Positions 1-64,000 of a DNA stretch of 64,000 bases are shown here, one piece after another. The DNA comes from Candidatus Gastranaerophilales bacterium (GTDB lineage Bacteria; Cyanobacteriota; Vampirovibrionia; Gastranaerophilales; Gastranaerophilaceae): positions 1-64,000 of the forward strand of contig CANRMD010000002.1 of the NCBI GenBank assembly GCA_947631645.1, given 5' to 3'. The position numbers and the translations under genes are program-made. Within the stretch, counting starts at the first letter, position 1. The number at the start of each line of letters is the position of its first letter. A model generated the notes under the pieces. It was not told where the DNA came from, did no database searches, and saw only the letters and a list, made by a program, of their open reading frames with translations.

Positions 1-10
1 CTCCTTTTAT
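1..10 (-). promoter_or_regulatory. Shine-Dalgarno site of a gene starting left of the window
   Basis: Read on the minus strand, the first bases give ATAAAAGGAG, a strong ribosome binding site pointing out of the window. A minus-strand gene therefore probably starts just beyond the left edge, downstream of the AbrB-like gene at 136-303. Confidence 0.4.
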
Positions 11-135
11 ACCTACCATGATTTATTGTTCATGTGTATTTATAAATTAAACATAAAGTTTAATCAAGTAAATTATTAAAAAAGAGAACAGGAGAATTTA
101 CAAGTGAAAAAATGTAAAAAATAATAAATAAAATT

Positions 136-303
136 TTATTTTTGAATTTTTTTATCACTTTTAGTAATAATCAGTTTATCATTTTCCATAGTATACCTGA
201 CCATATCAGTCTCGGGGTTAACATCCAAAAAACCGAGTATTACCGAATTTATACTTAATGCCCATCCGTTGCCATTTCGCATTAATTTTCTGTCTACAGT
301 CAT
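136..303 (-). CDS. Small AbrB/SpoVT-like DNA-binding protein (55 aa)
   Basis: This 55-residue protein starts MTVDRKLMRNGNGWALSI and continues with a VNPETDMVRYTMENDKLII stretch. That is the pattern of the swapped-hairpin AbrB/MazE fold: a basic strand, a GNG turn, a hydrophobic strand, a conserved Pro/Asp turn and a final LII strand. The ATG is preceded at seven bases by AAGGA. Known relatives are either transition-state regulators or antitoxins of type II modules. No toxin follows inside the window, but a minus-strand gene appears to start just beyond the left edge and could be its partner. The fold is assigned from pattern only. A free-standing regulator is equally possible. Confidence 0.6.
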   Translation of the reverse strand: MTVDRKLMRNGNGWALSINSVILGFLDVNPETDMVRYTMENDKLIITKSDKKIQK

Positions 304-470
304 TGATTTTCCTTACATTGTACTTGACAATATAATATATTTTGTAATAATTTATTTCTAATCTGACTTAATATGGTTATATGTAAGTTTTTAAATTTGC
401 AATATACAAAAATTTGACCTTTTAGTATACTAATAATATGTAGTTTAAAAGTACATAACGGAGTGAGTAT

Positions 471-920
471 TTGAAAAACGCAAGAAATATATTAATAACT
501 TTATTAGCCCTATACAGCACTTTCTTTTGGCTTAGTGCGATAGCGGTTCCTTTTCTTTCTCATTTCGGCAGCTATGATTTAAGTGCAAAGTTAAGTTATA
601 CTCTTTCAAACGCATGCCACCAAAACCCAACACGCTCTTTTTGGCTATTGGGCTATCCCGTTTCACTTTGTGCAAGGTGTCTTGGGGTTTATATAGGGAC
701 AACCGTTTCTTGCCTGATTGCACTTTTTAATAAACTAAATATCAGTTTAAAAGCATTTATAATAATAGTCTTTATATGTTCAGCAGATATAATACTCAAC
801 CTGTTTAAAATAAATACGGGAAATATAATTAGATTTTGCACAGGACTCATTATGGGGATGTTAATTACATTTACGATTAATTTTATTTTAAAGAAATTGG
901 AGAAAAAATATGAAAATTAG
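471..920 (+). CDS. DUF2085 family integral membrane protein
   Basis: The protein has 149 residues and about four hydrophobic segments (roughly residues 8-30, 62-85, 94-112 and 122-142). It carries the family signature CHQNPTRSF (49-57) followed by CARCLGVYIG (67-76). The conserved Cys/His residues suggest a metal- or redox-related site, but the family has no established function. The start is TTG, supported by GGAGTGAG a few bases upstream. It overlaps the next gene by 11 bases, so the two are probably co-transcribed and translationally coupled. I am confident of the family and have no claim about its role. Confidence 0.75.
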   Translation: MKNARNILITLLALYSTFFWLSAIAVPFLSHFGSYDLSAKLSYTLSNACHQNPTRSFWLLGYPVSLCARCLGVYIGTTVSCLIALFNKLNISLKAFIIIVFICSADIILNLFKINTGNIIRFCTGLIMGMLITFTINFILKKLEKKYEN

Positions 921-1524
921 AAAACTAATTGCACTTACACTTATTATGGCGTTTGCAGGATTATTCCCCGCTCAAATAACATCAGCTGTTGAAGAAGAAC
1001 AAACTTTATATGAATTTATAACAAATAACAAAGAATTTACCGCAACATTTGAATACCCGTCATTTATTGCATCGACAAATGCGACAGGGAAAAAACTTTT
1101 ACCGGCACATACTCCGATTATGATTAAAAATTTAAGTGAAATTAATACAAAAAATATTAAAACGGGAGATGAGGTTTCATTTGTTGTTGTAGAAGATGTT
1201 ACTGATAGTAACGGTACTGTTTTAATTAAAGCCGGTACTTCCGTCAATGCAAATATAGAGTTCCAAAAACGTGAAATGATTGGAAGATCGGCTAAAATTA
1301 TAATAAATGATTTTCATACAAAAGGCGTTGATAATTCTTACGTACCGCTATCAACTGTTATTACCGAAGCACCGGATGATAAAATGGTTTTATCTATTGT
1401 TTTAAGCGTACTATTATGTCCGTTATTTTTGCTTATGAAAGGGAAAGAAGCAAAAATTCCGTCAGGAAGTCTTAAAACTGTTTATACAATTACTGATATT
1501 TATATTAAACCTAAAGTTATATAA
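910..1524 (+). CDS. Secreted or membrane-anchored protein of unknown function
   Basis: A Sec signal peptide is visible at residues 1-26 (basic start, hydrophobic core, ITSA before VEEE). The mature part has a GDEV motif at 87-90, GTSV at 110-113 and GRSAKI at 126-131. A hydrophobic segment follows at about 160-177, then a short Lys-containing tail. The order of GDE, GT-V, GR and a late hydrophobic segment matches the protein at 28123-29250, so the two look like diverged members of one family. The start lies inside the end of the DUF2085 gene. I do not recognise a named domain, and the role in the envelope is unknown. Confidence 0.6.
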   Translation: MKIRKLIALTLIMAFAGLFPAQITSAVEEEQTLYEFITNNKEFTATFEYPSFIASTNATGKKLLPAHTPIMIKNLSEINTKNIKTGDEVSFVVVEDVTDSNGTVLIKAGTSVNANIEFQKREMIGRSAKIIINDFHTKGVDNSYVPLSTVITEAPDDKMVLSIVLSVLLCPLFLLMKGKEAKIPSGSLKTVYTITDIYIKPKVI

Positions 1525-1579
1525 TACCAAGAAATTTGTTAAACCAATTACTTGTTTGATGATTTAAGGTTTTGCAATC

Positions 1580-1606
1580 TTGACAATTAGATAAAAATAA
1601 TATACT
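1580..1606 (+). promoter_or_regulatory. Candidate sigma70 promoter of the Fic gene
   Basis: TTGACA at 1580-1585 is a perfect -35. TATACT at 1601-1606 fits -10 in five of six positions but with a short 15-bp spacer. TACTAT at 1603-1608 gives 17 bp with a weaker match. The tandem TTAGGT repeats begin directly after it. Confidence 0.5.
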
Positions 1607-1607
1607 A

Positions 1608-1633
1608 TTAGGTCGTATTAGGTCTAATTAGGT
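1608..1633 (+). repeat. Three TTAGGT direct repeats with a 10-bp period before the Fic start
   Basis: TTAGGT occurs at 1608-1613, 1618-1623 and 1628-1633, exactly one helical turn apart. The last copy ends five bases before the ATG at 1639. The array covers the expected transcription start and the place where a ribosome binding site would be, and no Shine-Dalgarno is visible. It looks like an operator read by a protein bound on one face of the helix. Identity of the binder is inference. Confidence 0.7.
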
Positions 1634-1638
1634 ACGGC

Positions 1639-2694
1639 ATGTTAGAAAATATCAATATAAAAATCAATAATCAAATGCTTACTATAATTTCCGAAATAGA
1701 TGAATTTAAGGGTTCCTGGAAGTTATTAGGCAAAATGGCTACTGAAAAATTAAGAGCTTTAAAAAAGGTTGCAACGATTGAAAGTGTAGGGTCTTCAAAC
1801 CGTATTGAAGGAAATAAACTTTCAGATAAACAGGTTGAAGAATTATTATCCCGAATAAAAAAGCAATCCTTCGCAAATCGTGATGAGGAGGAAGTCGCAG
1901 GATACGCAAAACTTGCCGATACGATTTTTGAGGATTGGGAAGTTATTCCGCTATCAGAAAATTATATAAAACAGTTACACAAAATCCTGCTTGAATATTC
2001 TTCAAAGGATGAAAAACACAAAGGAGAATACAAAAAAGTTTCTAATGCAGTCGCCGCTTATGATAGTGAAGGCAGGGAAATTGGTGTTGTTTTTGAAACC
2101 GCAACTCCATTTGAAACTCCATTAAAAATGCAGAAGCTTGTTGAATGGACCAACAAGAATTTGTCGGATAGATTTTATCATCCGCTGATTGTTATCGGAA
2201 TTTTTGTTGTTAATTTTCTTGCAATCCACCCCTTTCAAGATGGAAATGGCAGATTATCCAGAGCATTAACTAATCTTTTATTGCTAAAATCAGGTTATGT
2301 TTATGTTCCATACAGTTCAACGGAATCAATAATTGAGGATAATAAAGAGGGATATTACAGAGCATTAAGACAAACTCAAATGACATTGAATAAAGAGCCT
2401 GATTATGAACCTTGGCTTATGTTTTTCCTGAAGACATTACAAAAGCAAAAAATTAGACTTGAGTATAAAATTGAACACGTAAACACTTATGCTCAGACAA
2501 ATTTGGATTTGCCGGAGATTTCGGCAAAAATTATGGAAGTTTTTGAAACAAAAGATAGAGCAACAATTTCTGAATTATCTGAATTAACGGGCACTAATAT
2601 AAATACTATAAAGAAGCATTTATCGAGTTTAGTTGAAAATAATTACCTGATAAAACACGGCAAAACCCGCGGTGCTTGGTATACGAAAAGTTAA
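1639..2694 (+). CDS. Fic domain protein with C-terminal winged-helix domain
   Basis: Fic enzymes usually transfer AMP (or another nucleotide or phosphate group) from a nucleotide to a hydroxyl on a target protein. The catalytic motif HPFQDGNGRLSR is complete at residues 197-208. An N-terminal SSNRIEGN stretch (52-59) matches the (S/T)xxxE(G/N) inhibitory helix, which makes this a class II, self-inhibited Fic. The last 60 or so residues look like a winged helix-turn-helix (SELTGTNINTIKKHLSSL), so the protein may also bind DNA. The 351-residue length is normal for this architecture. The gene stands alone between a secreted protein and lipid acyltransferases. Its promoter region carries three TTAGGT repeats, which the C-terminal domain could recognise. 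The target is unknown. Confidence 0.88.
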   Translation: MLENINIKINNQMLTIISEIDEFKGSWKLLGKMATEKLRALKKVATIESVGSSNRIEGNKLSDKQVEELLSRIKKQSFANRDEEEVAGYAKLADTIFEDWEVIPLSENYIKQLHKILLEYSSKDEKHKGEYKKVSNAVAAYDSEGREIGVVFETATPFETPLKMQKLVEWTNKNLSDRFYHPLIVIGIFVVNFLAIHPFQDGNGRLSRALTNLLLLKSGYVYVPYSSTESIIEDNKEGYYRALRQTQMTLNKEPDYEPWLMFFLKTLQKQKIRLEYKIEHVNTYAQTNLDLPEISAKIMEVFETKDRATISELSELTGTNINTIKKHLSSLVENNYLIKHGKTRGAWYTKS

Positions 2695-2711
2695 AATAGG
2701 GCAGTAAATAA

Positions 2712-2733
2712 TAAAGCTGGCAAATTGGCTTTA
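2712..2733 (+). terminator. Weak hairpin after the Fic gene
   Basis: TAAAGC at 2712-2717 pairs with GCTTTA at 2728-2733 and is followed by CTTTCTT. The six-pair stem and broken T run make this a weak terminator candidate. Confidence 0.3.
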
Positions 2734-2859
2734 CTTTCTTGAAACAGAAAAAAATAAATATGAATATTTTATTTATGGTATATCGTTGCCTGTATCAAAT
2801 AAAAATCGATATTTACAATTATGTCCGAATAAAATATTATATTTAATATTCCATGTTTT

Positions 2860-2868
2860 TGTTATAAT
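2860..2868 (+). promoter_or_regulatory. Extended -10 promoter for the acyltransferase pair
   Basis: TATAAT at 2863-2868 is a perfect -10 preceded by TGT, which makes an extended -10. It lies 30 bases before the start at 2899. No good -35 is visible, as is usual with extended -10 promoters. Confidence 0.5.
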
Positions 2869-2898
2869 TCATAATAAAAAAGACAAAAACAGGTTATC

Positions 2899-3534
2899 AT
2901 GACAACAAAATTTTCAACAAAAACACCTAAAAGCTTTAACATTTGGCGAAGAACCTTTCAATATATTGCTTGCAATACAGTTATTATTAATATGATTAGG
3001 TCAAAATATAAGATATTAAAAGCAGAAGGTATTGAAAATATTGACAAATCAAAAAAATATATTATCGCAAGCAACCATGTAACAGGCTTTGACCCGTTTT
3101 TTATAGCAAATCAATATAAACTTACAATAGCATATATGGCTAAAAAGCAATTATTTGAAACATTTTGGTCAATGATTTTAATGGATTGGTGCGGTGCTTT
3201 TGCTGTTGACAGAGATAAAGTCGACGTATCCACAATAAAAACAGCTTTATCAATAAAAAAAACAGATTGGCATTTAGGTTTATTCCCTCAAGGTACAAGA
3301 AGTAATACGGGAAAACTTGAAAACATAACTAAAGGTTTTGCTTCTATCGCAAAAAAAATGGACATTGATATTCTGCCGATAGCAATTATAGTTAAGAATA
3401 CCGAAGACGGTAAACCAACAATGCAGTTAAAAGCGGGTAAACCTATATCTTGCAAAAAAAGTGTTGAAGAAATAGTTGACGAATGGGCAAATTCAGTATG
3501 TATACTGGGCAGTTTTGAATATATCCCATCTTAA
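2899..3534 (+). CDS. PlsC-type acyltransferase
   Basis: Enzymes of this family transfer a fatty acyl group to lysophosphatidic acid or a related lysolipid at the inner face of the membrane. The HX4D catalytic motif is H60/D65 in NHVTGFD, and the acceptor-phosphate motif is FPQGTRS at 129-135. Length (211 aa) fits the short PlsC group. It is followed after 11 bases by a second acyltransferase, so both are likely expressed from the extended -10 promoter at 2860-2868. The two differ enough that they may use different substrates. Exact acceptor and chain preference cannot be read from the sequence. Confidence 0.85.
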   Translation: MTTKFSTKTPKSFNIWRRTFQYIACNTVIINMIRSKYKILKAEGIENIDKSKKYIIASNHVTGFDPFFIANQYKLTIAYMAKKQLFETFWSMILMDWCGAFAVDRDKVDVSTIKTALSIKKTDWHLGLFPQGTRSNTGKLENITKGFASIAKKMDIDILPIAIIVKNTEDGKPTMQLKAGKPISCKKSVEEIVDEWANSVCILGSFEYIPS

Positions 3535-3545
3535 CCATAGAAAGA

Positions 3546-4250
3546 ATGAGAATGGAAGAAAAAAAGAAAAATTATACCAAAAGAGATGTTTCTGATTTTA
3601 CCGAGGGTAAATATAAATTTCAACTGTTCGGGAGATGGCTTGTGCCAAGAACTCTATTACCTTTATTTTATAAAATAAAATATATAGGGTGTGAAAATAT
3701 TCCATATGACAGAAATTTCATTATTGCTCCCAATCATATTTCTTATCTTGACCCGTTTGTGGTAGGTGAAGCAATAAAAAAACCCATTGCTTTTATGGGG
3801 AAAAAAGAGCTTTTTGAAAATAAAACCCTTGCTTTTCTGCTTGACAGTTTGGCTTGTTTTGCGGTTAACCGAGAAAAACTCGAAGTTTCTACAATCAAAA
3901 CGGCTATTAATGTTTTTAAAACAAATCGCTGGATGCTCGGTATTTTTCCGCAGGGCGGTATAAGACGCAACAGAAAAATTGAAAAAATAAATAAAGGTTT
4001 TGCCGTCATTGCAAAACAAATGAAAACAGACATTCTGCCTATAGGCATTACAGGCTGCGAAGAATACAATTGGGTGCCTTTTAAAGGTAATATTTCGGTT
4101 ATAATAGGCGAACCCATTTCATATAATCAAGATGCCGATGCAATTATTGATGAATGGGGTCAAAAAGTCGCAAAAATGATTGATTATACTTATGTTAAAG
4201 ATATTGAAACAGAGCAAAATCAACAAATAAAAACTGAAATGAATTCTTAA
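3546..4250 (+). CDS. Second PlsC-type acyltransferase
   Basis: This is a paralogue of the preceding gene, with H64/D69 in NHISYLD and a modified substrate motif FPQGGIR (134-140), where the usual Glu/Gln-Gly-Thr-Arg has lost its Thr. That change may alter acceptor binding but leaves the catalytic dyad intact. ATG codons at 3546 and 3552 are both possible. The second has better spacing from the weak AAAGA and would shorten the protein by two residues. The stop codon overlaps the convergent cheA stop in a TTAA (4247-4250), leaving no room for a terminator between them. Confidence 0.83.
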   Translation: MRMEEKKKNYTKRDVSDFTEGKYKFQLFGRWLVPRTLLPLFYKIKYIGCENIPYDRNFIIAPNHISYLDPFVVGEAIKKPIAFMGKKELFENKTLAFLLDSLACFAVNREKLEVSTIKTAINVFKTNRWMLGIFPQGGIRRNRKIEKINKGFAVIAKQMKTDILPIGITGCEEYNWVPFKGNISVIIGEPISYNQDADAIIDEWGQKVAKMIDYTYVKDIETEQNQQIKTEMNS

Positions 4251-6862
4251 TTATTATTTAAAACAGTATTCTGCATTAATTCATAAGGATTAATTATAAG
4301 GCATATTTCACCTGTAGATAGAGTGGTAAAACCGTTTATATTCTTGATTTTTAAAATCGGAGGCACTAATTTTTTCTGAAATACTTCCTGATCGCCTAAA
4401 AGCTTTTCTACAAGAAATGCCCCTTGCCTATTTTGGCTTTCCAATATAATTACAGTTAAATGTGAATTATTATTATTTAATTTTTCGCCGAATATTTCTG
4501 CAATACTGTATACGGGGATTGTATGTCCGTCAAACAGTATACAATTTATTGAATCTTTTTTGAAAATTTCTTCTTTTGTTATTTGCTTTACATATTTTAT
4601 TGCACTTACGGGAATTGCGTATTTCTGATTATTTATATTAATAATAAATGTTTTTATTGTAGAAATAGACAGAGGAAGTTTTATCGTAACTCTGCAGCCT
4701 TTATTCAATACAGACTCAATTGATATATCACCGTTTAAGTTTGTAATTTTAGTTTTAACAACATCAAGCCCTATGCCTCTGCCTGATATTTCGTTTATTG
4801 TTTCCGCCGTTGAAAACCCGGGAAGAAATAATAATTTCATTATTTGTTCATTGCTCATATTATTCATTTCTTCTTCGGTCAATAAACCTTTTATTCTTGC
4901 CGTATCTTTAACTTTTGCAAAATTTATTCCGTAACCGTCATCATCTATCGTTATTACTATGTTATTTTCTACTTGTTTTGAAGTTAATTTGATAGTACCT
5001 GTTTCATCTTTATTGTTTTTTATTCTTTCTTCGGGAGTTTCTATCCCATGGTATATTGAATTTCTCAATATATGAATTAAAGGCATTTTGATTTCTTCAA
5101 TAATTTTTTTATCAACAATCGTATCACTGCCTGATATTATAAAATTTATTTTCTTATTATTTTCTTTTGCAATATCTCTTATCATTCTTGGGAAAGTATG
5201 AAATATTGTAGCTAACGGTAAAACCCTGATACCCTTTGCTATGGTTTCTATTTCAAGTGCCGATTGATGAAGTTTATTGTTATCTTCGGATATCATATTG
5301 TATAGATTACTGAAATCATTATTTATCTCACTAATCATATCCGCATTGGAATTAAAAAATTCTTGTGCCCGCTTGTAAAAATTAGCAGAAACTTCATCAA
5401 CTTCTATATTAAATATTCCTTTCTTTTCCATATATTTCAGATAATTCATTATTTTTCGGCTAATACTGTGCCATTTTATTATTTTTGCATTAACCTTCGA
5501 TAATTCCGTTATATGTTCTCGTGTTTTTATTCCGTTTACAAGCAATTCTCCGGTTTGCGATATCAAATTATCCAATTTGGAACTGTCTATTCTTAATGTT
5601 TTAATTTCCTGTAAATCTATATCACTTAAATTTTTCTTTAAATTTAAAAATTCCTGAGGGTTTAATATATTGTTTGAATTTTGAGGTATTAATTCATTCT
5701 TGGAAGATACATTTATAATATTAAACATATCTTCTATTACATTTAGTCTTTGGAATAAAAATGTTAAATTAGCATTATTAGTAATTTTTTCGTTTAATAA
5801 AATTCTCTTTGACAAATATATACAGTGAATTATTACCATATAACTGTCATTATCAATAATTACATCTTTTTTTATAAATAAATCCAGTAAATTAACTGTT
5901 TTATTTAATATTTTTATGACATCATCATTTTCAGTCTTATTTGAAGCCTTTTTTAATAACTCTGAAACTCTTATAAGAAAATCTTTTTCGTATTTAATTT
6001 TTTGCAGATTGTGCAGTATATAATCGCACTCTTGTATATTTTCGTTTTTATTTGTTTCCTGTATTTGTTCGGTTATTTCTTCAGGTTTATTTGTATGAAT
6101 TTGTTTATTGATATTTGAATTAATATTTAATTCTTTATAAAGATTATAAATATCTTTACGGAGCTCGGGTATTTTTTGTTTAAAGAAATTTATATCAAAT
6201 TCCGAGGTTTCAATATTATTAATTTTTAAGTACAATTCACTTAAATCTTGTTTAATAATTTTATAATCGGTTTTAAAAAATATATCGGAAAGTTCTTTTA
6301 AATTTTGTTCTAGTACTTGAGTTATTTCTTCATAATCTAAATCATTATTATCTTTTTCAATAATAAACATTAACTCTAAAACAATAGCATTTATATCAAT
6401 ACTTTTTTTATGAATATAATCATCAGAAAGTTTAATCGAGGGCTGAATAATTTTATTCGGATTAGAATAAATAAGCTTTTCCAGTTTATTTAAACAGTCA
6501 AAAACTTTAGGTTCAGAGCAGTCAGATTTTAAATCAGTACATTTAATAATTAATTCACCGAGGAAATCACAAATTTCATAAATAACTTGAAAAGCATCGG
6601 TATCAATATTACTGGTATCATTTTTCCAAAAGGAAAGAACATCTTCAAGTTTATGAGAAATATCCTGAATACTGTTAAAACCAAGCATTCTTGATGCACC
6701 TTTTAAAGAATGCACCAATTGAAGTAATTTTTTCAAAGGTGTTTTATCTGAAGGCGATTTTTCAAGTTCTACAAAATTATTATTAAGTTCCTGAATTATT
6801 TCTTCGCTTTCACCTTTAAATATATTTAATATTTCATTTAACTCTTCAGGATTGTATTGCAT
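4247..6862 (-). CDS. cheA: Chemotaxis histidine kinase CheA
   Basis: CheA phosphorylates itself on an HPt histidine and passes the phosphate to response regulators. The HPt domain contains LVHSLKGASRML with His51. A P3 dimerisation segment starts near residue 425 (LRIDSSKLDNLISQTGELL). The ATPase domain has the N box with N601/H605, DDGYG (641-645) and GRGIGLD (694-700). A CheW-like domain fills about residues 735-870. The stretch from about 140 to 410 is Asn/Lys/Glu-rich with helical repeats and shows no clear P2 or receiver domain, so the protein is longer than a typical CheA for a non-obvious reason. It lies 11 bases behind the MCP gene, and the two form an operon. No CheY, CheR or CheB is in the window. 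Confidence 0.93.
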   Translation of the reverse strand: MQYNPEELNEILNIFKGESEEIIQELNNNFVELEKSPSDKTPLKKLLQLVHSLKGASRMLGFNSIQDISHKLEDVLSFWKNDTSNIDTDAFQVIYEICDFLGELIIKCTDLKSDCSEPKVFDCLNKLEKLIYSNPNKIIQPSIKLSDDYIHKKSIDINAIVLELMFIIEKDNNDLDYEEITQVLEQNLKELSDIFFKTDYKIIKQDLSELYLKINNIETSEFDINFFKQKIPELRKDIYNLYKELNINSNINKQIHTNKPEEITEQIQETNKNENIQECDYILHNLQKIKYEKDFLIRVSELLKKASNKTENDDVIKILNKTVNLLDLFIKKDVIIDNDSYMVIIHCIYLSKRILLNEKITNNANLTFLFQRLNVIEDMFNIINVSSKNELIPQNSNNILNPQEFLNLKKNLSDIDLQEIKTLRIDSSKLDNLISQTGELLVNGIKTREHITELSKVNAKIIKWHSISRKIMNYLKYMEKKGIFNIEVDEVSANFYKRAQEFFNSNADMISEINNDFSNLYNMISEDNNKLHQSALEIETIAKGIRVLPLATIFHTFPRMIRDIAKENNKKINFIISGSDTIVDKKIIEEIKMPLIHILRNSIYHGIETPEERIKNNKDETGTIKLTSKQVENNIVITIDDDGYGINFAKVKDTARIKGLLTEEEMNNMSNEQIMKLLFLPGFSTAETINEISGRGIGLDVVKTKITNLNGDISIESVLNKGCRVTIKLPLSISTIKTFIININNQKYAIPVSAIKYVKQITKEEIFKKDSINCILFDGHTIPVYSIAEIFGEKLNNNNSHLTVIILESQNRQGAFLVEKLLGDQEVFQKKLVPPILKIKNINGFTTLSTGEICLIINPYELMQNTVLNNN

Positions 6863-6873
6863 ATAAAGCCTTA

Positions 6874-7911
6874 TTAATTAGCAATATTATCTTTAATATT
6901 TGTTGAAATTTCAGAAAATGCTTTAATGTTTTCAATATTTTCTTCAAGGATGTGAACTGTTTCGGAAGTACTTTTTTGAATATCTTCGATTTTTTCAAGA
7001 ACATCATTAGCGACAGCACTCTGTTGAGAAGAAGATACAAGCATATCAGAAATATCAGAATTAAATATTTTAATTTGATTAACTACATTAGAAATATTAT
7101 CATTGACAATGGCAGCATTTTTATAACCCATTTCAATATCCTTAGCACTATCTTCCGTTGCAACAATTGTAGAAGAAGTAGTACGTTCAATTTCACCAAC
7201 TAAGAATGTAATTTTGTTAGTAGCTTGTTTAGATTCATCAGCAAGTTTTCTTATTTCCCCTGCTACAACAGCAAAGCCTTTGCCGTATTCTCCGGCTCTT
7301 GCGGCTTCTACAGCTGCATTTAAAGCAAGCATATTTGTCTGTTCGGATATATTTTCTACTATGCTTACCGTTGAACCTACCTGTTTTACATAATCCGTTA
7401 ATTCTATAATTAATTCTGCTATTACTTGTACTTTTTGTTTTAATTTCTGTATTAATAATATACTTTCATTCAATAATTTTGACTCTTTATTCGTAAATTC
7501 ATATGATTCTTGCATTTTTGATGACAAATTTTGTGTCTTTTCTTTTGAACTCGACATATTATTCTTAAACTGCCTTGTTATTTGCATTACATCATTTAAA
7601 GTTTGGATATATTTATCTGTTAACTGTTTTTGTTTTTCACTTAGTTGTAATATTCTTGCGGTAATTTTTTGGAAATCTTTCAATTCATTATCAATAAGTT
7701 TATCTATTGATTTCATTAACTCGCTTCTTGAATATTGATATTGAAGAAAATAAAACAGTAATATTGTTATTGCATAACTTATCATAACCGTTTTATTATC
7801 AACAAAAATCATAACCGCAACTATTGATATGGTTACAATTGAAAGTATTACCGTATCTTTTATATTCTTTTTTGACAATCTGTTAATAATACTTATATCT
7901 CTTTCAGACAT
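6874..7911 (-). CDS. Methyl-accepting chemotaxis-type protein without an external sensor domain
   Basis: The highly conserved signalling hairpin is at about residues 186-227 ([20 protein letters not shown], then [18 protein letters not shown]). Two membrane segments at about 21-37 and 42-58 are separated by only four residues, so there is no periplasmic ligand domain. Long coiled coils follow. Such receptors usually sense from the membrane or cytoplasm. The gene starts with ATG after AAGGAG and precedes cheA by 11 bases. It is divergent from the double-CheW gene. The three genes together probably form one signalling array. What it senses cannot be told. Confidence 0.9.
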
Positions 7912-7934
7912 ATTACACTCCTTATAACAAGTTA

Positions 7935-7940
7935 ATTATA
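7935..7940 (-). promoter_or_regulatory. Candidate -10 for the mcp-cheA operon
   Basis: Minus-strand TATAAT lies 24 bases before the MCP start. A recognisable -35 is missing in this AT-rich stretch. Confidence 0.35.
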
Positions 7941-7976
7941 GTCTATTTTTTGGTTTTTTTAATCATTAATATATAG

Positions 7977-7982
7977 TATAAT
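7977..7982 (+). promoter_or_regulatory. Candidate -10 for the double-CheW gene
   Basis: TATAAT lies 22 bases before the start at 8005. No good -35 is visible upstream, only a T run. Confidence 0.35.
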
Positions 7983-8004
7983 TATTATATAGGTTTAATT
8001 AAAA

Positions 8005-9039
8005 ATGAACAATAATTCTTTAATAGCTATAAATTCAAATATACAAAACGAAACTGAACATTTAATTGTATTTAATATTGACTCCAATCAATATGCGGTA
8101 AATATAAAAAATGTCTTGGAAGTTATAAATATTCCCGAAATTGAAATTCCTTCCCAAACTCCAAAGGGAATAATAGGAATGTTTAATTATAATGAAGTCA
8201 TGACAAGTGTTATTGATATTTGTCCTTTTCTCGGTATTAAAACAAATAAATTTTCTTTAAACGATAAAATGATTATTGTTGTTTATAATGAAAATTGTTT
8301 TGCTTTAAGAACAGGAGAAAATATAAATATTATTTCAATTAATACGGAAAACATTCAATCTTTGCCTTATTCTAACGAAAAATCAATTCTTAAAGAAATA
8401 TACCGTTTAAATGAAAATACCGTAAATATTATTGATATTGATTCACTAAATAAATTAATTACCGAAGATAATAAAGAAGAAAATACCATAAATTATGCTT
8501 CTTTGTTCCCTAATGACGAAAAATCAAAAAATATCTTAAAGTTAAGAGCAATTTCTCGTATTAACCAAAAAGAAATTTTTTCTTTTCCCGTTAACATAAA
8601 TTTTGAAAATCAACATTTACTCTTTACTATAGACAAACACAATTATTACTTGGATTTAAAATATATAAAAGAATGTATATCAATAAAACGATTAAATATT
8701 ACTAAATTACCTTATACTCAAAATTATATAAAAGGAATTATAAATTCAAAAGGTGATTTCCTTGTTGTTATTGATTTAAAATGTTTTTTAAATAATGAAG
8801 AAAATAATTCAAACGAAAACAGTAAACTAATTATTACCGAAGGTAAAAATTTCAACATAGCTTTCCTTGTCGATGACATAAAATATATCAGAAACTTAAA
8901 AAATATCGGTAAAGATATAATGTATTCGGGCAACTGCAAATACATAAGTGCAGAATTTACGGAAGATAATGAACTTTACAGCATCTTAAACTACGAAAAA
9001 ATCATTAATGATGAAAGAATTTATATTGATATAAATTAA
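8005..9039 (+). CDS. Tandem CheW-domain scaffold protein
   Basis: CheW couples receptors to CheA. Here two CheW-like domains are fused. The first runs over about residues 17-155 (EHLIVFNIDSNQYAVNI, PKGIIGMFNYNE). The second runs over about 205-340 (QHLLFTIDKHNYYLDL, YIKGIINSKGDFLVVIDL). Both keep the pattern of a strand pair, a GIIN-type turn and a DL element. At 344 residues the protein is about twice a normal CheW. It is transcribed divergently from the mcp-cheA operon and is presumably its adaptor. The first domain has FNY where INLRG is usual, so the two halves may have different partners. A CheV-like receiver is absent. Confidence 0.8.
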   Translation: MNNNSLIAINSNIQNETEHLIVFNIDSNQYAVNIKNVLEVINIPEIEIPSQTPKGIIGMFNYNEVMTSVIDICPFLGIKTNKFSLNDKMIIVVYNENCFALRTGENINIISINTENIQSLPYSNEKSILKEIYRLNENTVNIIDIDSLNKLITEDNKEENTINYASLFPNDEKSKNILKLRAISRINQKEIFSFPVNINFENQHLLFTIDKHNYYLDLKYIKECISIKRLNITKLPYTQNYIKGIINSKGDFLVVIDLKCFLNNEENNSNENSKLIITEGKNFNIAFLVDDIKYIRNLKNIGKDIMYSGNCKYISAEFTEDNELYSILNYEKIINDERIYIDIN

Positions 9040-9124
9040 TAAAGTTTTATTTTTATTGAAAATATTATTTATTTAATATAAGATTATGAAATTGAAATTA
9101 TATTAAATTTTTAGAGAGTTATTT

Positions 9125-9718
9125 ATGAACCGAATATTAGTAAAATTAATATGTGCTTTTATTCCGTCAGCCGAATTAAGAAGAAGAGTCAGAACAAAAT
9201 TAAAAGAAAAACCTTATATAAAAAATAAATATTACGGCAAAATATATATTCCTTATACTAATAACATAATTTTTCGTAAAAAAGAAGAATATGATTACGG
9301 AAATAATAATGTATATAACAAATATGGCGAAAAACTTGAAGTTTTTTTCTTAAGAGATTTTACAGGTGTTCATAATCCGTACGATTACCATAAATATATT
9401 ATGTTTGACAGATTTAATATAGGTTTGGATAAACATTTTTATTCAAATGGTACAATGCTGGAAACTATGGGAAATCCAAAAGAAAGATACGGTTTTTTTA
9501 ATGAATCCGAATCAATAATTCCTGAAGATTTTAAAATTTTTGATACTCACAAAGGATTAGAAAAAGATTTTGATTTAATTTTCACTTTTAGTGCAAAAAT
9601 ATTAGATAAAATTGATAATGCCATATTTATTCCGTTTTGTTCATCTGTATGGGATTATAATTATGAAACTGAAGAATTATACGTAAAACTCCCTATAAAT
9701 TCTTATGGGGGGGGGTAA
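9125..9718 (+). CDS. N-terminal part of a GT10 fucosyltransferase-like gene, stopped after a poly-G tract
   Basis: This open frame ends with three Gly codons made of nine G, followed at once by TAA. One extra G (or two fewer) would read through with GTA AAA CAT into the frame at 9784-10269 and give a single protein of about 381 residues. The fragment begins with a hydrophobic stretch (ILVKLICAFIP) and a basic RRRVRTKLK segment, typical of cytoplasmic sugar transferases attached to the inner membrane face. As read, the fragment lacks the donor-binding part and should be inactive. The arrangement matches phase-variable fucosyltransferases known from other bacteria. A sequencing or assembly error in the G run must be excluded. 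Confidence 0.7.
   Translation: MNRILVKLICAFIPSAELRRRVRTKLKEKPYIKNKYYGKIYIPYTNNIIFRKKEEYDYGNNNVYNKYGEKLEVFFLRDFTGVHNPYDYHKYIMFDRFNIGLDKHFYSNGTMLETMGNPKERYGFFNESESIIPEDFKIFDTHKGLEKDFDLIFTFSAKILDKIDNAIFIPFCSSVWDYNYETEELYVKLPINSYGGG
9707..9715 (+). repeat. Homopolymer of nine G inside the glycosyltransferase gene
   Basis: A run of nine G is exceptional in this AT-rich window. With nine G the upstream frame stops at TAA (9716-9718). With eight it stops four codons after the tract. With ten or seven it joins the downstream frame. Slipped-strand mispairing at such tracts is a known ON/OFF switch for surface-sugar genes. Confidence 0.9.
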
Positions 9719-9783
9719 AACATTATAACTTAAATACTTTAGAAAAAACTAAAAATATTTCTATAGTTTCTTCCGATAAGTTA

Positions 9784-10269
9784 TTGTGTGATTTGCATAA
9801 ATATCGTTACGACCTTGCAATGAAATGTAAAAGAGAAAATCTTGCAGATACATTCGGAACTTTTGACGGAGGAAGTATGGTTCCTCTTTCAGATACACTC
9901 AGAAACTACAGATTTACTATTTGTATTGAAAATGATATTCAACCTTATTTTTATACGGAACGTATAACAACAGCTTTTCTTTGTAAAACTGTTCCTATTT
10001 ATTTAGGTGCTACTGAAATTGATAAAATTTTTAACCCTGACGGAATTATTAAGCTTAATACTAAAGATGATATTTACAAAGTTCTAAAACAATGCACAAA
10101 AGAAGAGTATGAAAGAAGATTACCGGCCATAGAAGAAAATTTTCAAATTGCTAAGAAGCATTGCAATTTTATGGATTTTATATATGTTAATTATTTAAAA
10201 AATAAGCAACAATATAAAAAAGAAAGTATTGAAGACTTTGTTATCAGATTGAAAAATTTCAAAGGCTGA
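9784..10269 (+). CDS. C-terminal catalytic part of the GT10 fucosyltransferase-like gene
   Basis: The frame is open from the G tract at 9715. The TTG at 9784 is only the first possible start and has no good ribosome binding site. The sequence carries the GT10 donor-binding signature: FTICIEND, then YFYTERITTAFL and TVPIYLGATEI, then a phenylalanine-asparagine-glycine run (FNPDGIIKL). This matches alpha-1,3/1,4-fucosyltransferase C-terminal domains, which bind GDP-fucose. It should be expressed only as the second half of a read-through protein with the 9125-9718 frame. Substrate identity beyond the family is not provable here. The gene sits alone between the chemosensory genes and ThrS. Confidence 0.75.
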   Translation: MCDLHKYRYDLAMKCKRENLADTFGTFDGGSMVPLSDTLRNYRFTICIENDIQPYFYTERITTAFLCKTVPIYLGATEIDKIFNPDGIIKLNTKDDIYKVLKQCTKEEYERRLPAIEENFQIAKKHCNFMDFIYVNYLKNKQQYKKESIEDFVIRLKNFKG

Positions 10270-10295
10270 TTGTAATTTCAATAATAACTCTTATT

Positions 10296-12080
10296 TTAAC
10301 TAAATTTTAAATCTTGAGTTTTAGATTGAATTTTGTCTTTTGCTATATTAATAAATTCATCAAGTGAGAGTTTACCGGCTTCTCCGATACCTCTAATTCT
10401 TACCGCAACCTTATTTTCTTCAATTTCTTTATCACCGACAACAAGTACGTAAGGAATTTTGTTATCCTGTAAAGCCTCACGAATTTTATACCCCATACTT
10501 TCGGAACGGTCATCAAGTTTAACTCTTATACCTTGAGCAAACAATTTATCATAAATTTGTTTTGCATAATCATTATGACGTTCCGAAATAGGAACAACAC
10601 ATACTTGAGAAGGTGCAAGCCACATAGGAAATGCCCCGGCAAAGTGTTCAATCAAAATACCGTGAAAACGTTCCATCGAACCAAATATAACTCTATGAAG
10701 CATTACGGGAGTTTTTAATTGTCCGTCTTTATCCTGATATTTGATTTCAAACCTTTCCGGCAAGTTGAAATCCAGCTGAATTGTAGCACACTGCCAAGTT
10801 CTGCCGATTGCATCTTTAACTTTAAAGTCGATTTTAGGTCCGTAGAAAGCTCCGTCGCCTTCATTAATTTCGTAATGCATACCGCGTTTATCCATAGCTT
10901 CCTTTAAGCCGGCTTCCGCAAGCTCCCAATTTTTAAGGTCGCCTACATAGCTTTCGGGGCGGGTTGAGAGTTCTACTTCAAAGCTCATATTAAAGATTTT
11001 CATTGTATCTGCTACAAAATCAATAATAGCATTGATTTCATCAACCAGTTGTTCGGGGGTGCAGAAGATATGAGCATCATCTTGAGTAAAGCCCTGAACA
11101 CGGGTTAAGCCTGATAAAGCACCTGATTTTTCGCGTCTGTATACAGTGCCGAGTTCTGCCATTCTTAAAGGCAAAGAGCGGTATGAATGTCTGTTTGCCT
11201 GATAAATCATAATATGGAACGGGCAGTTCATCGGTTTAACTATATATTGTTCGTCATCTTCATTGTCTTTTTGTATAAAGAACATATTTTCTCTATAGTG
11301 GTCAATATGCCCTGATAATTCCCAAAGTTTAGATTTTGCTATTTGCGGAGAATGAACTATTACATAACCTCTTTTTCTGTGCTCGCTTCTCCAATAGTTT
11401 TCGATTTCTTCGCGGACTATTGCTAAATTAGGATGCCACAAAACAAGACCGCCGCCGATTTCTTCTCGAACGCTGAATAAATCAAGCTGAGCACCCAGTT
11501 TTCTATGGTCGCGTTTTTGTGCTTCTTCCAAGAAATTCAAATAGCTTTCCAAATCTTCTTTATTCCAAAATGCGGTTGCATAAATTCTTTGGAGCATTTT
11601 GTTTTTTTCATTTCCTCTCCAGTATGCACCTGCAACTTTTAATAATTTTATTGCGTTACCTTTTATAAAAGTGGTATTAGGAACATGAGGCCCTGAGCAA
11701 AGGTCGTTAAACAGAACATTTCCGTCTTTATCTTTTGTCAGATACAAAGTAGGATTGTCATTTTTATGTTCTTCCAAAAGTTCAGCTTTATATATTTCGC
11801 CTTGAGCTTTAAACTCATCTATTTGTTTTTGAACATCAGGGATTTGATATTTTTCAAAGGTCAAATTTTGTTTAAGGATATTTTTCATCTCTGCTTCAAT
11901 ATTTGCTAAATCTTCTTCGGTAAAGGAGTGGCCTTCCAAATCAAAATCATAATAAAATCCCGTATCAATAGCCGGGCCTATAGCTAATTTAGCGTTCGGG
12001 AACAGTTTTTGTACAGCCTGTGCCATAATATGTGATGCCGAATGCCTTAATATATGCAAAGTTTCATTATTCTTTTCCAT
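10296..12080 (-). CDS. thrS: Threonine-tRNA ligase lacking the TGS domain
   Basis: ThrRS charges tRNA-Thr and edits mischarged Ser-tRNA. The protein begins almost directly with the editing domain (RHSASH, His13/His17). It continues through the class II catalytic core (NCPFHIMIYQ, motif 2 RREKSGALSGL, HRVIFGSMERF) and ends with the anticodon-binding domain. Length is 594 residues against roughly 640 for the common form, and the missing piece is the N-terminal TGS domain. The ATG at 12080 is nine bases from GGAG. The TTG at 12089 abuts that site and is unlikely to be used. TGS-less ThrRS enzymes are known. No T-box is seen upstream. Confidence 0.95.
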   Translation of the reverse strand: MEKNNETLHILRHSASHIMAQAVQKLFPNAKLAIGPAIDTGFYYDFDLEGHSFTEEDLANIEAEMKNILKQNLTFEKYQIPDVQKQIDEFKAQGEIYKAELLEEHKNDNPTLYLTKDKDGNVLFNDLCSGPHVPNTTFIKGNAIKLLKVAGAYWRGNEKNKMLQRIYATAFWNKEDLESYLNFLEEAQKRDHRKLGAQLDLFSVREEIGGGLVLWHPNLAIVREEIENYWRSEHRKRGYVIVHSPQIAKSKLWELSGHIDHYRENMFFIQKDNEDDEQYIVKPMNCPFHIMIYQANRHSYRSLPLRMAELGTVYRREKSGALSGLTRVQGFTQDDAHIFCTPEQLVDEINAIIDFVADTMKIFNMSFEVELSTRPESYVGDLKNWELAEAGLKEAMDKRGMHYEINEGDGAFYGPKIDFKVKDAIGRTWQCATIQLDFNLPERFEIKYQDKDGQLKTPVMLHRVIFGSMERFHGILIEHFAGAFPMWLAPSQVCVVPISERHNDYAKQIYDKLFAQGIRVKLDDRSESMGYKIREALQDNKIPYVLVVGDKEIEENKVAVRIRGIGEAGKLSLDEFINIAKDKIQSKTQDLKFS

Positions 12081-12117
12081 GTTAAACAACTCCCTTGTAC
12101 TGGTTATTTAATTTATA

Positions 12118-13488
12118 TCACTTACATAATATTATATCAATCTCAAAAAATCTGTTCCATGGGAAAGCGTATTTAATTTTGGCGTTAAGAGTAAATTTAT
12201 CAAGAATAATTTTTTCATAATGGTGCATTTTTTCAATAATTACACCATTTATTAAATTCTCGGGGTTGTTTCTTATTAAGGTTCTGACATTAGCCTGATA
12301 AGCCCAATCATCAAGAAAACGTACTGTTTGAAGCTTTTTAAATGCAATTTCATCAGGTTCATTAGCTTTAAAATAAGTTAAAGCGGCACTAAGTCCTCCG
12401 CCTAAAGTATTTCCCGTTGTATTCCAACCGCTGTAACCGTAAAAGTTATTAAAATCAGTTTTTAAAAGTTCTTTAACAAAGTTGTCATCCGAACCGTTTG
12501 CATTCAATATATCCGCAACAAAATACGGTTTATTAAATTTTGGTATTTTACCGTTAAAAAGAGGTTCAAATACATCCATGACAAGCTCGCCTTGTTCATT
12601 TTTAAAATTATTGACATATAAAATTAAATCGCAGTCAGCTTCATCAGATACAATACCGCCTGAAAGTTCTATTTGAGAATTTACCGACTCTTTAACCGAT
12701 ATATCTTCATATTTTGATATATTGTTCAAACTTTCTGAATTTGTATAAACAGGTGCTATTTTAACTTTTTTACCCAAATTAACAGCACGCGATAAAAGCG
12801 TAAGAGGTATTTCGTCTGCACCGGTTTTTATGTAAATTCCTTCAATATTTTTCGATAAGTCTTGTAATTCCCTTGCCTCTTTTACATTTAACCCGAATTG
12901 TGCACAATCATCTTTTGAATAAACAAGAGTATCAAATATACCTTGCTTTTTAAGTTCCAAGTAATATTTATTTATTTCAAAATTACGTTCTCTGGTTTTG
13001 AAATAGTCCTTTAAAATTTCATCGGGCACCCTAAAGGTATCAGAAAAACCGTATTTATCAAGGTTATAAGAATATTCAAAAATTTTTTTACCGTATAAAA
13101 CCCAATAATCTTTTTCTTCTTCGTTAACATTATTGTTAGAAATACGCATTATACTTGAAAAAGCAAACACTTTCACATTTTTTTCTTTTATAATTTTAAC
13201 AAATTTGTCAATACGTGCTTTTATTTCAGAAGTTATATCCGTGCTTCTTCTTGAGGGAATAAGCCCTCCGTAAGCTATTGTATCTAAGGAGGCTATAATA
13301 ATATCAATATTTTTCAAGCCCTCAAGCCAATTTAATATACCGTTTATGTCGGCATTTTTTGTTAAGCTCCCCATTAAATCAATATCAGGCAAAAAAAGTT
13401 TATGGCTTTTATCAAGCTCTATTATATCTTTAGGCAGTTTATAACAAACGGGTCTGTTATCTATTGGAATTAAAGCAATATTTGCCAC
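12118..13488 (-). CDS. DUF4127 family protein
   Basis: The start ALIPIDNRPVCYKLP and the stretch ASLDTIAYGGLIPSRR are hallmarks of DUF4127, a conserved family of about 500 residues with no settled function. A conserved GYSGWNTTGNTLGGGLS stretch follows near the C-terminus. The conserved Asp, Arg and Thr residues suggest an enzyme, possibly sugar- or polymer-related, but that is inference. The start is GTG after GAAGGAT. It lies three bases behind the two WYL regulators, so the three genes probably form one transcript. Confidence 0.8.
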   Translation of the reverse strand: MANIALIPIDNRPVCYKLPKDIIELDKSHKLFLPDIDLMGSLTKNADINGILNWLEGLKNIDIIIASLDTIAYGGLIPSRRSTDITSEIKARIDKFVKIIKEKNVKVFAFSSIMRISNNNVNEEEKDYWVLYGKKIFEYSYNLDKYGFSDTFRVPDEILKDYFKTRERNFEINKYYLELKKQGIFDTLVYSKDDCAQFGLNVKEARELQDLSKNIEGIYIKTGADEIPLTLLSRAVNLGKKVKIAPVYTNSESLNNISKYEDISVKESVNSQIELSGGIVSDEADCDLILYVNNFKNEQGELVMDVFEPLFNGKIPKFNKPYFVADILNANGSDDNFVKELLKTDFNNFYGYSGWNTTGNTLGGGLSAALTYFKANEPDEIAFKKLQTVRFLDDWAYQANVRTLIRNNPENLINGVIIEKMHHYEKIILDKFTLNAKIKYAFPWNRFFEIDIILCK

Positions 13489-13491
13489 TAT

Positions 13492-14406
13492 TTATCCTTC
13501 TAAATTTTTTAACATCTTATCAGTAAGAGCAATAAACTCTTCTTGAATATCTTTTGGTCTTATTATTTTACAATTTTCACCATACTTCAAAAGTCTTAGT
13601 AACAAAGTATCTTTATCCTCGCCTCTGTTAGAAACTGTAATATGATTATTACTAAAATTCAAAGCTTGTTCTTCTTTTCTTAATTTATAAGAATGTACAA
13701 GTCTTCCGTATACCTCAAATACAACCGAATTTAAATAAGTTTTTTCAGGTGCTTTTTTAGGCGATTGTTTTACTGATATTATTGAATCTATATTTATTTT
13801 TTTATTTCTGCCTTTTTTTGGATTATAGAATACCAGAAATATTTTCCCGTCTTTTTCCGTTATTTCCTTTAAAACAATCTCAGAATTTTCAATAATTTCA
13901 TTATTTTTTTTATAGGTTAAATCAACATCGTGATTTTCAAAAATCATATTTTTTAAAGAGGCTACTATGTTCTTTTTAACATTTGCGTCATATATAAAAC
14001 TTTCTTTTTCTTTTACTTGTTCAATTTTAGAGTGTAAATCAACATCGACATATTTATCCAGTTTTTCAAAAAACATTTCAAGTTTTTCTTCTTTTGATTT
14101 GTTATTCAAAGAATTAATATCCGAAACAATTTTAAGGAGCATTTTTTCTTCCGCTTTGGATAAATCAGCCTTTGTGAGAGCATTTATAAGTTTATATTTA
14201 TTTTTATCTTTATCAAAATTAAAACCGCAAAATTCTAAAGTATTAAAATATTTAAGGAAAGCTTCATAACTGTAAACACTTTCAACCTGATTGTTTGTTT
14301 TTATTTTAACAATCAATTCTTTTTTTGCAACTTCATTTTCAAGAAGTATTTTTAATACTTCAAGCACTCTTAAACCCGTATCATGATTTTTTTCGGACTT
14401 TGTCAT
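13492..14406 (-). CDS. WYL-domain transcriptional regulator (second of a pair)
   Basis: An N-terminal helix-turn-helix (about residues 10-60) is followed by a helical linker. A divergent WYL-type sensor core comes next (about 145-225, EITEKDGKIFLVFYNP), then the WCX C-terminal extension (ALNFSNNHITVSNRG, LLRLLKYGENCKII). WYL regulators bind ligands or nucleic acid and control transcription. The literal W-Y-L triad is not preserved. It overlaps the upstream paralogue by the four bases ATGA, which shows coupling. Two adjacent WYL proteins often act as a heteromer. The regulated genes are unknown, with the co-transcribed DUF4127 gene the obvious candidate. Confidence 0.7.
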   Translation of the reverse strand: MTKSEKNHDTGLRVLEVLKILLENEVAKKELIVKIKTNNQVESVYSYEAFLKYFNTLEFCGFNFDKDKNKYKLINALTKADLSKAEEKMLLKIVSDINSLNNKSKEEKLEMFFEKLDKYVDVDLHSKIEQVKEKESFIYDANVKKNIVASLKNMIFENHDVDLTYKKNNEIIENSEIVLKEITEKDGKIFLVFYNPKKGRNKKINIDSIISVKQSPKKAPEKTYLNSVVFEVYGRLVHSYKLRKEEQALNFSNNHITVSNRGEDKDTLLLRLLKYGENCKIIRPKDIQEEFIALTDKMLKNLEG

Positions 14407-15347
14407 ACTTCTTCATACCTTTTTTTGATAAGTTTTATTTTATCAATTAATTTTTCTTTGAAAAAATCAGGAGAAATTATTTTAACATCGCTTCCGTAAG
14501 TCAAAATTCTTTGGATAAATAAAAATTCATTTTCCACATTAGCACTTACTTTTACAAAATTTTGAGTTTTTTCAATAATTTCTTCGTAATCGGCTTTTGT
14601 AAATATTTCAAAAGAATTACCCGTTAATTTATACACTACCGAATATGTATTTTCAGTTTCATAATTTTCCGAAATATCTATTTTATTTATCTCTAATATT
14701 CTTTCAATATTTAAAATACTGGTTTTGTTATATTTAAAGCTGTAACAAAATAAGTGAAGTTTAGCATTATCATAAGATAATTTCTTGGGAATAATATCAA
14801 TATCTTCAATTCCGTATTTAGGAGAAGAATATTTTATTGAAATTTTTTTACCTAAAATTTCAGGTTTTGCAAGAATTGAAAGCACATTTATATTAATCCC
14901 GCCTAAAGGTTTAGATTCCGACACCATATTTATTTGATTAGAATTACAAGTAAGAGCAAAAATTTTATCAAATAAATCATTCATAATTAATACTTCTTGC
15001 CAGTTATAATTTTGAGATAATTTATCTCTTAAATCAATCAAAGCATCAAATTCTTCATTATTGACATTAAGATTAAAAGGATGAGATAAAAGCTCATATA
15101 AATATTTATTAGCTTTAGAAGGTCTTACAATCTCACATCCTGCAGATTTTAAAGTATTTATCGCAATTCTTACCGTATCTTTAGAAACAGATTTATTAAC
15201 ATAAGGTTGATTTTTCAGAATTTCAACCAGTTGATTTATTGTCTTACCCCCATTTAACAATGATTTAAATACGATTAAAGTTCTTAATCCCGTTAAACTA
15301 ATCCAAACTTTTTTTTCTTTTCTTTTTTGTAATTGTTTTATTACCAT
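14403..15347 (-). CDS. WYL-domain transcriptional regulator (first of a pair)
   Basis: This is a paralogue of the next gene and the first of the putative operon. An N-terminal winged helix (about residues 18-85, TINQLVEIL and SKDTVRIAINTLKSAGCEI) is followed by a linker. A WYL-like core covers about 170-225 (KISIKYSSPKYGIEDIDIIPKKL, LFCYSFKY), and a WCX end closes the protein (FLFIQRILTYGSDVKIISP). Both paralogues keep the same final pattern of a LxxGxxxKII segment. It starts with ATG and no visible Shine-Dalgarno, divergent from the dCMP deaminase gene. WYL pairs are common in cyanobacterial-type and actinobacterial genomes. The ligand is unknown. Confidence 0.7.
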   Translation of the reverse strand: MVIKQLQKRKEKKVWISLTGLRTLIVFKSLLNGGKTINQLVEILKNQPYVNKSVSKDTVRIAINTLKSAGCEIVRPSKANKYLYELLSHPFNLNVNNEEFDALIDLRDKLSQNYNWQEVLIMNDLFDKIFALTCNSNQINMVSESKPLGGININVLSILAKPEILGKKISIKYSSPKYGIEDIDIIPKKLSYDNAKLHLFCYSFKYNKTSILNIERILEINKIDISENYETENTYSVVYKLTGNSFEIFTKADYEEIIEKTQNFVKVSANVENEFLFIQRILTYGSDVKIISPDFFKEKLIDKIKLIKKRYEEV

Positions 15348-15448
15348 AAAATAATTTTAAATTAAAATAGAATATATTAAAAAATTGTTTACAAATATTG
15401 TTACTTTATATGAAGATTGATATTATTAAAATAACAAAAGAGGTAAAT

Positions 15449-15901
15449 ATGGTAAAGGAATGGAATGAATATTTTTTAGAGATAGCAAAGACAGTAGCCT
15501 CACGCTCAAATTGTTTACGAGCAAACGTAGGAGCCGTGATTGTAGGTGAAGATAAAAAAATCAAAGCAACAGGCTACAACGGAACTCCATCTAAAGTTAT
15601 TTCCTGTTATGAGATTGGAAAATGTTTCAGAATAGAAAATAATATTCCTTCAGGTACACAATATGAAACTTGCAGAAGTATCCACGCCGAGCAGAACGCA
15701 ATTATTCAAGCCGGACAAGATCGCTGTAAAAATTCTGTTATGTATATTTACGGACATAACTTTATTTGTATTCTTTGTAAACGATTCATTGTTCAATCCG
15801 GTATAAAAGAAGTTTATTTGCGTAAAGATGATAATTCCCCAATTGAACATATTTTTGTTGAAGATATAAAAAAAGAACTTTCAAATCAGGTGTATGTCTA
15901 A
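15449..15901 (+). CDS. dCMP deaminase / ComEB-type cytidine deaminase family protein
   Basis: The family deaminates dCMP to dUMP for thymidylate synthesis. The zinc site is seen as HAEQNAI with the proton-relay Glu, and a CILCKRF segment replaces the usual PCxxC. The second half of the zinc site therefore keeps two Cys but not the Pro. N-terminal RSNCLRANVGAVIV and TGYNGTP are classical. ATG at 15449 follows AGAGGT. An upstream in-frame ATG would add 17 unconserved residues and is rejected. The gene overlaps the next by eight bases. ComEB-type and dCMP-specific members are hard to separate by eye. Confidence 0.85.
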   Translation: MVKEWNEYFLEIAKTVASRSNCLRANVGAVIVGEDKKIKATGYNGTPSKVISCYEIGKCFRIENNIPSGTQYETCRSIHAEQNAIIQAGQDRCKNSVMYIYGHNFICILCKRFIVQSGIKEVYLRKDDNSPIEHIFVEDIKKELSNQVYV

Positions 15902-16577
15902 ATTAATAACCTACAGCGAAAATATCGGCAAATATAATATGGATTATGATGCCTTTCTTTTAGATGAAGCCATAAAACTTCAAATAAAAGAACCTGTTTT
16001 AAGGTTTTACGGTTGGAAGCCGAAATGTGTTTCTTTAGGCAGAAATCAAAATTTTGAAAGCATTAATTATCAATATTGTAAAGAAAATAATATAGATATA
16101 GTAAAAAGAATAACCGGAGGCAGAGGACTTCTTCATGATGATGAAGTAACATACTCTTTTATTTGCCCTATTGATTTTATAAATAACGGAAACACAATTA
16201 TAAATTCATATAAAGAAATTTCATCAGCTATAATACAAGGTTTTCAACATCTTAATATAGAACTGTGTTTGGGCGGAAAAAAGAAAGCTGATGCATCACA
16301 TGATTATTGTATGCTTTTATCAACCGGTGCCGATTTATGTTATGAAAATAAAAAATTAATAGGTTCGGCTCAATACAGAACTCAAAATTACTTACTTCAA
16401 CACGGTTCCGTACTTTTCAGTTATAACAAATCTTTACTCGAAAATATTTTTAACGAAAAAATCAACTCAAATTATATTACTTGTGTTAACGAAATAAATT
16501 CAAATTTAGACCGTAATAATATTATTGATGCCGTACAAAAAGGTTTTGAGGAATACTTTTCTATTTCTTTCCTCTAA
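15894..16577 (+). CDS. Octanoyl/lipoate transferase family protein (LipM-like)
   Basis: The BPL/LplA fold is evident: LGRNQNFESI, then KRITGGRGLLHDDEVTYS (71-88), and KKLIGSAQYR with LQHGSVL. Cys139 in YCMLLSTGADL sits where LipM octanoyltransferases carry their catalytic Cys, upstream of GSAQ. LipM moves octanoyl from acyl carrier protein to GcvH or the E2 protein. A lipoate-protein ligase role is the alternative, but the Cys and the HGS segment favour LipM. No LipA lies in the window. Its end overlaps the convergent small gene by 17 bases. Confidence 0.8.
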   Translation: MSKLITYSENIGKYNMDYDAFLLDEAIKLQIKEPVLRFYGWKPKCVSLGRNQNFESINYQYCKENNIDIVKRITGGRGLLHDDEVTYSFICPIDFINNGNTIINSYKEISSAIIQGFQHLNIELCLGGKKKADASHDYCMLLSTGADLCYENKKLIGSAQYRTQNYLLQHGSVLFSYNKSLLENIFNEKINSNYITCVNEINSNLDRNNIIDAVQKGFEEYFSISFL

Positions 16578-16968
16578 ATTTTGCTATATAAAAATCAACA
16601 CTTTTATTTAAAGCTTTATGAATTCTGTTTTCATCTTCGTCGGTTGCCGCGGTTAAGAAATATTTTTTCTGAGTATCTCTGGGGTTAACATAAAATTCCG
16701 CTTCGGTTAAAATAACTTTTTTTGAACCTCTTGGCAATTGATTTTTATATTCTTTATCCAGTCTTTCGGCAAAATTTTGAGATGCATTATGAACTGTTCC
16801 GTCTATTTTTTCTTTTGTATATATTACCGTATCCGTTAAATAATATTGTTTCAAAGCTTTATTATTATTAAAAGAAATTTTCATTAATTTAGGAACAGGT
16901 GCTTTGGGTTTATTATCATTCAAGGTAAAAACCATTAAAGAACCAAAAGATACGGGCCGAATTGTCAT
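16561..16968 (-). CDS. Small protein of unknown function with N-terminal SFG motif
   Basis: The 135-residue protein begins MTIRPVSFGSLMVF, then a Lys/Asn/Pro-rich linker. A compact region follows with alternating strands (KISFNNNKALKQYYLTD, VILTEAEFYVN) and a helical end. There is no signal peptide or membrane segment. The PVSFG start resembles the N-termini of the otherwise different small proteins at 34084-34395 and 55017-56069. The gene is well set up (AAAGGAAAG before ATG), runs convergent to LipM and is divergent from the M16 pair. I cannot name a domain. Confidence 0.6.
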   Translation of the reverse strand: MTIRPVSFGSLMVFTLNDNKPKAPVPKLMKISFNNNKALKQYYLTDTVIYTKEKIDGTVHNASQNFAERLDKEYKNQLPRGSKKVILTEAEFYVNPRDTQKKYFLTAATDEDENRIHKALNKSVDFYIAKFRGKK

Positions 16969-17065
16969 TATACTTTCCTTTTACATGATTAAATGTATTA
17001 ATCTAAAAACTTAAAGAAAAAAAAACTTGCTAGTATTTAAAAATATATTTTAATCTTTATAAAAT

Positions 17066-17074
17066 CTGATACAA
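17066..17074 (+). promoter_or_regulatory. Extended -10 promoter of the M16 peptidase pair
   Basis: TGATACAAT at 17066-17074 has the TGn element and a five-of-six -10 hexamer. It lies 27 bases before the ATG at 17102. The Shine-Dalgarno is GAGGT. Confidence 0.5.
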
Positions 17075-17101
17075 TAATATTAAGAAACACCGAGGTAATA
17101 A

Positions 17102-18448
17102 ATGGAAAAAATAAAGAAAACATACGTAGAATATCCTTATTTAGAAAAACCCGCAATAATATATGAACGCGAAAACGGACATAAAATAGTATTTGCATAT
17201 AAAGCAGGCTCATTAATAAACATAAGCAGCTGGGTAAAAACAGGTTCAATAAACGAAAATGATGAAAATAACGGAATATCACATTTTCTTGAACATTTAA
17301 TGTTTAAAGGCACATCAAAACATAAAGCCGGAGAATTTGACAGAACTTTAGAATCTCGAGGTGCAATAGTTAATGCTGCAACTTGGAAAGACTATACTTT
17401 CTACTACGTAACCATACCGAAAGGTACTGATGATAAAAACTTTAATGACACATTGGAACTCCACGCCGATATGATGCTTGACCCTATTATTCCCGATAAT
17501 GAAATAGGTGCACCTTTTGATATAGATAATCCTCATATAACAACAAAAAGAGAACGCCATGTTGTTATTGAAGAAATCAGAATGCGTAAAGATCAACCTT
17601 GGACAAAAGTTTACAATCTTTGTAATGAAAATATGTATACTTCACATCCTTATAAACGCGATGTTATCGGTAATGAAAAAATTATTTCAACAGTTACAAG
17701 AGAAGACGTTTTAAATTATTATAAAACTTTCTATACTCCAAATAACATTACAACAATAATTGTAGGAGATTTGAATCCTGATGAAATAATTGAAAAAGTT
17801 ATAAAAGAATTTGATTTTAAAGGCAGACCAAATAAAATTATTGAACAAAAACCTATAGATAATCCTCCAAGTCAAACAAAAACAGCGGAAGATTATTCAA
17901 AAATCAATACGAGTTTTCTTATGTTCGGATATTTAGGTCCAAAAGCAGATGATATTAAAACCTCTACAATACTTGAAATGATTGCATTAATCTTAGGACA
18001 AGGTCAAAGTTCAAGATTATATCAAGAACTTATTGAAAAGCCTGTTAAACCTATATTTAATGTTGTATCAACAGATTATTATCATTTTAAAGACGGCGGT
18101 AACTTCTTTATCCAAGCTAACTTTAAACCTGAAGAAAAAGATAATTCAATTAAACTTATAAAAGATGAAATTAATAAATTGATTTCTCAAGGTATAACCG
18201 ATAAAGAATTGAAAAAAGCTAAAAAGAAATTAAAAGCCGGTTTTGCCGAAAACTCGGAAACAGTTTCAGATATTGCGGAAAACATCGGTTTTTATATGAC
18301 TGTTACCGATAAACTTGAACATGTTGAAGAATATATTAAAGTTATTGATGAAATTACTTCTTCAGATATCTTAAACAGTGCAAAAGAATACCTTGATATA
18401 AATAAAGCCGCAATATCGGTTTTAATGCCCGAGAATTACAAAAATTAA
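17102..18448 (+). CDS. M16 family zinc peptidase, catalytic member
   Basis: The inverted zinc motif HFLEH is at residues 61-65 and is followed by LMFKGTSKHKAGEF. The distal Glu segment is VIEEIRMRKDQP. A second M16 domain fills the C-terminal half. M16 enzymes of this size (about 450 residues) act as heterodimers with a non-catalytic partner, which is the next gene, ten bases downstream. There is no signal peptide, so it probably works in the cytoplasm. Substrates are not known. Processing-peptidase-like and PqqL-like roles are possible. Confidence 0.9.
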   Translation: MEKIKKTYVEYPYLEKPAIIYERENGHKIVFAYKAGSLINISSWVKTGSINENDENNGISHFLEHLMFKGTSKHKAGEFDRTLESRGAIVNAATWKDYTFYYVTIPKGTDDKNFNDTLELHADMMLDPIIPDNEIGAPFDIDNPHITTKRERHVVIEEIRMRKDQPWTKVYNLCNENMYTSHPYKRDVIGNEKIISTVTREDVLNYYKTFYTPNNITTIIVGDLNPDEIIEKVIKEFDFKGRPNKIIEQKPIDNPPSQTKTAEDYSKINTSFLMFGYLGPKADDIKTSTILEMIALILGQGQSSRLYQELIEKPVKPIFNVVSTDYYHFKDGGNFFIQANFKPEEKDNSIKLIKDEINKLISQGITDKELKKAKKKLKAGFAENSETVSDIAENIGFYMTVTDKLEHVEEYIKVIDEITSSDILNSAKEYLDINKAAISVLMPENYKN

Positions 18449-18458
18449 AGGATTTAAA

Positions 18459-19706
18459 ATGGAAAAATATACATTAAAAAACGGAATAAATGTTTTAGTA
18501 AAAAATAATAAAAATACACCCAGAGTTGCCGTTGTATTATATGCAAAATTAAACAGAGATGAAGAAAAAGCAGGTCTTTACTATCTTTTAACTCAGCTTT
18601 TATATCAAGGTACAATAACAAAAACCTCTGAAGAACTTGCTAATATTTTAGATGAAAATGCTATTGATTTATGTATTGAAAAAAAAGCCGATTATATCAG
18701 ATTTAAAGTATTTTGTTTAAATGAAGATATAAATTTAGCTCTTGAAATTCTGCAAGATATTATTGAAAACTCAACATTTAAAGACTATGAAAAAGAAATA
18801 ATAAAAATTAAGGGCGAATTTGAGTCAGACCTTGATTCAGCTAAAATACAAGCCCAAGATAATTACTACAGAACAATTTTTAAAAATCATCCTTACGGAA
18901 TCGGCAGAAAAGAAATTATAGAAGAAATTAATTCAATTACAAAAGAAGATTTATTAAAAGCATACGAAGAAATAAAATATAATGCACAAAAAAATATTTC
19001 CGTAGCGGGGGATATTGATAATAAATTATTGTACGAATTATTGGAAAAACATTTTTGTAATTTAAAAATTCAAAATGAACAAGATACAAGAAAAGAAGTT
19101 AAAATATTAGAAGAAAATCTTATATCCACAATAGAAAAAGAAGACGCAAATCAGGCACAAATATTTCAAGGCTGGGTTATGCCTAATATATATTCTGATG
19201 ATTATGCTTCCATTGTTTTATTAAATACAATCTTAGGTTCTTCGGGATTATCATCCAGATTATTTTTGGAACTGAGAGAAAAACAAGGACTTGCATATAC
19301 CGTAAGAAGCGTTTTTGAACCATATATTTTAAGCGGAAGCTTTTTTGTATATATAGCAACTGAACCTAAAAACATTAAAACATCATTAGACGGTTTTAAA
19401 ACGGAAATTGATAAAATAATGTCGCAAATAATGTCGGATGAAGAACTTAAAAATGCCAAAAATAATGCAATAGGGAAAAGACAATTTTACAAAGAAACAA
19501 ATATGCTTGAAGCTTCATTAAACGGTTATTATGAATTCTTAGGCCTAGGCTATGACTTTGAAGAAAAACTAATTGAAAAAATAAAAACAGTAACAAAAGA
19601 ACAGATAATGCAAACAGCCGAAAAATATTTTTCAAAACCACACGCACTATCAGTTCTTGCACCTAAAGAATACTTAAAAAATGCAAATCTGTTAAAATTG
19701 TGTTAA
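18459..19706 (+). CDS. M16 family protein, non-catalytic partner
   Basis: The fold is kept over the full length of 415 residues. At the place of the zinc motif there is YYLLTQLLYQGT, so the HxxEH ligands are gone. The C-terminal R/Y segment (LREKQGLAYTVRS, SGSFFVYIATEP) is intact, as expected for the substrate-binding subunit of an M16B heterodimer. It starts with ATG after AAAGGAT. It is co-transcribed with the catalytic member and with the TPR gene that follows nine bases later. Confidence 0.88.
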   Translation: MEKYTLKNGINVLVKNNKNTPRVAVVLYAKLNRDEEKAGLYYLLTQLLYQGTITKTSEELANILDENAIDLCIEKKADYIRFKVFCLNEDINLALEILQDIIENSTFKDYEKEIIKIKGEFESDLDSAKIQAQDNYYRTIFKNHPYGIGRKEIIEEINSITKEDLLKAYEEIKYNAQKNISVAGDIDNKLLYELLEKHFCNLKIQNEQDTRKEVKILEENLISTIEKEDANQAQIFQGWVMPNIYSDDYASIVLLNTILGSSGLSSRLFLELREKQGLAYTVRSVFEPYILSGSFFVYIATEPKNIKTSLDGFKTEIDKIMSQIMSDEELKNAKNNAIGKRQFYKETNMLEASLNGYYEFLGLGYDFEEKLIEKIKTVTKEQIMQTAEKYFSKPHALSVLAPKEYLKNANLLKLC

Positions 19707-19715
19707 AATCAACTT

Positions 19716-21311
19716 ATGAGCATCAGCAGCGATACAAAAAAAATAACAAAAGAAATAGATAAATTTCAAAAGTCAGGAAACATACAAAAGGCTATTGAAA
19801 CTTGTCAAAATGCTATTTTACAAGATGAAAACAATGCCGATTTACATGTTAAACTCGGTGACTTATATATGCAATGGCATCTTGATATTTATCAGATTAA
19901 ACAATATGCTGATGAAGCCATAACAGAATATCAGCGAGCATTAGAATCTTGTGTTAATTCCGCTGAAATATATTTTAAAATAGCAATGGCTTTTTACTAC
20001 AAAAGAGAGCTTGATAAGTCACTTAATTATTTTAAACTTGCATTAGAACATAATACAAAACTTGCTGAAGCTCATTTTATGACAGCAGAAATCTTTATGA
20101 AAAAAGGAGATTTTGTTGAAGCCGTTGAAGCCGCAGAAAGAGCCATAAAGCTTGCACCGCTTTCATCTTCAAGAGCATACTATCTAATATATTCAATTTT
20201 ATCTTTATCAAACAGAGCAAAATGGTATAAAAAAACAGGTAATTTACTGGCATCATATTTAACCTTGCCGTTTGATAAATACGCAAGAGAAGAAGTATCA
20301 AGAAAAATATCCTATTTAAGATTTGTACCGGCATTTTTCAAAATATCTTGGACTCTGTTTATGAAAGGCTACAGCCAGCAAGTTTTGGATATGTATAGAG
20401 AAATCATAGATAAAGCCCCGGGATTTGTTGAATTATATATAAATCTTGGCAGAGTTTATTTTGAATTAAAAAGATATGAAGATGCCATTTGTGAATACAA
20501 AATGGCTATATGGCTTGACAGTCTTAATCTAAGAGCACATTATTATCTGTGTCAGTTGTATGAAGAACAGCAAGATTTTGAAAATGCAATAGAAACATGC
20601 AAAAAATTAATAGAATTACAGCCCCATGTAGCTGAATTCCACTGTCGTATGGCTCAATATTTGTATTTAATCGGGAATATAGAAGAAGCAATTGAATTTT
20701 ATCAAACTGCCGTTACACTTAACCCCAACCCTGAATGGACCAGCGTTGTTGCTCAAACTTTAGGTTTTATTTTTCAGGAAAATACAAACAACCTCGATGC
20801 CGCAATAAGTTCTTATCAGCATGCTTTCAGTCTTAATCCTAATGATATTGATATTTATTTGAATTTAGGAAATGTTTTCTTTGAAAAAGGTTCTTATGAT
20901 AACGCTCTTATTGTATACAAAAAAGCCCTAGAGTCATCTCCTCATAATGCAAGATTACACTGTAATTTAGGTTATCTTTACTGGGGCAAAGGCAATATCG
21001 AAGAAGCAATAAAAGAATATGAAAAAGCAATTCAATACGATAATACTTATGATATAGCATATAACAATCTGGGTGTAATATACTTAGACGACCTTGGCAG
21101 AGTCAAAAAAGCAATAGAACTTTTTGAAGCGGCAAGATTATATAATCCTAATTATGCTTTGGCAAATTATAATTTAGCACGCTCCATTGCTATTACCGGT
21201 GATAAAGTTGAAGCTGCTAAGCTCTATCAAACCGCCCTAGAGATTAATAATTATACTCAAGAAATGGATCCTGTGGAAATAGAAGAAAAAATTCAGGATT
21301 TGTTCACTTAA
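19716..21311 (+). CDS. Large tetratricopeptide repeat protein
   Basis: Nearly the whole 531-residue chain is TPR repeats. The clearest units are around residues 240-310 (FVELYINLGRVYFELKRYEDAI) and 375-500 (ARLHCNLGYLYWGKGNIEEAIKEYEKAI). There is no signal peptide, membrane segment or enzymatic domain. Such proteins scaffold other proteins. A short TPR relative follows at 21838. No Shine-Dalgarno is visible, and the start lies nine bases behind the M16 gene, so translation may depend on coupling. Partner unknown. Confidence 0.85.
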   Translation: MSISSDTKKITKEIDKFQKSGNIQKAIETCQNAILQDENNADLHVKLGDLYMQWHLDIYQIKQYADEAITEYQRALESCVNSAEIYFKIAMAFYYKRELDKSLNYFKLALEHNTKLAEAHFMTAEIFMKKGDFVEAVEAAERAIKLAPLSSSRAYYLIYSILSLSNRAKWYKKTGNLLASYLTLPFDKYAREEVSRKISYLRFVPAFFKISWTLFMKGYSQQVLDMYREIIDKAPGFVELYINLGRVYFELKRYEDAICEYKMAIWLDSLNLRAHYYLCQLYEEQQDFENAIETCKKLIELQPHVAEFHCRMAQYLYLIGNIEEAIEFYQTAVTLNPNPEWTSVVAQTLGFIFQENTNNLDAAISSYQHAFSLNPNDIDIYLNLGNVFFEKGSYDNALIVYKKALESSPHNARLHCNLGYLYWGKGNIEEAIKEYEKAIQYDNTYDIAYNNLGVIYLDDLGRVKKAIELFEAARLYNPNYALANYNLARSIAITGDKVEAAKLYQTALEINNYTQEMDPVEIEEKIQDLFT

Positions 21312-21326
21312 TAAGGAGATTTTATA

Positions 21327-21740
21327 TTGGAATATATTCAGGAAATCAGAGTTTTATACAGCGATACAGACTCTTATGGTGTTGTATGGCATGGGGCTTA
21401 TACAAAATGGTTTGAAGCCGCAAGAGTTGAAATTGTTGAAAAATTGGGCCTTGAACTTGAAACACTGGAAAAAAATGATATCCTTTTTCCCGTGGTTGAA
21501 ATGAACATACGATATAAGTCTTCGGCAAAAATGAATGAAAGAATTATTATTAAAACTCATATTAAAGAAGTTAAACCTTTAAGCGTTACCTTTGAACATA
21601 AAGTTTTTGAAAAAAATACTCAAAATCTTAGAGTTATTGCTTATACAACAATCGTTGCAATAAATTCAAAAACAGGGAAAATGTATCGTAAATTCCCTGA
21701 AGATATATATTCCAAATTTTGTTCAGGCATGGATATTTAG
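21327..21740 (+). CDS. YbgC-like acyl-CoA thioesterase
   Basis: This is a 137-residue hot-dog fold enzyme of the 4HBT/YbgC type, which hydrolyses acyl-CoA. The motif is YSDTDSYGVVWHGAYTKWFE, with Asp15 in the catalytic position and the GVVWH turn. The ATG is replaced by TTG, supported by AAGGAG at good spacing. It lies 15 bases after the TPR gene and may share its transcript. Chain-length preference cannot be read from the sequence. Confidence 0.85.
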   Translation: MEYIQEIRVLYSDTDSYGVVWHGAYTKWFEAARVEIVEKLGLELETLEKNDILFPVVEMNIRYKSSAKMNERIIIKTHIKEVKPLSVTFEHKVFEKNTQNLRVIAYTTIVAINSKTGKMYRKFPEDIYSKFCSGMDI

Positions 21741-21837
21741 CTGATTATATTAATCCAAAGGTCAATAAATTTTAATCTTTAGGCTATATCCCCTTTTTTA
21801 AATATTTTCTAAAATTATAAAAAAACAGGGGATTGAC

Positions 21838-22554
21838 TTGGGGATGTATAATTCACTTGCACAAAACTACTTCAGCCAAGCGGAAGAATTAAGGCTGAAT
21901 AACAAATATAAAGAATCCGTTGAAAGTTATTTAATATCTATAATGATGAACCGTAATAACGCAGCATCTTACTTGGGGCTTGGTATTGCATATAAAAATT
22001 TGCAGAATTACACAAAAGCTATTTCAAGTCTTGAAAAAGCTGAAAAATTAAAACCGTTTGATGCCGATATACAAAAAGAACTTGCACTTTGTAATATTAT
22101 TCAGGGTGATTTTGACAACGGAATAAAATATCTTATGACTTCAATAAGACTTGAGCCTGATAATCTTGATATTCAAATGCAATTGGCTCTTGTTCATGAA
22201 ATGATTGAAGAAGAAGATATGGCTTTAATGATTTATCAAAAAATCATCGAAACAAACCCTGAATTTTTAAGAGCATATATTCAAAAAGCTACATTATATA
22301 TGCATCTTGAAGATTATTTAAACTGTGCCAAAATATTTAAAAAAATTTTAGAACTTGATAACAGTTATTATCGTGCATATTTAGCACTCGGTATATGCTA
22401 CGAAAAACTGGGAAACAAATCTGCAGCTAAAAGATTTTACAAAAAATATATTCAAAACTCTAAAGATATAACAAATTACAAACAAGTAGCATTCAGAATT
22501 GCTGAAATTCAAACAACCAATCAAATAAAAAAACACAATCTGAAAGTTTTATAA
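21838..22554 (+). CDS. Tetratricopeptide repeat protein
   Basis: About six TPR units fill the 238 residues (SAYLGLGIAYK-type helices spaced at 34 residues, EKAEKLKPFD, SIRLEPDN, TNPEFLRAYIQKA, LDNSYYRAYLALGICYEKLGN). It has no signal peptide. The likely start is TTG at 21838, seven bases behind AGGGG. An ATG at 21844 is possible but poorly spaced. It resembles the 531-residue protein at 19716 but is a separate gene. Role unknown, presumably protein-protein contacts. Confidence 0.8.
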   Translation: MGMYNSLAQNYFSQAEELRLNNKYKESVESYLISIMMNRNNAASYLGLGIAYKNLQNYTKAISSLEKAEKLKPFDADIQKELALCNIIQGDFDNGIKYLMTSIRLEPDNLDIQMQLALVHEMIEEEDMALMIYQKIIETNPEFLRAYIQKATLYMHLEDYLNCAKIFKKILELDNSYYRAYLALGICYEKLGNKSAAKRFYKKYIQNSKDITNYKQVAFRIAEIQTTNQIKKHNLKVL

Positions 22555-22584
22555 TATAATAAAAGAACAAAAAAGATTATTATC

Positions 22585-23532
22585 ATGGATGAGAAACTGG
22601 ACATAATAACAATAGGAGAAAGTTTAATAGAACTTTCTTCCGCAGAAAGTTTAACAACCGCTAAAAGCCTTGATAAATATTACGGCGGTGATACTCTTAC
22701 AACTGCAATAACAGCACTAAGACTCGGTTCAAAAGTCGGTTTTATATCAAGAATAGGTATGGATTGTTTTCAAAGTTATCTTATGGAAAGCTGGCAGGAT
22801 GAAGGTCTTGATATTTCTCATGTTAAGCCCGTTCAGGGTAATAACGGATTGTATATGGTTTCAAAGCCTGATATTTGCAGTTCTAAAGAATTTTCGTTTT
22901 ACAGAAAAAAAACAGCAGCAACAAATCTTTGCATTGAAGATATTGACCCAGAATATATTAAAAATACTTCTATATTGTATTCTACGGGTATAACACAATC
23001 TCTTTCCATAAGTGCTCGTGAAGCAGTAAAAGAAGCTTTTAAAATTGCTAAGGGAAATAACATAATTACAGCATATGACCCTAATTTTACATCTCAAATA
23101 TGGTCGGAAGATGAAGCAAAAGAAGCTTTTGAGGAAATTATTGAATATCTTGATATTATTTTCTTAAATGTTAAATATGATTCAAAAATAGTTATAGAAA
23201 CAAATTCAATTGATAATACGATTAAATATTTGTGGGATAAAGGATTATCAACGGTAATAATAAAATCTTCACAAGAAAAAGGCTACTATGTCGGCTATCA
23301 GGGAAAAATTGAATTTATAAAATTTATAAATGAAGATGTAATAGATGATACAGGAGCGGGAGATGCTTTTAACGGAGGAGTTTTACATGCCGTTAATAAC
23401 GGAATGCACCCCTTTAAAGCCGCCGCTTTAGGTGCCGTTGTTGCGGGACTTCAAATAAAAAATTACGGTGCAATTAAATCTATTCCTTCTAAAGAAGAAG
23501 TTTATAAAATATTTAAAGGTCAAAATGACTAA
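22585..23532 (+). CDS. PfkB family carbohydrate kinase
   Basis: The ribokinase fold is shown by GESLIEL (11-17), the substrate-side GGDTLTTAITALRLG (34-48) and the C-terminal DTGAGDAFNGG (255-265) with catalytic Asp260. Members phosphorylate sugars such as 2-keto-3-deoxygluconate, fructose or ribose. The GGDTLT start resembles the KDG kinase branch more than ribokinase, but that is a weak call. It overlaps the csaB gene by eight bases, so the two are coupled. Confidence 0.88.
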   Translation: MDEKLDIITIGESLIELSSAESLTTAKSLDKYYGGDTLTTAITALRLGSKVGFISRIGMDCFQSYLMESWQDEGLDISHVKPVQGNNGLYMVSKPDICSSKEFSFYRKKTAATNLCIEDIDPEYIKNTSILYSTGITQSLSISAREAVKEAFKIAKGNNIITAYDPNFTSQIWSEDEAKEAFEEIIEYLDIIFLNVKYDSKIVIETNSIDNTIKYLWDKGLSTVIIKSSQEKGYYVGYQGKIEFIKFINEDVIDDTGAGDAFNGGVLHAVNNGMHPFKAAALGAVVAGLQIKNYGAIKSIPSKEEVYKIFKGQND

Positions 23533-24517
23533 GAAAATTTGTATCTCGGGATATTACGGTTTTAATAATTTCGGCGATGAAACTATTTTAAAAATTCTTA
23601 TCGATAATTTAAAACAAACGAATAATAACATTGAAATTAATGTTTTTTCATCTAATCCCGAACAAACGAAACAAAATTATAATGTAAATTCTTCTCAAAC
23701 ATTTGATTTGAAAGAAGTAATAAAAAAAATAAAAGCTTGTGATTGCTTAATATCAGGTGGCGGAAGTCTGCTTCAGGATGTAACAAGCATTAAAAGTTTA
23801 ATTTATTATCTGACAGTTCTTGCCTTTGCTCAGATGTTCAGAAAAAAAACAATAATTTTTGCTCAAGGTATAGGGCCTATTAATAATAAATTTCTGGCAA
23901 AATTAACTGCTTTTATTCTAAAAAATGCTTCTTTTGTAAGCGTTAGAGATAATAACAGTTTTGAACTTTTAAAATCTTGGGGAATTAAATCAACCTTGAG
24001 TGTTGATCCTGTTTGGAATATCAATCCGATTTGTATTGATAAAACAAATAAAATCGGTATACAATTAAGAGGTTTCAAAACTCTTACCGATGATATTATT
24101 AAACAACTTGCAGATTGTATTAATGAATACTATAAGGATAAAGAAATTATTTTATTATCACTTCAAAATGAACAAGATTTATCCGTCTGCAATAAACTCA
24201 AACAATATTTAAATAACGCCGTTGTATATGAAAATACTTCCAATGAAAAAATTATAAAAGATATTGCATCTTGTGAAGCATTAATAGCCATGCGATACCA
24301 TGCCTGTCTTATTGCCATAAAGAACAATGTTAAATTATTACCGTTAAGCTACGATATAAAGGTTGAAAATTTAGCAAAAGAATTCAATTTAAACTATATT
24401 GATTTAAACAGCTCTCAAAATATTGAAGAAGCGTTCAAAAAATTTATTAACGAAAAATTTGAATATAAATACGAAAAAGAATTTGATTTTTCAAAAATTA
24501 AAGAGATTATTTTTTAA
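23525..24517 (+). CDS. csaB: Polysaccharide pyruvyl transferase, CsaB-like
   Basis: The N-terminal GYYGFNNFGDETIL and later SGGGSLLQDVTS, FAQGIGPI and AMRYHACLIAI elements mark the polysaccharide pyruvyltransferase family. CsaB adds a ketal-linked pyruvate to a secondary cell-wall polymer, where S-layer or SLH proteins can bind. ATG at 23525 starts the conserved KKICISGYYG strand. An upstream in-frame start at 23468 would add 19 residues inside the kinase gene and is rejected. Length is 330 residues. The acceptor polymer is unknown. Its end overlaps the convergent sigma-factor gene by 11 bases. Confidence 0.87.
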   Translation: MTKKICISGYYGFNNFGDETILKILIDNLKQTNNNIEINVFSSNPEQTKQNYNVNSSQTFDLKEVIKKIKACDCLISGGGSLLQDVTSIKSLIYYLTVLAFAQMFRKKTIIFAQGIGPINNKFLAKLTAFILKNASFVSVRDNNSFELLKSWGIKSTLSVDPVWNINPICIDKTNKIGIQLRGFKTLTDDIIKQLADCINEYYKDKEIILLSLQNEQDLSVCNKLKQYLNNAVVYENTSNEKIIKDIASCEALIAMRYHACLIAIKNNVKLLPLSYDIKVENLAKEFNLNYIDLNSSQNIEEAFKKFINEKFEYKYEKEFDFSKIKEIIF

Positions 24518-25325
24518 TAAGTCTTTCGCTTTTATTTTCATTAAGAATATTTCTTAGTTTCATAATAGCCTGAGCATGAATTTGACAAATCCTTGATTCA
24601 GACACTTCAAGATTTTCACCGATTTCTTTTAAAGTCATATTTTCATGATAGTAAAGAACCATAACCATTCGTTCACGTTCGGGGAGTTTTTTCAAAGCAG
24701 CTTGAAGTTCATTCTTTACATCTTTTTCTTCGAGTTTTTCCAAAGGACTAACGGAATTTGTATCTTCAATAGTATCAATAAGTTCAATACCTTCTTCACC
24801 GGAGTATTTTTTATCGTATAAAGACCCTACTGATGTATCTTCCGATAAAATAGAACTGACTTTATCTTTTTCAATACCCAAGAAATCTGCTATTTCTTGA
24901 GTAGTAGGTGTTCTGCCTATATCTTGCCTTAAAGTTTCAATAGCTGTTTTTACATCCTTAATTTTTTTTCTGGTACTTCTCGGGAGCCAATCTTGAGAAC
25001 GAATTTTATCAATAATAGCACCTCTTATTCTCATTATGGCATAAGTTTCAAAATGAGCACCTTTTTCGGGCGAAAATTTTTCTATTGCATCTATTAATCC
25101 TTCAACCCCAAAACTTGTTATATCTTCTATGGCAAAATTTGGTGGCAATGTTAATTTTATTCTGCTTATAACATATTTTGTCAAATATATATACTGAACA
25201 ATCAATAAATCTCTGAGTTTTTTATTTGTTTTATCATCCAAATAACTCAGCCACAGACTTTCAAGTTCACTATCCGTAAGCCTTTTTATTTTGTTATATG
25301 AATTATTATCTGTATTATCGCTCAT
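24507..25325 (-). CDS. Sigma factor of the FliA/SigF/WhiG type
   Basis: The chain has sigma region 2 (FAIEDITSFGVEGLIDAIEKF, FETYAIMRIRGAIIDKIRSQDW), the LPRSTRKK element and region 3 (RTPTTQEIADFLGI). Region 4 follows (LPERERMVMVLYYHENMTLKEIGENLEVSESRICQIHAQA). That is the group 3 architecture found in FliA and WhiG. The ATG at 25325 has GGAG at six bases. The TTG one codon earlier is less likely. No flagellar gene is in the window, so the regulon may be pili, chemotaxis or surface genes. No anti-sigma gene is adjacent. Confidence 0.9.
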   Translation of the reverse strand: MSDNTDNNSYNKIKRLTDSELESLWLSYLDDKTNKKLRDLLIVQYIYLTKYVISRIKLTLPPNFAIEDITSFGVEGLIDAIEKFSPEKGAHFETYAIMRIRGAIIDKIRSQDWLPRSTRKKIKDVKTAIETLRQDIGRTPTTQEIADFLGIEKDKVSSILSEDTSVGSLYDKKYSGEEGIELIDTIEDTNSVSPLEKLEEKDVKNELQAALKKLPERERMVMVLYYHENMTLKEIGENLEVSESRICQIHAQAIMKLRNILNENKSERLIKK

Positions 25326-25414
25326 CAACTTCTCCGAAGAATAAAAAGTTACAAATTCTTCTTCTTAATTGTATTAATTTATTGCGATAATCAAATCATA
25401 TATATATATGAAAT

Positions 25415-25984
25415 CTACTTATTAATAAGTATAGGCATTTGTTTAATTTTATCAGTCCAATATTTATTAATGGATGCATCTAATTTAAATAATTCACCAA
25501 ACATCTGTTTTTCATAATTGCTTTGATTACTTACAATTTCAAATTCATTATTAATTAAAATCTTTTTTAGTTTATTTCTTTTTGCATAATCAAGACTTAA
25601 ATTAAAATAAACTTCTTTAGCTTCCGTATTATATAATGCTTTTTCTACAGCGGTTTGAAGCAGTTTTTCCAAAGCTTCTTCTTCAAAATTTTTACTGCTG
25701 AAATTTATAATATACACACAATCTTTGTATATTTTTAAATCCATATTGGCGATTATTTTATTATCTTTTAGCCTTACAGAATATTTTTCCAAAGAATTTT
25801 TTGCGGAAAATCTTCTGTATAAGTCATATTTTAAAACACTTTTAGTAAATAACAATCTGTTTTTTATTACTGAAAAAGACTTAATTTTTTCCCACTTAGG
25901 AAGTAAAAAGACTTCTTGTGGGAAATTTTCCATTGAAAACTTTGTTTTATAATTATTTTTTGCAAGTGTATTTATCATATTCAT
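25415..25984 (-). CDS. Unknown protein, possibly GNAT-like
   Basis: The 189-residue protein has no signal peptide. Its middle and end show a strand-strand-helix-strand order (NKIIANMDLKIYKDCVYIINF, then EEALEKLLQTAVEKAL, then EVYFNLSLDY, then KKILINNEFEIVSN). This is reminiscent of a degenerate GNAT acetyltransferase with the acetyl-CoA loop not obvious. ATG codons at 25984 and 25978 are both possible. A strong sigma70 promoter lies at 26074-26102 with a leader of about 80 bases that contains an inverted repeat. The gene precedes the sigma-factor gene on the same strand, 89 bases away. Confidence 0.45.
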   Translation of the reverse strand: MNMINTLAKNNYKTKFSMENFPQEVFLLPKWEKIKSFSVIKNRLLFTKSVLKYDLYRRFSAKNSLEKYSVRLKDNKIIANMDLKIYKDCVYIINFSSKNFEEEALEKLLQTAVEKALYNTEAKEVYFNLSLDYAKRNKLKKILINNEFEIVSNQSNYEKQMFGELFKLDASINKYWTDKIKQMPILINK

Positions 25985-26040
25985 TAACTCTTTAGAAAGA
26001 GAATTTTTTCTATTTTATCTTACTTTCTCTGATATTAAAG

Positions 26041-26062
26041 CGGATAGTTATCCAACTATTCG
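26041..26062 (-). promoter_or_regulatory. Inverted repeat in the leader of the GNAT-like gene
   Basis: CGGATAGTT and AACTATTCG form an imperfect dyad around ATCC, just downstream of the predicted transcription start. It could fold as an RNA hairpin or act as an operator. Confidence 0.35.
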
Positions 26063-26073
26063 GGTAGTTCTTT

Positions 26074-26102
26074 ATTTTATATTTTAACCCAAATTATGTC
26101 AA
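26074..26102 (-). promoter_or_regulatory. Strong sigma70 promoter for the GNAT-like gene
   Basis: On the minus strand a perfect -35 TTGACA (26097-26102) is followed after exactly 17 bases by TAAAAT (26074-26079), five of six. This is one of the best promoters in the window and is oriented towards the gene at 25415-25984. Confidence 0.65.
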
Positions 26103-26134
26103 TTTCAAGAATTATTTTTACATCTTTTAACAAT

Positions 26135-27169
26135 TTATCTTTTATATTCTATATTTTTTCTCTTATCAACATATCTAATCATATATAAACTGCAAAGAAA
26201 ATTATTTTTGCCGATATATTTAGGAAGTTTTTTCATATTTCTGTTTTTTAACACATATGAAAGAAAGCTGTATATTAAAACCTTAATCTTTAAATCCTGT
26301 GCTTTTTGATTAAAATAATCAACAAGAAGAAATATATGATTTGAAACATCCTTATTATTATATTTACGTGCATATTGTATTTCTAAATCAAGTGCAACTG
26401 TAGTAATTCCAAAAGATTTAATCAGTCTGAAAAATTTATCAATTTCATATATATTATCATTAATACCGGGGATAATAATATATTTAATAATAACATTATC
26501 TTTTGAAGCTTGTGCATATTTTTTAATATTACTGCATACAATATCAAATTTATCTGTTTGTTTAATTTTAAAATAAGTATCTTTTAAACCAGAATCAAGA
26601 GAAATAACAATAGTGCCTTTATTTTGTTCAAGAGCATTATAAACGGTTTCACTATATTTTATTGCACTTGAATGAACTCTGACATTTGTACCGTATTGTG
26701 TAAATAATTGAATTAATTCATCAAAGTTTTGCATACAAGTAGGTTCACCACCCTGAAATGTAGCTTCCCCGCCTGATTTATAATATCCTTTTTCAATTAA
26801 ATCTTTAATTATGGGATAAGTATTATAATTTTGAACAGAACAACTATATTCATCCGAACAATAAATACATTTTGCATTGCATAATCTGCAATGAGAAAAA
26901 TGAAACTCGGATATTTTTCTTTCTCCCGAAAAGAAATATTCTCCAAGATGATAGCAGTTTTCGCATTCAAAAATTGTTTTTTCTTTTTGTTTAGCTACCC
27001 TTTGAGCCTTTACATTAAAAATATATTCCCAATCAATCATTTCACCATGATAATTATTTAAAAGAACCGGCAATCCCCTGTTATCATGGTGCAAAATACA
27101 ACAATCACATACTTTGTCAAATTCAAAATCAATCCCTTGTTCAAGGAAAATACAACCGAGATTATTCAT
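26135..27169 (-). CDS. Radical SAM protein with Cys-rich N-terminus
   Basis: The 4Fe-4S ligands for S-adenosylmethionine are C97, C101 and C104 in CNAKCIYC. The following GGEATFQGGEPT segment is the SAM-binding GGE element. Before the cluster motif there are extra cysteines (CDCC at 21-24, CENC at 69-72) and a His-rich stretch, which could hold another cluster. No clear SPASM domain follows. The ATG at 27169 is six bases behind AAGGAG. A TTG at 27187 lies upstream of that site and is rejected. It sits behind the L21-L27 terminator. The target is not known. A peptide- or protein-modifying role is possible but unproven. Confidence 0.75.
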   Translation of the reverse strand: MNNLGCIFLEQGIDFEFDKVCDCCILHHDNRGLPVLLNNYHGEMIDWEYIFNVKAQRVAKQKEKTIFECENCYHLGEYFFSGERKISEFHFSHCRLCNAKCIYCSDEYSCSVQNYNTYPIIKDLIEKGYYKSGGEATFQGGEPTCMQNFDELIQLFTQYGTNVRVHSSAIKYSETVYNALEQNKGTIVISLDSGLKDTYFKIKQTDKFDIVCSNIKKYAQASKDNVIIKYIIIPGINDNIYEIDKFFRLIKSFGITTVALDLEIQYARKYNNKDVSNHIFLLVDYFNQKAQDLKIKVLIYSFLSYVLKNRNMKKLPKYIGKNNFLCSLYMIRYVDKRKNIEYKR

Positions 27170-27186
27170 TAATAACTCCTTAAACA

Positions 27187-27218
27187 AAAGAAGAACAACA
27201 TTAGTGTTGTTCTTCTTT
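27187..27218 (-). terminator. Hairpin terminator between L27 and the radical SAM gene
   Basis: A perfect 14-base stem (AAAGAAGAACAACA and its complement) closes a four-base TTAG loop. On the minus strand it is followed by TTGTTTA rather than a long T run, so termination may be partial and allow some read-through into the radical SAM gene. Confidence 0.7.
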
Positions 27219-27233
27219 AAAATTAAAAATTAA

Positions 27234-27488
27234 TTATTCAGCATAAACACTGACTTGTTTTCTGTCGCGTCTATGTGGTTCAAATTTAACAACACCGTCA
27301 ATTAATGCAAATAAAGTATAATCCTTACCCATACCTACATTATTACCGGGATGAAATTTAGTACCTTTTTGGCGGACAATGATATTACCAGTAGTAACAG
27401 CTTCACCGCCGAATTTTTTAACGCCTAATCGTTTACTTTCACTGTCGCGGCCGTTTTTACTTGACCCGACACCTTTCTTATGTGCCAT
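27234..27488 (-). CDS. rpmA: 50S ribosomal protein L27
   Basis: The protein starts [16 protein letters not shown] and contains [12 protein letters not shown] and the [14 protein letters not shown] segment, the canonical L27 sequence. The length of 84 residues is normal, and there is no N-terminal leader peptide of the kind cleaved in Firmicutes. The gene follows rplU by 21 bases with no Prp protease gene between, which agrees with the missing leader. L27 lies near the peptidyl-transferase centre of the ribosome. Confidence 0.98.
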
Positions 27489-27509
27489 TGTTATTTTCTC
27501 CTTAAATTA

Positions 27510-27857
27510 TTATTCTTCTGAAGCTGTTTCTGCTGATTTTTTAGCAGTTGTTCTGATTTTATTAATCATAACTCTTGTAAAGTTTTGTCTGTGTCCTTGT
27601 TTTCTTCTGTAGCCTTTTTTAGCTCTCTGTTTATAAACAAGTACTTTTTTAGCTTTGTCATGTTTAACAATGCTGCCTTCAACACTTGCATTTTTAACGT
27701 AAGGTTGACCTACTTTTGATTTTTTACCGTTAACCAGCATTACAACATTTTCAAATACAACTTTAGATTCTGCTTCATCTTGAAGTAATTCAATATCAAC
27801 GTAACGACCTTCCGTAACTTGATATTGTTTTCCGCCAGTTTCAATAATTGCGAACAT
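27510..27857 (-). CDS. rplU: 50S ribosomal protein L21
   Basis: [13 protein letters not shown] at the start, then [20 protein letters not shown], are diagnostic for L21. The 115 residues include a short acidic tail after the usual end. It forms an operon with rpmA. A good promoter (27953-27981) and a folded leader (27878-27915) precede it, which suggests feedback control by a ribosomal protein. Confidence 0.97.
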
Positions 27858-27877
27858 AAATTATTCCTTTCATTTGA

Positions 27878-27915
27878 GATATCCGCAGCCTTTTGGCATT
27901 TAGAAGCGGAGTATC
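27878..27915 (-). promoter_or_regulatory. Folded mRNA leader upstream of rplU
   Basis: On the minus strand GATACTCCGC pairs with GCGGATATC with a single bulged C, and inside this a GCC-AAAA-GGC hairpin forms. The element sits in the leader of about 90 bases that starts at the predicted promoter and ends at the L21 start. It resembles an autoregulatory ribosomal-protein leader of the L21 type. Which protein binds is unknown. Confidence 0.55.
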
Positions 27916-27952
27916 TATCTAACACATGTATACTTCTATACATTATGAATAA

Positions 27953-27981
27953 AGTTTACCTTGCACAAAACCTAATGTCAA
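27953..27981 (-). promoter_or_regulatory. Sigma70 promoter of rplU-rpmA
   Basis: On the minus strand TTGACA (27976-27981) is followed after exactly 17 bases by TAAACT (27953-27958). Transcription should start near 27946. Confidence 0.6.
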
Positions 27982-28122
27982 TAATTATCAATTTTAAACC
28001 ATTTAATCTGACAGAATTTAATATAATTGTCATAAAAATCAAAAGCCTGATTTGCAACTTACAATATTTTTATATTAATTTTTGAAATGTAATTAATAAT
28101 GTAGTAAAATATATAGAGAATT

Positions 28123-29250
28123 ATGAAAAAGAAACTGACAGCAATATTAATATTATTGGGATTGTGTATATTTGATACTTCCATATTTGCATACGCAGAG
28201 CCTATAAGGGGTCACATTGAAGAAAGCGATGTAAATAAACAAAATAGTGAAAAACTGTTTACTAATGAAGTTAAAAAAATTGAAGAAAACAAGGTAATAG
28301 AACTAACGGTATCACAGGTTTTAGCGGGTCAAACCTCAATGGAGGGTGATGAATTTTTTGCGGAAGTATCAAATGATGTACTCGCGGGCTCGGGAGTTTT
28401 GCTTCCGAAAGGAACCGTAGCTCATGGAAAAATAAAAAACATAGTTGACCCTAAAAGAATGGGCAGAGACGGCTATATTGAACTGGGGTTTGATTATCTT
28501 ATAACCCCCGACGGACGCGAAATACCGATAGAAGGCGGTATGACTTCTAAACTAAACCCCGCAAAATCAGCTGCAAAAGTTGCGGGAGAAGCAGTAGCAT
28601 CTACTGCTGTAGGCGGAGTAGCCGGAGCTATGGCGGCAGTTGAACTCGCAGGGATTGAAGGTGCTATTGTCAGTCAGGGTTATACTGTTTTGGGCGGTGC
28701 CGCACTCGGCGGTGTTGTCGCACTTGGTATGAGTTTATTCAGAAAAGGTGATCACGTGCTTATTGCTCCGGGGGACGAAATAAAAGTTAAAATTAAAAGC
28801 ACTGAAGCTATCCCCGTTATGACTTTTGATGCGGTTCGTCAGGACGAAATAAAATACGACGGACTTGATGTCGCTATTACCGATATATTTCTCGAAAAAG
28901 ACCCGTTCGGAAACCTTAATACCATTACTTTAGATTTAGTTATTAAAAATAACTCTCAATATGATTTCTCAAGTTTTGATATTGAACTTGTAAACGATTT
29001 ACATAACGGTTTTCACCCCTCTATATTTTCGGAATATAAAAACTCTTTAGCAATGAAAACCATTAAACGCGGTGAAAATGTATCGGGCTCTTTATCTTTT
29101 GCGGTCGATAACCCAAACAGACAGCATTGGCTTGTTTTTTATAACAGACGCAACCATAAACCGCTTGCTAAAATCTCCGTTGAAAACGCTAAAAAAGATT
29201 TAAACATTACTGATTTGAATAAAAAAAAGAAAAAAAGAAAGAACAGTTAA
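28123..29250 (+). CDS. Secreted protein of unknown function with Gly/Ala-rich hydrophobic middle
   Basis: A signal peptide is clear at residues 1-25 (AYA before EP). A beta-rich segment follows with GDEFFAEV (75-82), GTVAHGKI (97-104) and GRDGYIEL (114-121). A long Gly/Ala-rich hydrophobic stretch runs over about 150-205. A second GDEIKVKI segment comes at 217-224, then an Ig-like C-terminal region and a Lys-rich tail. The first segment matches the smaller secreted protein at 910-1524. No named family is recognised by eye. It sits six bases before a Crp-type regulator gene. An envelope-structure role is a guess. Confidence 0.6.
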   Translation: MKKKLTAILILLGLCIFDTSIFAYAEPIRGHIEESDVNKQNSEKLFTNEVKKIEENKVIELTVSQVLAGQTSMEGDEFFAEVSNDVLAGSGVLLPKGTVAHGKIKNIVDPKRMGRDGYIELGFDYLITPDGREIPIEGGMTSKLNPAKSAAKVAGEAVASTAVGGVAGAMAAVELAGIEGAIVSQGYTVLGGAALGGVVALGMSLFRKGDHVLIAPGDEIKVKIKSTEAIPVMTFDAVRQDEIKYDGLDVAITDIFLEKDPFGNLNTITLDLVIKNNSQYDFSSFDIELVNDLHNGFHPSIFSEYKNSLAMKTIKRGENVSGSLSFAVDNPNRQHWLVFYNRRNHKPLAKISVENAKKDLNITDLNKKKKKRKNS

Positions 29251-29256
29251 TTCGTT

Positions 29257-29895
29257 ATGCTTGATATTGATTTATTTGAACATATTGAAAATAATGAAGT
29301 TTTAGAACTGTTAAAGTGTATTGGGATTAAAACCAAAAATTTTAAAAAGGGCTCAATTATTATCGGATTGGGCTCTGGAATTGATTTTCTCGGAGTTATG
29401 CTATCAGGCTATGCAAATATGTACAAAAAAGATGTTTTGGGAAATAAAACTCTGATAGAAAATCTGAAAATTAATGATATATTCGGACATAACATAGTTT
29501 GCTTGGGATTAAATAAATCACCCGTTGAAATAACCGCCCAAAGTGAATGCGAAGTGCTTTTTCTGCCTTTTCAAAAAGTTGTTACACCTTGCGAAAAGCT
29601 CTGTAAATATCATTTACAGCTTATAAAAAATATAATGAAAATGATTTCAAAAAGAAATTCTATCCTCACCGATAAATTGGATATTTTAGGACAAAAAACC
29701 ACAAGAGAAAAAATTCTTGCACTTTTAGAAACATTTAAAACTAATGAAAATATAATCATATTGCCGTATTCACGGGAAGAAATGGCGAAATTTCTCTGTG
29801 TGGACAGAAGTGCTCTTTCAAGAGAACTGTCAAGAATGCGTAATGACGGGATTTTAAAATTTAACAAAAATCATTTTGAGTTATTAAATAATTAA
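29257..29895 (+). CDS. Crp/Fnr family transcriptional regulator
   Basis: An N-terminal cyclic-nucleotide-binding-like barrel (about residues 15-120) is followed by a long dimer helix and a winged helix. The recognition region is PYSREEMAKFLCVDRSALSRELSRM. The classical cAMP-phosphate residues are not visible in the barrel, and there is no N-terminal Fnr-type Cys cluster. Cysteines are scattered (for example CEKLC). It may respond to redox, nitrogen oxides or heme. The upstream secreted-protein gene is six bases away. Its stop overlaps the dnaB stop in a TTAA. Confidence 0.87.
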   Translation: MLDIDLFEHIENNEVLELLKCIGIKTKNFKKGSIIIGLGSGIDFLGVMLSGYANMYKKDVLGNKTLIENLKINDIFGHNIVCLGLNKSPVEITAQSECEVLFLPFQKVVTPCEKLCKYHLQLIKNIMKMISKRNSILTDKLDILGQKTTREKILALLETFKTNENIIILPYSREEMAKFLCVDRSALSRELSRMRNDGILKFNKNHFELLNN

Positions 29896-31259
29896 AATTC
29901 CGTAGTTTTTGTAGGATTTTTAAATTTGGTAATGCTGTCTTGGAACAACAGATTTATTACACCGACAGGGCCGTTTCTGTGTTTAGCTATAATAATTTCA
30001 GCTTTACCTTTATTATCAACATTATCACGGTTATAATATTCATCACGATAAATAAACATAACAATATCAGCATCTTGTTCTATAGCACCCGAATCTCTAA
30101 GGTCAGATAACATAGGACGTTTGTCGTTTCTCGCTTCAACACCCCTTGAAAGCTGGGACAGTGCAATAATAGGTACATTTAACTCTCTTGCCAAACCTTT
30201 TAAAGAACGCGATATTGCTGAAATCTGCTGGTTTCTGTCATTAGGGTTACCTCCGCCCTCCATAAGCTGTAAGTAATCTATAACAACAAGTCCTAAGTCT
30301 TTTTCTTCCATCATTAAACGTCTACACTTAGCTTTTATATCGGTAGCGGTTAAACCTGACGAATCATCTATATAAATTTTTGCATCGGATAATCTTGTCA
30401 TGGCATCAACAAGTTTTTCCCAGTCTTTTGGCTGCATATGCCCCGAAGTTATTCTTTGAGTATCAACTTCAGCTTCGGAACATAACATACGTTTAACCAA
30501 TTGCTGTTTAGGCATTTCTAACGAAAATATAGCAACACCTTTTTTTGTTTTTAATGCAACATTTTGTGCTAAATTCAGAGCAAACGCCGTTTTTCCCATG
30601 GATGGACGTGCTGCAAGTATTATTAAATCAGATTTCTGCAGTCCTGAGGTTAAAGCATTTAAATCATAAAAACCTGTATCTACCCCAACTAAATCATCTT
30701 GGTTATTGTAACGCATCTCAATTTGTTCATAGCTTGCAACAACAAGGTCTTGAATAGGTACTAAATCTGTTGTATCCTTTTGGGCAGCAATATTAAATAT
30801 CAATTTTTGAGCATTATCCAAGACTTCATCGGTTTCTTCATTTTCATAAGACATTGAAACAATCTCGGAACCTGCATTTATTAAAGCTCTTTTTATTTCT
30901 TTTTCCTGAATAATTTTTGCATAAAACTCAATATTAGCGGTTGTGACTACATTCAAAGCCAAATCATTAATATAAGCTCTTCCGCCGGCATTTTCAAGCT
31001 CTTCTTTGTTTCTTAAATGCTCTGAAACCGTAACTATATCAATTGGTTCATTTTTTCTGAACAATTCAAGCACAGCTTCAAAAATTATTTTATGCGACGG
31101 TTTATAAAAACTTTCAGGCTTTAAAAATTCAACTATACGACCTAAAGATTGAGGATTAACAAGCACTGCACCAAGGACGGCTTCTTCTGCCTCAATACTT
31201 TGCGGCATCATTTTAAGCATGCCTGAATCGGGTTGTTTTACAACTCTTGTTGCCACCAT
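29892..31259 (-). CDS. dnaB: Replicative DNA helicase DnaB
   Basis: This is the hexameric 5'-3' helicase of the replication fork. The N-terminal primase-interaction domain (SIEAEEAVLGAVL) and a RecA-like core with Walker A ARPSMGKTAF are present. So are VVIDYLQLM and SQLSRGVEARNDKRPMLSDLR. Length of 455 is normal, and there is no intein. The ATG at 31259 is only one base from GGAGG, and a GTG one codon later has better spacing, so the N-terminus may be one residue shorter. It is downstream of the coiled-coil gene on the same strand. Confidence 0.97.
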   Translation of the reverse strand: MVATRVVKQPDSGMLKMMPQSIEAEEAVLGAVLVNPQSLGRIVEFLKPESFYKPSHKIIFEAVLELFRKNEPIDIVTVSEHLRNKEELENAGGRAYINDLALNVVTTANIEFYAKIIQEKEIKRALINAGSEIVSMSYENEETDEVLDNAQKLIFNIAAQKDTTDLVPIQDLVVASYEQIEMRYNNQDDLVGVDTGFYDLNALTSGLQKSDLIILAARPSMGKTAFALNLAQNVALKTKKGVAIFSLEMPKQQLVKRMLCSEAEVDTQRITSGHMQPKDWEKLVDAMTRLSDAKIYIDDSSGLTATDIKAKCRRLMMEEKDLGLVVIDYLQLMEGGGNPNDRNQQISAISRSLKGLARELNVPIIALSQLSRGVEARNDKRPMLSDLRDSGAIEQDADIVMFIYRDEYYNRDNVDNKGKAEIIIAKHRNGPVGVINLLFQDSITKFKNPTKTTEF

Positions 31260-31273
31260 TCCTCCAAGTTATT

Positions 31274-31870
31274 TTATTGTTCCGCAAAAGCTTTTGCAGC
31301 TTCTTGTTCTTGAACAATTTCATTCGGTTTGTTTTTTTGTTGAGCTAAATAATCCTGACCGCGTCTTACTTCACCAATACTTCTTTCCAAACTGCCTATT
31401 GTTTGTTGAATATCACGTTCTAAAGTATTTAAAACTTTTTCCGCATAATTTTGTGCACCCTCTCTTGTCTGCATTGCTTCCTGATATGCACTTCTCCTTA
31501 AAGCATCTGCTTCTTCTGCGGCCTTATTTTTCATTTCTTCACAGTTTTCTTTAACCTGCTCTTGAATTTTAGCAGCCTTTTCTCTTACTGCCCTGATTAA
31601 TTCAGATTCGCTTAAAATATTTGCTGCAGTATTTTGTGCTTCACTTATTATTCTGTCTGCTCTGCTTTGAGCTTCCATATAAATATCGTCACGTCGTTTA
31701 AGAATCATTTCCGCTGTTTTTATTTCTTCCGGAAGTATAGCTCTTATTTTGCTCAATATATCCTGAATATCATCGGTATTCATAAATAAGCAGTAACTTC
31801 CTACGTGGAATTTATTATCAAGCATTTCATCAGCTTCATCTATTAAATGAGTAATTCTTAACTCTGTCAT
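31274..31870 (-). CDS. Coiled-coil protein of unknown function next to coaD
   Basis: The 198 residues start with a short folded part, then a long Ala/Glu/Arg-rich coiled coil (about residues 55-165) of the kind seen in DivIVA-like and ATP synthase b-like proteins. The end is Gln-rich and disordered. There is no signal or membrane segment. It lies four bases behind coaD and 14 bases before dnaB, so the three are probably co-transcribed. Relatives adjacent to coaD are, to my knowledge, found in several phyla, with no known role. A scaffold at the membrane or cell pole is possible. Confidence 0.6.
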   Translation of the reverse strand: MTELRITHLIDEADEMLDNKFHVGSYCLFMNTDDIQDILSKIRAILPEEIKTAEMILKRRDDIYMEAQSRADRIISEAQNTAANILSESELIRAVREKAAKIQEQVKENCEEMKNKAAEEADALRRSAYQEAMQTREGAQNYAEKVLNTLERDIQQTIGSLERSIGEVRRGQDYLAQQKNKPNEIVQEQEAAKAFAEQ

Positions 31871-31874
31871 GACT

Positions 31875-32357
31875 TTAACCTTTCGTATATTTTAATTCTA
31901 AATATTTTGCAACAGGTTCGGGGACAAATTTTGATACATCACCTTTCATTAAAGCTATTTCTCTAACCGTTCCCGAGGATATAAAATTATATTTCGGCTT
32001 TGTTATAAGGAAAACAGTATGTATATCAGAACATAATGCACTGTTTGCCTGAGATAACTGCATCTCATATTCAAAATCAGAAACCGCTCTGAGCCCTCTT
32101 ATAAGTACATTAGCGTTTTTCTTTTTTGCATATTCGATTGTAAGCCCGTCAAAGCTGTCTACTTCAACGTTTTTTAAATCTTTACAAGATTCTTTTATTA
32201 ACGTAAGTCTGTCCTCAAGCGGTAAAAAACTCTTTTTGTTTAAATTAACCGATACAACTATTATTACTTTGTCGAAAATATCACCCGCTCTTTTTAGAAC
32301 ATCTAAATGTCCTTTTGTTATCGGATCAAAACTTCCGGGGTATATAGCTGTTCTCAA
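31875..32357 (-). CDS. coaD: Phosphopantetheine adenylyltransferase
   Basis: CoaD makes dephospho-CoA from ATP and 4'-phosphopantetheine. The nucleotidyltransferase signature is AIYPGSFDPITKGHLDVL, and ISSGTVREIA is the second conserved element. I take the TTG at 32357, eight bases behind GAGG, as the start. It gives the usual MRTAIYPGSFDP beginning and 160 residues, the normal length. An ATG at 32378 would add seven residues and has no Shine-Dalgarno. Confidence 0.95.
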   Translation of the reverse strand: MRTAIYPGSFDPITKGHLDVLKRAGDIFDKVIIVVSVNLNKKSFLPLEDRLTLIKESCKDLKNVEVDSFDGLTIEYAKKKNANVLIRGLRAVSDFEYEMQLSQANSALCSDIHTVFLITKPKYNFISSGTVREIALMKGDVSKFVPEPVAKYLELKYTKG

Positions 32358-32461
32358 GGTTTTAACCTCTTTTGTCATGACTTACATGATAATTATATTG
32401 CAAGCATGGTTTTAGGATTATTTACAACTTACAAATATTTATGAATATTTACAAAAATTTT

Positions 32462-34060
32462 TTACGGATTGTATCTTGTAAATTTTTCATCAAAATAATA
32501 GTGAATACAGTTTTTACCGTTTTCTTTAGAAACATATAAAGCTTTATCCGCCCAGTCAATCAATTCCTTTATATCTTCGGCGGCATTCGGGAATTCTGCT
32601 ATACCGATGCTGACAGTCGGACGAATAATTGTTTGTTCATCAACCTTTACTTCGATTTCACTGATTTTTTGTCTTAATCTTTCGGCAATTGTAACCGAAT
32701 TTAAAACCGGTGTTTCAGGCAAAATTATAGTAAATTCTTCACCGCCGTATCTTGCGGGAATATCAACATGCCTGATTGTTTTCTGTATTGTTGAGGCTAT
32801 TTCTTTTAATACCATATCACCGACTAAGTGTCCGTATGTATCATTTACGTGTTTAAAATTATCTATATCCATCATTATTATGGATAAAACATGGTGATAT
32901 CTTTGAACTCTTTTAATTTCTGATTCCAATAAGAAATAGAAATGTCTGTGAATATATAACTTGGTCAAGCCGTCTTTTGTAGCAAGTTCATATAATTGAG
33001 CATTATCAACAGCAATAGCAGCCTGATTTGCCAAAGCTTCAACAAACTCTAAATCTTTTTTATTAAATAATTTGCCGTTCTTCTTATTGGTAATATTTAT
33101 GATACCAATGCACTCCCCTTTTGCAATCAAAGGAACACAAATTAGAGAAGAAACATTATTGGAATTTTCAAATTGCTGATTAAATCTCGGGTCTTGTCCG
33201 CCGAGGTTTGTAATTATAGATTTTTTCTCGGTGAATACTTTACCGGCTATACCGCTTTCAGGCTTCATTTTTTGACATTCTACAATACCGTTATTAATGT
33301 CATCTTCATGCTTTTTATCTTTTAAACCGTATACAACTTTAACTTGCAATGTATTATCAGACGGGTCATACAACATTAATGAGCCCTTTTCCGCGTTTAC
33401 CGTTTCGATTGCTTTATCCAATATTACGCTTATAAGTCTTTTTAAATCATCAATAAAGTTAACCGCTTGCGAAATATTGTATAATATTGATAAATTATGC
33501 AATGTTTTATTAAGCTCTGTTATTCTTGTTTCTTGTTCCTTTGTTCTGATAAATTTTTTCAAAATCGGATCAATACAACTAAATACCTGATTAATATATT
33601 TTAAATCTTCCTGAGTAAATTCACTGTCATCTTCTTTTGAGCTTATAGAACAAACACAATACGGTCTATGGTCATTATAAAAAACTTTTAAATAAACACT
33701 TTGAAGTTCATACAACTTATGTAAATTCCAAAATGCTTTATACAAAGGACTTCCGTCCTGATTTACAACTTTTATTAATTCATCTGTTTCTTCTTGTAAA
33801 AATGGAGCATTATCTGCGTCAAATTCAAATTCCAAATCAGAATTTGTGACAATATTTTTTGTTTGAAAAATTCCGTTATTACATAAGAAAAATCTCATGT
33901 TTTTTAGATTTAATGATGATTTAACAAGGAAAGCTATTTTTGATAACAAATCTTCAACAGAACTTGATTGATTTGCAACCATATTTAAATCAAAAAGATT
34001 ATGTAACTCCAATACATTCTTTTGTAAATTATATAATTTTTCAGCTAAATCTTGATTCAT
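32462..34060 (-). CDS. GAF-GGDEF diguanylate cyclase
   Basis: The protein makes cyclic di-GMP. The C-terminal domain has GGEEF (439-443) as its active site, and RHVD (430-433) five residues before is the allosteric inhibition site, so product feedback is expected. Two GAF-like domains occupy about residues 20-170 and 195-360. The second is clear (TVNAEKGSLMLYD, LICVPLIAKGECIGIINI). There is no membrane segment or EAL domain. c-di-GMP would plausibly feed pilus or surface behaviour alongside PilT and CheA. The signal sensed by the GAF domains is unknown. Confidence 0.93.
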   Translation of the reverse strand: MNQDLAEKLYNLQKNVLELHNLFDLNMVANQSSSVEDLLSKIAFLVKSSLNLKNMRFFLCNNGIFQTKNIVTNSDLEFEFDADNAPFLQEETDELIKVVNQDGSPLYKAFWNLHKLYELQSVYLKVFYNDHRPYCVCSISSKEDDSEFTQEDLKYINQVFSCIDPILKKFIRTKEQETRITELNKTLHNLSILYNISQAVNFIDDLKRLISVILDKAIETVNAEKGSLMLYDPSDNTLQVKVVYGLKDKKHEDDINNGIVECQKMKPESGIAGKVFTEKKSIITNLGGQDPRFNQQFENSNNVSSLICVPLIAKGECIGIINITNKKNGKLFNKKDLEFVEALANQAAIAVDNAQLYELATKDGLTKLYIHRHFYFLLESEIKRVQRYHHVLSIIMMDIDNFKHVNDTYGHLVGDMVLKEIASTIQKTIRHVDIPARYGGEEFTIILPETPVLNSVTIAERLRQKISEIEVKVDEQTIIRPTVSIGIAEFPNAAEDIKELIDWADKALYVSKENGKNCIHYYFDEKFTRYNP

Positions 34061-34083
34061 AACTTCATTATACTATAAAAAAA

Positions 34084-34395
34084 CTATTTTGACTTATGAT
34101 TATTATTTTTATTATCAATTACAGATAAAAGCAATGATGATACTAACATCACCGGCAGAAAAAATGATTTAAAGTTATTTGCAAGAGACGTTTTCATAGG
34201 AATTTTTGCACTCTTATAATCAACAAAAGACCATAACCCCGTTAAAGCCAACAGCATGGGTGCTGATTGTACAGAGTGTTTAACAAAACTATCCGCATAT
34301 GATGCACCTTTTTTTATAACAGGATTTGAATTATTCTTTTTATTTTCTTCTTTTCCGTAAAAAGAAATATTATTCAATGATACTTTTTGTATCAT
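34084..34395 (-). CDS. Small membrane protein with N-terminal NISFYGK motif
   Basis: Residues 1-15 read MIQKVSLNNISFYGK, followed by a Lys/Asn-rich linker and two hydrophobic segments at about 46-60 and 78-93. The total is 103 residues. The start has a clean AGGAG. The short N-terminal motif recalls PVSFG at 16561-16968 and MTSFGK at 55017-56069. It is not a Sec signal peptide because the hydrophobic part is missing near the start. Function is unknown. The gene sits between ribD and the diguanylate cyclase gene. Confidence 0.6.
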   Translation of the reverse strand: MIQKVSLNNISFYGKEENKKNNSNPVIKKGASYADSFVKHSVQSAPMLLALTGLWSFVDYKSAKIPMKTSLANNFKSFFLPVMLVSSLLLSVIDNKNNNHKSK

Positions 34396-34409
34396 AAGTC
34401 TCCTCTGTT

Positions 34410-35504
34410 TTAACTTATAAATTTGCCGATAACCATTATATCGTTTTTTAGTTTTTTAGTCGATAGGAAAATTAAATTGTTACATTCCGCAATTTGACTC
34501 CTTACACAGCCTTGTGAAAAACTTGCGGCATCTTTATCTGAAAGTATTTTGGGTGCTATAAATTGTATTAATTTATCTGCTGATTTTGATTGAATTATTG
34601 AATTATTTATTTTTGCACCCGCTTCAACAAGTATTGATCTTATTCCCTCTTGATATATAAGTTCTATTGCTTTATTTATGTCAATCTGCCCTTGCAATTG
34701 GGGGCATCTTATAATCTTTACATTTGAAGGATATCTGCTTTCTTTTTGTTTTGAGGTTTTTTCCGATGTTATTATAATAACTTTAGTACCGTCATTATCA
34801 TATATTTTACTCATCGGGTCGGTTTTTAAATTGGTATCAAGAACTATTCTTACGGGATTTCTTCCTCCCCTGATACGGCAAGTCATAGTAGGATTATCTT
34901 TTATAACTGTGTTAGAACCTGTTAAAATGGCATCGTACTTATTCCTTAACTTGTGTACTTCTTTTCTTGAGGTTTCATCGGTTATCCATTTTGAATTGCC
35001 GTCTCTTGTTGCGGTTTTACCGTCCAGAGTTGTTGCCGTTTTAATTGTTATAAAAGGTTTTGAATAGAGTTGATTTTTAATAAATATTTCATTTAATTCT
35101 TTACATTCATCTTCTAAAATACCTGTTATAACCTCAATACCCGCATCATGAAGTTTTTTTATGCCATTCCCCGATACAATAGGGTTTGGGTCAACCATGC
35201 CTATTATAACCCGTTTTATTCCCTTTTCAATAATAAAATCAGCACAAGGCGGAGTTTTTCCGAAATGCGAGCATGGCTCTAAATTTACTATTATTGATTT
35301 TCCTTTTAAATCTTCTTTTGCCGATAATATCGCATTACGCTCGGCATGGTTTTGTCCGTAGCGTTCATGCCTGCCTTGAGCAATTATTCTGAAATTATCA
35401 TCAAATATTATTGCACCGACTAACGGATTAGGACTGACATGCCCCTCACTTTTTTTTGCAAGAGCTATACATTTTCGCATCAACCGTTCGTATTGTCTTT
35501 GCAT
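34410..35504 (-). CDS. ribD: Bifunctional riboflavin deaminase-reductase RibD
   Basis: RibD carries out the second and third steps of riboflavin synthesis. The N-terminal deaminase has SPNPLVGAIIF, zinc ligands in HAERNAI, and EPCSHFGKTPPCADFI. The C-terminal reductase begins near residue 150 (KPFITIKTATTLDGKTAT) and ends with an NADPH-binding fold. The length of 364 is normal. No other rib genes are in the window. Its start overlaps the end of the upstream unknown gene by 25 bases, so translation is coupled. Confidence 0.95.
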   Translation of the reverse strand: MQRQYERLMRKCIALAKKSEGHVSPNPLVGAIIFDDNFRIIAQGRHERYGQNHAERNAILSAKEDLKGKSIIVNLEPCSHFGKTPPCADFIIEKGIKRVIIGMVDPNPIVSGNGIKKLHDAGIEVITGILEDECKELNEIFIKNQLYSKPFITIKTATTLDGKTATRDGNSKWITDETSRKEVHKLRNKYDAILTGSNTVIKDNPTMTCRIRGGRNPVRIVLDTNLKTDPMSKIYDNDGTKVIIITSEKTSKQKESRYPSNVKIIRCPQLQGQIDINKAIELIYQEGIRSILVEAGAKINNSIIQSKSADKLIQFIAPKILSDKDAASFSQGCVRSQIAECNNLIFLSTKKLKNDIMVIGKFIS

Positions 35505-36106
35505 TTTTCAACCTTTTTATAAAAAGCATCCGTAATTATTTGAGAATATTTTCCTTTTTCGTTAAATGATATAACTATTAAATTCTTTCCGTTTTCAAGC
35601 TCAGCTACACCTATAATACCTTCAATATCTTTCATTGGTAAATTAGAAATTGAAGCAGAAATTTTTACATACGGTATTTCCTGATTTATACCCTCCAAAT
35701 TACCATGTTTTTCTACCTTAAGAGTATCAAATTTAACCACTTTATGCTTATATTTTGCTCTTATTTCATCAATTTTTTGCTGAATATCTTTACTGTTAAT
35801 ATCTTTTTTTGTAAGGATGTCACCATCTTTTGGCTCAATCATAACCATCTTTTGACCCGTAGCATTATGATCTGCCATAATCATTCTGTTTTTAAGAATT
35901 TTTAAATTCTTATCAATACTGTATTCATCATCTATTTGTGATAAATCAATAACATCTTTTGTTTTATCAAGCATCTGTTCTTGAGAAGGGTTTTTATATT
36001 CATCAAGTTTATCCTTTAAATAATCAATTGCCCCGAGATGTACAAGACCGAAAAATACCAAAACCGCAATAATTAACTTTATAATAAAACTAAGACAACC
36101 TTTCAT
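35480..36106 (-). CDS. Membrane-anchored protein of unknown function
   Basis: I take ATG at 36106, five bases behind AAAGGAG, as the start. The longer form from 36196 adds 30 residues that overlap the mutS promoter region. The protein has one N-terminal membrane helix (about residues 8-25) and a soluble part of about 180 residues with helices and strands but no motif I recognise. It precedes ribD on the same strand and overlaps it by 25 bases, and is divergent from mutS. A periplasmic location is likely from the membrane helix. Confidence 0.6.
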   Translation of the reverse strand: MKGCLSFIIKLIIAVLVFFGLVHLGAIDYLKDKLDEYKNPSQEQMLDKTKDVIDLSQIDDEYSIDKNLKILKNRMIMADHNATGQKMVMIEPKDGDILTKKDINSKDIQQKIDEIRAKYKHKVVKFDTLKVEKHGNLEGINQEIPYVKISASISNLPMKDIEGIIGVAELENGKNLIVISFNEKGKYSQIITDAFYKKVEKCKDNTNG

Positions 36107-36176
36107 TAAAACTCCTTTACTAAAAATTGTGTTTTCGTTGAAATATACTAAAATTTGTAATACATTAAGTATAGCT

Positions 36177-38750
36177 ATGAAAAATGAAGAAATCAAGAAT
36201 ACAAACAGCAGCGATGTTGATTACAGCAAAGCAACTCCAATGTTCAGACAATTTTTGGACATAAAAAAGAAATACGGCAACATCGTTCTTTTATTCAGAT
36301 TGGGCGATTTTTACGAGGGCTTTTTTGAAGATGCCATATTGTTTTCAAAAGAACTCGGTTTAACATTGACTCATAAAAACGGCGGAGATATAGGTAAAGT
36401 GCCTATGGCGGGTATTCCCGTTAAATCATTAAACACTTATATACCAAAACTTTTAAATAAAAATTATAAAGTTGCTATATGTGAGCAAATGGAAAACCCC
36501 AAAGAAACAACCGATTTAGTTAAAAGAGATATAGTTAAAACAATTACTGCAGGCACTATAACGGAAATTAATCTGCTTGAGCCTACGGGAAATAACTATT
36601 TAGCTTCTGTTATTTGCCAAAATAACATCTACGGATTAGCTTATACGGATATATCCACAGGAGAATTTAAAATAACTCAGGGTTCTTTAGAAGAAATTTT
36701 ATCGGAACTTGCCAGAATTAAACCCTCTGAAATTCTAACTCCGATTAAAAAACAAAAAATATTACCGTTTCAGATAGTTCCGGATGAAAAAATCGACTTA
36801 CCTGATAAAATAACTTCTCTTTATCCTTGCACAAAAATGTGTTTATCTTCTTTTGATATAGATAATGCTCAAAGGAATATAAAAGAAATTTTTAAAGTAA
36901 CATCACTTGAAGCATTTGGTTTTAGTGAATATAAAACAGCTTTTATGGCAGCAGGTGCCGTAATTGATTATATTATTGAAACTCAAAAGGGCATTTTGCC
37001 AAAATTCGATGTTATTCAGCCATATTCGGTTTCAGATTTTGTTTCAATAGACGCAAATACAAGACGAAATCTTGAATTAGTTGAAACCTCCCGCGATAAA
37101 TCAAAATTCGGAAGTTTATATTGGGCAATTGATAAAGTTAAAACACCTATGGGTTCAAGACTTCTAAAATCATGGATAACTCAGCCCGTAAAAAACATTG
37201 AAGAAATTTCCAAACGTCAAAATGCGGTTGAAGAACTCATTAATATTACCGAAAACAGATTAAATCTTGCTTTTTTATTGGAAAAAGTATGCGATATTGA
37301 ACGACTCGGAGTAAAAATCAGCAACACAACAGCTAATCCGCGTGATTATCTCGCTTTAAGTGATACTTTCGCATTATTACCGGAATTGGGAAATATCTGT
37401 AATTCATTCCAAAGCGAATATTTGCGTTCATTATCAAGTAAAATGTCTGATTTGGTTGAATTCGGTTCCATAATTAAACGAACAATAAAAGAAGACGCCC
37501 CCGCGAATACAAAAGACGGCGGTTTTATTAACGATAATGTTAACAGCGATTTAGACTATTATAAAGATTTACTTTCGGGCGGTGAAGAATGGCTTAAAAA
37601 CTTTGAAGCTCAACAAAAAGAAATTACGGGGATTAAAAATCTCAGAGTAGGATACAATAAAAACTTCGGCTACTTTATTGAAATTACTAAATCTAATATT
37701 AATCAAGTTCCGTTAAATTACATCAGAAAGCAAACCTTAACAAATGTTGAAAGATTTATGACGGAAGAATTGAAAAAACACGAGAATGACGTATATTCCG
37801 CTCAATACAAATCTGTTGAACTTGAACAAAAAATCTTCAATGATATGAGTGAATATGCAAAAGAATTTGTTGATTTAATTAAAGAAACCGCTCATTTTAT
37901 AGCAAGACTTGACGTTCTTTTATCTTTTGCATTAACGGCAATAGAATCTAATTACGTAAAACCTGAGGTTGTTGACTCTCAAGAGTTATACATAAAAGAC
38001 GGCAGACATCCCGTTGTAGAGAAAATTCTGCCCATGGGTCAATATGTTCCCAATGATTTAAAGCTTATAGCTGATATTCATAATTATGAAGACACTCAGT
38101 TTATGATACTTACAGGTCCGAATATGGCGGGAAAATCTACCTATATGAGGCAAAATGCTCTAATAGTTCTTTTGGCTCAAATCGGCTCTTTTGTACCGGC
38201 TTCTTATGCAAGAATTGGTATCGTGGACAAAATATTTACAAGAGTAGGTGCGGTTGATGATTTGTCGTTAGGTCAATCAACTTTTATGGTAGAGATGAAT
38301 GAAACAGCTTATATTTTAAACTCTGCTACCGAAAAAAGTCTTATTCTTCTTGACGAAATAGGAAGAGGTACATCAACTTATGACGGAGTCGCCATTGCTT
38401 GGTCGGTTGCAGAATACATTGCTACAAAAATTAAAGCAAGAACTATTTTTGCAACTCACTACCACGAATTAAATGTTATGCCTAAAACCATTGAACAGAT
38501 TAAAAATTATAGAATTACACTTTCTGAAGAAAACGGTCAAATTCAATTTTTAAGAAAAGTTGTAGAAGGTTCAGCCAGCAAAAGTTACGGTATCCAAGTT
38601 GCTAAAATGGCAGGATTGCCTGATTGTGTTGTTTCTAAAGCTCAAAATCTCATGAACAAAATGCAGAAAAATTACTCTAAAGACTTATCAGGGAAAAAAT
38701 CCAAATCTAACATGCCTGATGTTCCGCAATTAACTTTATCTTTTGATTAG
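36177..38750 (+). CDS. mutS: DNA mismatch repair protein MutS
   Basis: MutS recognises mismatches and starts repair. The mismatch-contact motif is FYE in LGDFYEGFF. The ATPase has Walker A GPNMAGKST, DEIGRGTSTYDG and the ATHYHEL motif near the end. The length of 857 is normal for MutS1. ATG at 36177 is preferred. A GTG at 36129 would add 16 unconserved residues. MutS loss would raise slippage at homopolymers, so the intact gene is relevant to the poly-G tract at 9707-9715. Confidence 0.96.
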   Translation: MKNEEIKNTNSSDVDYSKATPMFRQFLDIKKKYGNIVLLFRLGDFYEGFFEDAILFSKELGLTLTHKNGGDIGKVPMAGIPVKSLNTYIPKLLNKNYKVAICEQMENPKETTDLVKRDIVKTITAGTITEINLLEPTGNNYLASVICQNNIYGLAYTDISTGEFKITQGSLEEILSELARIKPSEILTPIKKQKILPFQIVPDEKIDLPDKITSLYPCTKMCLSSFDIDNAQRNIKEIFKVTSLEAFGFSEYKTAFMAAGAVIDYIIETQKGILPKFDVIQPYSVSDFVSIDANTRRNLELVETSRDKSKFGSLYWAIDKVKTPMGSRLLKSWITQPVKNIEEISKRQNAVEELINITENRLNLAFLLEKVCDIERLGVKISNTTANPRDYLALSDTFALLPELGNICNSFQSEYLRSLSSKMSDLVEFGSIIKRTIKEDAPANTKDGGFINDNVNSDLDYYKDLLSGGEEWLKNFEAQQKEITGIKNLRVGYNKNFGYFIEITKSNINQVPLNYIRKQTLTNVERFMTEELKKHENDVYSAQYKSVELEQKIFNDMSEYAKEFVDLIKETAHFIARLDVLLSFALTAIESNYVKPEVVDSQELYIKDGRHPVVEKILPMGQYVPNDLKLIADIHNYEDTQFMILTGPNMAGKSTYMRQNALIVLLAQIGSFVPASYARIGIVDKIFTRVGAVDDLSLGQSTFMVEMNETAYILNSATEKSLILLDEIGRGTSTYDGVAIAWSVAEYIATKIKARTIFATHYHELNVMPKTIEQIKNYRITLSEENGQIQFLRKVVEGSASKSYGIQVAKMAGLPDCVVSKAQNLMNKMQKNYSKDLSGKKSKSNMPDVPQLTLSFD

Positions 38751-38758
38751 AGGTTTTT

Positions 38759-40228
38759 ATGATTAATTTTTTTAAAACGGATAAAGTATTAATCTTTCTT
38801 TTGATTATTGTATTTCTTGGTATACTTCCGTTTTTCTTTTTACATCAGGGCTTGCTGCTTATAGATACGGGAAGAGAGTTCTATATCCCATCACAAATGT
38901 TAAAAGGTGAAATTCTTTATAAAGATATTTTTAATATCTACGGAGCTTTATCTTATCAAATAAATGCGGGGTTATTTTATATTTTCGGGCAGAAAATTAA
39001 CACACTTTATTTTGCGGGAATTTTTAATTCGCTTTTAATCGTAATAACAATTTATTTTCTTGCAAGAGAGTTTCTAAATAAATCGTTGTCTTTTTTATTT
39101 TCGCTTTTAATAATATTTGCTCTTGTTTTTAATACTTTTTTATATAACTCCAATTTAACATACTGTTTTGCAATAGTTTATGCTTTGTCATCATTTTTAT
39201 TGTCGCTATTGTTCCTTATAAAATACATAAAAACCGAAAATAAAATAATGGCGTATCTTGCCTGTTTTTTTGCGGGCATCAGTATAGCAAACAAATATGA
39301 ATTTATATTTTATCCGTTAATTATTGTTTATGCACTTGCTTTCGTAAAGCCTATAGGTTTAAAAGGGGTTATAATATCTATAATTGCGTTCTTTTTCACT
39401 CCTTGTTTAAGTTTCTTTTCTTTAGGTCTGAATTTTAATGAAATAAAAGAAAGTCTCGGACTTATTTATAATTTAATCTCCGCACCGACTTTGAAACTTT
39501 TTTTTGCTAAATTCAGAATGTTTTTTGATAACCCTTTATTTGCAATTTTTGGAATTTTACCTATTTTGAATATAATTTTAACCGTAATAAAATTCAAAAA
39601 AATATACTCAGATAAAGCCTTATTCATTTTTTTAGCCGCAACAATTACGGCAAGTACAAAATCAATATTATTTTTAAATGTAACCAATATGGGAATATTT
39701 ATTTTCCCGTTTGTAGCACTTGCAAGTGTTATACTTTTAAACAAAATAAAATATATTAATATAATACTTTGTGCTTGTATTTTACTTTTTATGGCAGAAG
39801 ATTTCAGTTCACTTCAATATAAAAATTATGAACTTAAAACACAAAAAGGAGTTATTTACACCTTTAAAAAGGATGGAGAACCTATAAAATATGTTTCTGA
39901 TTTTATTGTTAATACAACAAAACAGGAAGATAAAGTCATAATCATGCCCGAGGGGGTAATAATTAACTTTTTAACAGACAGAAAAAGTGATAATTTTTAC
40001 TATAATTTAAGCCCCTTATTTTATGATGATGTTTTCGGTGAAAAAAGAATTTTATCTCATTTTGAAGAAAATAAACCCGAATATTTTATATTTTTACCCA
40101 TAGATAACATAGAATACGGCAAAAGTTTTTTTGGAATTGACTATGCTCAAAATTTTTATGAGATGATAAATAAAAATTATGACAAAATTGAAGAACAAAA
40201 CGGAATAAAAATATTTAGGAAGAAATAA
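38759..40228 (+). CDS. Polytopic membrane protein, GT-C glycosyltransferase-like
   Basis: About eleven hydrophobic segments run through 489 residues. The first external loop contains DTGREFYIPSQML, in the position where ArnT/PMT-type glycosyltransferases carry a catalytic acidic residue. A soluble region of about 120 residues closes the protein. The family transfers sugars from polyprenyl-phosphate donors. The match is by topology and one motif only, so a different membrane role is possible. It lies eight bases behind mutS and two bases before rimO, and all three are probably co-transcribed. Confidence 0.65.
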   Translation: MINFFKTDKVLIFLLIIVFLGILPFFFLHQGLLLIDTGREFYIPSQMLKGEILYKDIFNIYGALSYQINAGLFYIFGQKINTLYFAGIFNSLLIVITIYFLAREFLNKSLSFLFSLLIIFALVFNTFLYNSNLTYCFAIVYALSSFLLSLLFLIKYIKTENKIMAYLACFFAGISIANKYEFIFYPLIIVYALAFVKPIGLKGVIISIIAFFFTPCLSFFSLGLNFNEIKESLGLIYNLISAPTLKLFFAKFRMFFDNPLFAIFGILPILNIILTVIKFKKIYSDKALFIFLAATITASTKSILFLNVTNMGIFIFPFVALASVILLNKIKYINIILCACILLFMAEDFSSLQYKNYELKTQKGVIYTFKKDGEPIKYVSDFIVNTTKQEDKVIIMPEGVIINFLTDRKSDNFYYNLSPLFYDDVFGEKRILSHFEENKPEYFIFLPIDNIEYGKSFFGIDYAQNFYEMINKNYDKIEEQNGIKIFRKK

Positions 40229-40229
40229 T

Positions 40230-41534
40230 ATGAGGCAGATAGCTTTAATAAACCACGGATGTGCAAAAAATTTGGTAGACTCTGAATTGATGCTGGGGAA
40301 ATTAATAAAAGATGGGTATAAAATTACGCTTGATGAAACAAAAGCGGATATTGTTATTATAAATACCTGTTCTTTTATTCACGATGCAGAAAAAGAATCC
40401 GTAAAATCAATATTTGATATGATACAAGCAGGTAAAAAAATTATAATAACAGGCTGTTTACCTCAAAAATATAAAAAAGAATTAAAAGAACTTATTCCAG
40501 AAGCAGCAGCATTTATAGGGACTTCGGATATAAATAAAATATCTGAAGTTATAAAAAAGATTACAAAAGACAAAAAAACAATATATGAAGTTAATGAAAC
40601 TGTGCAATACAATTATCCCGAAGATATAACACGCCAGCAAATAACAGTCGGGGCAAGCTCTTATGTAAAAATTGCTGACGGATGCGATTTTAATTGCGGA
40701 TATTGTATTATTCCTCAATTAAGAGGTCCTTATAAATCAAGAAAAATAGAAAATATAGTATCTGAAGTTAAAGAACTTGCAAAAAAAGGTGTGTCGGAAG
40801 TTGTTTTAATCGCTCAAGATACTACAAGCTACGGTAAAGATATATATGGAAAACCATCACTTGAAAAACTCTTAATTGAATTAAATAAAATTGAAAATCT
40901 TAATTGGATAAGAATTATGTACACTTATCCGTCATTACTTACTGATGACTTATTAAAAACAATTAATTCATTAGAAAAAGTTGTTAAATATATTGATGTA
41001 CCACTTCAGCACGTAAGTCAAAATATGCTTAAAGCAATGAACAGACCTCTTATTGATAACAAAGCTTTAATAAAAAAAATAAGAAAACTTATACCAAATG
41101 CAGCAATAAGAACAACATTTATAACAGGTTATCCGACAGAAACCGAAGAAGATTTTAATGAACTTTATAACTTTATTAAAGAAATGAAAATAGACAGACT
41201 TGGTGTTTTTGAATTTTCAAAAGAAAAAAATACAAAAGCATACAGCCTAAAACCACAAATAAGTGCAAAAATAAAAAAACAAAGAAAAAAAATACTGATG
41301 GAGCTTCAACAGCAAATATCAAAAGAAATAAACTCAAAACTTATAGGGAAAAAAATTGACTGTATTGTTGAAACAATACAAGAAACAGGAATTGTAACAG
41401 CACGTTCATATAAAGATGCACCGGAAGTAGACGGATTAGTTTATATTAATACAACAACTCCTGTCATTCCGGGTGACATTATCACCGTTAAAATAACAGG
41501 AGCTGTTGAATATGATTTAATTGCTAATTACTAA
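40230..41534 (+). CDS. rimO: Ribosomal protein S12 methylthiotransferase RimO
   Basis: RimO attaches a methylthio group to an Asp of ribosomal protein S12. The N-terminal cluster domain uses C11, C47 and C76 (NHGCAKNLVDSE). The radical SAM cluster is C152, C156 and C159 in GCDFNCGYC, followed by RGPYKSR. A TRAM domain closes the protein. The start follows the previous stop by one base. The KNLVDSE pattern separates it from MiaB and MtaB. It ends in a four-base overlap with the convergent metalloprotease gene. Confidence 0.95.
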   Translation: MRQIALINHGCAKNLVDSELMLGKLIKDGYKITLDETKADIVIINTCSFIHDAEKESVKSIFDMIQAGKKIIITGCLPQKYKKELKELIPEAAAFIGTSDINKISEVIKKITKDKKTIYEVNETVQYNYPEDITRQQITVGASSYVKIADGCDFNCGYCIIPQLRGPYKSRKIENIVSEVKELAKKGVSEVVLIAQDTTSYGKDIYGKPSLEKLLIELNKIENLNWIRIMYTYPSLLTDDLLKTINSLEKVVKYIDVPLQHVSQNMLKAMNRPLIDNKALIKKIRKLIPNAAIRTTFITGYPTETEEDFNELYNFIKEMKIDRLGVFEFSKEKNTKAYSLKPQISAKIKKQRKKILMELQQQISKEINSKLIGKKIDCIVETIQETGIVTARSYKDAPEVDGLVYINTTTPVIPGDIITVKITGAVEYDLIANY

Positions 41535-43069
41535 AAAGCATTCTTTTTATTTTTAGCCTTGTATTTAAGAACCCTTCTGTCCCTTATAGCTTTTGGATTT
41601 CTCTTGATAAGATTTTCAATTGTTTCTTTTTCAAGTTTTCTTTCTTTTTGAATATGGTAAACTTCCGCTAATTTAAGAGCTATTTCAATATTATCAGGAT
41701 ATGTTCTGGATAAAATATTTAATTTTTCCTGAGCAATACTTAATCTGCCTAATCTTACATCAATAAATGTTTCAAGAATTTGTGTATCTAAATCATCATT
41801 AAGCATTTTAGCAAGATTTAAGTTCTTTTCGGCAGTTTTATATTCTTTTAATTTATAGTAATTTACGGCCATATTATAAAGTACAACGAATTGATTTCTA
41901 TAGTCATTTTTAACTAAAGGCAACGCTTGATTTAAAATGTAATTTGAACGTGCAAACTGATTTCTCATACCAAAGTTAATAGCTAAATCAACCCAAGCAA
42001 CAATATCATTACCATTAGCTCTTAATTGAGAAATTAAACGTTGTGTTTCAAGTTCAAAGTTTTCACCCGGATAAGCAGTAAATATTTCATGGAATAAAAG
42101 TTTACCATAATCAGATTGAGCTATAGGAGTATTAATTACATCAGGGATTAACCTGTATAATAACATTACAGTATTAGCATCTCTGTTAGTAATATTTTTT
42201 CTTTCATTAGGAACATTAACAGTATCACCTGTATAATACATAACATCTTTTTCGTCAGCACTATGACCGCCAAGTCCCAAGGCATGACCTGTTTCATGTA
42301 CAACTAAATTATAAACTTTATCCGGCGGAAAGGGAACTCCGTTAGAATCTGCTTTCTTAATATATACATCCATTTTTTGAAGTACATTATCTTTATAAGC
42401 AGGAACCGTTTTTCCAAGTTTATTAGGATCAAATTCATCTTTTAATGAAATATCATTTGTAAATCTTATATTAATATTTGTAGAACTGTCAACATTTGTT
42501 TCTTGAAATCTTATTGTACCATTTGTAGCACCTTGCCAAGAATAAACAGCATCTTTAACAGCATTAATTGATTCAGGAGGTACACTTGAATCAGCTGATA
42601 TTGAAAATGTTATCGGTTTTGAATTATTCCATCTGATTAATACATCATCAAATAAAATATTATCAGCATAGTTTGGTCCGATTTGATTTTCTAAATCTCT
42701 TCTCATATTCATTAATACATTATCAGCAAGTTCACTTGCTTCATCGCAATCCTCAAGTTGTGAAATCTCATATAATGCTTTTTGAGTTTCATAAGTAGGA
42801 GGCATTTTTGATAAAGCCAAAGCTTGATAATATATAGGTTCTGAATCATAAGGTTTTGCATTTGCAACATTTACAAATGTTTTCAAAGCTTTTTCATATT
42901 GTCCGGCATCTAAATATTTTTTACCTTGATTAAACATAAAATCAGGTACCATATTTCTTAAAAAATAGAATACACCCATAATTAATAACAGAACTATAAC
43001 GAATATCAATATTGATGTTTTTAAACTTCGTTTCTGTTCTTTTCTGTGCGAATCAGTTGTTTGTGCCAT
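41531..43069 (-). CDS. Membrane-anchored TPR protein with matrixin-like metalloprotease domain
   Basis: A basic cytoplasmic start is followed by a membrane helix (about residues 19-36). TPR-like helices come next (about 48-110), then a metzincin-type protease domain (about 140-300) and further TPR repeats to residue 500. The zinc motif is HETGHALGLGGH (258-269), with H258, E259 and H262. The third His sits one residue later than in the canonical HExxHxxGxxH. The Met-turn is VMYYT (276-280). The protease is probably outside the cytoplasm. The combination of TPR arms around a protease suggests a bound partner. Substrate unknown. Confidence 0.75.
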   Translation of the reverse strand: MAQTTDSHRKEQKRSLKTSILIFVIVLLLIMGVFYFLRNMVPDFMFNQGKKYLDAGQYEKALKTFVNVANAKPYDSEPIYYQALALSKMPPTYETQKALYEISQLEDCDEASELADNVLMNMRRDLENQIGPNYADNILFDDVLIRWNNSKPITFSISADSSVPPESINAVKDAVYSWQGATNGTIRFQETNVDSSTNINIRFTNDISLKDEFDPNKLGKTVPAYKDNVLQKMDVYIKKADSNGVPFPPDKVYNLVVHETGHALGLGGHSADEKDVMYYTGDTVNVPNERKNITNRDANTVMLLYRLIPDVINTPIAQSDYGKLLFHEIFTAYPGENFELETQRLISQLRANGNDIVAWVDLAINFGMRNQFARSNYILNQALPLVKNDYRNQFVVLYNMAVNYYKLKEYKTAEKNLNLAKMLNDDLDTQILETFIDVRLGRLSIAQEKLNILSRTYPDNIEIALKLAEVYHIQKERKLEKETIENLIKRNPKAIRDRRVLKYKAKNKKNAF

Positions 43070-43084
43070 ATACTCTCCTTTTTA

Positions 43085-43600
43085 TTATTTATTTAATTCC
43101 AATAGTTCCGATAATTTTTTTGTTTCAAGTTTTGATAAAATTTCTGAGTTACTTTTTATTTTAAAATATTCTGCAAATTTTGGCGTAGTTTTTAAGTTAT
43201 ATGAACGTCCGTTTTTATCTTTTTTTCTGCTTATTAAACCTTTATCTACCAACTCTTGTACATGATCGTATGCACTTGAACCTCTTAATTCTTTTAATTC
43301 CGATTGTCTTATAGGCTCTTTTAATGCAATTACCGTAAGGGTTTTTAGTACAGCATTTGTTATATCTACAGGACAAAGTTTCTCAACAATATCCATGTAT
43401 TCTTCCTTAACTTGTATAATATACCCGTTTTCGTCATCAATTTCAAGAGCTCCGTCACGTGAAGAATAGTCCATAATTAAGTCAAGCATTGCTGTTTCAA
43501 CTTCTTGTTCATCAGTTTCTAAAATTTCTGAAATATCTTTTAAACTGACCGCTTTACCAGTTACAAACAATACAGCTTCTATTCTTGATTTTAAATCCAT
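43085..43600 (-). CDS. scpB: Segregation and condensation protein ScpB
   Basis: ScpB is the kleisin-bound winged-helix subunit of the SMC condensin. Two winged helices are visible (about residues 1-75 and 85-150, SYDHVQELVDKGLISRKKDKNGR). The 171-residue length is normal, and the start lies nine bases behind scpA. It belongs to the smc-scpA-scpB operon, which is unusual only in being complete and in order. Confidence 0.93.
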   Translation of the reverse strand: MDLKSRIEAVLFVTGKAVSLKDISEILETDEQEVETAMLDLIMDYSSRDGALEIDDENGYIIQVKEEYMDIVEKLCPVDITNAVLKTLTVIALKEPIRQSELKELRGSSAYDHVQELVDKGLISRKKDKNGRSYNLKTTPKFAEYFKIKSNSEILSKLETKKLSELLELNK

Positions 43601-43609
43601 ATTCTGCCT

Positions 43610-44482
43610 CTATGCCGTTTGTTCTTCCGTTTCTTTAACCGGAGCTTTCCCTTTCACAACGTACAAATCAGAATAAAATTCTTCTTGCTCCAAATCAAAT
43701 TCACTCTCTGCCGTCAAAAATAAAAGTGCAATATATGCAGATATTTTATCCAGACCTAAAAGAGTTAAAGTATTTAATTCAACTTTTTCTTCTTTTTCAA
43801 AGATTTGTATTAAGTTTTCATGCAAAATTTTGATTGAACTTTCTATGTATTCTTCGTGGGCAAGATTAATAATATCATCCGCACTCATATTTGCATAATT
43901 ACGGACTCTTCTTTTTGCCCGTTCCAAAGAATTTTTTATTGCTTGTTTTTTATCAAGCTGTTCATAAAACTCTAATTGTCTTATTAAATCTTTTAAAGTT
44001 ACTATTCTGTTTCTGTTAAGTTTAACACTGGTTCTTCTTTGGATAATATCTTCAATAGGAATAACGTTATCAGGGTAATAATCCTGATAATAAAGCTCAT
44101 CGGAAAATCTTGAATCATCAGAGTCATCATATTCGGGATTAACTTCTTCATGTACTTCAAACTGCATAGGGTCAAGTCCTACAAGAACATTAGATTTGAG
44201 TTTTAAAAGAACTGCAAGAAAAAATAAAGCTCTCCCGCTCAAACGTAAATTATTAGATTTACTTTCAGCAATATGAAGCATGTACTTATCTGCAATATCA
44301 GCTATATCAATATTCCAAGGGTCAATTTTACCTTGTTTTGCCATCTGAACCAAAACTTCAATCCCGTCAAGTTCTTCAACAGGACTATCTAAAATCGAGT
44401 CAGGAGTGAACCCTAAATCTTTTTCATAAGATTTAGTTGATGATTGTATATAGAAGTTATTTGTATCCTTTGGATTTAACAT
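43610..44482 (-). CDS. scpA: Segregation and condensation protein ScpA
   Basis: ScpA is the kleisin that links SMC heads. The N-terminal part has LDGIEVLVQMAKQGKIDPWNIDIADI, and the C-terminal winged helix has TLLGLDKISAYIALLFLTAESEFDLEQEEFYSDLYV. A middle acidic insert contains a stretch of Asp/Ser/Tyr. The length of 290 is slightly long. It lies four bases behind smc and is part of the same transcript. Confidence 0.92.
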   Translation of the reverse strand: MLNPKDTNNFYIQSSTKSYEKDLGFTPDSILDSPVEELDGIEVLVQMAKQGKIDPWNIDIADIADKYMLHIAESKSNNLRLSGRALFFLAVLLKLKSNVLVGLDPMQFEVHEEVNPEYDDSDDSRFSDELYYQDYYPDNVIPIEDIIQRRTSVKLNRNRIVTLKDLIRQLEFYEQLDKKQAIKNSLERAKRRVRNYANMSADDIINLAHEEYIESSIKILHENLIQIFEKEEKVELNTLTLLGLDKISAYIALLFLTAESEFDLEQEEFYSDLYVVKGKAPVKETEEQTA

Positions 44483-44486
44483 TTAA

Positions 44487-47400
44487 TCAGTCCCTAAATT
44501 TCACCCCTGTTACGCGAGTTTTACCATGTTCTTTTTGAGTTACACCTATTGTCCTATTAGCTGATTCTATCATAGGTTTACGATGACTAACTACTATAAA
44601 TTGCGTATTTTTTGCTTGCTGTTGAATAATATCGGCTAAACGTTCCACATTAATCCCGTCAAGGTTTGCATCAACTTCATCAAGTGCATAGAAAGGTGCG
44701 GGAAGATATTTTTGGATTGCAAATACCAAAGCAAGTGCAGTTAATGACTTTTCACCGCCTGACATAGCACCAAGTTTTTGTTTTTTCTTATCTCTGGGTT
44801 GTGCTTCTATTGTTAACCCTCCTTCAAACGGACTTTCAGGGTTTTCAAGCATCAAAGAGCCCTCACCCTCCGATAACTTAGCAAATATATCTTTGAAATT
44901 TTCATTTATATTATTATACGTTTTCATGAAAGTTTCTTTTTTAATCTGCTCATAACCGTTCATTTTTTCTAAAATTTGTCTGCGTTCGTTCGTAAGTGTT
45001 GCTATTTGCTCTTTCTTTTCTTCCTGACGGGCTTTAACTTCATCATAAGCTTGAATGGCAAGCATATTAACAGGTTCCATTTCTTCCATGCGTTTTTGCA
45101 GTCTTTGAATTTTTCCCGTTATTTCTTCCGTTGAAATTTCCGTCGGAACAAGAGCATTTATATCAATTTCATTTTCTTTCAGTTCTGCTCTTATTTCTTC
45201 CAATTGAGGCTCTAATTCACGTCTTCTTGCTTTAAAGGCTTCTACTTGTTCTGTTATTTTTTCTATTTCATTTGTTATTTTATTTTTTTGAGTTTCTGTA
45301 TTTAACAGTTCTTCCTGAACTAAATCTCTTTGTTTTTGTAATTGAACAAGTTTTTCGCCTAAAGCTTTTATTTTTTCTTCTAATTCTTGTGCTTTTACTT
45401 CAATTTCTTTTATTTCATCCGCAAATTTTATTTTGTCATTTTCTGCTGTTTCATTATCTTTTATAAGTCTTTGAATTTGTTCTTCTTTTGCCTTAATAAG
45501 CTCCTTATTAAAATCAATATCACGATTAAATTCACTTATTTCATTACTGCATTTTAAAACTTTATTTTTATATTCTTTAATGGTATTTTCAATAGCAGCA
45601 GTCATTTCTTTGAGTTTTTTAAGTTCGCCCTCAGTCATTCTGCTTTCAATTTCTGCAATTTTATCTTGAAGAATAAGCATTTTATCATTTAAGTCAACTA
45701 ATTTTTCTTCATATTTTTCAAGTTTTTTCTCAATATTTTGAACTTTTGGAGTATTTTCTTTTATTGTTTTGTTATATTCTTCAATTTTTTCTTCATTATT
45801 TTTAGAATTATTATTTAAATTATTTAACTCAATTTTAGCTCCGTTTAAAGCCGTCATTGTATTGGAATAATTTGACCTTATTTTTTCCTGTTTTTCTTGA
45901 AGCTCTTTTTGTTTATTTTCCAGTTCCATATACTGTTTTTGAAGTTCAGAAAAACGTGACTTATACTTATTTAACTCTTCATCCTGATTTTGGTTAAACT
46001 TCAATCCGCTGTTTTGTCTGTCACCACCTGTAATGGCACCTGATTTTTCAAATAAACTTCCGTCTAACGTTACTATTCTGTATTTGCCAATCAATCTTTT
46101 TGCACTGTCATAATCTTCCATTATCAAGGTTTCACCGAGTGCATAGTAAAAAGCATCAATATATATATCATCAAAATCAACAAGATTTATTGCATAATCC
46201 ACAACACCTCGTTCTTTGGGCATTTTTAATGAATTTGGTGCTTTTTTCATTCTGTTTAGAGGTAAAAATGTTGCACTGCCGGCTCTTGCCGATTTTAAAT
46301 AATCAATACAGTGTCTTGCAACTTCCTCATCATCAACAACAATATTTTTCATTCTTCCGCCCATTGCAACTTCAAGTGCGGCAGAATATTTATTATCCAC
46401 ACTGCCAAGCTGTAATAAAGGTGCATGAACCCCTCTTATTTTCGCTTTTAAAACAGTATCAATTGATTTGCCAAGGCTTATTTCTTCATAAGCACTTTTT
46501 TGAGCTTCTATTGTTAATATCTTTTTTTGTGCCATTTGAATATCGTGCATCAAATCGGATATTTCATTTTTATTTTTATCCAAATTGTACATTACATTTT
46601 CTTGGGCAAGTTTATAATCCTCAAGTTCTTTTGTTAATTCCTCTACCTGAAGATTTAATTTATCCTTGTTAGCGTTAAAGTTTGTCTTAAAATCAGTTAA
46701 CTCCGCTAAGGATTTTTTTGCATTTTCTATATCTTTTTTACAGCTTGCAAGTTCTGTTTCTAAAGGAATGGTTTCCGATTTTAACGACCATTCTTCTTCC
46801 TTTAATTTTTCAAGTTCCTTTTTCAGATTATTTCTCTCTTCAAGCTGTTTATCGGCATTTTTGTTCAGCCCCGATACTTCTTCCAATATCTTTGATAATT
46901 CGGCTTCCTGAATTTTTATATTTTCCTCTATTGAAGCAATTTCAGTTTTCTTTTCTTCAATTTTTAAAGTAATTTTTTCAATTTTTTCTTTATGATTATC
47001 TATTCCGTTTTTAGAATTTTCAATGGTTTTAAGGTTATCATGGATTGTTTTTTCAACGGAACTTACGGCAAGATTTTTTCTTGAAATCTGACCTTTTAAT
47101 TCCTCCAATTGTTTTTTTGTTTCGATTTGTTCGGCTTCACCGTTATTTTTTACAAGTTCCGAGATTTCAGCATATCTTTTTTTAATCTCTGCTAAAGTTT
47201 CTTCAAGTTTTTTAAGGTTTAATTCTTCATCTTTTTTCTTTTTGTTAAATTCCAAAATATTTTGATGAGCAAGCTCTAAATTTCTTTTAATATCAAAATA
47301 TTTAACTGTTGTAATTTGACTTTCAAGTTGAAATTTTTCCGTTTTTAACTTTTGATATTTTAAAGCCGTTTCCTTTTCCTGAGCCAAACGTTCAATAGAA

Positions 47401-47984
47401 GCATCAATTTCCGTTAAAATAAGGTTTGCATTTTCAACCCTTTCTTCAACCGTTAACAGTTCCTCCTGAGCCTTTTCAATTCTTCTGTTAAAATCTGCAA
47501 TACCCGCTATTTCATCAATAATTTTACGTCTTTCAACGGTTGAACAATTTGTAATGCTCATAACATCACCTTGCATCATAACGTTATAACTGTTAGGCGT
47601 TATGCGATATTTTTCAAGCTTTGTATGAATATCAGTCAAGGTAGACACTTGGTCATTTAAATAATAAACACTGTTAAAGCCTTGAGACGATTTCCTTATT
47701 TTTCTTGCTACGGTTATAGCTTCTTCATCATTATTTTCAGGCTCAAAAGTAACTTTAACATAGGCTTCATTCTTTTTTGTATGGGTGGAAATAAAGTCGG
47801 ATAATTGTTCGGTACGCAAGTTTCTTGCACTTGCAAGTCCTAAAGCAAACAATATTGAATCTATGATATTACTTTTCCCTGATCCGTTCGGCCCTGATAT
47901 AGTCGTAAACCCTTTCAGAAAAGGAATTGTCATATCACTTGCAAATGATTTAAAATTGTCGACTTCCAGTTCTTTTATGTACAA
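44487..47984 (-). CDS. smc: Chromosome partition protein SMC
   Basis: SMC is the long coiled-coil ATPase that compacts and separates sister chromosomes. Walker A is GPNGSGKS at residues 31-38. The hinge is around 505-660 (GVHAPLLQLGSVDNKYSAALEVAMGGRM). The signature motif is LGAMSGGEKSLTAL, and Walker B is FYALDEVDANLD. Length is 1165. It starts with TTG, as the Tyr-Ile-Lys-Glu-Leu-Glu beginning of the fold requires. A good promoter precedes it at 48016-48044. The operon continues with scpA and scpB. Confidence 0.96.
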   Translation of the reverse strand: MYIKELEVDNFKSFASDMTIPFLKGFTTISGPNGSGKSNIIDSILFALGLASARNLRTEQLSDFISTHTKKNEAYVKVTFEPENNDEEAITVARKIRKSSQGFNSVYYLNDQVSTLTDIHTKLEKYRITPNSYNVMMQGDVMSITNCSTVERRKIIDEIAGIADFNRRIEKAQEELLTVEERVENANLILTEIDASIERLAQEKETALKYQKLKTEKFQLESQITTVKYFDIKRNLELAHQNILEFNKKKKDEELNLKKLEETLAEIKKRYAEISELVKNNGEAEQIETKKQLEELKGQISRKNLAVSSVEKTIHDNLKTIENSKNGIDNHKEKIEKITLKIEEKKTEIASIEENIKIQEAELSKILEEVSGLNKNADKQLEERNNLKKELEKLKEEEWSLKSETIPLETELASCKKDIENAKKSLAELTDFKTNFNANKDKLNLQVEELTKELEDYKLAQENVMYNLDKNKNEISDLMHDIQMAQKKILTIEAQKSAYEEISLGKSIDTVLKAKIRGVHAPLLQLGSVDNKYSAALEVAMGGRMKNIVVDDEEVARHCIDYLKSARAGSATFLPLNRMKKAPNSLKMPKERGVVDYAINLVDFDDIYIDAFYYALGETLIMEDYDSAKRLIGKYRIVTLDGSLFEKSGAITGGDRQNSGLKFNQNQDEELNKYKSRFSELQKQYMELENKQKELQEKQEKIRSNYSNTMTALNGAKIELNNLNNNSKNNEEKIEEYNKTIKENTPKVQNIEKKLEKYEEKLVDLNDKMLILQDKIAEIESRMTEGELKKLKEMTAAIENTIKEYKNKVLKCSNEISEFNRDIDFNKELIKAKEEQIQRLIKDNETAENDKIKFADEIKEIEVKAQELEEKIKALGEKLVQLQKQRDLVQEELLNTETQKNKITNEIEKITEQVEAFKARRRELEPQLEEIRAELKENEIDINALVPTEISTEEITGKIQRLQKRMEEMEPVNMLAIQAYDEVKARQEEKKEQIATLTNERRQILEKMNGYEQIKKETFMKTYNNINENFKDIFAKLSEGEGSLMLENPESPFEGGLTIEAQPRDKKKQKLGAMSGGEKSLTALALVFAIQKYLPAPFYALDEVDANLDGINVERLADIIQQQAKNTQFIVVSHRKPMIESANRTIGVTQKEHGKTRVTGVKFRD

Positions 47985-48015
47985 TTTTGATGATACCTTT
48001 GTCTAGACATTTTTA

Positions 48016-48044
48016 ATTACACAACAAATACACGTAATAGTCAA
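48016..48044 (-). promoter_or_regulatory. Sigma70 promoter of smc-scpA-scpB
   Basis: On the minus strand TTGACT (48039-48044) is followed after 17 bases by TGTAAT (48016-48021). Each hexamer matches in five of six positions. Confidence 0.6.
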
Positions 48045-48067
48045 AAACTTTACATAATATTAATTTT

Positions 48068-48096
48068 TTTAAATAATATAAAAAAAGATATATACT
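48068..48096 (+). promoter_or_regulatory. Sigma70 promoter of pilT-recO-deoC
   Basis: TTTAAA (48068-48073) and TATACT (48091-48096) are 17 bases apart. The ATG at 48125 follows GGGAG. Confidence 0.45.
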
Positions 48097-48124
48097 GTTA
48101 TTGTATTAACTTGGGAGTTATTAA

Positions 48125-49216
48125 ATGAGCGAATATACAATAGATTCTTTACTGGCAAAAGCAATGGAGCTGGGTGCATCAGATTTACATTTTATAGTTG
48201 GCGAAGTACCGTCATTCAGAATAGACGGTAAAATACTAAAGTCCAAACTTCCGCCGGTAACAGAAGAAGATATGATTCATGCCATTGATACAATGGCACC
48301 CGTTTCAATGAGAGATAAAATATTTAACTCTTATGACTCTGATTTTCCTTACGATATAGAGGGTATTTGCCGATTTAGAGTTAATCTTGCAATGTCTTTC
48401 GGTTATCATTCAATGACTATTCGTCTTGTATCATATAATATACCTTCATTTCAACAGCTTAATTTGCCTGATAGCGTAGAAAAATTTTCACAACTGGATA
48501 ACGGGATAGTATTAGTAACAGGTGTTGCAGGTTCGGGAAAATCTACAACAATAGCTTCTATTTTAAATCATATTAATGAAACTCAAAAAAAACATATAGT
48601 TACAATTGAAGACCCTATAGAATATGTTTATAAAAGCAATAAATCAATATTTACTCAAAGACAGATAGGAGTCGATACTGCTAACTATTTAGACGGTTTA
48701 AAATTTGCCCTAAGACAAGATCCCGATGTTATACTAATCGGTGAAATCCGAGATATGGAAACCGTTCAAAGTGCTCTGCACGCAGCAGAAACAGGTCACT
48801 TAGTATTTGCGACTTTACATACTTTCAATGCCATTCAAACTATTAATCGTATGTTAAGCTTCTTTAATCCGTCAGAACGTGAAGCAGTCAGAAGTCAATT
48901 TGCAGAAGTATTCAGAGGCTCAATTTCTCAAAAATTATTACCTAAAGTCGACGGAAAAGGCAGAATTCCTGCTGTTGAATTATTATACTCAACCGCAACA
49001 ATAAAAGATTTTATAATAAAAGATGACCTTGAAGAAATCTATAAACTTGTTCAAAAAGGTTCTTATAATGATATGCTAACATTTAATCAGTCTTTATATG
49101 ACTTATATAAAAGGGGATTAATTACAAAAGAAGTTGCATTAGAACACTCTGATACTCCAAACGAACTAATGCACTACATTAGAGGCGTATACTCGGGAAG
49201 CGAAAATAATTTTTAA
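48125..49216 (+). CDS. pilT: Twitching motility ATPase PilT
   Basis: PilT depolymerises the type IV pilus and pulls the cell forward. Walker A is GVAGSGKST (133-141). The retraction-specific AIRNLIRE motif is not recognisable. DPDVILIGEIRD and the His box (ETGHLVFATLHT) are intact. The length of 363 is normal. The gene stands alone without pilin or assembly genes in the window. It is co-transcribed with recO and deoC, with the next start overlapping by one base. It is the best evidence for type IV pili here, alongside the CheA set. Confidence 0.93.
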   Translation: MSEYTIDSLLAKAMELGASDLHFIVGEVPSFRIDGKILKSKLPPVTEEDMIHAIDTMAPVSMRDKIFNSYDSDFPYDIEGICRFRVNLAMSFGYHSMTIRLVSYNIPSFQQLNLPDSVEKFSQLDNGIVLVTGVAGSGKSTTIASILNHINETQKKHIVTIEDPIEYVYKSNKSIFTQRQIGVDTANYLDGLKFALRQDPDVILIGEIRDMETVQSALHAAETGHLVFATLHTFNAIQTINRMLSFFNPSEREAVRSQFAEVFRGSISQKLLPKVDGKGRIPAVELLYSTATIKDFIIKDDLEEIYKLVQKGSYNDMLTFNQSLYDLYKRGLITKEVALEHSDTPNELMHYIRGVYSGSENNF

Positions 49217-49980
49217 TGAAAGAACAATTTACTACAAACGTTATTAACCTTAAATCTTACAGTTTAAGTGAAGCTGATAAGATTATTGTTATGTATTCAA
49301 AAGAAAAAGGTCTTATAAAAGGAGTCGCTAAAGGAACAAAAAAACTCTCGAGTAAACTTGGCGGAAGAATGGACTTATTAGTAGCAAATAAAATGATGCT
49401 CAACAAAGGAAGAAACCTTGATACAATCTGCCAAGCCGAAGCTTTAAACACTTTTTTTAACCTCAGACAAGATATGAATAAACTGTTTTATGCTATGTAT
49501 TGTTCTGAAATCGTTTCAAATTTTGGCGTGGAAAATGACCCTAACAGTGCTGAAATTTATAACCTTTTCTACACATTTTTAGAACAAATCTGCAGTGCAA
49601 AAACAAAAGAGCAAACTATGCTGTGTGTTTTGAAATTTCAACTTAAAATTATGGATATAACAGGTTATTCACTTGAACTGGATAAGTGTGTTAAATGTAC
49701 AAAACCGCCAAAAGACGATGAAATTTATTTTTCTATAGAACAAGGCGGAATTTTATGTAAAGCTTGTGCAGATGATGCAGGCAAGAAAACTAAAATTCAT
49801 ATTAAAATTAAAGAGTTCTTGAACACTATTTTAAAAGAAGATTTTTGCACATCTACAAAATATGATGATTTGGTAACAGAAAAAATTTTAGATACTTGTA
49901 TAAATCTTTTAAAAAATTATATTGAATATTACTCTCCAAAAAGATTTAAAACGACTCTCATGTTAGAAAGTATAAGGTAA
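49216..49980 (+). CDS. recO: DNA repair protein RecO
   Basis: RecO helps load RecA on single-stranded DNA in the RecFOR pathway. An OB fold (about residues 1-80, VINLKSYSLSEADKIIVMYS) precedes a helical domain. A zinc finger with CVKC and CKAC follows (about residues 155-185). It begins with ATG inside the TAATG overlap with pilT. The length of 254 is normal. It lies four bases before deoC. Confidence 0.9.
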   Translation: MKEQFTTNVINLKSYSLSEADKIIVMYSKEKGLIKGVAKGTKKLSSKLGGRMDLLVANKMMLNKGRNLDTICQAEALNTFFNLRQDMNKLFYAMYCSEIVSNFGVENDPNSAEIYNLFYTFLEQICSAKTKEQTMLCVLKFQLKIMDITGYSLELDKCVKCTKPPKDDEIYFSIEQGGILCKACADDAGKKTKIHIKIKEFLNTILKEDFCTSTKYDDLVTEKILDTCINLLKNYIEYYSPKRFKTTLMLESIR

Positions 49981-49983
49981 TTT

Positions 49984-50637
49984 ATGGAAATTGAACGATA
50001 CATTGAACACACACTTTTAAAACAAGATGCAACAAAAGAAGACCTTATAAAACTTTTTGAAGAGGCAAAACAATATAAATTTATCGGTGTATGTATAAAC
50101 AGTTCAAATATTCTTTTGGCAAAAAAATATTTAAAAGGAAGCGGTATAAAAATTATTACTGTCGTAGGGTTTCCTTTGGGAGCATGCATCAGTGAAGCAA
50201 AAGCATTTGAAGCACAAAAAGCAATTGAACTCGGTGCTGATGAAATTGATATGGTTATTAATGTTCAATCAATAAAAGATAAAAATTATGAATACACTCA
50301 AAAAGATATAGAAACCGTAAAGCATGCCTGCAATAATATCCCGTTAAAAGTTATTATTGAAACCGATTTACTGACAAAAGAAGAAATAAAAAAAGCATGT
50401 GAAATAATAATAAAAACAGGTGCAGATTTTGCCAAGACTTCTACAGGCTTTGTAAAAAACGGTATAGGTGCTCAAGTGGAAGATATTAAATTAATGAAAA
50501 AAACACTTGAAGGAACAAAGGTTAAAATCAAAGCTTCAGGCGGAATAAAAACAAGAGAGCAAGCACTAGCTCTTATTGAAGCCGGAGCATCAAGACTGGG
50601 AACAAGTTCGGGGATAAAATTAGTGCAATCCCATTAA
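49984..50637 (+). CDS. deoC: Deoxyribose-phosphate aldolase
   Basis: DeoC splits 2-deoxyribose-5-phosphate into glyceraldehyde-3-phosphate and acetaldehyde. The TIM barrel has VCINSSNI, VVGFPLGA and the Schiff-base Lys in DFAKTSTGF. KIKASGGIKT carries the second active-site Lys. Its length of 217 is normal. It follows recO by three bases, with AAGG as the ribosome binding site. Its end overlaps the convergent small gene by 18 bases. Confidence 0.94.
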   Translation: MEIERYIEHTLLKQDATKEDLIKLFEEAKQYKFIGVCINSSNILLAKKYLKGSGIKIITVVGFPLGACISEAKAFEAQKAIELGADEIDMVINVQSIKDKNYEYTQKDIETVKHACNNIPLKVIIETDLLTKEEIKKACEIIIKTGADFAKTSTGFVKNGIGAQVEDIKLMKKTLEGTKVKIKASGGIKTREQALALIEAGASRLGTSSGIKLVQSH

Positions 50638-50934
50638 ATCTTCAGGTGATATATTTATAAGCTGAGGTTGAAGCACTTTCATTTTTGCTAATTCTGCAGC
50701 CTTTTTTGTTTCATTTTTTAATCTGTTTACTTTCAGATTTTTTTTCATGGCAAAATATAATATACCAAGTGCAATAACAATATATTTACATTCAGAAACA
50801 GCTTTTTTAGTTCTTGCTTTAATTATTTCATCTTTTGTATGTTCAGTATTAATTTTAGGTGCTTCAATAACCGGAGTTTTAAATTCCGAAAATATTGCCG
50901 AATTTCTAAATGCCGGATTAAAATTTACTTGCAT
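50620..50934 (-). CDS. Small single-pass membrane protein with N-terminal NPAFRN motif
   Basis: The 104-residue protein begins MQVNFNPAFRNSAIF. A linker and one hydrophobic segment follow (about residues 50-66), then a basic coiled-coil tail. There is no cleavable signal peptide. The Asn/Phe start loosely resembles the SFG-motif proteins in the window but lacks the Gly. It is the last gene of the cluster 50620-56069 and lies 15 bases behind the GH13 gene. Role unknown. Confidence 0.55.
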   Translation of the reverse strand: MQVNFNPAFRNSAIFSEFKTPVIEAPKINTEHTKDEIIKARTKKAVSECKYIVIALGILYFAMKKNLKVNRLKNETKKAAELAKMKVLQPQLINISPEDLMGLH

Positions 50935-50949
50935 AATTAATAACCTGAA

Positions 50950-52701
50950 TTACTTTTGTTTTAATACTTCTAATCCGCTATGTTCAATATTCGGAGTATC
51001 AATTTCAAACATATGGATTCTGCCTGTACCGAGATCTGCATTTATTTTACCGTCAACAGCCTGAAGTGTAGAATTTTCTCCGTAAGAGTTAAACAGATTT
51101 GTCAGTTTTTGATTTCCGCTCAAACCGGGAACTTCAATCGAACCTGTTTGTCTTGAATTTACATCTCTGTTTGCAATAACAACAAGAGTTTTTCCGTTTA
51201 AATGACGAGCAAATGCAATAATTTGATCATTTTTATTATTATCAACTTTCAATGGAATAAATGAACCTTTTGTAAGAATATCATGATATTTCGGATTATT
51301 TCTTACTTCAAGAGTATTTTTCATGAAATCACCTATTTCAGGATGTTCTCCGACTAAAGGTCTTGAGAAATTAAATATATCGGGTCTGCCTTTATGAACG
51401 GTACATTCATTAGAATCTGTATCTGTCTGATTATCGGTAGTTCCCTCAAAATCATATAAATATTCATCACCTGTTTGATAACCGTCAAAATAGTAAGGGT
51501 TCAGCATCGGAAGTGTTGCTTGAAGTCCTGAAACCAAGTTAGAATATGTAACTCCGCCATGGTTCATTATAGAGATATCATCATGAGTACCAAATGAACC
51601 GATTACCGATTTACCGGAGTCAAGTTCTTGCGACATTTGAAGATTTTCTTTTACGTAATTAATTAAATCTTGAGCTTTAGTCATTTCATGGAAAATATGA
51701 TACTGACCGTAATAGCTGTCAAAACCGGCTCTTAATGAATCAATGGGTCTATCGTAGTTCATATTTAATTGAGGAGAAGCATCTTCATACGTATAACTTT
51801 CTGCAAGCCAAGCAAATTCGGGGTCTCTTTTTCTTGAATATGTAATTAAGTTATCCCAAAATTCCGTAGGTTTTGTTCTTGCAACATCACTTCTGATACC
51901 GTCAACTCCCAAATCAATACACATATCAACAAAGTCTTTATGTAATTGTAAAAGAGCGGGGTTTAATTCGCGTTTTGTTTCATCTTTCCAAGGATTAAAC
52001 ATTCTGATATCATTCCAACCGCCCGGAGTTTTCGGAGTTCCGTCTTTTTCAAATGCCATTAAATCAGGTCTTTCCTTGAACAAGTCATAAGAAGCACAAC
52101 TTGGCAAGTCCAGCATTACGCTTATACCACGTTTATGGCATTCATCAATAAAGTTTTTAAATTCTTCTTTTACAGTTCTTGAATCATTCGGGTCATCTAA
52201 TGCAGGATCAATTTTAAGTAAATCAGCAGGTGCATAAACAGAACCCGCAGTACCCATGGCATTTTGTTTACCGGGAGGATTTACGGGAAGTACATGCAAA
52301 GTATTTATACCGAGCTGCTTAAATTCATCCAGTCTTTTTATTGCATTATTAAAATTACCTCTAATATCGCCGTCTCTCAATAATTGATTGCCGACTCTGT
52401 CTTCGGCACCCATGCTTCTAATTATTACGCCCATAATCTTAGCATCATTATTTCTGAATTTTGTTCTTAAATCATTTTTATAAGACTTTGCTTGAACGGT
52501 ATTAATATTATAAGCCGGAACAACCTGAGCTGTAGCTGATAAACCTTGGTTAATTAGGAATTTTTCCAGTACATTTGATCCGAGAGGTTGTTGAGGAATA
52601 TAAGGTGTAGGACAAACAGGCTGCATAATTGCTGTAGGTTCAGGTATTCTTTGAACCGTAGATGGCATCATATTTGTAAATTTATCAATATAACTAGCCA
52701 T
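50950..52701 (-). CDS. GH13 alpha-amylase family protein
   Basis: The enzyme should act on alpha-glucans. The (beta/alpha)8 core begins near residue 85. The nucleophile Asp272 sits in DGIRSDVART, the acid/base Glu301 in WLAESY, and the third pair His373-Asp374 in GTHDD. A beta-sandwich closes the chain (FARHLNGKTLVVIANRD). The first 80 or so residues are a Pro/Gln-rich extension without a Sec signal, so a cytoplasmic location is likely. That is unusual beside membrane-protein genes. It overlaps the previous gene by eight bases. Whether it degrades glycogen or rearranges glucans cannot be told. Confidence 0.87.
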   Translation of the reverse strand: MASYIDKFTNMMPSTVQRIPEPTAIMQPVCPTPYIPQQPLGSNVLEKFLINQGLSATAQVVPAYNINTVQAKSYKNDLRTKFRNNDAKIMGVIIRSMGAEDRVGNQLLRDGDIRGNFNNAIKRLDEFKQLGINTLHVLPVNPPGKQNAMGTAGSVYAPADLLKIDPALDDPNDSRTVKEEFKNFIDECHKRGISVMLDLPSCASYDLFKERPDLMAFEKDGTPKTPGGWNDIRMFNPWKDETKRELNPALLQLHKDFVDMCIDLGVDGIRSDVARTKPTEFWDNLITYSRKRDPEFAWLAESYTYEDASPQLNMNYDRPIDSLRAGFDSYYGQYHIFHEMTKAQDLINYVKENLQMSQELDSGKSVIGSFGTHDDISIMNHGGVTYSNLVSGLQATLPMLNPYYFDGYQTGDEYLYDFEGTTDNQTDTDSNECTVHKGRPDIFNFSRPLVGEHPEIGDFMKNTLEVRNNPKYHDILTKGSFIPLKVDNNKNDQIIAFARHLNGKTLVVIANRDVNSRQTGSIEVPGLSGNQKLTNLFNSYGENSTLQAVDGKINADLGTGRIHMFEIDTPNIEHSGLEVLKQK

Positions 52702-55015
52702 TTGCCTTTTGCTGTACCTCTGCTTCTTTTTCTACTTTACTTTTTCTGCCTAACAATAATGTTGCGGTTATTGTTACTGCCGTTAATGCTATCATGGTTA
52801 TTCCGAAGATTTTTAACCACTTATTTGAATTATATGTTTTCTTTGCTATATCTTTTATCATATTACCAACAGGTTTACCTGCAAGATTATTTCTTTCAAC
52901 GGCATTAGCTCCGTTTGTAACACCGTCTACAGTACATCTTGATAATTCGGGAGTTATGCCGTTTTGCCAATTTGCAACTTTATCCATAAATTCTCTTTTA
53001 TATGCTTTAAAGCCTTTTAAAGCATCTTTTGCTTTATCTGCTCCGAGAGAATTTTTTAAACTTTTTTCTATCGCACTATCGGCCTCAGAATCAAATAATA
53101 CTTTCATTACGGTTTTATATTCGCCTTCTGATAAGTTGAAACCTGAGGATTTCAATTTTTCAACATAATCAGTTGTTGTAGCACTCATTAAAACTTTTTT
53201 GCAAGCTTCAACTATTTTACCTACTGCCGCATCATCAGCAGCTTGTCCGTTAGCTTTTAATACTTCACTTATTTTTGTATTTAAAGTTCCGTTATTCATA
53301 CCTTTAAATAAATCAAGTGATTGTAATAAACGATAGAATGAAGATTGAGCTCCTGATATTCTTTCCGCTGCATTTATATTAATTACATTTTCAACAGTAC
53401 CTTTTTTAGCTGCATTTGAAACTATATCAGCAAGTTTTGTAAACCCGTTTGCTTTCATTTCTTCACTTGCAGCATTGCAAACAGATTGTGCCGTACCTTT
53501 TATTTGTGATGTGAAAGCGGAACTTGTCTTTGTTTCATAATCTCCGATTAATTTCATTAACTCTTGAACTACTTTTTCGTATTGTTTATCATTAGCTGAT
53601 AATGTTGATAATTTATCCAATACAATTTCAATATTACCTTCAGATACAGCCTTTAATTCTTTTCCGCTTAATTTTAAAGATTTAATTAATTTATCGCCGA
53701 CTTTGCCCCATTGATTTGCAATATAAGTACCTGATTTATCGCCTACTCTTGCACTGATAAATCTGTCTAATATACCTTTTTTGTTGGCAAAATTTGTAAC
53801 GTTTGACTGTAATGCTTTTATTTTGTCAGCAACTTGAGAAACACTCGGTTTTTCCATTGTTTGTTTTGCAGAAGTCAAAATCTGTTCAAATTCTTTAGCA
53901 AGATTTCTTTGTTCTACCTGTGAAACATTTGCTGCTCTTGATAATATACTTGATATTTGTTTTATTTGACCATGTTCAATTGCTTGATTTAAAGCATTTT
54001 TTTGTACTTCATTTAATGCCGGCATTCTGTCTTTAAGAGCATTTGTTATAAATGATTCATCTATTTTAACTGTATTTTTTAATGCTTTTAATTCTTCTGC
54101 AATAGCAGATTGAACATTCGCTGAATTTGCTCTTGCACCTAATCTTGATGCAATATCTGAAATTAATTTATCACTCATTTGTTTATCTGCATTTTGCGAG
54201 ATAAATTTATCTAATGATTTAGAAGCAAAGTAATTTTTAATTTTTGCGAATAAACCTTGTTTATCTATATTTTTAACAGCTCTTGTACTGGAAGCGATAT
54301 CAACTTTTTCAATAATTGAATTTATGGGTTTTTCAAGACCGTTACAAGCTAAAGCACTCATAACCGGAGTAGCAACACCTGCGGTCATCATCCATAAAGT
54401 ATTGCCTTGAAGTGCTGTTTTTTGTGCTCTTTGTTTAATAAAATTATCTCTGTCGGGAAGATTTTTGCTTACTTTAAGCTTATCACCCATTTTTTCCAAA
54501 TCTTCTTTAGAATATAAATCAGTCAAAACATATTGAGGGTCTTGGAATAACATTTTTTTACGACCTTGAGAATCAATATATTTTTGATGAATATCAACAC
54601 CTGTTCTTGCTTTTAAAGGTGCTTGAATAGCTAATTTGGGCCATAAAGCCATTGATGCAAAGAAAGTGCCAAAACCTGCTATTTCCATTGCTTTACTTAA
54701 TTTTAAAGGATTTTTAACAAATAAATAAGCGGCCAAACCGAGAGAACCCGCTTTCATAGCCAAATCATTTATTCTTCCGAGTTCATAATCGTTAGCTTGT
54801 CCTTTTGCAGCTTTTCCTATACTTACAACATCTTTTTTTAAATCTTTTGCATATTCTATCGGAGAACCGAATATTCTCGATGGTAATAATTTTCCTTTAT
54901 ATTCTTTCGGTTTTACTTTTCCGTCGCTTGAAATATTAAAGAAAGGTTTGGTATCTCCTCCGTTGGAAGGATTAATGCTTTGATTTACAAGTATTGCATT
55001 TAAAATATTTGTCAT
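52694..55015 (-). CDS. Large membrane-associated protein of unknown function (773 aa)
   Basis: Hydrophobic segments are visible at about residues 90-102, 110-128, 205-222 and 735-756. Between them is a long Ala/Lys/Asn-rich helical region. PLKARTGVDI (133-142) matches PVNMKYGIDV in the 350-residue neighbour upstream, and both are followed by similar spaced EDL and LW-x-x-TG elements, so the two are paralogous in their N-terminal halves. No catalytic motif is seen. The stop overlaps the amylase start by eight bases. I do not recognise the family. It appears specific to this lineage, but that needs a search. Confidence 0.55.
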   Translation of the reverse strand: MTNILNAILVNQSINPSNGGDTKPFFNISSDGKVKPKEYKGKLLPSRIFGSPIEYAKDLKKDVVSIGKAAKGQANDYELGRINDLAMKAGSLGLAAYLFVKNPLKLSKAMEIAGFGTFFASMALWPKLAIQAPLKARTGVDIHQKYIDSQGRKKMLFQDPQYVLTDLYSKEDLEKMGDKLKVSKNLPDRDNFIKQRAQKTALQGNTLWMMTAGVATPVMSALACNGLEKPINSIIEKVDIASSTRAVKNIDKQGLFAKIKNYFASKSLDKFISQNADKQMSDKLISDIASRLGARANSANVQSAIAEELKALKNTVKIDESFITNALKDRMPALNEVQKNALNQAIEHGQIKQISSILSRAANVSQVEQRNLAKEFEQILTSAKQTMEKPSVSQVADKIKALQSNVTNFANKKGILDRFISARVGDKSGTYIANQWGKVGDKLIKSLKLSGKELKAVSEGNIEIVLDKLSTLSANDKQYEKVVQELMKLIGDYETKTSSAFTSQIKGTAQSVCNAASEEMKANGFTKLADIVSNAAKKGTVENVININAAERISGAQSSFYRLLQSLDLFKGMNNGTLNTKISEVLKANGQAADDAAVGKIVEACKKVLMSATTTDYVEKLKSSGFNLSEGEYKTVMKVLFDSEADSAIEKSLKNSLGADKAKDALKGFKAYKREFMDKVANWQNGITPELSRCTVDGVTNGANAVERNNLAGKPVGNMIKDIAKKTYNSNKWLKIFGITMIALTAVTITATLLLGRKSKVEKEAEVQQKANG

Positions 55016-55016
55016 C

Positions 55017-56069
55017 CTAACATACTACCTTTTCTTTAGTTTCATCAATTAAAGATGTTGAAGCTTGAGGTTTATTCCCTCTATATTTATTAAAGTCAAA
55101 TAAAGTTGAAAAATTGCCTAATAAAGTCATGGCAATTGCACTGCCTAAGAGTATTCTACCCGCATACCTTGTAGCTTTTGAGTTATTATTAACAAATTGT
55201 TTACAACTTTCAACAAAATCTTTACCGAAATCTTTAACTAAATTAAAATATCTTCCTTTTGTATTAACAGGGTTTAACTTTAAGTTTTCCCATGGCTTTT
55301 GCATTGCAATACCTACTCCTGTTGCAGCCCATAAATATGAACTCAGAGTAGAAAATAATTTTGTTTTTACTAATTTTTCTTTTATTAAAGGTTTTACTTT
55401 TTGATCGGCATTGTCTAAATCTTCTTCAGCTATACCCATTTTTTTGCCGACTTTTTTATAATAGCTGTTACGTTCAGTGCCAAAACTATCATTATTATAG
55501 AATAAGTCCCAACGCGGGAAATCAACACTTTCATAAGCTTTATGGTATTCGTGTGTAACTAAATTATCTAAATTATCTTTTTCCGGCAATTCATTAATAA
55601 CTTTTTTATAAGGCAGATTAACATCAATTCCGTACTTCATGTTAACGGGAGTTTCAACCAATTTTTTGGAAAAAGTCTTTGCCAAACCGTAAAATAAAAC
55701 TCCAATCCCCATCTTTTTACCGAGTTTTGAAGCACTTACAGCATCGGCAGTATTAAAAAACTTGCTTGCCAAATTAAATACAGCAACCATCATTCCGCTT
55801 CCAACCAAATAAGGGACCATTCCCATTGTTAAAAATTCATAAAAATTAGAGTTTTTACTGCCTTTTAAGCCTTTTGCAGGGTATTTTGTGCAGGCATTTA
55901 TAAATTTATCCGCTTGTATTTTTAATCCCGTAGTTATCGGATGTTTCTTTTTTTCCTCGTATAACAGTGTGTCATGATTTTCACATTGGCTTTTTTTATC
56001 AGCTTTACCAAATGAAGTCATGTTTAATTTATTTGGATTTTTACTTTGAATACCAACTGAATTGACCAT
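55017..56069 (-). CDS. Membrane protein of unknown function with N-terminal MTSFGK motif
   Basis: The protein has 350 residues. MTSFGK lies at 17-22 in an unfolded N-terminus. Hydrophobic segments follow at about 82-100, 118-132, 260-275 and 310-325. PVNMKYGIDV (141-150) is shared with the next gene. It is the first gene of a four-gene transcript, with a palindrome (56085-56096) between the promoter region and the GAGG ribosome binding site. No known domain is seen. The SFG-like tag links it to the small proteins at 16561 and 34084. Confidence 0.55.
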   Translation of the reverse strand: MVNSVGIQSKNPNKLNMTSFGKADKKSQCENHDTLLYEEKKKHPITTGLKIQADKFINACTKYPAKGLKGSKNSNFYEFLTMGMVPYLVGSGMMVAVFNLASKFFNTADAVSASKLGKKMGIGVLFYGLAKTFSKKLVETPVNMKYGIDVNLPYKKVINELPEKDNLDNLVTHEYHKAYESVDFPRWDLFYNNDSFGTERNSYYKKVGKKMGIAEEDLDNADQKVKPLIKEKLVKTKLFSTLSSYLWAATGVGIAMQKPWENLKLNPVNTKGRYFNLVKDFGKDFVESCKQFVNNNSKATRYAGRILLGSAIAMTLLGNFSTLFDFNKYRGNKPQASTSLIDETKEKVVC

Positions 56070-56084
56070 TTTGCCTCACACATA

Positions 56085-56096
56085 TATACCGGTATA
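56085..56096. promoter_or_regulatory. Perfect 12-bp palindrome TATACCGGTATA
   Basis: TATACCGGTATA is an exact inverted repeat, 16 bases upstream of the start at 56069. It lies in the leader of the membrane-protein/GH13 transcript. The GC centre stands out in an AT-rich spacer and makes an operator plausible. Confidence 0.4.
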
Positions 56097-56202
56097 AATA
56101 AATACCCTCAAAATATAATATTGCTACATGTTTGAACGAAAAATAAAAATTTTTACATTTCTTTACATATAGTAATTTTTATATCTTTTTAAAATATTTT
56201 TC

Positions 56203-56231
56203 TTGCTAAAATTCGGGTTCAATTATACAAT
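56203..56231 (+). promoter_or_regulatory. Sigma70 promoter of the zinc-ribbon gene
   Basis: TTGCTA (56203-56208) and TACAAT (56226-56231) are 17 bases apart. The leader is about 75 bases, and the ATG at 56314 follows AAGGAG. Confidence 0.5.
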
Positions 56232-56313
56232 GTAAATTACTATAGATAACTATTGAGTATTTAAACTTTTAGTTCCTATCGCAAATTATTTACAAACAAC
56301 CAAGGAGAACAAA

Positions 56314-56595
56314 ATGTACGAAGACGAAAAACTTATTTGCGAAGATTGTGGAAGTGAATTTGTGTTCACAGCCGGCGAACAAGAATTCTATGCCCAAAGA
56401 GGTCTTGTTAATAAGCCAAAACGCTGCCCGGAATGCAGAAAAAACAGAAGACAAAAAAACAGAAGAAAAATGTATGAAGTAACTTGCTCTAAATGCGGCT
56501 GCCAAACAAAAGTTCCTTTCAAACCGATTGAAGGAAAAGAAGTTTATTGTAAGGATTGCTATGCTGCAATGAAAGCTGCGGAAGCACAGCAATAA
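56314..56595 (+). CDS. Zinc-ribbon protein with four CxxC knuckles
   Basis: The four pairs are C9/C12, C38/C41, C58/C61 and C79/C82, enough for two zinc sites. The first half (LICEDCGSEFVFTAGEQEFYAQRG and a following basic CRKNRRQKNRRK) matches the known probable zinc-ribbon family common in Cyanobacteria and Chloroflexi. The second pair forms a CSKCGC type site. The 93-residue protein is basic in the middle and may bind nucleic acid. It has its own promoter and a strong terminator, so it is expressed alone. No function is established. Confidence 0.75.
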   Translation: MYEDEKLICEDCGSEFVFTAGEQEFYAQRGLVNKPKRCPECRKNRRQKNRRKMYEVTCSKCGCQTKVPFKPIEGKEVYCKDCYAAMKAAEAQQ

Positions 56596-56609
56596 ATATT
56601 TTTTTTAGT

Positions 56610-56643
56610 AAAAAAGGAGGAGCTTTACGCTGCCTCCTTTTTT
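56610..56643 (+). terminator. Rho-independent terminator of the zinc-ribbon gene
   Basis: AAAAAAGGAGG (56610-56620) pairs with CCTCCTTTTTT (56633-56643), with an inner AGC/GCT and one bulged G. The T run forms the end. It is the clearest intrinsic terminator in the window. Confidence 0.85.
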
Positions 56644-56693
56644 ATTAGTTTTTCTTGTGGTTTAATTATTAAAAAACCAATATCGGAGTAATT

Positions 56694-57965
56694 ATGAAAT
56701 CACTAAAAGTCGGAATAATAGGTTTAGGTACCGTAGGTAGCGGGGTCTATAAAGTTTTAAAGAACTTTAAAAATATTGAAATAAAAAAAATTGCCGTAAA
56801 AAATATTAATAAAAAAAGAGAAATTGAAGATTTTAATTATGATTTATTAACGGATAATCCTTATGAAATAACACAGGACAATGAAATTGATGTTGTAATT
56901 GAAGTTTCGGGCGGAATAAACCCGACTTTTGATATATTAAAAAGTGCAATAGAAAATAAAAAACATATTGTTACGGCAAATAAAGAACTTTTAGCAAAAA
57001 AAGGGAGTGAACTTTTTAATCTTGCAAAAGAAAAAAATGTTGTAATATTGTACGAAGCGGCTGTAGCCGGAGGAATACCGATTATCATGCCGATAAAAAC
57101 AATTCTTTGTGCAAATAAAATAACAAAAATTGCTGCAATATTAAATGGAACAACAAATTACATATTAACAAAAATGGCAGAACAAGACCTCTCTTACGAA
57201 ACAGCTCTTAAACAAGCTCAGGAACTCGGCTATGCGGAAACTGACCCTACAGGAGATGTGGAAGGTTTCGATGCAGCTTATAAAATAGCTATTTTATCAA
57301 CAATTTCTTTTAATAAAAAAGTTAATATTAATAAAATTTACCGTGAGGGAATAACTAAGATTACGGCTCATGATATTAATTCGGCAAAAGAACTGGGTTA
57401 CAGAATAAAACTTATTGCAATGGGGCAAGTCTTATCGGACGGCAAAATTGATGTGAGAGTCCATCCTATGCTTGTTGCAAAAAAACATTTGCTTGCAAAA
57501 ATAGATAATGCAACAAATTCAATATTATTACGAGGAAACCCCGTCGGAGATTTGGTATTTACAGGTGCAGGAGCAGGAGCTGAACCGACATCAAGCAGTG
57601 TTGCAGGTGATTTACTTGTTTTAGCATCGGAACTTGAAGCTACGGATTCACCGCTTCCGCAATCCGTATGCCATCACGATGAAATTGCCGATCAGATTAA
57701 TATCGGGGATACTTATAATGAATATTATATTTCTATAACAGCAAGCAACCACCCCGGAGCAATCGGCTTTATAGGAAGCGTTTGCGGTAAAAATAATATT
57801 AATATTTCAACAATTATGCAAAAAGGTATTAATGATGACAATACAGCGGAAATTGTAGTTATTACGGAAACAAGTAAAGAAGCTGATGTCCAGAATGCTT
57901 TAGCTGATATGCTTAAATCTGACAGCATTAAAAACATTAACAACCTGTTAAGAGTTATGAATTAG
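56694..57965 (+). CDS. hom: Homoserine dehydrogenase
   Basis: The enzyme reduces aspartate semialdehyde to homoserine on the way to threonine and methionine. The nucleotide motif is GLGTVGSG (10-17). The catalytic region contains AAVAGGIPIIMP and LNGTTNYIL, then AQELGYAETDPTGDVEGFDAAYK. A C-terminal ACT-like part (about residues 345-423) implies threonine feedback. The length of 423 is normal. It is followed after nine bases by thrC, with no thrB. The homoserine kinase must lie elsewhere. Confidence 0.95.
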   Translation: MKSLKVGIIGLGTVGSGVYKVLKNFKNIEIKKIAVKNINKKREIEDFNYDLLTDNPYEITQDNEIDVVIEVSGGINPTFDILKSAIENKKHIVTANKELLAKKGSELFNLAKEKNVVILYEAAVAGGIPIIMPIKTILCANKITKIAAILNGTTNYILTKMAEQDLSYETALKQAQELGYAETDPTGDVEGFDAAYKIAILSTISFNKKVNINKIYREGITKITAHDINSAKELGYRIKLIAMGQVLSDGKIDVRVHPMLVAKKHLLAKIDNATNSILLRGNPVGDLVFTGAGAGAEPTSSSVAGDLLVLASELEATDSPLPQSVCHHDEIADQINIGDTYNEYYISITASNHPGAIGFIGSVCGKNNINISTIMQKGINDDNTAEIVVITETSKEADVQNALADMLKSDSIKNINNLLRVMN

Positions 57966-57974
57966 GAGGCTTTT

Positions 57975-59042
57975 ATGGAAAAAAATCATTATCAGGGTTT
58001 AATAAATAAGTACAGACAATATCTTCCCGTAACGGATAAAACACCCGTAATAACATTGAATGAAGGGAATACCCCATTAATAAAAGCCGATAATTTAGCA
58101 AAGAAAATAGGTTTAAAAGGAAATGTATATTTAAAATACGAGGGTGCTAACCCTACAGGCAGTTTTAAAGACCGCGGAATGACCATGGCAGTAACAAAAG
58201 CTGTTGAAGATGGAGCAAAAGCCATTATTTGTGCTTCAACGGGAAATACCAGTGCTGCAGCTGCAGCATACGGAGCTAAAGCGGGGGTAAGAGTTTTTGT
58301 ATTAATACCTGACGGTTATATAGCACTGGGAAAACTTTCTCAAGCAATGATGTACGGAGCTGAAATAATTGCAATTCAAGGCAACTTCGATGAAGCTCTT
58401 GAAATGGTTATTGAAATTTCAAAAAACTCGCCCATTACTCTTGTTAACTCCGTAAACCCATACAGAATAGAGGGACAAAAAACAGGTGCTTTTGAAATTA
58501 TTGAGGCTCTTGGTGATGCCCCCGATTATCACTTCATTCCTGTAGGAAATGCGGGAAACATTACAGCATATTTTAAAGGTTATGAAGAATTTTATTCCTT
58601 AAAAAAATCTTCTCATCTGCCTAAAATGATGGGATATGAAGCTGAAGGAGCCGCTGCAATCGTTAGAGGAGAAAGAATTTTACATCCCGAAACAATCGCA
58701 ACAGCTATAAGAATAGGAAACCCCGCAAGCTGGAAACAAGCAGAACGTGCACGTGACCTTTCTAACGGTAAAATTGACTGCGTAACAGATGATGAAATTA
58801 TTGAAGCATATAAGCTTATGGCATCAACAGAAGGTATTTTAGCCGAACCGGGCAGTGCGGCTTCCGTTGCAGGGCTTATTAAAGCTAATAAAGCAGGTCT
58901 TATTAAAGAAAATTCAACCTCTGTTTGTATACTTACGGGTAACGGGCTAAAAGACCCCGACAGTGCAATTAAATACTCTAATGCCGAGGTAAAAAAGACT
59001 AAAGCAGATTTGCACGAAATCTTAAAAGTTATAAACTTATAA
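57975..59042 (+). CDS. thrC: Threonine synthase
   Basis: The enzyme converts O-phosphohomoserine to threonine. Lys65 in [12 protein letters not shown] binds pyridoxal phosphate, and the [10 protein letters not shown] loop follows. [11 protein letters not shown] is the phosphate-binding element. At 355 residues it is the short (bacterial/cyanobacterial) type. GGAGG precedes the ATG. Its end lies three bases from the convergent ABC permease stop. Confidence 0.95.
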
Positions 59043-59045
59043 AAT

Positions 59046-59858
59046 TTATTCTTTTATACCGCCTGACAATATATCATTTATAAAGTATTTTCTTCCTGCT
59101 AAAAATACTATTATAACAGGTATTGAGCATATAACGGAATATGCACATAAAGCACCCCAATCCGTTATTTCTCTGAAACTGCCCTTAAAATTAGCCAAAG
59201 CCAAAGGCAGAGTCCTCATTGCATCTGAATTTGTAACTATTAACGGCCACATAAAACTGTTCCATGTAGTAATAAAAGTAAAAATAGCTAACGTAACCAA
59301 AGCGGGAAGTGCCAGAGGAAGTGCTATTTTATAAAAAACTTCAAACCCGTTGCATCCGTCAATTTTTGCGGATGATTCCATATCTTCAGGCATTGATTTA
59401 AACCATTGACGCATCATAAATACCCCAAAACCGCCAAACAACCCGGGTACTATTAATGCCTGATATGTATCTATCCATTTAAACTGCTTCATTATAAAAA
59501 ATAACGGAACTATATTAACTTGGGGCGGTATCATCATCGAAACAAGTACCAGTATAAACAAAAATTCACCGTATTTAAACTTATATCGGGCAAAAGCATA
59601 CCCCGCCATTGCAGATATTATTACCTGACCTATTGTTGTTGCAATTGCAACAAACATACTGTTCATAAAATATTTTAAAATATCCGAACTTGTCAGAACG
59701 TATTTATAATTACCAATAGTAAACGGAGCTGGGAAAAAACTGACATTTCCCGAAAAAATTTGTAAATCTGTCATAAAAGAAAGACAAAACATATAAATAA
59801 ACGGTAAAAGCATTGAAATTGCACCGAGTATTAATATTATGTAACCTAATTTTTTCAT
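59046..59858 (-). CDS. ABC sugar transporter permease, MalG type
   Basis: Six hydrophobic segments fit a 270-residue permease of the carbohydrate-uptake CUT1 class. The cytoplasmic loop that contacts the ATPase is EDMESSAKIDGCNGFEVFYKIALPL, with the usual EAA pattern modified. The partner permease, binding protein and ATPase are missing nearby. The gene instead overlaps a DEDDh exonuclease by four bases. It is probably complemented by genes elsewhere in the genome. Confidence 0.85.
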   Translation of the reverse strand: MKKLGYIILILGAISMLLPFIYMFCLSFMTDLQIFSGNVSFFPAPFTIGNYKYVLTSSDILKYFMNSMFVAIATTIGQVIISAMAGYAFARYKFKYGEFLFILVLVSMMIPPQVNIVPLFFIMKQFKWIDTYQALIVPGLFGGFGVFMMRQWFKSMPEDMESSAKIDGCNGFEVFYKIALPLALPALVTLAIFTFITTWNSFMWPLIVTNSDAMRTLPLALANFKGSFREITDWGALCAYSVICSIPVIIVFLAGRKYFINDILSGGIKE

Positions 59859-60784
59859 ACGGAAACTTTTTTGTCCGATTTAATAATATGAATATTTCTT
59901 GTTTCGGAAAGGTTTTGTCTTGCGGCAGCGAGTTTTTCTCTGTTTTCTTTGCTTATGCTTCCCGAAGAAATTAGTCTGTCGATAAAGTTATTATTTAATT
60001 TAACAGCTTTATGCAGTGCTCCGATTTCCTCTAATACGTCCTTAATTTCCATAAAATCATAAGCATAACCTTGTTTAGATTGATAAATAAGAGTTTCACC
60101 GTTAGGAGAATGAATGCTTTCTCCGCCTTTTTCAAAATAAAGCCTGAATATTGATTTTAAGTCTTGAATCTCGGATTGCATAATTTGAACAGCTTGTTGA
60201 ATTCTTAAATAGCGTTCAAAGAGGTAATCAATATTATCAAGCTGTTGAATTTGCCAAGCGTATTTTTTTTCGTAAAGTTTTTTTAACTCGGGATAAGCTT
60301 TAGCTAAACCTTCAGTATCTGCCATGGCTCTATGGCGGGTTGAGAATTCGACATTAAATTTATTCATTAAGCTTTCAAGTCCGCAAGATTCAAGCTCTGG
60401 ATAAATTTCTTTAAACATCATTTGAGAGTCAATTCTTGGGTTTGTAATCGGCTTACCGGTTTGTCTTAAGCTTGCTTCGTTTATAAAAGAATAATCAAAA
60501 ATAGCATTGTGTGCGACAATAGGGTAATCACCAATAAAATCTAAAATCATCGGCAGAACTTGAGCCTCTGTTGGTGCATCTTTAACGTCATCTTCCGTTA
60601 TCCCATGAACCGCAATGCTTGATTTTCTAATATGCTGTTCAGGATTAATCAATGTTTCAAATCTATCTTTCATTTTGCCGTTTTCAAGCCTTATTGCGGC
60701 AAATTCAACCATTCTCTCTTTTGTATAATCTAAACCCGTTGTCTCTACGTCTAAAACTATTTCAATACACTTTTTCTTTGGCAC
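59855..60784 (-). CDS. DEDDh 3'-5' exonuclease, DNA polymerase III epsilon-like
   Basis: The exonuclease active site is Asp12/Glu14 in LDVETTGLDY, then HNAIFDYSFI and HRAMADTEG. The C-terminal 120 residues form a helical part not found in DnaQ itself, with a Gln/Glu-rich segment. It may proofread, degrade RNA or act on damaged DNA. It is transcribed from the divergent region with the oxidoreductase genes. It overlaps the ABC permease start by four bases, which suggests coupling without an evident shared function. Confidence 0.85.
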   Translation of the reverse strand: MPKKKCIEIVLDVETTGLDYTKERMVEFAAIRLENGKMKDRFETLINPEQHIRKSSIAVHGITEDDVKDAPTEAQVLPMILDFIGDYPIVAHNAIFDYSFINEASLRQTGKPITNPRIDSQMMFKEIYPELESCGLESLMNKFNVEFSTRHRAMADTEGLAKAYPELKKLYEKKYAWQIQQLDNIDYLFERYLRIQQAVQIMQSEIQDLKSIFRLYFEKGGESIHSPNGETLIYQSKQGYAYDFMEIKDVLEEIGALHKAVKLNNNFIDRLISSGSISKENREKLAAARQNLSETRNIHIIKSDKKVSV

Positions 60785-60884
60785 AGCCTCAAATCTCCCT
60801 ATAATTTTATAATATCATAAACTTTTATTACGGGCAAAAACATCGAGAAATTAAAATATATTTAAAATTAATCTGTTATATAGG

Positions 60885-60916
60885 TTGAAATATGGTTTTT
60901 TGTAGTAATATATAAT
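60885..60916 (+). promoter_or_regulatory. Candidate promoter of the oxidoreductase operon
   Basis: TTGAAA at 60885-60890 and a perfect TATAAT at 60911-60916 are separated by 20 bases, which is long. The AT-rich sequence also allows TAATAT at 60906 with 15 bases. Confidence 0.35.
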
Positions 60917-60940
60917 AGAATATAGAAAATAGGTTTTTAT

Positions 60941-61147
60941 ATGGGAAGAATAGTTCTAAACAGAGATAAATGTAAAGCTTGTTACTTGTGTATAGATGCA
61001 TGTCCTAAAAAAGTCTTGGGAAAAGATAAAACGGTTAATGCGTTAGGATATTATCCGGCAGCTGTTGAAAAACAAGAAGATTGTATAGGCTGTGCAATGT
61101 GTGCAAGAGTTTGTCCTGATATAGCAATTGAAAAGGTATACAAATGA
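60941..61147 (+). CDS. korD: 2-oxoacid:ferredoxin oxidoreductase, ferredoxin-like delta subunit
   Basis: Two 4Fe-4S motifs are intact: C11, C14, C17 and C21, then C48, C51, C54 and C58. The length of 68 residues matches the small delta subunit. It passes electrons from the catalytic subunits to free ferredoxin. It is the first gene of a four-gene operon and overlaps the next start by four bases. The gene symbol is by analogy. The 2-oxoacid specificity is not certain. Confidence 0.88.
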   Translation: MGRIVLNRDKCKACYLCIDACPKKVLGKDKTVNALGYYPAAVEKQEDCIGCAMCARVCPDIAIEKVYK

Positions 61148-62244
61148 AAAGAGAAAAACAACTGTTAAAAGGCAATTATGCTATAGCTCAAGCAGCAATT
61201 GAAGCGGGATGTCAAAGTTATTTCGGATATCCTATTACACCTCAAAGTGAAATAGGAGAGTATATGAGTGAAAAAATGCCGGAACTTAACAGGGCCTATG
61301 TAGCGGCAGAAAGTGAAGTTGCCGCAATAAATATGGTATTAGGAGCCGGTTCAACAGGTGTTAAGGCAATGACTTCATCTTCATCTTGTGCCGTTGCTCT
61401 TATGCAAGAAGGATTATCATTTATAGCCGGTGATGAAATTCCCTGCGTTCTTGTCAGCGTCATGAGAGGCGGACCCGGACTCGGTTACATTTATCCTTCT
61501 CAAGGTGATTATTATCAGGCAACAAAAGGCGGCGGCAACGGTGATTATAAAATTGTTACTTACGCTCCTTCAAGTGTTCAGGAATGTGTTGACCTTACTT
61601 ATAAATGTTTTTACGTATCTCAAAAATACAGAACTCCCGTTTGTCTTTTAGCTGACGGTATGATAGGTCAAACAATGGAACCTGCCGTTATTAATGAATA
61701 TCCTTATGAAGAAATTAATCAAAGCGAATGGGCTCTTGACGGTGCTAAAAACAGAAAACCAAGATTTATTGCTTCTATTGAAAGAGAACAAGAATCTCTT
61801 CGCAAAAGAGTTGTTAAAATATTTGAAAAATATAATAAAATTTTAGAAAACGAAAACATTTTTGAAAAATACGAAACAGAAGGTGCAAAACTTGTTATAA
61901 CAGCATTTGGCAGTATTGCAAGAATAGCAAAAGCAGCCGTTAAAAAAGCAAGAAAAAACGGATTAAAAGTAGGTTTATTCAGACCGATTATGGTAAATCC
62001 GTTCCCCGAAAAAATTGTTGCTGAAATTGCACAAAAAGTTGACGGAATTTTGGATATTGAACTAAACTGCGGTCAAATGCTACAAGATATTAAAGCAAGC
62101 ATTGCATCTTGTGCAACAACAATTCCCGTTAAATTTTACGGCAGACCTGCAGGTGTTATGATGACAGTTGAAGAAATTTATAAACAAATCGAAAATGTTT
62201 ACAAGGAAATAGTAGAGAAAAAATATGGAACAGCTTGTATATAA
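61144..62244 (+). CDS. korA: 2-oxoacid:ferredoxin oxidoreductase, alpha subunit
   Basis: The subunit has GYPITPQSEIGEYM at the start, then AAESEVAAINMVLGAGSTG, TSSSSCAVALMQEG and MRGGPGLGYIYPSQGDY. This pattern fits the VorB/KorA group, which oxidises branched-chain 2-oxoacids or 2-oxoglutarate with CoA and ferredoxin. Branched-chain use is possible because the sequence reads like VorB. Oxygen sensitivity is expected. Length 366. The beta-subunit start overlaps its end by 20 bases. Confidence 0.9.
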   Translation: MKREKQLLKGNYAIAQAAIEAGCQSYFGYPITPQSEIGEYMSEKMPELNRAYVAAESEVAAINMVLGAGSTGVKAMTSSSSCAVALMQEGLSFIAGDEIPCVLVSVMRGGPGLGYIYPSQGDYYQATKGGGNGDYKIVTYAPSSVQECVDLTYKCFYVSQKYRTPVCLLADGMIGQTMEPAVINEYPYEEINQSEWALDGAKNRKPRFIASIEREQESLRKRVVKIFEKYNKILENENIFEKYETEGAKLVITAFGSIARIAKAAVKKARKNGLKVGLFRPIMVNPFPEKIVAEIAQKVDGILDIELNCGQMLQDIKASIASCATTIPVKFYGRPAGVMMTVEEIYKQIENVYKEIVEKKYGTACI

Positions 62245-62980
62245 AAAACCCGATTCAATAAAAGATGATTTTAAAATATCATTCTGCCCCGGATGCGACC
62301 ATGGAACAGCAGTAAAACTTGTTGCAGAAGTATTGGATGAACTGGGGGTAAGAGAAAATACGATAGGAATTGCCTCTGTAGGATGCAGTGTTTTTTCTTA
62401 CGACTTTTTTAATGTTGATATAGTAGAAGCACCTCACGGTCGTTCAATGGCAGTTGCAACAGGTGTTAAACGTTCAAAACCGGATAAAATTGTTTTTACT
62501 TATCAAGGTGATGGCGATTTGGCTTCAATAGGTATAGGCGAAACTGTTCACGCTATGACAAGAGGCGAAAAAGTTACCGCTATTTGTATTAACAATACAA
62601 CTTACGGTATGACGGGCGGTCAAGCAGGTCCTACTACCTTGATTGGGCAGGTCACAACAACAACTACAAAGGGTAGAAAAGCAGAGTTATCAGGATATCC
62701 TTTAAAAATATCCGAAATGTTAAAAGAAATAGACGGAACTGCTTATGTTGCAAGAGTTACCTTAGATAGCCCCGCTGCTATTATGAATGCTAAGAAATGT
62801 ATTAAAAAGGCATTTGAAGCTCAAATTAAAGGTTTAGGTACAGGCTTTGTTGAAATTTTATCGACATGTCCGACAAACTGGAAAATGACTCCGCAAGAAG
62901 CCCATGCAAGAGTAAGAGGCGAGATGTCAGAAGTATTTAAACCGGGTGTATATAAAGATAAAGTCAGTGAGGCACAATAA
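62225..62980 (+). CDS. korB: 2-oxoacid:ferredoxin oxidoreductase, beta subunit
   Basis: This subunit holds thiamine diphosphate: GDGDLASIGIGETVHA is the metal-binding start, and NNTTYGMTGGQ closes the motif. FCPGCDHG near the N-terminus and CSVFSYD contribute cysteines. Length of 251 is normal. Overlaps on both sides (20 bases with alpha, one base with gamma) show a tightly coupled operon. Confidence 0.92.
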   Translation: MEQLVYKKPDSIKDDFKISFCPGCDHGTAVKLVAEVLDELGVRENTIGIASVGCSVFSYDFFNVDIVEAPHGRSMAVATGVKRSKPDKIVFTYQGDGDLASIGIGETVHAMTRGEKVTAICINNTTYGMTGGQAGPTTLIGQVTTTTTKGRKAELSGYPLKISEMLKEIDGTAYVARVTLDSPAAIMNAKKCIKKAFEAQIKGLGTGFVEILSTCPTNWKMTPQEAHARVRGEMSEVFKPGVYKDKVSEAQ

Positions 62981-63516
62981 TGGATTCTAATGTTTTAATA
63001 GCAGGTTTTGGCGGTCAGGGAGTTTTATTTGTCGGACAATTGTTAGCGGAAGCTGCAATGAACCACGGTTTAAGCTGTACTTGGACTCCGGCTTACGGTG
63101 CTGAAATGAGAGGCGGAACTGTTAATTGTACTGTTTGCGTTTCTGATGAAGAAGTAGCTTGTGCTTATGTTGAAACACCCGAAAATGTTATTGCTCTTAA
63201 TGCCCCTTCTTTTGAAAGATTTGAAAGCAAAATTAAAGAGGGCGGTGTTATGATTGCTAATTCTTCTTTGGTTAAATGTGAACCGAAAAGAAAAGATATT
63301 ACATACAAATTTGTTCCTATGACTGAAATTGCACACGAAATAGGCAATGAAAAAATGGCAAATATTGTTTCGCTCGGTGCTTTTGTTAAGATTTTTCCTT
63401 TCGTTACAAAAGAAAATTTGATTTCACTTATGAAAACCAAACTGACGGGCAAAAAGGCTGCAATGCTGGAAGGTAATATTAAAGCTTTAGAAAAAGGGTT
63501 TTCATCAGTTAATTAA
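62980..63516 (+). CDS. korC: 2-oxoacid:ferredoxin oxidoreductase, gamma subunit
   Basis: AGFGGQGVLFVGQLLAEAA begins the gamma fold, and YGAEMRGGTVNC is the conserved second element. Length of 178 is normal. The ATG is in the TAATG overlap with the beta gene. With the other three subunits it completes the enzyme. Its last eight bases overlap the convergent mazG. Confidence 0.92.
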   Translation: MDSNVLIAGFGGQGVLFVGQLLAEAAMNHGLSCTWTPAYGAEMRGGTVNCTVCVSDEEVACAYVETPENVIALNAPSFERFESKIKEGGVMIANSSLVKCEPKRKDITYKFVPMTEIAHEIGNEKMANIVSLGAFVKIFPFVTKENLISLMKTKLTGKKAAMLEGNIKALEKGFSSVN

Positions 63517-64000
63517 GTTGTTTTGATGTTTGAATTTTTGCTTGTTTCCAAAGTTTGTCCCATTCTTCAAGCGATAAATGTTCAAGTTCTTTGTCCGCTG
63601 ATTTTTCCATCGCTTGAAAACGTTTTATAAACTTTTTATTAGCCTTTAAAAGTGCCTGTTCTGCGTCTATTTTATTCCATCTTGCAAGATTTACAACGGC
63701 AAATAATATATCACCCAATTCATCTTCTTTATCTTCAATTGTTTTAGCATCGCTAAATTCTTTTATCTCTGATATAACACAATCATAAAGAGATTTTTCA
63801 CTGGGCCATTCAAAACCTACTTTTACTGCTTTTTTACTGATTTTTTGAGCACTCATTAAAGCTGATTGAGAGCGTGAAATTCCGTCCATTATTGATGTTC
63901 GGTCAGGTTTTTCTTCCTTTTTCAATTTTTCCCAATTATCAAGTATTTCATTGGTTGAATTAACTTTTACATCGCCAAATACATGCGGATGACGATGAAT
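63509..64000 (-). CDS. mazG: MazG nucleoside triphosphate pyrophosphohydrolase, C-terminal part
   Basis: The reading frame is open to the right edge and continues beyond the window. The N-terminal visible part has the HRHPHVFGD linker typical of the two-domain MazG. It is followed by the C-terminal catalytic domain with EIKEF and DELGDILFAVVNLARW, the acidic metal ligands. MazG hydrolyses NTPs and dNTPs to monophosphates and cleans unusual nucleotides. The last residues after KLWKQAK are unconserved. Confidence 0.92.
   Translation of the reverse strand: MHRHPHVFGDVKVNSTNEILDNWEKLKKEEKPDRTSIMDGISRSQSALMSAQKISKKAVKVGFEWPSEKSLYDCVISEIKEFSDAKTIEDKEDELGDILFAVVNLARWNKIDAEQALLKANKKFIKRFQAMEKSADKELEHLSLEEWDKLWKQAKIQTSKQLN

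Follow-up and report, generated by a model that had tools for sequence, protein, structure and literature searches.

A poly-G tract holds a GT10 gene at its OFF length

The window analysed here, a 64,000-nucleotide stretch of DNA from a metagenome-assembled genome (MAG), carries on its forward strand a GT10 fucosyltransferase-like gene that is very probably a translational contingency locus. Its poly-G tract is one of some 39 in this genome, which fall into two classes. As the initial annotation had it, the gene is split by a run of nine G, which occupies exactly positions 9707-9715 within a stretch (9701-9724) that reads TCT TAT GGGGGGGGG TAA AAC ATT. The N-terminal open reading frame (9125-9718, 197 amino acids) has 194 codons ahead of the tract (9125-9706) and is terminated by the TAA directly 3' of it (9716-9718). 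The C-terminal frame (9715-10269) remains open to 10269 with no further stop, and bears the motifs FTICIEND, TERITTAF and TVPIYLGAT. Computing the frame for each tract length gave 183 codons read past the tract with seven or ten G, three codons with eight or eleven, and none with nine, exactly the pattern first proposed: an immediate TAA at nine G, a stop within four codons at eight and fusion of the two frames at seven or ten. The tract is a homopolymer longer than chance in which a change of one unit toggles the frame and, at the nine G read from this one MAG assembly, the gene is OFF in the assembled sequence. The layout of an OFF contingency locus, already suggested for this gene, follows from the frame computation and is strengthened by the roughly 39 tracts of the genome, many of them in surface-type genes and one of them present in two lengths.

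The identity of the gene rests on two matches. Its C-terminal part matches the Pfam family Glyco_transf_10 (PF00852, 6.8e-6) at 26.3 bits against a curated cut-off of 23.9; this GT10 domain, with the donor-binding motif, lies at 9796-10062 and also relates to the fucosyltransferase 5zoi. The read-through protein matches the Helicobacter pylori alpha-1,3-fucosyltransferase 2nzw, its closest solved relative, across the donor motif (phmmer, E 4e-6). An AlphaFold model of the read-through protein, built from a two-row alignment, had a pLDDT of 32 and was not used.

The further claim that the cell switches a fucosylated surface structure goes beyond these matches. In the MAG, which is 94% complete, the best match to Gmd reached 73 bits, compared with 383-577 bits in 16 of 40 congeners, and an L-fucokinase/GDP-fucose pyrophosphorylase (FKP) was not found there either; because of these two results, fucose as the donor is a guess. 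The GDP-fucose genes may sit in the missing 6% of the MAG, or the donor may be another GDP-sugar.

The genome carries a distinct population of long G tracts

A pattern search of the whole 1.87-Mb genome retrieved 39 runs of at least eight G (8-11). Counting G/C runs by length in 238 kb of sequence gave 314 of length 4, 55 of 5, 1 of 6, 0 of 7 and 39 of 8-11. These stretches had been selected for their tracts, a selection of which the near-empty gap at 6-7 is independent; the distribution has a second mode at 9-10. The window alone holds 81 G/C runs of length 4, 11 of length 5, none of 6-8 and one of nine, and a first-order model predicts 0.02 runs of nine or more in it. The description of the run as extreme for such an AT-rich genome thus stands as far as chance expectation goes; the run is not unique, being one of 39. 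A canonical MutS is encoded in the window, so that loss of MutS does not explain the tracts or their slippage. A poly-G artefact of two-colour sequencing was rejected, since the tracts are bordered on either side by coherent coding or promoter sequence.

In the assembled sequence, about 12 of the 39 tracts leave their genes in frame (ON), and at least four tract genes are OFF but open at another length. Both counts are approximations: they depend on predicted start sites, and several of the SGNH-like assignments are weak or come from sequence inspection only. The ON genes encode hexapeptide acyltransferases, a formyltransferase, an ATP-grasp/HAD protein, FkbM and other methyltransferases, SGNH-type proteins (SGNH-esterase), a radical SAM enzyme and a PIG-L deacetylase. 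The OFF genes include this GT10, an OafA-type acyltransferase (contig C59) and two Pmp-like proteins (C6 and C50).

These counts bear on the alternative that ranks next, although it is improbable: that an assembly or sequencing error has shortened or lengthened a run of truly ten (or seven) G, so that the gene is intact and always on. The locus comes from one MAG; no indel error is commoner than a wrong homopolymer length, and a one-base change would open the frame. Many of the other 8-11 G tracts in the same genome are, however, in frame, and tract calling is therefore not generally wrong; moreover, the orthologue in a genome of the same genus (G035) has a G tract in the same linker and is likewise out of frame at its own tract. 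Runs of this kind in 39 places are biology and not error, even if one length is wrong.

Several further tract arrangements were seen. At C1:44245-47243 (L009:4246-7244), three consecutive genes, encoding the hexapeptide acyltransferase, the formyltransferase and the ATP-grasp/HAD protein, each have a poly-C tract 65-90 nt ahead of the stop, and each overlaps the next open reading frame by about 10 nt or abuts it; a change in length would alter the C-terminus, as proposed for Helicobacter canadensis. The two Pmp-like genes (L016, C6:44001-46952; L035, C50:3-521), both out of frame as assembled, begin alike, with MKKIKPV at the N-terminus and then, no more than a dozen codons into the gene, a poly-C tract. 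This layout resembles that of the pmp genes of Chlamydia, which undergo poly-G/C phase variation. At C34:2622-2631 (L030), a G10 tract precedes an undecaprenyl diphosphate synthase-like gene by 76 bp; a gene for an exported protein of 493 amino acids, in divergent orientation, lies 43 bp from the tract, which may control either of the two.

Both halves of the GT10 gene are conserved

A homologue from a roe deer rumen MAG (RGIG4980), which has no G tract, matches the gene at 50% identity, and its alignment to the N-terminal frame shows 54%; relative to this homologue, third codon positions are the most divergent. For the part after the tract, a comparison over 77 codons with the G035 copy (G035:C8) gave a dN of 0.16 and a dS of 0.88 (dN/dS about 0.2), indicating purifying constraint on the C-terminal frame. 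Both halves are therefore conserved as coding sequence against homologues, and no second stop or frameshift is present on either side. In a multiple alignment, the linker that hosts the tract appears as an 18-codon insertion (residues 177-194, 9653-9706), placed between the two halves and immediately 5' of the tract, and missing from all four aligned homologues.

It is very unlikely, on this evidence, that the gene is a decaying pseudogene broken by chance at the G run. Such a reading could draw on the single frame break in one genome and on the rarity of the gene in the genus, where only 6 of 41 genomes gave any match. Neither side has a further stop or frameshift, however, and the part after the break is still constrained, so the gene does not look decaying; the break also coincides with a tract whose length is the one preferred for switching. 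Homologues in the sister species are consistent with a contingency locus instead. One genome (G027) has two GT10 homologues with tracts near the 5' end, another (G016) has a tract shortly ahead of the start ATG, and the tracts in the congeners' homologues are G9 or G10. These differing positions indicate that tracts were acquired repeatedly, a pattern that, judged from the sequences, selection for switching within the GT10 family would be expected to give.

A second class of tracts lies in a compact promoter

Many of the intergenic tracts fit the pattern TTGC-N3-G(n)-TAAAAGTGG-TATAAT, with an ATG about 28 nt beyond. At 67 such loci of the genus, n ranges from 8 to 12, TTG stands exactly 7 nt 5' of the run in 54, and the gap between run and TATAAT is 9 nt in 61; since the loci were picked by a TATAAT 8-11 nt from eight G, this gap is partly constrained by the search, while the TTG position is not. 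The spacer measures 18-21 bp in 62 of the 63 loci having TTG in place. Genus-wide, G8-N8-11-TATAAT matches 130 times (overlapping matches included), and the reversed pattern 10 times. The porA-type arrangement, a homopolymer between -35 and -10 at fixed distances, is thus found in this class and not at the GT10 tract.

No conservation was seen upstream of the -35 element, and seven proteins encoded downstream of promoter tracts in the genome itself had at most weak similarity to one another (two pairs, 27-29% identity). The promoter class is accordingly a compact promoter with the spacer, i.e. the number of G, as its main variable, and by analogy with porA the spacer length would tune transcription. 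When 288 genomes of the family (41 genera) were tested, the strict motif was found in six, all of this genus, which identifies the module as genus-specific, whereas tracts are family-wide. None was found in IMG/VR viral contigs, giving no evidence of phage carriage of the module.

A multicopy family of 165 amino acids (MNENK...PEQVV...RAYGLFDSETGTQV) adjoins promoter-type tracts, with HigBA-like and XRE genes interspersed. Copies are located at L020:2860-3354, L022 (C13:38376-38870), L027 (C19:32396-32884), L032:220-714 and L032:3201-3695, in surroundings that look like a cassette or mobile island.

Tract length differs at another locus

Two contigs of the MAG, C39 (L050, reverse strand from 2132) and C43 (L051:6-13506), were assigned to one and the same genome bin. 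Over 13.5 kb they are 99.67% identical, with a tract of G9 in one and G11 in the other. Their differences are limited to one end and the neighbourhood of the tract, about 10 kb downstream of the tract being identical. They are most likely two cell lineages of one population, or else a recent duplication; in either case the tract has changed length. This pair is the only direct evidence of tract instability and concerns a locus other than GT10.

A length difference in DNA, together with the promoter-class tracts, where frame is irrelevant and only a change in DNA length could act, leaves little probability for the idea that RNA polymerase or ribosomes slip through the run to give steady low expression rather than ON/OFF switching, even though poly-A transcriptional slippage is reported in Buchnera (PMC2831843) and the linker would probably tolerate extra glycines.

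Distribution in the lineage

The MAG (1.87 Mb, 30.6% GC) has chemotaxis genes and a rumen relative. Its RpoB scored 1438-1457 bits with the cyanobacterial polymerases 8syi, 8gzg and 8h3v, and 1266 with the next polymerase. The 16S motif CYA359F was found in none of 117 genomes, a search run without a positive control on assemblies from which 16S is possibly absent. The order is likely Gastranaerophilales, non-photosynthetic gut relatives of cyanobacteria.

Within the genus, the number of tracts per genome varies from 0 to 121; across the family, tracts are present in 251 of 288 genomes (range 0-179), and the sister families of the order, from which few genomes were sampled, have few. Tract counts in other cyanobacterial families were set aside, many of those genomes being larger and presumably GC-richer. 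Genome size or general composition is unlikely to be the cause, since congeners of similar size range from 0-3 tracts (G011, G015, G019 and G020) to 121 (G017).

Discussion

We propose that replication slippage at the G9 tract would add or remove G. At seven or ten G, the N-terminal acceptor half and the C-terminal donor half would be read as one protein of 380/381 residues (ON), while at 8, 9 or 11 G the ribosome would stop within four codons and no donor domain would be made (OFF). The GT10-type enzyme most likely decorates a glycan, presumably at the cell surface, and switching would yield a mixed population, from which the cell may benefit. The tracts of the genome would act in two ways: in frame, within surface-sugar and outer-membrane genes, or as the -35/-10 spacer of a common promoter.

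The closest known parallel is with the alpha-1,3-fucosyltransferases futA and futB of H. pylori, GT10 enzymes under poly-C phase variation (PMC2583950). There too a G/C homopolymer in the coding sequence sets the ON or OFF frame, and silent and active copies coexist. The futA/futB genes, however, have their C-tract at the 5' end and are known to yield Lewis antigens, whereas here the tract occupies a mid-gene linker between the two halves, the MAG lacks detectable Gmd and FKP, and the host is a probable cyanobacterial relative. At the genome level, the set resembles the phasomes of H. canadensis (PMC2823697) and Campylobacter, small genomes with about 20-30 tracts each. Most of those tracts are poly-G; they occur in promoters as well as in glycosyl, methyl and deacetylase genes, in some cases towards the 3' end of the gene, as here. 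The present set differs in belonging to an unrelated phylum and in that many promoter tracts share one conserved promoter sequence. As discussed in PMC7864442, poly-G lies between -35 and -10 of porA in Neisseria meningitidis, where its length alters the spacing, and in promoters of tpr/tp0126 in Treponema pallidum. Those tracts are likewise inside promoters; unlike them, the compact promoter described here drives many largely unrelated genes.

Slipped-strand poly-G phase variation is a known mechanism; the lineage-wide scale and the common promoter module are new to the open-access literature searched. A text search of that literature retrieved no relevant paper on phase variation in Gastranaerophilales/Melainabacteria, which is weak evidence of absence.

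Why phase variation at multiple loci should seem confined to pathogens is a major open question according to a 2025 review (PMC11868660), which proposes database bias as an answer. An uncultured gut family whose genomes each hold dozens of tracts would speak for such bias, and the question becomes testable with existing metagenome reads. In practical terms, a gene 'broken' at a G run in a MAG of this kind should not be labelled a pseudogene, and surface variation relevant to studies of phage, immunity and host range may be masked when these bacteria are represented by consensus MAGs.

Gut cyanobacterial relatives, probably Gastranaerophilales, thus seem to have evolved, independently of the well-known pathogens, some of the largest poly-G repertoires known (up to 179 tracts per genome), with both frame and promoter-spacer switches. 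One genus would in addition use a compact 'switchable promoter', about 65 bp long, before many largely unrelated genes; we consider this probable, though less secure than the reading of the GT10 gene itself. Altogether, the tract set of the MAG and the hundreds of tracts in its relatives suggest random ON/OFF switching of surface genes throughout the lineage, comparable to that in pathogens such as Helicobacter and Neisseria.
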